From the NCBI GenBank assembly GCA_029779375.1, contig JAKPAR010000169.1:1-12392 (forward strand): a stretch of 12,392 nucleotides of DNA. The letters are read 5' to 3'. Below are positions 1 through 12,392 of this stretch, piece after piece. The notes below the pieces were generated by a model. The model did not search any database. It was not told the DNA's origin and worked only from the letters and a program-made list of their open reading frames with translations. Positions within the stretch are counted from its first letter, which is position 1; each line of letters begins with the position of its first letter. The translations under genes and the position numbers were made by a program. Origin of the DNA: Bacillota bacterium. Its GTDB lineage: Bacteria > Bacillota > Clostridia > Tissierellales > Sporanaerobacteraceae.

Positions 1-912
1 CATGACTATTCCCATTATGGGCATAAATGCAAAGTTAAATAACCTTCCGCCAATTCCCATGGCAGCCACTGTATTGGTTCCATATAGGGAAACAAATTTT
101 AGTGTAAATATACTTGCCAAGTTTCTAGAAAGAATTTCTATACCAGAAGGCAATCCTATAGTAAGTAGCTTTTTATCTATTCCCCAATCCAAGCTAAATA
201 GGCCTTTGATAGAAATTTTAACCTTTTTATCTCCTTTAAAGAGCATTCCAAATCCTATGCTGAAAGCTACTATTGTTGAAATAACTGTAGCCAATGCTGC
301 TCCAAATACACCCAAATTAAGTCCTGGTATACTGGTTCCAGGAAAGTATTCAAACATAAACAATGGGTCCAAAATTATATTTGTAATGGCAGCTGCTATC
401 ATTATATACATAGGGCTTTTAGCATCTCCCAAGCATCTCAAAGCCGTATTTACAGAATAAGAAGAAAACATTATAGGTAAAAAGAATATTCTTATATATC
501 CATAATCAAGTGCAGCTTGTACAACTTCTTCTTCATTTGTGAAAAAGCCCAAAAGAGGTTCTAAGAAAAAAGCCATAAATACTGCTGCTATGATTGCGAC
601 AAGTGCTTTAAAAGTAAGGGTTTGTTCAACAACCTTTCTTGTCTTTTCTGTATTTCCCATGCCATAGTTTTGGGATATGAGAGAAATAGAACTGGTGCCT
701 ATTATTTCATTTAACACTTCTACCATCCAAAATACTGTAGAAAAAATTGTTACTCCCGCAACAGCAGAAGCTGATATTCTACCTACCCATATCATATCTA
801 CTATATCGTATACTGCTTGAAGGAAAAATCCCAGCATAGTAGGGATAGACATTTTGAGGAGATTTTTTCGAAGATCTCCTGTAAGAAGTTCATTATCCAA
901 TGGTTCACTCAT
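1..912 (-). CDS. MATE family efflux transporter, 3' end cut by window edge
   Basis: This is a multidrug and toxin extrusion (MATE) pump of the cytoplasmic membrane; such pumps export cationic drugs or metabolites using Na+ or H+ gradients. Translation from the ATG at 912 stays open for 304 codons to the window edge. The N-terminus is a short polar leader (MSEPLDNELLTGDLRKN), then a helix with SIPTMLGFFLQAVYDIVDMIWVG, the typical MATE opening (P in helix 1, 'vD.iwvG' at its end). SQNYGMGN, ALRCLGDAKSPM and GIEILSRN match the conserved loops of the family, and several hydrophobic helices follow one another. Family length is about 450 residues, so roughly 150 residues lie outside the window. The start is supported by GGAGATGA just upstream (minus strand). 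No substrate can be assigned. It is transcribed away from the peptide cluster. Confidence 0.93.
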   Translation of the reverse strand, partial: MSEPLDNELLTGDLRKNLLKMSIPTMLGFFLQAVYDIVDMIWVGRISASAVAGVTIFSTVFWMVEVLNEIIGTSSISLISQNYGMGNTEKTRKVVEQTLTFKALVAIIAAVFMAFFLEPLLGFFTNEEEVVQAALDYGYIRIFFLPIMFSSYSVNTALRCLGDAKSPMYIMIAAAITNIILDPLFMFEYFPGTSIPGLNLGVFGAALATVISTIVAFSIGFGMLFKGDKKVKISIKGLFSLDWGIDKKLLTIGLPSGIEILSRNLASIFTLKFVSLYGTNTVAAMGIGGRLFNFAFMPIMGIVM

Positions 913-958
913 ATTATCATCTCCTACAAATTGTTTAGCGTCTCTAAATATATAATAT

Positions 959-987
959 ATACTAATTCATTTTATAATGTATGTCAA
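959..987 (-). promoter_or_regulatory. Sigma-A type promoter for the left MATE gene
   Basis: On the minus strand a perfect -35 TTGACA (987-982) is followed after 17 bases by TAGTAT (964-959), which matches the -10 consensus at 4 of 6 positions. It lies about 50 bases upstream of the ATG at 912. The perfect -35 and spacing make it credible; the -10 is imperfect and the surrounding DNA is very A+T-rich, so the exact -10 could shift. Confidence 0.55.
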
Positions 988-1049
988 TTGAAAAAGACCA
1001 AATTCTAAGTTTTAAAAATATTTTTACTTTAATTCAGCAAAGTGCATAT

Positions 1050-1070
1050 AACAAATCAAATAAGTTTGTT
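1050..1070. repeat. Inverted repeat in the MATE/DUF1177 divergent intergenic region
   Basis: AACAAA at 1050-1055 and TTTGTT at 1065-1070 form a perfect 6-base inverted repeat with a 9-base spacer. It sits between the two divergent transcription units, where an operator could act. Short A+T-rich palindromes arise easily by chance in such DNA, so this is only a candidate regulator site. Confidence 0.25.
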
Positions 1071-1130
1071 CACTTTTACATATTGTAATGCGGTAAGATA
1101 AAAGAAATAAATAATAAAATTCAGAATTCA

Positions 1131-1160
1131 TTAAATTATCGCTCAAATGAAATTTATACT
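1131..1160 (+). promoter_or_regulatory. Candidate promoter for the DUF1177-led array
   Basis: TATACT at 1155-1160 is a 5 of 6 match to a -10 box, about 35 bases before the ATG at 1196. The best-placed -35 (TTAAAT, 1131-1136, spacer 18) is weak, matching only 3 of 6. An activator-dependent promoter is possible. The rest of the 283-base gap (913-1195) shows no RNA gene or clear riboswitch. Confidence 0.3.
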
Positions 1161-1195
1161 TTGGAGAATATCAAAACATAAAGGAGGAGATAACA

Positions 1196-2137
1196 ATGAT
1201 TTTAAAACAGGTTATGGAAATGTTTGAATTACTAGATAAACCAAATGCAAACGGCAATGAAGTTGCAAAATACATTAAGGCTCGTGGCAATGAAAATGTA
1301 GAAATAAATGTGGAAACAGTTGAAGGTGAACAAGGCAGTACTGATTTTATAAAGATACTCATAAAAGGGAAAAATGGGAAAACTAAAAGTGGTACTGCAA
1401 AGACATTAGGCATAGTTGGCAGATTAGGAGGACTAGGTGCAAGACCACATATGAATGGATTTGTATCAGATGGAGATGGAGCACTGGCTGCATTGTCAGC
1501 GGGTTTAAAATTAGTTGATATGAATGCAAAGGGAGATGTGTTGGAAGGTGATGTAATAGTTGCTACTCATATATGTCCAGATGCCCCAACTTTGGAACAT
1601 TATCCAGTTTACTTTATGGATTCACCAGTAGATATGGATACCATGAATAGATTGGAAGTTTCACAAGAAATGGATGCAATATTAGCCATAGATACTACTA
1701 AAGGAAATGAAGTGCTTAACTACAGAGGGTTTTCAATATCACCAACAGTAAAAGATGGATACATTCTTAAGATTAGTGATGATCTTGTAAATATTATGAA
1801 AAAAGTGACAGGAAAACTCCCTGTAGTATTCCCCCTTTCACAACAAGATATTACACCCTATGGCAATGATTTATACCATATAAATAGTATTCTTCAACCA
1901 AGTACTACAACAAGTTCACCAGTAGTTGGAGTTGCTATAACTACTGAAACTTCCGTAGCAGGTTGTGCTACAGGAGCAACTCAAGCTATAGATGTAGAAA
2001 TGGCAGGAAGGTTTGCTGTAGAAGTTGCTAAAGAATATGGAATTGGAAAATGTAGCTTCTATGATGAAAAAGAATTTGAGTTGTTGCTTAAATTGTATGG
2101 AGAAAATAAAAGATTTCAGACAAAGGGAAATATTTAG
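1196..2137 (+). CDS. DUF1177 family protein
   Basis: This 313-residue protein of unknown function is recognised as DUF1177 by its pattern: GSTDFIKILIKG (residues about 49-60), GRLGGLGARPHMNGFVSDGD (about 76-95), a THICPDAP segment (about 124-131), the IDTTKG motif near the middle, SPTVKDGYILK, and DITPYGNDLYHINSILQP. It has no signal peptide or membrane segment, so it is cytosolic. The length is usual for the family. The start is fixed by AAGGAGGAG at 1181-1189, 6 bases before the ATG. DUF1177 genes are typically found beside peptide ABC transporters and peptidases, as here, and the substrate-binding lipoprotein follows 44 bases downstream, so the two are likely cotranscribed. The central SDGDG-ALAAL and THICPDAP segments loosely resemble M20/M42 metallopeptidase cores, but I would not assign an activity. 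Confidence 0.88.
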   Translation: MILKQVMEMFELLDKPNANGNEVAKYIKARGNENVEINVETVEGEQGSTDFIKILIKGKNGKTKSGTAKTLGIVGRLGGLGARPHMNGFVSDGDGALAALSAGLKLVDMNAKGDVLEGDVIVATHICPDAPTLEHYPVYFMDSPVDMDTMNRLEVSQEMDAILAIDTTKGNEVLNYRGFSISPTVKDGYILKISDDLVNIMKKVTGKLPVVFPLSQQDITPYGNDLYHINSILQPSTTTSSPVVGVAITTETSVAGCATGATQAIDVEMAGRFAVEVAKEYGIGKCSFYDEKEFELLLKLYGENKRFQTKGNI

Positions 2138-2181
2138 TTTAGGCATTAAGCTTTACGATAATTTATGAGGAGGAGAAAAAA

Positions 2182-3789
2182 ATGGGAAAAAAATCATTGG
2201 TACTGTTTTTAGTTTTTGTCATGGTATTGTCATTAGCATTAACTGGTTGTGGAAACAAAGAAACTAAAAATCCATCAACTGGCAGTGAGGATACGACAAA
2301 TGACAATTCTTCGAATGAACCCAAAGAAGGTGGGACATTAACTGTTGCATTAGCAGCTATTCCAAAAACATTAGATCCTGTCAAGTATACTGGAATTTAC
2401 GAAGGAAATGTTATTCATAGTATAGCTGACAATTTAGTTTATTACAATAAGGACCTAAATGAGATAATTCCTGGATTAGCAACAAGTTGGGAAATATCAG
2501 ATGATCTTAAAACATATAAGTTTACATTAAGAGATGATGTATATTTTCAAAAAGGTAAATTCCAAGATGGAAGAAAGATGACAGCTGAAGATGTTAAATA
2601 TAGTCTTGAAAGATCAGCAAAAGAATCTGTCATGAAGAGACTTAGAATGCTTGAATCTGTTGAAATTGTATCTGACACAGAAATTATTTGTCATCTAACA
2701 GAACCAAATGCAGCATTTTTGACAGTTTTAACAGATGCAGGAAATGTCATAGTTCCAAAAGAAGAAGTTGAAGGCTGGGGAGAAGATTTTGGTACACATC
2801 TAGTTGGTACGGGACCATTTGCATTTAAGGAATGGAAAAATAGTGACAGTGTTGTTCTTGAAAGATCAGAGAATTACTGGGGAGAAAAGCCATATCTAGA
2901 TGGTGTTACTTTTAAATTTATAACTGATCAAAACATGATGACAAATGCTTTGAGAACTGGAGAAATTGATGTAGCTACAGATATAACAGGTGAAAGTATG
3001 CAAGCTATAAAAGCCGATCCAAATTTAGTACTAAATGAAAAACCAGCATTGAAAGTAATATATATTGCTATGAATTTAATGGAAGGGCCTACAAAAGATC
3101 CAAAAGTAAGGGAAGCTATTATTTCCGCAATAGACATAGATGCAATGGTCAAAGGCTTATATCCATGGGGAGAGGCACAAAGAGCATATTTGGCATTACC
3201 TCCTGGATCATGGGGATATGATGCATCTTTAGAAGAAAAAGTTCCTAAATATGATCCTGAAAAAGCTAAAAAGCTAATGGAAGAAGCTGGATATCCAAAT
3301 GGTTTCCAAACTGAAATATATGTTGCAGGAAGTGATAAAACTGCAGTTATAGTTCAAGACTATTTAAAGAAGAATTTAAATATTGACATGAAGATAAACT
3401 TACTTGAATGGGGAACATTTAGTGAAGTTGTTTCAAAGGGAAAAGCTCCTATGTATGCTATGTCATGGACATGGTATCCAGACCCTGATTTTTTCTTGTA
3501 TCAAATGTTCCATAGCAAACAAATTGGTTCATTAGGAAACGGTCAAGGATTTAGCGATCCAAAAGTAGATGAATTGTTGGATAAAGCAGTATCAGAAACT
3601 GCTGATCAAAATGAAAGAGCAGAATTGTATAAAGAAGCTTTAGGTATAATAACTGAAAACAATGGAAGAATTAATTTTGCAAATGGAAAGATTATAGATG
3701 GAGTAAACAAAAAAGTACATGGTTTTGAAAGAAGTGCAGATGGAACTATATTTATTACAAATCCAGAAATAAATGTATGGAAAGAATAA
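2182..3789 (+). CDS. Oligopeptide/dipeptide ABC transporter substrate-binding lipoprotein (family 5)
   Basis: This is the extracytoplasmic solute receptor of a DppA/OppA-type ABC importer, 535 residues, which is the normal length. It begins with a lipoprotein signal: MGKK, a hydrophobic stretch, then the lipobox LTGC with the lipidated cysteine at residue 23, followed by a polar Ser/Asn/Thr-rich linker. The family 5 signature is present (PGLATSWEISDD followed by the FxLRDDVYF and DGRKMTAEDVKYSLER segments), as are the ALRTGEID motif and the C-terminal family pattern. The ligand is probably a peptide, but related proteins bind nickel, opines and sugars, so specificity is open. GAGGAGG at 2167-2173 precedes the ATG. 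The gene is intact, whereas the permease after it is broken; unless the rest of the transporter is elsewhere in the genome, this receptor has no local partner. Confidence 0.95.
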   Translation: MGKKSLVLFLVFVMVLSLALTGCGNKETKNPSTGSEDTTNDNSSNEPKEGGTLTVALAAIPKTLDPVKYTGIYEGNVIHSIADNLVYYNKDLNEIIPGLATSWEISDDLKTYKFTLRDDVYFQKGKFQDGRKMTAEDVKYSLERSAKESVMKRLRMLESVEIVSDTEIICHLTEPNAAFLTVLTDAGNVIVPKEEVEGWGEDFGTHLVGTGPFAFKEWKNSDSVVLERSENYWGEKPYLDGVTFKFITDQNMMTNALRTGEIDVATDITGESMQAIKADPNLVLNEKPALKVIYIAMNLMEGPTKDPKVREAIISAIDIDAMVKGLYPWGEAQRAYLALPPGSWGYDASLEEKVPKYDPEKAKKLMEEAGYPNGFQTEIYVAGSDKTAVIVQDYLKKNLNIDMKINLLEWGTFSEVVSKGKAPMYAMSWTWYPDPDFFLYQMFHSKQIGSLGNGQGFSDPKVDELLDKAVSETADQNERAELYKEALGIITENNGRINFANGKIIDGVNKKVHGFERSADGTIFITNPEINVWKE

Positions 3790-3805
3790 TATATTGAAAT
3801 TTAAA

Positions 3806-3845
3806 ATTGAAAAACCTTATATAGCAATATATAAGGTTTTTCAAT
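3806..3845 (+). terminator. Intercistronic hairpin after the substrate-binding protein gene
   Basis: An 18-base perfect inverted repeat (ATTGAAAAACCTTATATA at 3806-3823 and its complement at 3828-3845) is closed by a GCAA tetraloop. It starts 16 bases after the lipoprotein stop codon. The stem's own 3' arm carries a T run (3837-3841), so it may act as a partial terminator. Such hairpins between a binding-protein gene and its permease usually protect the upstream mRNA from 3' decay and give higher expression of the receptor than of the membrane parts. No long T tract follows the stem, so readthrough is likely. Confidence 0.75.
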
Positions 3846-3878
3846 AACATCTAACAAAGAAGGTTGAGGTGAGCTAGA

Positions 3879-4433
3879 TTGGTTAAATATTCATTAAAAA
3901 GAATACTAGAATTAATACCTACTATATTCATAGTAGTATTTATAGTGTTTGTTGTAACTCGTGTCATACCTGGAGACCCTGCAGCTGTTATGTTAGGACC
4001 TCAAGCCAGCGTAGAAGCTGTGGAAGAATTGAGAGAAAATTTAGGATTGAATGACAATATATTTGTACAATTTGGCAGATATTTAAAAGGAGTTGTACAA
4101 GGAGATTTAGGAAAATCCTATTATTACAATCAACCTGTCACAAAGCTTATAAGTGAGAGATTTCCCAATACACTAGTATTAGCTATTGTAAGTATAATAA
4201 TTGGACTTCTGGTAGGTATTCCTGTGGGAGTAGTATCAGCAACTAAACAGTATTCGGCATTTGACTATATATCCATGATTTTGGCTTTAATTGGTATATC
4301 AGTGCCTATATTTTGGTTAGCGATGATGGCAGTACTATTATTTAGTGTAAATCTTGGCTGGCTTCCATCTGTAGGAATGGGTGAAGGAAGTTTTATAGAT
4401 ATAGTAAAGCATTTGATTTTACCTTCTGGTTAA
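3879..4433 (+). pseudogene. DppB/OppB-type ABC permease, truncated at 184 residues
   Basis: This is the N-terminal 60% of a dipeptide/oligopeptide transporter inner-membrane permease. The TTG start at 3879 is supported by GAGGTGAG at 3866-3873. The N-terminus VKYSLKRILELIPTIFIVVF and the RVIPGDPAAVMLG loop are diagnostic of DppB, as are LGLNDNIFVQFGRYLKGV and GDLGKSYYYNQPV. Three further hydrophobic segments follow. Homology ends at LILPSG and a stop codon comes at once. Intact family members run about 305-320 residues and carry, after this point, the EAA cytoplasmic loop (YVRTARAKG type) that docks the ATPase; that loop and the last membrane helices are absent. The product should not work as a permease. 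The break coincides with the start of M20 peptidase homology, indicating a deletion junction or misassembly rather than a point mutation. Confidence 0.88.
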
Positions 4434-4659
4434 ATCAGTTAAAGCCAATGCAAAGGATGTATTGAATATGGATATAACTGCAACATATCAATGGGCTTCT
4501 AGCGATGCTAGATATTTTAGATACAAAGGTATTCCAACCATACAATATGGTCCTGCCAACACAGAAGGAATTCATTCATACAATGAGACGGTTGATATAA
4601 AGGATTTGATAAGTTCTGCTAAAGTATATACTGGTATGATTTTAGATCTTCTTAAATAA
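4429..4659 (+). pseudogene. C-terminal remnant of an M20 family peptidase
   Basis: About 76 codons in a frame different from the permease match the last part of M20 metallopeptidases (ArgE/DapE/PepV-like). The recognisable elements are WASSDARYFRYKGIPTIQYG, then GPAN, EGIHSYNE with the His that normally binds the second metal, and a final helix KVYTGMILDLLK. The similarity begins around KSVKANAKDVL at the permease break. There is no ribosome binding site and the N-terminal catalytic portion (HxD, bridging Asp, EE) is absent. A TTG at 4462 could in principle start a 65-residue peptide, but nothing supports it. In peptide-utilisation operons an M20 gene commonly follows the ABC transporter genes, so this is best read as the far end of a gene whose front was lost. 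Confidence 0.85.
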
Positions 4660-4683
4660 TTGACTTCAAAAGAGGTGTTAAAA

Positions 4684-5829
4684 ATGCTTTTATTAAAAAA
4701 TTGTAATGTGTTTGATTCTTTAGAGGGCCAGTTTTTTTTAAGCGATATTCTAGTACAAGGTAACAAAATAGAAAGTGTCAAGAAAAATATAATAGTAGAT
4801 AATCTAGATACTCATGTCATAGATATAAAGGGAAACATAGTATGTCCTGGATTTATAGATGCTCACAGTCATATAGGAATGTGGACTTTAAACGACAATG
4901 GAAATGATGCAAATGAATGTGTAAAACCTTTGACACCAGCTCTAAGGGCTATAGATGCTTTGAATCCCTTTGATGAAGCTTTTAAAGATGCTTATTCAGC
5001 AGGTATAACAACGGTTATGATATGTCCTGGAAGTGGAAATGTTATAGGAGGACAAGCAGCTATTATAAAAACTTATGGTACTAGTGTTGAAGACATGATT
5101 ATAAAAAGTCCTGCTGCCATGAAAATTGCCTTTGGAGAAAACCCCAAAAATGTCTATTCGTCTCAAAAAAAATCTCCAAGCAGTAGAATGGCTACTGCAT
5201 TTCTCATAAAAGAAATGCTAAATAAAGCAAAAAAATACTATGAGGAAGAAAAAAATGGGTTGAACCATGAATATGATGAAGAGCTGGAAGCTTTTTTACC
5301 TGTATTCAATGGGGAGATGCCTTTAAAGATACATGTTCATAGATTAGATGATATAATGACGGCTATAAGAATTGCAGAAGAGTTTCAAATTGATTATACA
5401 TTAGATCACTGTACAGAAGGATATTTGGCAGTAGAATATATAAAGGAGAAAAATGTTCCAGTTATGTTGGGACCACTGTTTTCCTTTGCTACCAAAGTAG
5501 AAACCAGAGATGCTAGTGCAGAAGCTCCAAGAGTTTTCAATGACAAGGGAGTTTTAATATCCCTTATATCAGATCATCCTTTTATGAATTGCAAGTTTTT
5601 GCCTTTATATGCAGGTTTATTGTCTAGATACGGACTTGATATGATAGATGGTCTAAAAGCTCTTACAATAAATCCTGCCAAAGCGTTAAATATAGACGAT
5701 AGAGTTGGCAGTATTGAAGAGGAAAAGGATGCAGATTTGGTAGTATTTAATGGGGAACCTTTGGAAACTACTACAAAGGTACTTTTAACAATTATTAATG
5801 GTAACATTGTATATAAAGATTTGGATTGA
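4684..5829 (+). CDS. Metal-dependent amidohydrolase (imidazolonepropionase-like), apparently active
   Basis: This is a 381-residue cytosolic hydrolase of the amidohydrolase superfamily, which cleaves amide or lactam bonds. The start is the ATG at 4684 with AGAGGTG at 4671-4677; an earlier in-frame TTG at 4660 has no ribosome site. The N- and C-terminal ends form the usual beta-sandwich (LLLKNCNVFD ... GSIEEEKDADLVVFNGEP). The barrel shows PGFIDAHSH with H61 and H63, a candidate bridging K129 (IIKTYG), KIHVHR with H217 and H219, LDHCTE with H242, and LISDHP with D297, a full set of expected ligands. NPAKAL near the C-terminus is typical of the superfamily. The substrate is unknown; relatives act on cyclic amides, N-acyl amino acids and dipeptides. 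A 14-base gap separates it from a paralogue in tandem. The context of peptide uptake and peptidases suggests a modified peptide or acylated amino acid. Confidence 0.9.
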   Translation: MLLLKNCNVFDSLEGQFFLSDILVQGNKIESVKKNIIVDNLDTHVIDIKGNIVCPGFIDAHSHIGMWTLNDNGNDANECVKPLTPALRAIDALNPFDEAFKDAYSAGITTVMICPGSGNVIGGQAAIIKTYGTSVEDMIIKSPAAMKIAFGENPKNVYSSQKKSPSSRMATAFLIKEMLNKAKKYYEEEKNGLNHEYDEELEAFLPVFNGEMPLKIHVHRLDDIMTAIRIAEEFQIDYTLDHCTEGYLAVEYIKEKNVPVMLGPLFSFATKVETRDASAEAPRVFNDKGVLISLISDHPFMNCKFLPLYAGLLSRYGLDMIDGLKALTINPAKALNIDDRVGSIEEEKDADLVVFNGEPLETTTKVLLTIINGNIVYKDLD

Positions 5830-5843
5830 TTGGGGGATTAAAG

Positions 5844-6986
5844 ATGTTGCTACTTAAAAATGGAAAAATATTTACAATGGCAGATAGCCAAGTTATTTAT
5901 GGTGATATATTGATAGATGAAGGCAAAATTATTGATATAAATAGTTCTATACGAGAAGAAGATGCATTAGTTTTAGATGTGAGAAATCATATTGTTGTTC
6001 CTGGTTTTATTGATGGACATTGTCATGCAGGTATAATTGAAGGCGGAGTGGGAAGTGTAGGAAATGATATGGAGGAAGCAAATGACACTTTAAGCCCTGA
6101 ACTTCTAGCAGAAGATGGGATAAATATTAGAGATTGTGTCTTTGAAGCTGGAATTAGAGCAGGTGTCACAACAGTATCTGTTGCACCAGGAGAATCCAAT
6201 GTCATAGGAGGTAAATCATGTGTGATAAAAACCTATGGTCAAACATTGGAAGATAGAATGGTGAAATCTTCTTCTACTTTAAATATATCTATTGGAGAAT
6301 TTGTCAAAAGGCTTGGTGATGTAAGGGTAGAGATGCCTAGATCTAGAATGGCTATCACATATATGATAAGAAGTTTTCTAAATGGAGCTAAGAAATACTA
6401 TGAAGAAACTAAAAATGAGGATGTAGATAGGAATACTTTTAATGAGAAATATGAAAGTGTTAAGTCTATATTTACAAAGGATACAAAGGTAGAGATATGT
6501 GCTCATAAGGCTCAGGATATACAAACTGCACTGAGATTGAAAGAAGAATTTGATTTTGATTTGATACTAACTTATTGTACAGAAGCTTATTTAATTGAAG
6601 ACCAAATAGATAAAAGTATTCCTTTGATGCTAGGACCATATTTAACTGATAAATCAAATTTTGAAATAAAAAATAGAAATTCTAGTTCTCCAACTATTTT
6701 TTCTAACAAAGGATTCAATACTTGTCTTATCACAAATCATCCAGATATTCCTTTGGATTTTTTACCCATATGCGCAGCTATAGCAATTAAGGATGGGATA
6801 AGTTTTGAGAATGCACTTAAATCAATAACTATAAATCCTGCAAAGGCACTGGGCATAGATAATAGGGTAGGGAGTATTGAAATAGGAAAAGATGCAGATA
6901 TTGCTGTGTTTGATGGAGATCCTTTTAAAGCTAGAACTAAAACATGCTTCACTATAGTTAATGGTGAAGTTGCTTATAGGAGATGA
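5844..6986 (+). CDS. Amidohydrolase paralogue with missing catalytic ligands (possible pseudoenzyme)
   Basis: This is a 380-residue protein clearly homologous along its whole length to the preceding gene: shared MLLLKN start, NVIGG then IKTYG, AKKYYEE, MLGP, ITINPAKAL and RVGSIE. The start is the ATG at 5844 with GGGGGAT at 5831-5837; an upstream in-frame TTG at 5826 overlaps the previous stop and is not preferred. It keeps HxH (H59, H61 in IDGHCH) and K129. Where the paralogue has H217 it has C219 (H221 remains), where the paralogue has H242 it has Y244 (LTYCTE), and the expected catalytic Asp (D297 in the paralogue) is N298 (LITNHP). The last Asp is nearly invariant in the superfamily. The reading frame is intact, so it is under selection. 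It may be a regulatory or structural partner of the first enzyme, or have altered chemistry. Confidence 0.88.
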   Translation: MLLLKNGKIFTMADSQVIYGDILIDEGKIIDINSSIREEDALVLDVRNHIVVPGFIDGHCHAGIIEGGVGSVGNDMEEANDTLSPELLAEDGINIRDCVFEAGIRAGVTTVSVAPGESNVIGGKSCVIKTYGQTLEDRMVKSSSTLNISIGEFVKRLGDVRVEMPRSRMAITYMIRSFLNGAKKYYEETKNEDVDRNTFNEKYESVKSIFTKDTKVEICAHKAQDIQTALRLKEEFDFDLILTYCTEAYLIEDQIDKSIPLMLGPYLTDKSNFEIKNRNSSSPTIFSNKGFNTCLITNHPDIPLDFLPICAAIAIKDGISFENALKSITINPAKALGIDNRVGSIEIGKDADIAVFDGDPFKARTKTCFTIVNGEVAYRR

Positions 6987-6990
6987 GTAT

Positions 6991-7659
6991 ATGGAAAGAG
7001 TGGCAACTATAACTATAGGTCAATCTCCCAGGGTTGACTTAGTTCCAGAAATATTAAAACTTATGAGGGATGATATTGAAATTGTGGAATATGGTATTCT
7101 TGACTCCTACACCTATGAAGAAGCAGAAAATATGCTTAGACCAAATAAAGGTGACAATGTACTAGTTAGTCGAATGAGAGATGGAAGACAAATAGAAATG
7201 AAAGAAGAATTAGTACCAAATCTTATTCAAGAATGCATAAATAATATTGAAAAAGAGGGAATAAACACTATATTCTTATTGTGTACGGGAAAGTTTCCTG
7301 AATTTGAACATAAAGGACTTCTTTTAGAACCTTTTTCACTGTTGCATTCAATAGTTAAAGATGTATCAAGTGGAAAGATTGGTGTCATTGTTCCGGATAG
7401 TTCTCAAATAGATCAGACAATTGAATATTGGAGAGAAGGAGGGAATGATATTTTTGTAAGAGCTGTTTCTCCCTATAAAGATTTCTTTGACAATATAGAA
7501 AAAGAAGCCTTAGATTTTAAAAATGAGGAATTGTCTTTAATAGTGCTGGATTGTATGGGGTATTCTTTGGAGATGAAGAAAAAAGTTAAGGAAATAACGG
7601 GAAAACCAGTTTTGCTACCGAGAATAGTTATGGCAAAACTTTTGGAAGAATTGGTATAA
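6991..7659 (+). CDS. aroM: AroM family protein
   Basis: This is a 222-residue cytosolic protein matching the AroM family, whose E. coli member has about 225 residues and no firmly known role. The start chosen is the ATG at 6991, 4 bases after the previous stop, with AGGAGATGA at 6978-6986 as ribosome site; a longer reading from 6961 would overlap the amidohydrolase and lacks this support. Visible family marks are ATITIGQSPRVDLVPE at the N-terminus, the IFLLCTGKFPEF segment (C98), the IGVIVPDSSQI segment, VSPY and VLDCMGY (C188). Two conserved cysteines in two similar half-domains recall the Asp/Glu/hydantoin racemase fold, so a racemase-like activity is a possible reading. AroM genes often neighbour DUF1177 and peptide transport genes, as here. 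Confidence 0.87.
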   Translation: MERVATITIGQSPRVDLVPEILKLMRDDIEIVEYGILDSYTYEEAENMLRPNKGDNVLVSRMRDGRQIEMKEELVPNLIQECINNIEKEGINTIFLLCTGKFPEFEHKGLLLEPFSLLHSIVKDVSSGKIGVIVPDSSQIDQTIEYWREGGNDIFVRAVSPYKDFFDNIEKEALDFKNEELSLIVLDCMGYSLEMKKKVKEITGKPVLLPRIVMAKLLEELV

Positions 7660-7681
7660 ATAAGTTTCGGAGGGGATAAGT

Positions 7682-9022
7682 ATGAAGAAAAAACCTATAA
7701 CTATGGATATCATCAATAGTTGTTCAGAGCATTATAGAGCTGATAAAAACAACAAGGTTTATTCAGACGCAGTTATGAGAAATGGACTTGTAGAGGTTAG
7801 TTTAAATAATGATTCTATAAGAAGTATGCATTTTGATTTTTCTCATGAAATAGAAGTCGGAAGAGTTACAGCACAGAAAAAAACTGCAAGGTGTTGGATG
7901 TTTGCAGCTTTGAATGCAGTAAGATACAGTATTTCTCATAGTTTAAGGATGAGGGAAGTAGATTTTCAATTATCTCAAAACTATACATATTTTTGGGATA
8001 AGCTAGAAAAATCAAATCTATTTTTAGAAAATATCATAGAGACCATGGACAGAGAATTATCTGACCATGAAGTAGCAGGTTTACTAAAAGATCCTCAAAG
8101 TGATTGTGGTCAATGGGATATGTTTGCCAAGCTTATAGAAAAGTACGGTGTGGTACCATTATATGCAATGCCTGAGACTCAAAGTGGCACAGATTCAAAA
8201 ATTATCAATGAAATAGTAAATGAAAAGTTAAGACAAGGTGCAAAAGAACTTAGAGATATGAATAGAGATGGAAAATCAATGGAAGAAATTGAAGAGCAAA
8301 AAGAATCCATTCTTCTAGATATGTACAATATTATATGTCATTTTCTTGGAGAACCTCCAAAGACATTTGATTTTGAATACTGGGATTTAGATGGGGTGTT
8401 TCACAGGGATCAAGATATAACTCCATTGGAATTCTATCACAAGTATTCTAAAGTTAAACCGATTGATTATATAAGCATCATAAATTTTCCAACAGAAGAC
8501 AAACCTTTTGGGAATACCTATTCATTAAAATATCTTGGGAGTGTAGTAGATGATGAACCAATCAAGTATTTAAATCTTGATATTGAAGTTTTAAGACAAG
8601 CTGCTATTGCTCAAATAAAAGATGGAGAACAAGTTGTATTTGGATGTGATGTAGGGAAGATGTCTCATAGAGAATTGGGAATACTTGATACAAATTTATA
8701 TAATTATGAAACGGTACTAAATACCAAATTCAATATGACAAAAGAAGAAAGACTTATGTATAGAGGAACAAGTTTAACACATGTCATGACATTTACAGGT
8801 GTTAATATTGTTGATGGAAAGCCAAACAGATGGAAGATACAAAATAGCTGGGGTGAGGCAGAAGGAAAGAAAGGCTTTTATATTATGAGTGATGAATGGT
8901 TTGATGAATATGTGTTTAAAGTCATCATAAACAAAAAACATTTGAGCAAAGAAATACTTAAACAATATGAAAAAGCTCCAACAATACTTAGTCCATGGGA
9001 TCAAGTAGGACCATTGTTTTAA
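7682..9022 (+). CDS. pepC: C1 family cysteine aminopeptidase (PepC/bleomycin hydrolase type)
   Basis: This is a 446-residue intracellular papain-like aminopeptidase that removes N-terminal residues from peptides. GGAGGGG at 7669-7675 precedes the ATG at 7682. The catalytic triad is visible: C71 in RCWMFAALN, H367 in SLTHVMTFTGV, and N388 in KIQNSWG. Q65 (in AQKKTARCW) is the oxyanion glutamine. There is no signal peptide. The length is that of PepC (about 445), and DCGQWDMF and TPLEFYHKYS are typical. Unusual points are ARCW where most relatives read GRCW, and a terminal ...GPLF in place of the ...GALA type tail; in this family the C-terminal tail lies in the active-site cleft and sets exopeptidase specificity. 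It is the last gene of the array, 22 bases after aroM, and is followed by a terminator. Confidence 0.94.
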   Translation: MKKKPITMDIINSCSEHYRADKNNKVYSDAVMRNGLVEVSLNNDSIRSMHFDFSHEIEVGRVTAQKKTARCWMFAALNAVRYSISHSLRMREVDFQLSQNYTYFWDKLEKSNLFLENIIETMDRELSDHEVAGLLKDPQSDCGQWDMFAKLIEKYGVVPLYAMPETQSGTDSKIINEIVNEKLRQGAKELRDMNRDGKSMEEIEEQKESILLDMYNIICHFLGEPPKTFDFEYWDLDGVFHRDQDITPLEFYHKYSKVKPIDYISIINFPTEDKPFGNTYSLKYLGSVVDDEPIKYLNLDIEVLRQAAIAQIKDGEQVVFGCDVGKMSHRELGILDTNLYNYETVLNTKFNMTKEERLMYRGTSLTHVMTFTGVNIVDGKPNRWKIQNSWGEAEGKKGFYIMSDEWFDEYVFKVIINKKHLSKEILKQYEKAPTILSPWDQVGPLF

Positions 9023-9032
9023 AGATAGGGAC

Positions 9033-9080
9033 AAAATAGGCTTTCGTTGAGAAAATTCAACAACAAAGAAAGCCTATTTT
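9033..9080. terminator. Rho-independent terminator between convergent genes, probably bidirectional
   Basis: AAAATAGGCTTTC (9033-9045) pairs perfectly with GAAAGCCTATTTT (9068-9080), and an inner 5-base stem GTTGA/TCAAC (9046-9050 and 9057-9061) extends it. A T run through 9083 follows on the plus strand, and the A run at 9033-9036 gives a shorter T run on the minus strand. It lies just after the C1 peptidase stop and just beyond the convergent PucR-type gene's stop, so it can end both transcripts. Confidence 0.88.
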
Positions 9081-9098
9081 TTTATCTTATGCAATATA

Positions 9099-10748
9099 TT
9101 ATTTTAAATTTAATGAAAAAAGGTCATGTATTTTAAGTCCTAAATGGAATACAAGTCTGGTTTCAGAACTATCCATATCCAAACCTGTAATTTCTTCAAC
9201 TTTTTTAAGCCTTTGATATAGTGTGTTTCTATGGATGAATAGTTTGTCAGATGTTTCAGAAAAATTGAAATTGTATTTAACTAGTACTTGGATAGTTTCA
9301 AACAATTGAGTATTGTTTTCTCTATCATATGCATATATTTTTCCTATTCCATTATTATATAGTCTTTCAAGTATAGGATTGTTAGGATATTTATATAGAA
9401 GATGATATACAATCAAATCATCATAAGCATAAATACTTTTTCTATTTTTAAATATTTTAGCACCAATTTTCAAACTAAATATGACATCTTCATAGGCCAA
9501 ATTTAATTCATCTAAAGTATCATAAGCTCTACTTAATCCAATAGAAAATTTATATTCGGGCATCTGAAGTTCCAATGTATTTAAAAGATTATTGTATTTT
9601 TGAAGTAGTTTTTCATTTGGAATATCATGTTTTATTCTTATAAATACAATAGAGGAAGTGTTTGTTATAGCATGATCATCATAAAAACTAGCTTTGGCAA
9701 TATTTAAAGTTTCATTTATAATATTTGTAGGTATTTTTTCTGATTCCAATGGTTCTGAATGTTTTACTTTTAAAGGTCTTATGTTAATTATCCATACAAA
9801 TCTTTTTAAATTATATTCTATATTGAAAAATTTGGCTTCTTTTTCAACAATATTTTTATCAGAATACAAACCGTACAATATACCTCTTACAAATTCTTCT
9901 TTGGACTTGTTGTATATAAGCTCTTTTTCATGATAAGTCATCAAAGATATTATTATGAAAGGTATAGCTTCATTGGAAATTTTGATATTGTATTCACCAT
10001 CGCTTGTTTTGTCAATTTCTTCTACGATACAAAGATATCCTAAATCTCTATCATAAGTTTTTAATGGATATATTGTATAGATTTCATCACTACCACTATA
10101 TACAATTGGGTTTAGAGTAGACAAAGTATTTGATTCATTGTCTTTGATTAAAGTCAGCATAGTATCTGTAAGTATTTTTCTTTCTGAATTTAAAGGATTT
10201 GAATTTGCAAAGTCAATTATTTCTCCACAATCTGACAATAAAACCACAAAACCATTTATATAATGGGTAAGAATCCTGAGGATGTTGTTTGTAGAAAAAT
10301 AATTGGTATTTTTTAAATTAATGAGATTGTTTTTAAATTGATTAACTAAAAAATTACTTACATCCTTTGTATATTTAAGAGCGGAAATGATATCCTCATA
10401 AGAGTTGTCTGCTGGTATTTTAATGACTGGGAAATTGACTTCATATAGTTTAATTATCTGATGGAAGTGGTTAATTATTTCATCATTAATACTTTCTTTA
10501 AAAACAAGTCCCAACAACCCAATTTTCTGTTCTTTAAGTGTATTCAATATAGTAACAAGATTTATCTTTTCCTTAACAATTATATCAGGAGAAACTATAA
10601 CAAAATCTCCTTTTTTAAATTGGGAGTGCTCATAGGGAATGTCAATTATTCTGATATCTTTAATATTGTTGTCAAAGTATTCATTCCCAGAAATAATTTC
10701 AAAATTAATGAAATTTTGGCTAAGATCAAATAGTTCTTGAATTTTCAT
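9099..10748 (-). CDS. PucR family transcriptional regulator
   Basis: This is a 549-residue DNA-binding regulator. The N-terminal PucR domain covers about residues 1-125 (KIQELF..., FEIISGNEYFDNNIKDIRI, FKKGDFVIVSP, then VNFPVIKIPAD). A middle region and a GGDEF-like domain typical of CdaR/PucR proteins follow, and the C-terminal PucR helix-turn-helix covers about residues 496-524 (FSETSDKLFIHRNTLYQRLK, then KVEEITGLD). Family members respond to purines, sugars, amino acids or nitrogen status; the ligand here cannot be told. The ATG at 10748 is preceded by AAGGGTGA on the minus strand. The gene is convergent with the catabolic array and divergent from the M55 D-aminopeptidase gene, so those two units are its likely targets. 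Confidence 0.92.
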   Translation of the reverse strand: MKIQELFDLSQNFINFEIISGNEYFDNNIKDIRIIDIPYEHSQFKKGDFVIVSPDIIVKEKINLVTILNTLKEQKIGLLGLVFKESINDEIINHFHQIIKLYEVNFPVIKIPADNSYEDIISALKYTKDVSNFLVNQFKNNLINLKNTNYFSTNNILRILTHYINGFVVLLSDCGEIIDFANSNPLNSERKILTDTMLTLIKDNESNTLSTLNPIVYSGSDEIYTIYPLKTYDRDLGYLCIVEEIDKTSDGEYNIKISNEAIPFIIISLMTYHEKELIYNKSKEEFVRGILYGLYSDKNIVEKEAKFFNIEYNLKRFVWIINIRPLKVKHSEPLESEKIPTNIINETLNIAKASFYDDHAITNTSSIVFIRIKHDIPNEKLLQKYNNLLNTLELQMPEYKFSIGLSRAYDTLDELNLAYEDVIFSLKIGAKIFKNRKSIYAYDDLIVYHLLYKYPNNPILERLYNNGIGKIYAYDRENNTQLFETIQVLVKYNFNFSETSDKLFIHRNTLYQRLKKVEEITGLDMDSSETRLVFHLGLKIHDLFSLNLK

Positions 10749-10783
10749 TGAGAGATCACCCTTATATTTAGAATGTTTTTACT

Positions 10784-10812
10784 AGTATACTTCATTAAAT
10801 TAATATATGCAA
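10784..10812 (-). promoter_or_regulatory. Sigma-A type promoter of the PucR-family gene
   Basis: On the minus strand TTGCAT (10812-10807) and TATACT (10789-10784) are separated by exactly 17 bases, each close to consensus. The -10 box lies 35 bases upstream of the ATG, giving a short leader of about 28 bases. Confidence 0.7.
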
Positions 10813-10823
10813 GGGCGTACAAC

Positions 10824-10839
10824 ATTAGAGTCTTCTAAT
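10824..10839. promoter_or_regulatory. Palindrome, candidate operator between pucR-type gene and dppA
   Basis: ATTAGA, a GTCT spacer and TCTAAT make a perfect 6-base inverted repeat of 16 bases total. It lies upstream of the -35 of the PucR gene and about 50 bases upstream of the -35 of the M55 gene, a position fit for a regulator acting on both. Which protein would bind is not shown; the local PucR protein is the simplest candidate. Confidence 0.4.
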
Positions 10840-10851
10840 TCTTGGAAAATT
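10837..10851. promoter_or_regulatory. CodY-like box in the pucR-dppA intergenic region
   Basis: AATTCTTGGAAAATT matches the CodY consensus AATTTTCWGAAAATT at 12 of 15 positions (mismatches at 5, 7 and 8). CodY is the branched-chain amino acid/GTP-sensing repressor of Firmicutes and represses the dppA operon of Bacillus subtilis, so a site here would be sensible. It overlaps the neighbouring palindrome by 3 bases. The centre mismatches and A+T-rich background limit confidence. Confidence 0.35.
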
Positions 10852-10888
10852 CAATCAGTAAAAAATGTTTTTAATAGTTCCAAATATG

Positions 10889-10915
10889 TTGCAAGGCTAA
10901 ATTAAATGATATAAT
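10889..10915 (+). promoter_or_regulatory. Extended -10 promoter of the M55 D-aminopeptidase gene
   Basis: A perfect TATAAT (10910-10915) is preceded by TG at 10907-10908, making an extended -10 element. TTGCAA (10889-10894) is a possible -35 but the spacer is only 15 bases, which the extended -10 may compensate for. The predicted leader before the ATG at 10975 is about 50 bases. Confidence 0.65.
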
Positions 10916-10974
10916 TGTATTGTAAAATATTGAATATATTTATAACTATTTTATTTATACGAGGAGGCGGAAAT

Positions 10975-11775
10975 ATGAAGGTTTTTTTGAGTGCAGATAT
11001 TGAAGGAACTACTGGTATCACTCATTGGGATGAGACAACAAAAAGCAAACAAGACTATGAGTATTTTGCACAGCAGATGACAAGAGAAGTAGAAGCTGCT
11101 TGCAGGGGAGCTTTAAAGGCAGGTGTAGAAGAAATTTGGGTAAAAGATGCCCATGAGTCAGGAAGAAATATAAATCCAGCCAAATTGCCAGAAAATGCAA
11201 AGCTCATAAGAGGTTGGAGTGGGCATCCATTTTCAATGGTTCAAGAATTGGATGAATCCTTTGATGCATTGATATATACAGGATATCATTCTTGTGCTAG
11301 TTCAAATTTTAATCCACTTGCTCATACTATGAATAGTTCTACTATCGACTATATAAAATTGAATGGGGCAATTTGCAGTGAATTTTTATTGCATTCTTAT
11401 GCGGCAGCTTATGTAGGAGTTCCAGTTGCATTTTTAAGTGGGGACAAGGGACTTTGCGAAGAGGTAAAGAGCTTAAATGAGAATATAGTTACGGTAGCAG
11501 TAAATGAAGGAATTGGAGATTCAACTATAAGTATTCATCCAGAGTTAGCTACAAAACTCATTGAAGAAGGAGTAGAAAAAGCACTAAAGGGAGATTTAAA
11601 CAAATGCAAGATAGGATTACCTGATGAATTTGAACTTGAAATTAGATATATAGTTCATACCAAGGCTTTTAGAAATTCATTTTATCCAGGAGCAGTGCAA
11701 ACTTCACCTAAAACTATAGTTTTGAAAACTACAGATTATTTTGATGTATTGAGAGCAATATTATTTTTAACTTAA
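10975..11775 (+). CDS. dppA: M55 family D-aminopeptidase (DppA type)
   Basis: This is a 266-residue zinc-dependent, cytosolic D-stereospecific aminopeptidase that splits peptides with N-terminal D-amino acids, such as those from cell-wall turnover (family knowledge from B. subtilis DppA, 274 residues). The ATG at 10975 has GAGGAGGCGG at 10961-10970; earlier in-frame codons lie near the promoter and are not used. Metal ligands fit the family: D8 and E10 in SADIEG, H60 in KDAHESG, H105 in GYHSC and E136 in CSEFLL; H117 in LAHTMNS fits the essential active-site His. The end (RAILFLT) is a few residues shorter than the Bacillus protein. The name dppA here means the peptidase, not the E. coli binding protein. 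It is divergent from the PucR-type regulator and is presumably controlled by it. Confidence 0.92.
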   Translation: MKVFLSADIEGTTGITHWDETTKSKQDYEYFAQQMTREVEAACRGALKAGVEEIWVKDAHESGRNINPAKLPENAKLIRGWSGHPFSMVQELDESFDALIYTGYHSCASSNFNPLAHTMNSSTIDYIKLNGAICSEFLLHSYAAAYVGVPVAFLSGDKGLCEEVKSLNENIVTVAVNEGIGDSTISIHPELATKLIEEGVEKALKGDLNKCKIGLPDEFELEIRYIVHTKAFRNSFYPGAVQTSPKTIVLKTTDYFDVLRAILFLT

Positions 11776-11778
11776 TGC

Positions 11779-11807
11779 TTGTTTAGAGAGGCGAAATATA
11801 TTATAAT
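11779..11807 (+). promoter_or_regulatory. Promoter of the right-hand MATE gene
   Basis: TTGTTT (11779-11784) and a perfect TATAAT (11802-11807) are spaced by 17 bases. It starts 4 bases after the dppA stop codon, so the MATE gene can be transcribed on its own as well as by readthrough; no terminator hairpin is seen after dppA. Confidence 0.6.
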
Positions 11808-11839
11808 ATGTCTAAATATATGTGTGAGGAGAATTGCTG

Positions 11840-12392
11840 TTGAAAATGGAAATAGATAAAAACGAAGATAAGATAATAAGGAAAAAAATACTTTCAATGA
11901 TTTTACCAGTGACTATGGAAAATATTTTGCAGATGATGGCAGGGTTTATCTCTATGGCTATGATAGGAAGAATAGATGCTGTAGCGATAGGTTCTCTTGG
12001 AATAAGCAATAGAATCACTCAAGTAGTTTGGGCTCTTTTTAAAGGAATAGCAACTGGAGCTTCAGTATTTGTAGCTCAAGCTTATGGAGCTAATGACAAA
12101 CAAAAATTGAGGAAAGTAGCTCAACAAACTATTATGTCATCAGTTATATTGGTACTTGTTCTTCAGCAGATACTTTTTTGGAATGCATCTTATTTTCTAA
12201 AAATTTTCAACCCAAGTCCTTCCTTGCTTCAAAATGGCACACTACATTTAAGAACAGTTTCTTGGGGACTTCCATTTTTGACTATAGTTCTAATTGTGGC
12301 TGGAATACTTCAGGGAATGGGAAATGCTAAAACTCCTATGAAAATTGCATTGATAATGAACTTTCTAAATGTGGCGTTTGGCTACACTTTTA
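11840..12392 (+). CDS. MATE family efflux transporter, 3' end cut by window edge
   Basis: This is the N-terminal 184 residues of a second MATE-type membrane exporter, about 40% of the usual length. The TTG at 11840 is preferred, with GAGGAG at 11826-11831 eight bases before it; the ATG at 11846 is an alternative that would be 14 bases away. A charged leader (MEIDKNEDKIIRKK) precedes SMILPVTMENILQMMAGFIS and MAMIGRIDAVAIGSLGISNR, the family pattern with Pro in helix 1 and 'vD..miG'. ATGASVFVAQAYGANDKQKL matches the conserved helix 2 end and loop, and AGILQGMGNAKTPM matches the later conserved loop. It differs clearly in sequence from the left-hand MATE gene, so the two are not a recent duplicate. 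No substrate can be assigned. Confidence 0.92.
   Translation, partial: MKMEIDKNEDKIIRKKILSMILPVTMENILQMMAGFISMAMIGRIDAVAIGSLGISNRITQVVWALFKGIATGASVFVAQAYGANDKQKLRKVAQQTIMSSVILVLVLQQILFWNASYFLKIFNPSPSLLQNGTLHLRTVSWGLPFLTIVLIVAGILQGMGNAKTPMKIALIMNFLNVAFGYTF

Follow-up and report, generated by a model that had tools for sequence, protein, structure and literature searches.

A probable recent deletion joins the remnants of a dppB-type permease gene and an M20 peptidase gene in a peptide-transport operon

The DNA analysed here (the window) is the whole of contig C53, 12,392 b in length, from a draft genome (G000) of 402 contigs and 1.80 Mb that is 88.8% complete with 4.24% contamination. The principal features are collected in Table 1. 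An M55 D-aminopeptidase is also encoded in the window, as judged from ORFs and Pfam, and no Rfam match was found within it. The start codons of amidohydrolase 2 (ATG 5844) and of the AroM-family gene (ATG 6991) were picked by eye in ORFs that open at 5826 and 6961, respectively. Also by eye, AGAGGTG upstream of ATG 4684 gives amidohydrolase 1 its own translation start. DUF1177, a peptide importer, an M20 peptidase, two amidohydrolases and AroM (window 1196-7659) co-occur in several Tissierellales-type genomes. The sole paper found in the literature with the word DUF1177 concerns another family.

Table 1. Features of the 12,392-b window and the evidence for each.
Feature	Position	Strand	Evidence
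DUF1177 gene, intact, first in conserved operon	1196..2137	+	Pfam PF06675 1e-133
Family-5 peptide-type substrate-binding protein, intact, without its own transporter	2182..3789	+	Pfam SBP_bac_5 1.2e-93
dppB-type permease 5' stump: 183 residues, one foreign Gly, stop	3879..4433	+	ORF, Pfam, G001 alignment
Probable deletion junction, one-base overlap	4427..4428		4383 bp of G001 missing between these bases
M20 (ArgE/DapE-type) peptidase 3' stump, last 76 codons	4428..4659	+	Pfam; G001 alignment; P0137
Amidohydrolase 1, intact	4684..5829	+	Pfam Amidohydro_1
Amidohydrolase 2, intact	5844..6986	+	Pfam Amidohydro_1
AroM-family gene, intact	6991..7659	+	PF07302; NCBIfam PRK10481.1 above its cut-off
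C1-like aminopeptidase (PepC type), intact	7682..9022	+	PF03051 3e-162
PucR-type regulator, intact	9099..10748	-	PF13556 1.7e-19; PF07905 1e-7, slightly below its cut-off

The permease ORF encodes 184 amino acids, ending in LILPSG followed by a stop. It covers positions 1-114 of 114 of Pfam BPD_transp_1_N and positions 1-55 of 184 only of BPD_transp_1; the EAA loop is presumably in the missing part. Against G001, a genome of the same genus, window 3882-4427 aligned to residues 1-182 of the 320-residue permease, with the query starting at its second residue, and window 4426-4653 aligned to residues 341-416 of the 416-residue M20 protein, in both cases without stops. The M20 tail, open in a frame other than that of the permease, corresponds to positions 145-205 of 206 only of Peptidase_M20, so that the catalytic domain is incomplete, and most of the family's metal ligands presumably fall in the lost part. 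Translation of the tail could restart at TTG 4462 or ATG 4468. These results bear out the initial annotation, which had described a permease ending at LILPSG, an M20 peptidase tail of ~76 codons beginning at the same point in another frame, and flanking genes that are intact and co-directional.

At 4427/4428 the first 183 dppB codons are joined out of frame to the last 76 M20 codons. The junction is base-exact relative to G001, and its left and right edges have one base (T) in common. A chance overlap of ORFs is ruled out by the DNA identity to G001 of the blocks that end at the junction, 95.0% on the left and 97.7% on the right. The two edges lack an in-register direct repeat, and a 12-13-base match reported for G001 within 300 b of both edges does not sit in the right place; with one common base at the edges, a repeat-mediated deletion (by RecA or slippage) is likewise ruled out.

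A DNA search covered 59 relatives besides the window's own genome, 60 genomes in all. The sequences flanking the junction are separated by 4383 bp in G001 and by a similar distance in G005, G021 and G019, the last from another family. The 4383 bp of G001 consist of the 3' part of dppB (B), dppC (C), dppD (D), dppF (F) and the 5' part of the M20 gene, all open, which confirms both the loss of perhaps 4 kb and the order of missing genes (the rest of the permease, three transporter genes, most of the peptidase) anticipated from the window. B, C, D, F and M20 are also free of stops in G019, G005, G021 and L045, a Tissierellales MAG with the same gene set and longer spacers, and DUF1177 lies upstream of the binding protein (SBP) in the order SBP-B-C-D-F-M20 in G001 and these four. 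In G036 the 3.5 kb covered includes a binding protein, B and C, with a match to the M20 tail 5.7 kb beyond that to B; this operon is probably intact too. The initial annotation had held that relatives with dppCDF and a full M20 gene between these points would indicate an assembly error. Such relatives do exist, but a recent deletion predicts them equally, so their existence does not decide the matter.

Relatives were also scanned with amidohydrolase 1 (80 loci retained from 335 relatives and lying on 79 contigs, as L045 and L103 overlap on one), a scan that may omit records very near the window's genome. The operon was present on one contig only, that of L045/L103, and the DUF1177-SBP-B-C-D-F set was absent by tblastn from the other 78 loci, most of which have the amidohydrolase alone and some an ATPase or other single matches. 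DUF1177 and AroM are both present at L052 and L099.

A search of the window's genome with the 4383 bp returned 16 matches of 65-78% identity in the readable contigs, those < 3 kb being masked. These matches are paralogues; none in the readable contigs approached the 95% that the true segment should show, and relocation within the visible genome is rejected on the top match of 78%. Within C1-C35, each of the 18 contigs < 3 kb is masked as N (28,340 of 152,845 b), and a fragmented copy of the segment could hide in such masked short contigs. Among the paralogues, C132 has open frames for each of B, C, D and F; the same four genes find matches on C142, C140 and C112, some partial or at the end of the contig, and D and F do so on C67. 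Other peptide importers therefore remain in the genome. Of B, C, D and F the window retains only part of B, short of the two whole permeases and ATPase(s) of a functional importer. Judged from these missing genes, the uptake complex of this operon would be dead, and the intact binding protein and downstream hydrolases could be served by the other Dpp/Opp sets.

Protein searches returned proteins of putative deleted-type alleles and of intact ones. With the permease stump as query, 729 proteins matched at E <= 1e-40, of which the best 120 were listed. Among the matches listed, P0002 is a 184-aa protein, 97% identical, that ends in LILPSG like the window's and differs from it at five residues (9, 12, 54, 72 and 73); the position of the junction Gly is Leu or Ile in all 12 full-length sequences aligned. 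We regard P0002, compared at the protein level, as a probable further instance of this junction. The M20 tail matched 16 proteins. One of these, P0121, is a 62-aa M20 tail that begins at the Met matching ATG 4468 and has a G001-like end lacking the Cys of G001; it differs from both the window and G001 and is consistent with the same junction. The longest contigs of P0002 (1,902 b) and P0121 (9,136 b) are not the window's, and neither sequence equals that of the window. Among intact proteins, the permease P0001 (11 contigs), which passes NCBIfam Opp2B, matches the stump exactly along 183 residues, and the M20 protein P0137 (6 contigs) shows no difference from the tail along its 76 residues. The longest contig of each is 32,050 b, probably one and the same.

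The condition of the stumps was assessed from codon changes polarised on the window lineage by comparison with G001, using G019 as the outgroup. The two stumps have 0 nonsynonymous and 8 synonymous changes, an outcome with P ~1e-5 to 6e-5 under no constraint, and a rough count limits the unconstrained share of the branch to at most about 0.12-0.16. The six intact neighbours together have 13 nonsynonymous and 55 synonymous changes, from which the stumps are indistinguishable (Fisher P 0.34), although recombination could have disturbed these counts. As none of the eight changes alters a residue, the stumps look constrained, and the loss is accordingly either recent or not real.

Identity to G001, summed over 200-base bins with gaps excluded, is 95.7% at 1021-4420, 90.6% at 4428-5227 and 99.2% at 5228-9027. 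Alignments of at least 1 kb in 12 other contigs range from 84.9 to 96.7%; the last of the three values is far above these, which argues that the locus has been exchanged between lineages. Window 5228-9027, ~3.8 kb, is a recent recombination tract with a G001-like lineage. A sharp strain switch at the junction is rejected, as identity to G001 changes near 5228 and not at 4427.

Breaks in collinearity were surveyed in 41 contigs of G000, 18 of them masked, against 1.60 Mb of G001's 2.9 Mb; 13 of the 23 visible contigs had an alignment to G001 of at least 1 kb. Six breaks did not coincide with tile ends: C53 has three of them, and C13, C14 and C25 have one apiece. Inspection of all six showed that the one at 4427 alone cuts through genes. 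The other five are at gene boundaries, which suggests that the assembly does not generally cut genes: whole genes are extra in G001 at the other two breaks in C53 and at that in C14, different whole genes meet at the C25 break, and an IS-like piece lies at the contig start in C13. At window 8972-9049, G001 (C10 ~54698-65885) has ~11.2 kb extra, bounded on both sides by a 78-bp stretch containing the 3' end of pepC, and G019 aligns uninterrupted across this point. From reading its sequences we take the block to hold two radical-SAM-like genes, ABC-type proteins and a subtilase-like gene; it looks like an integrated RiPP-type block. At window 1008-1021, G001 (C10 78322-87932) has ~9.6 kb of extra whole genes between a MATE-type gene and DUF1177, presumably oxidase-like, electron-transfer-like and sugar-kinase-like genes and a YhfZ-like regulator. 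Near position 4200 of C14 (locus L142) there is a 3.0-kb indel at a gene boundary; the extra DNA in G001, which we take to encode an iron- or cobalamin-type ABC importer, is missing from the G000 contig.

The initial annotation had left open a several-kb deletion or a misassembly; of the two, we consider a real, recent deletion of ~4.38 kb inside the peptide-transport operon to be the probable explanation. This reading is favoured because P0002, a further protein with a sequence of its own, ends on the same junction residue, and because a one-base overlap offers a graph assembler nothing to misjoin on. The deletion would have stripped a DUF1177-SBP-dppBCDF-M20-amidohydrolase operon of the distal part of dppB, of dppC, dppD and dppF entirely, and of the 5' four fifths of the M20 gene, and its ends would have been joined without useful homology. 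A single common base suggests Ku-independent end joining or another illegitimate event. Ku/LigD end joining is rejected: Ku (PF02735) had no match in any of four genomes (G000, which is incomplete, G001, G005 and G019), the control giving a match in 1 of 14, B. subtilis. In close strains the deleted allele would exist alongside intact ones, and homologous recombination may have carried it from strain to strain.

Such movement leads to a more specific version of the deletion reading, encompassed by it rather than additional to it, in which an older deletion allele originated a single time in another lineage of the genus and was recently imported by homologous recombination. We regard this version as possible, though with appreciably less confidence than the deletion itself. 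The junction in P0002 and the tail in P0121 sit on a background that has residues in common with G001, the rise in identity to G001 from 90.6% to 99.2% near 5228 is a recombination footprint, and the window's stumps are undecayed; against it, the window's dppB stump is 100% identical to that of intact P0001, and no import is visible on the left. It is, equally tentatively, conceivable that one exact importer-killing deletion, sparing the binding protein and hydrolases, circulates by recombination across lineages of the genus beside intact alleles. If true, a circulating deletion implies recurrent selection for loss of this importer.

It is unlikely, in our estimation, that the junction is an artefact, arising from a chimeric molecule or from contigs wrongly joined in a fragmented assembly of metagenomic or single-cell origin, while the real genome has the operon intact. 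The fragmentation, incompleteness and contamination of G000 speak for an artefact; undecayed stumps are equally expected of a false join, a chimeric read would show a one-base junction, intact alleles identical to both stumps (P0001 and P0137) are also predicted, and the masked contigs < 3 kb could hold the missing piece. P0002 and P0121 may moreover come from the same samples, and P0002, whose differences all fall within residues 9-73, may be a strain mosaic. However, a repeat-driven misjoin requires common sequence, of which there is one base here, the junction residue recurs in P0002, and the five other breaks are at gene boundaries. A leftover 4.4-kb contig, if binned here, would also be visible, and none was found. 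The last alternative, an operon that is compact by nature with the peptidase tail always here without transporter genes, found no support and is rejected as extremely improbable, since the full B-C-D-F-M20 set is present in all five relatives read through (G001, G019, G005, G021 and L045) and the junction string (<= 3 mismatches) occurs in one of six family genomes, the window's own, and is missing from the other five.

If real, the deletion is a clean within-species loss of a peptide importer whose remnants have not yet decayed and of which both alleles are recorded. Gene-presence calls from such genomes would score the broken transporter as partly present.

The event is of an ordinary kind; its mild interest lies in intact and deleted alleles existing side by side. 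As in spontaneous multi-kb deletions in bacteria, a contiguous several-kb block is lost and both neighbours are kept in order. In a Salmonella study, verified spontaneous deletions had junction homology of at least 8 bp, at direct repeats, in contrast to the one base at the window's junction, and simulated chimeric reads had less junction homology than verified deletions (PMC3411829). The longer homology of the Salmonella junctions weighs somewhat against a real deletion here, although that study picked long-homology junctions for testing and says little on short ones (PMC3411829). Dpp/Opp-type importer operons comprise a binding protein, two permeases and two ATPases, and the intact relatives have this set complete and in order; in the window, by contrast, a permease stump and the binding protein are all that is left of it. 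Similarly, the intact homologue P0137 passes TIGR01910 as an ArgE/DapE-type M20 deacylase, whereas the window, whose tail matches Peptidase_M20, has the last 76 codons only.
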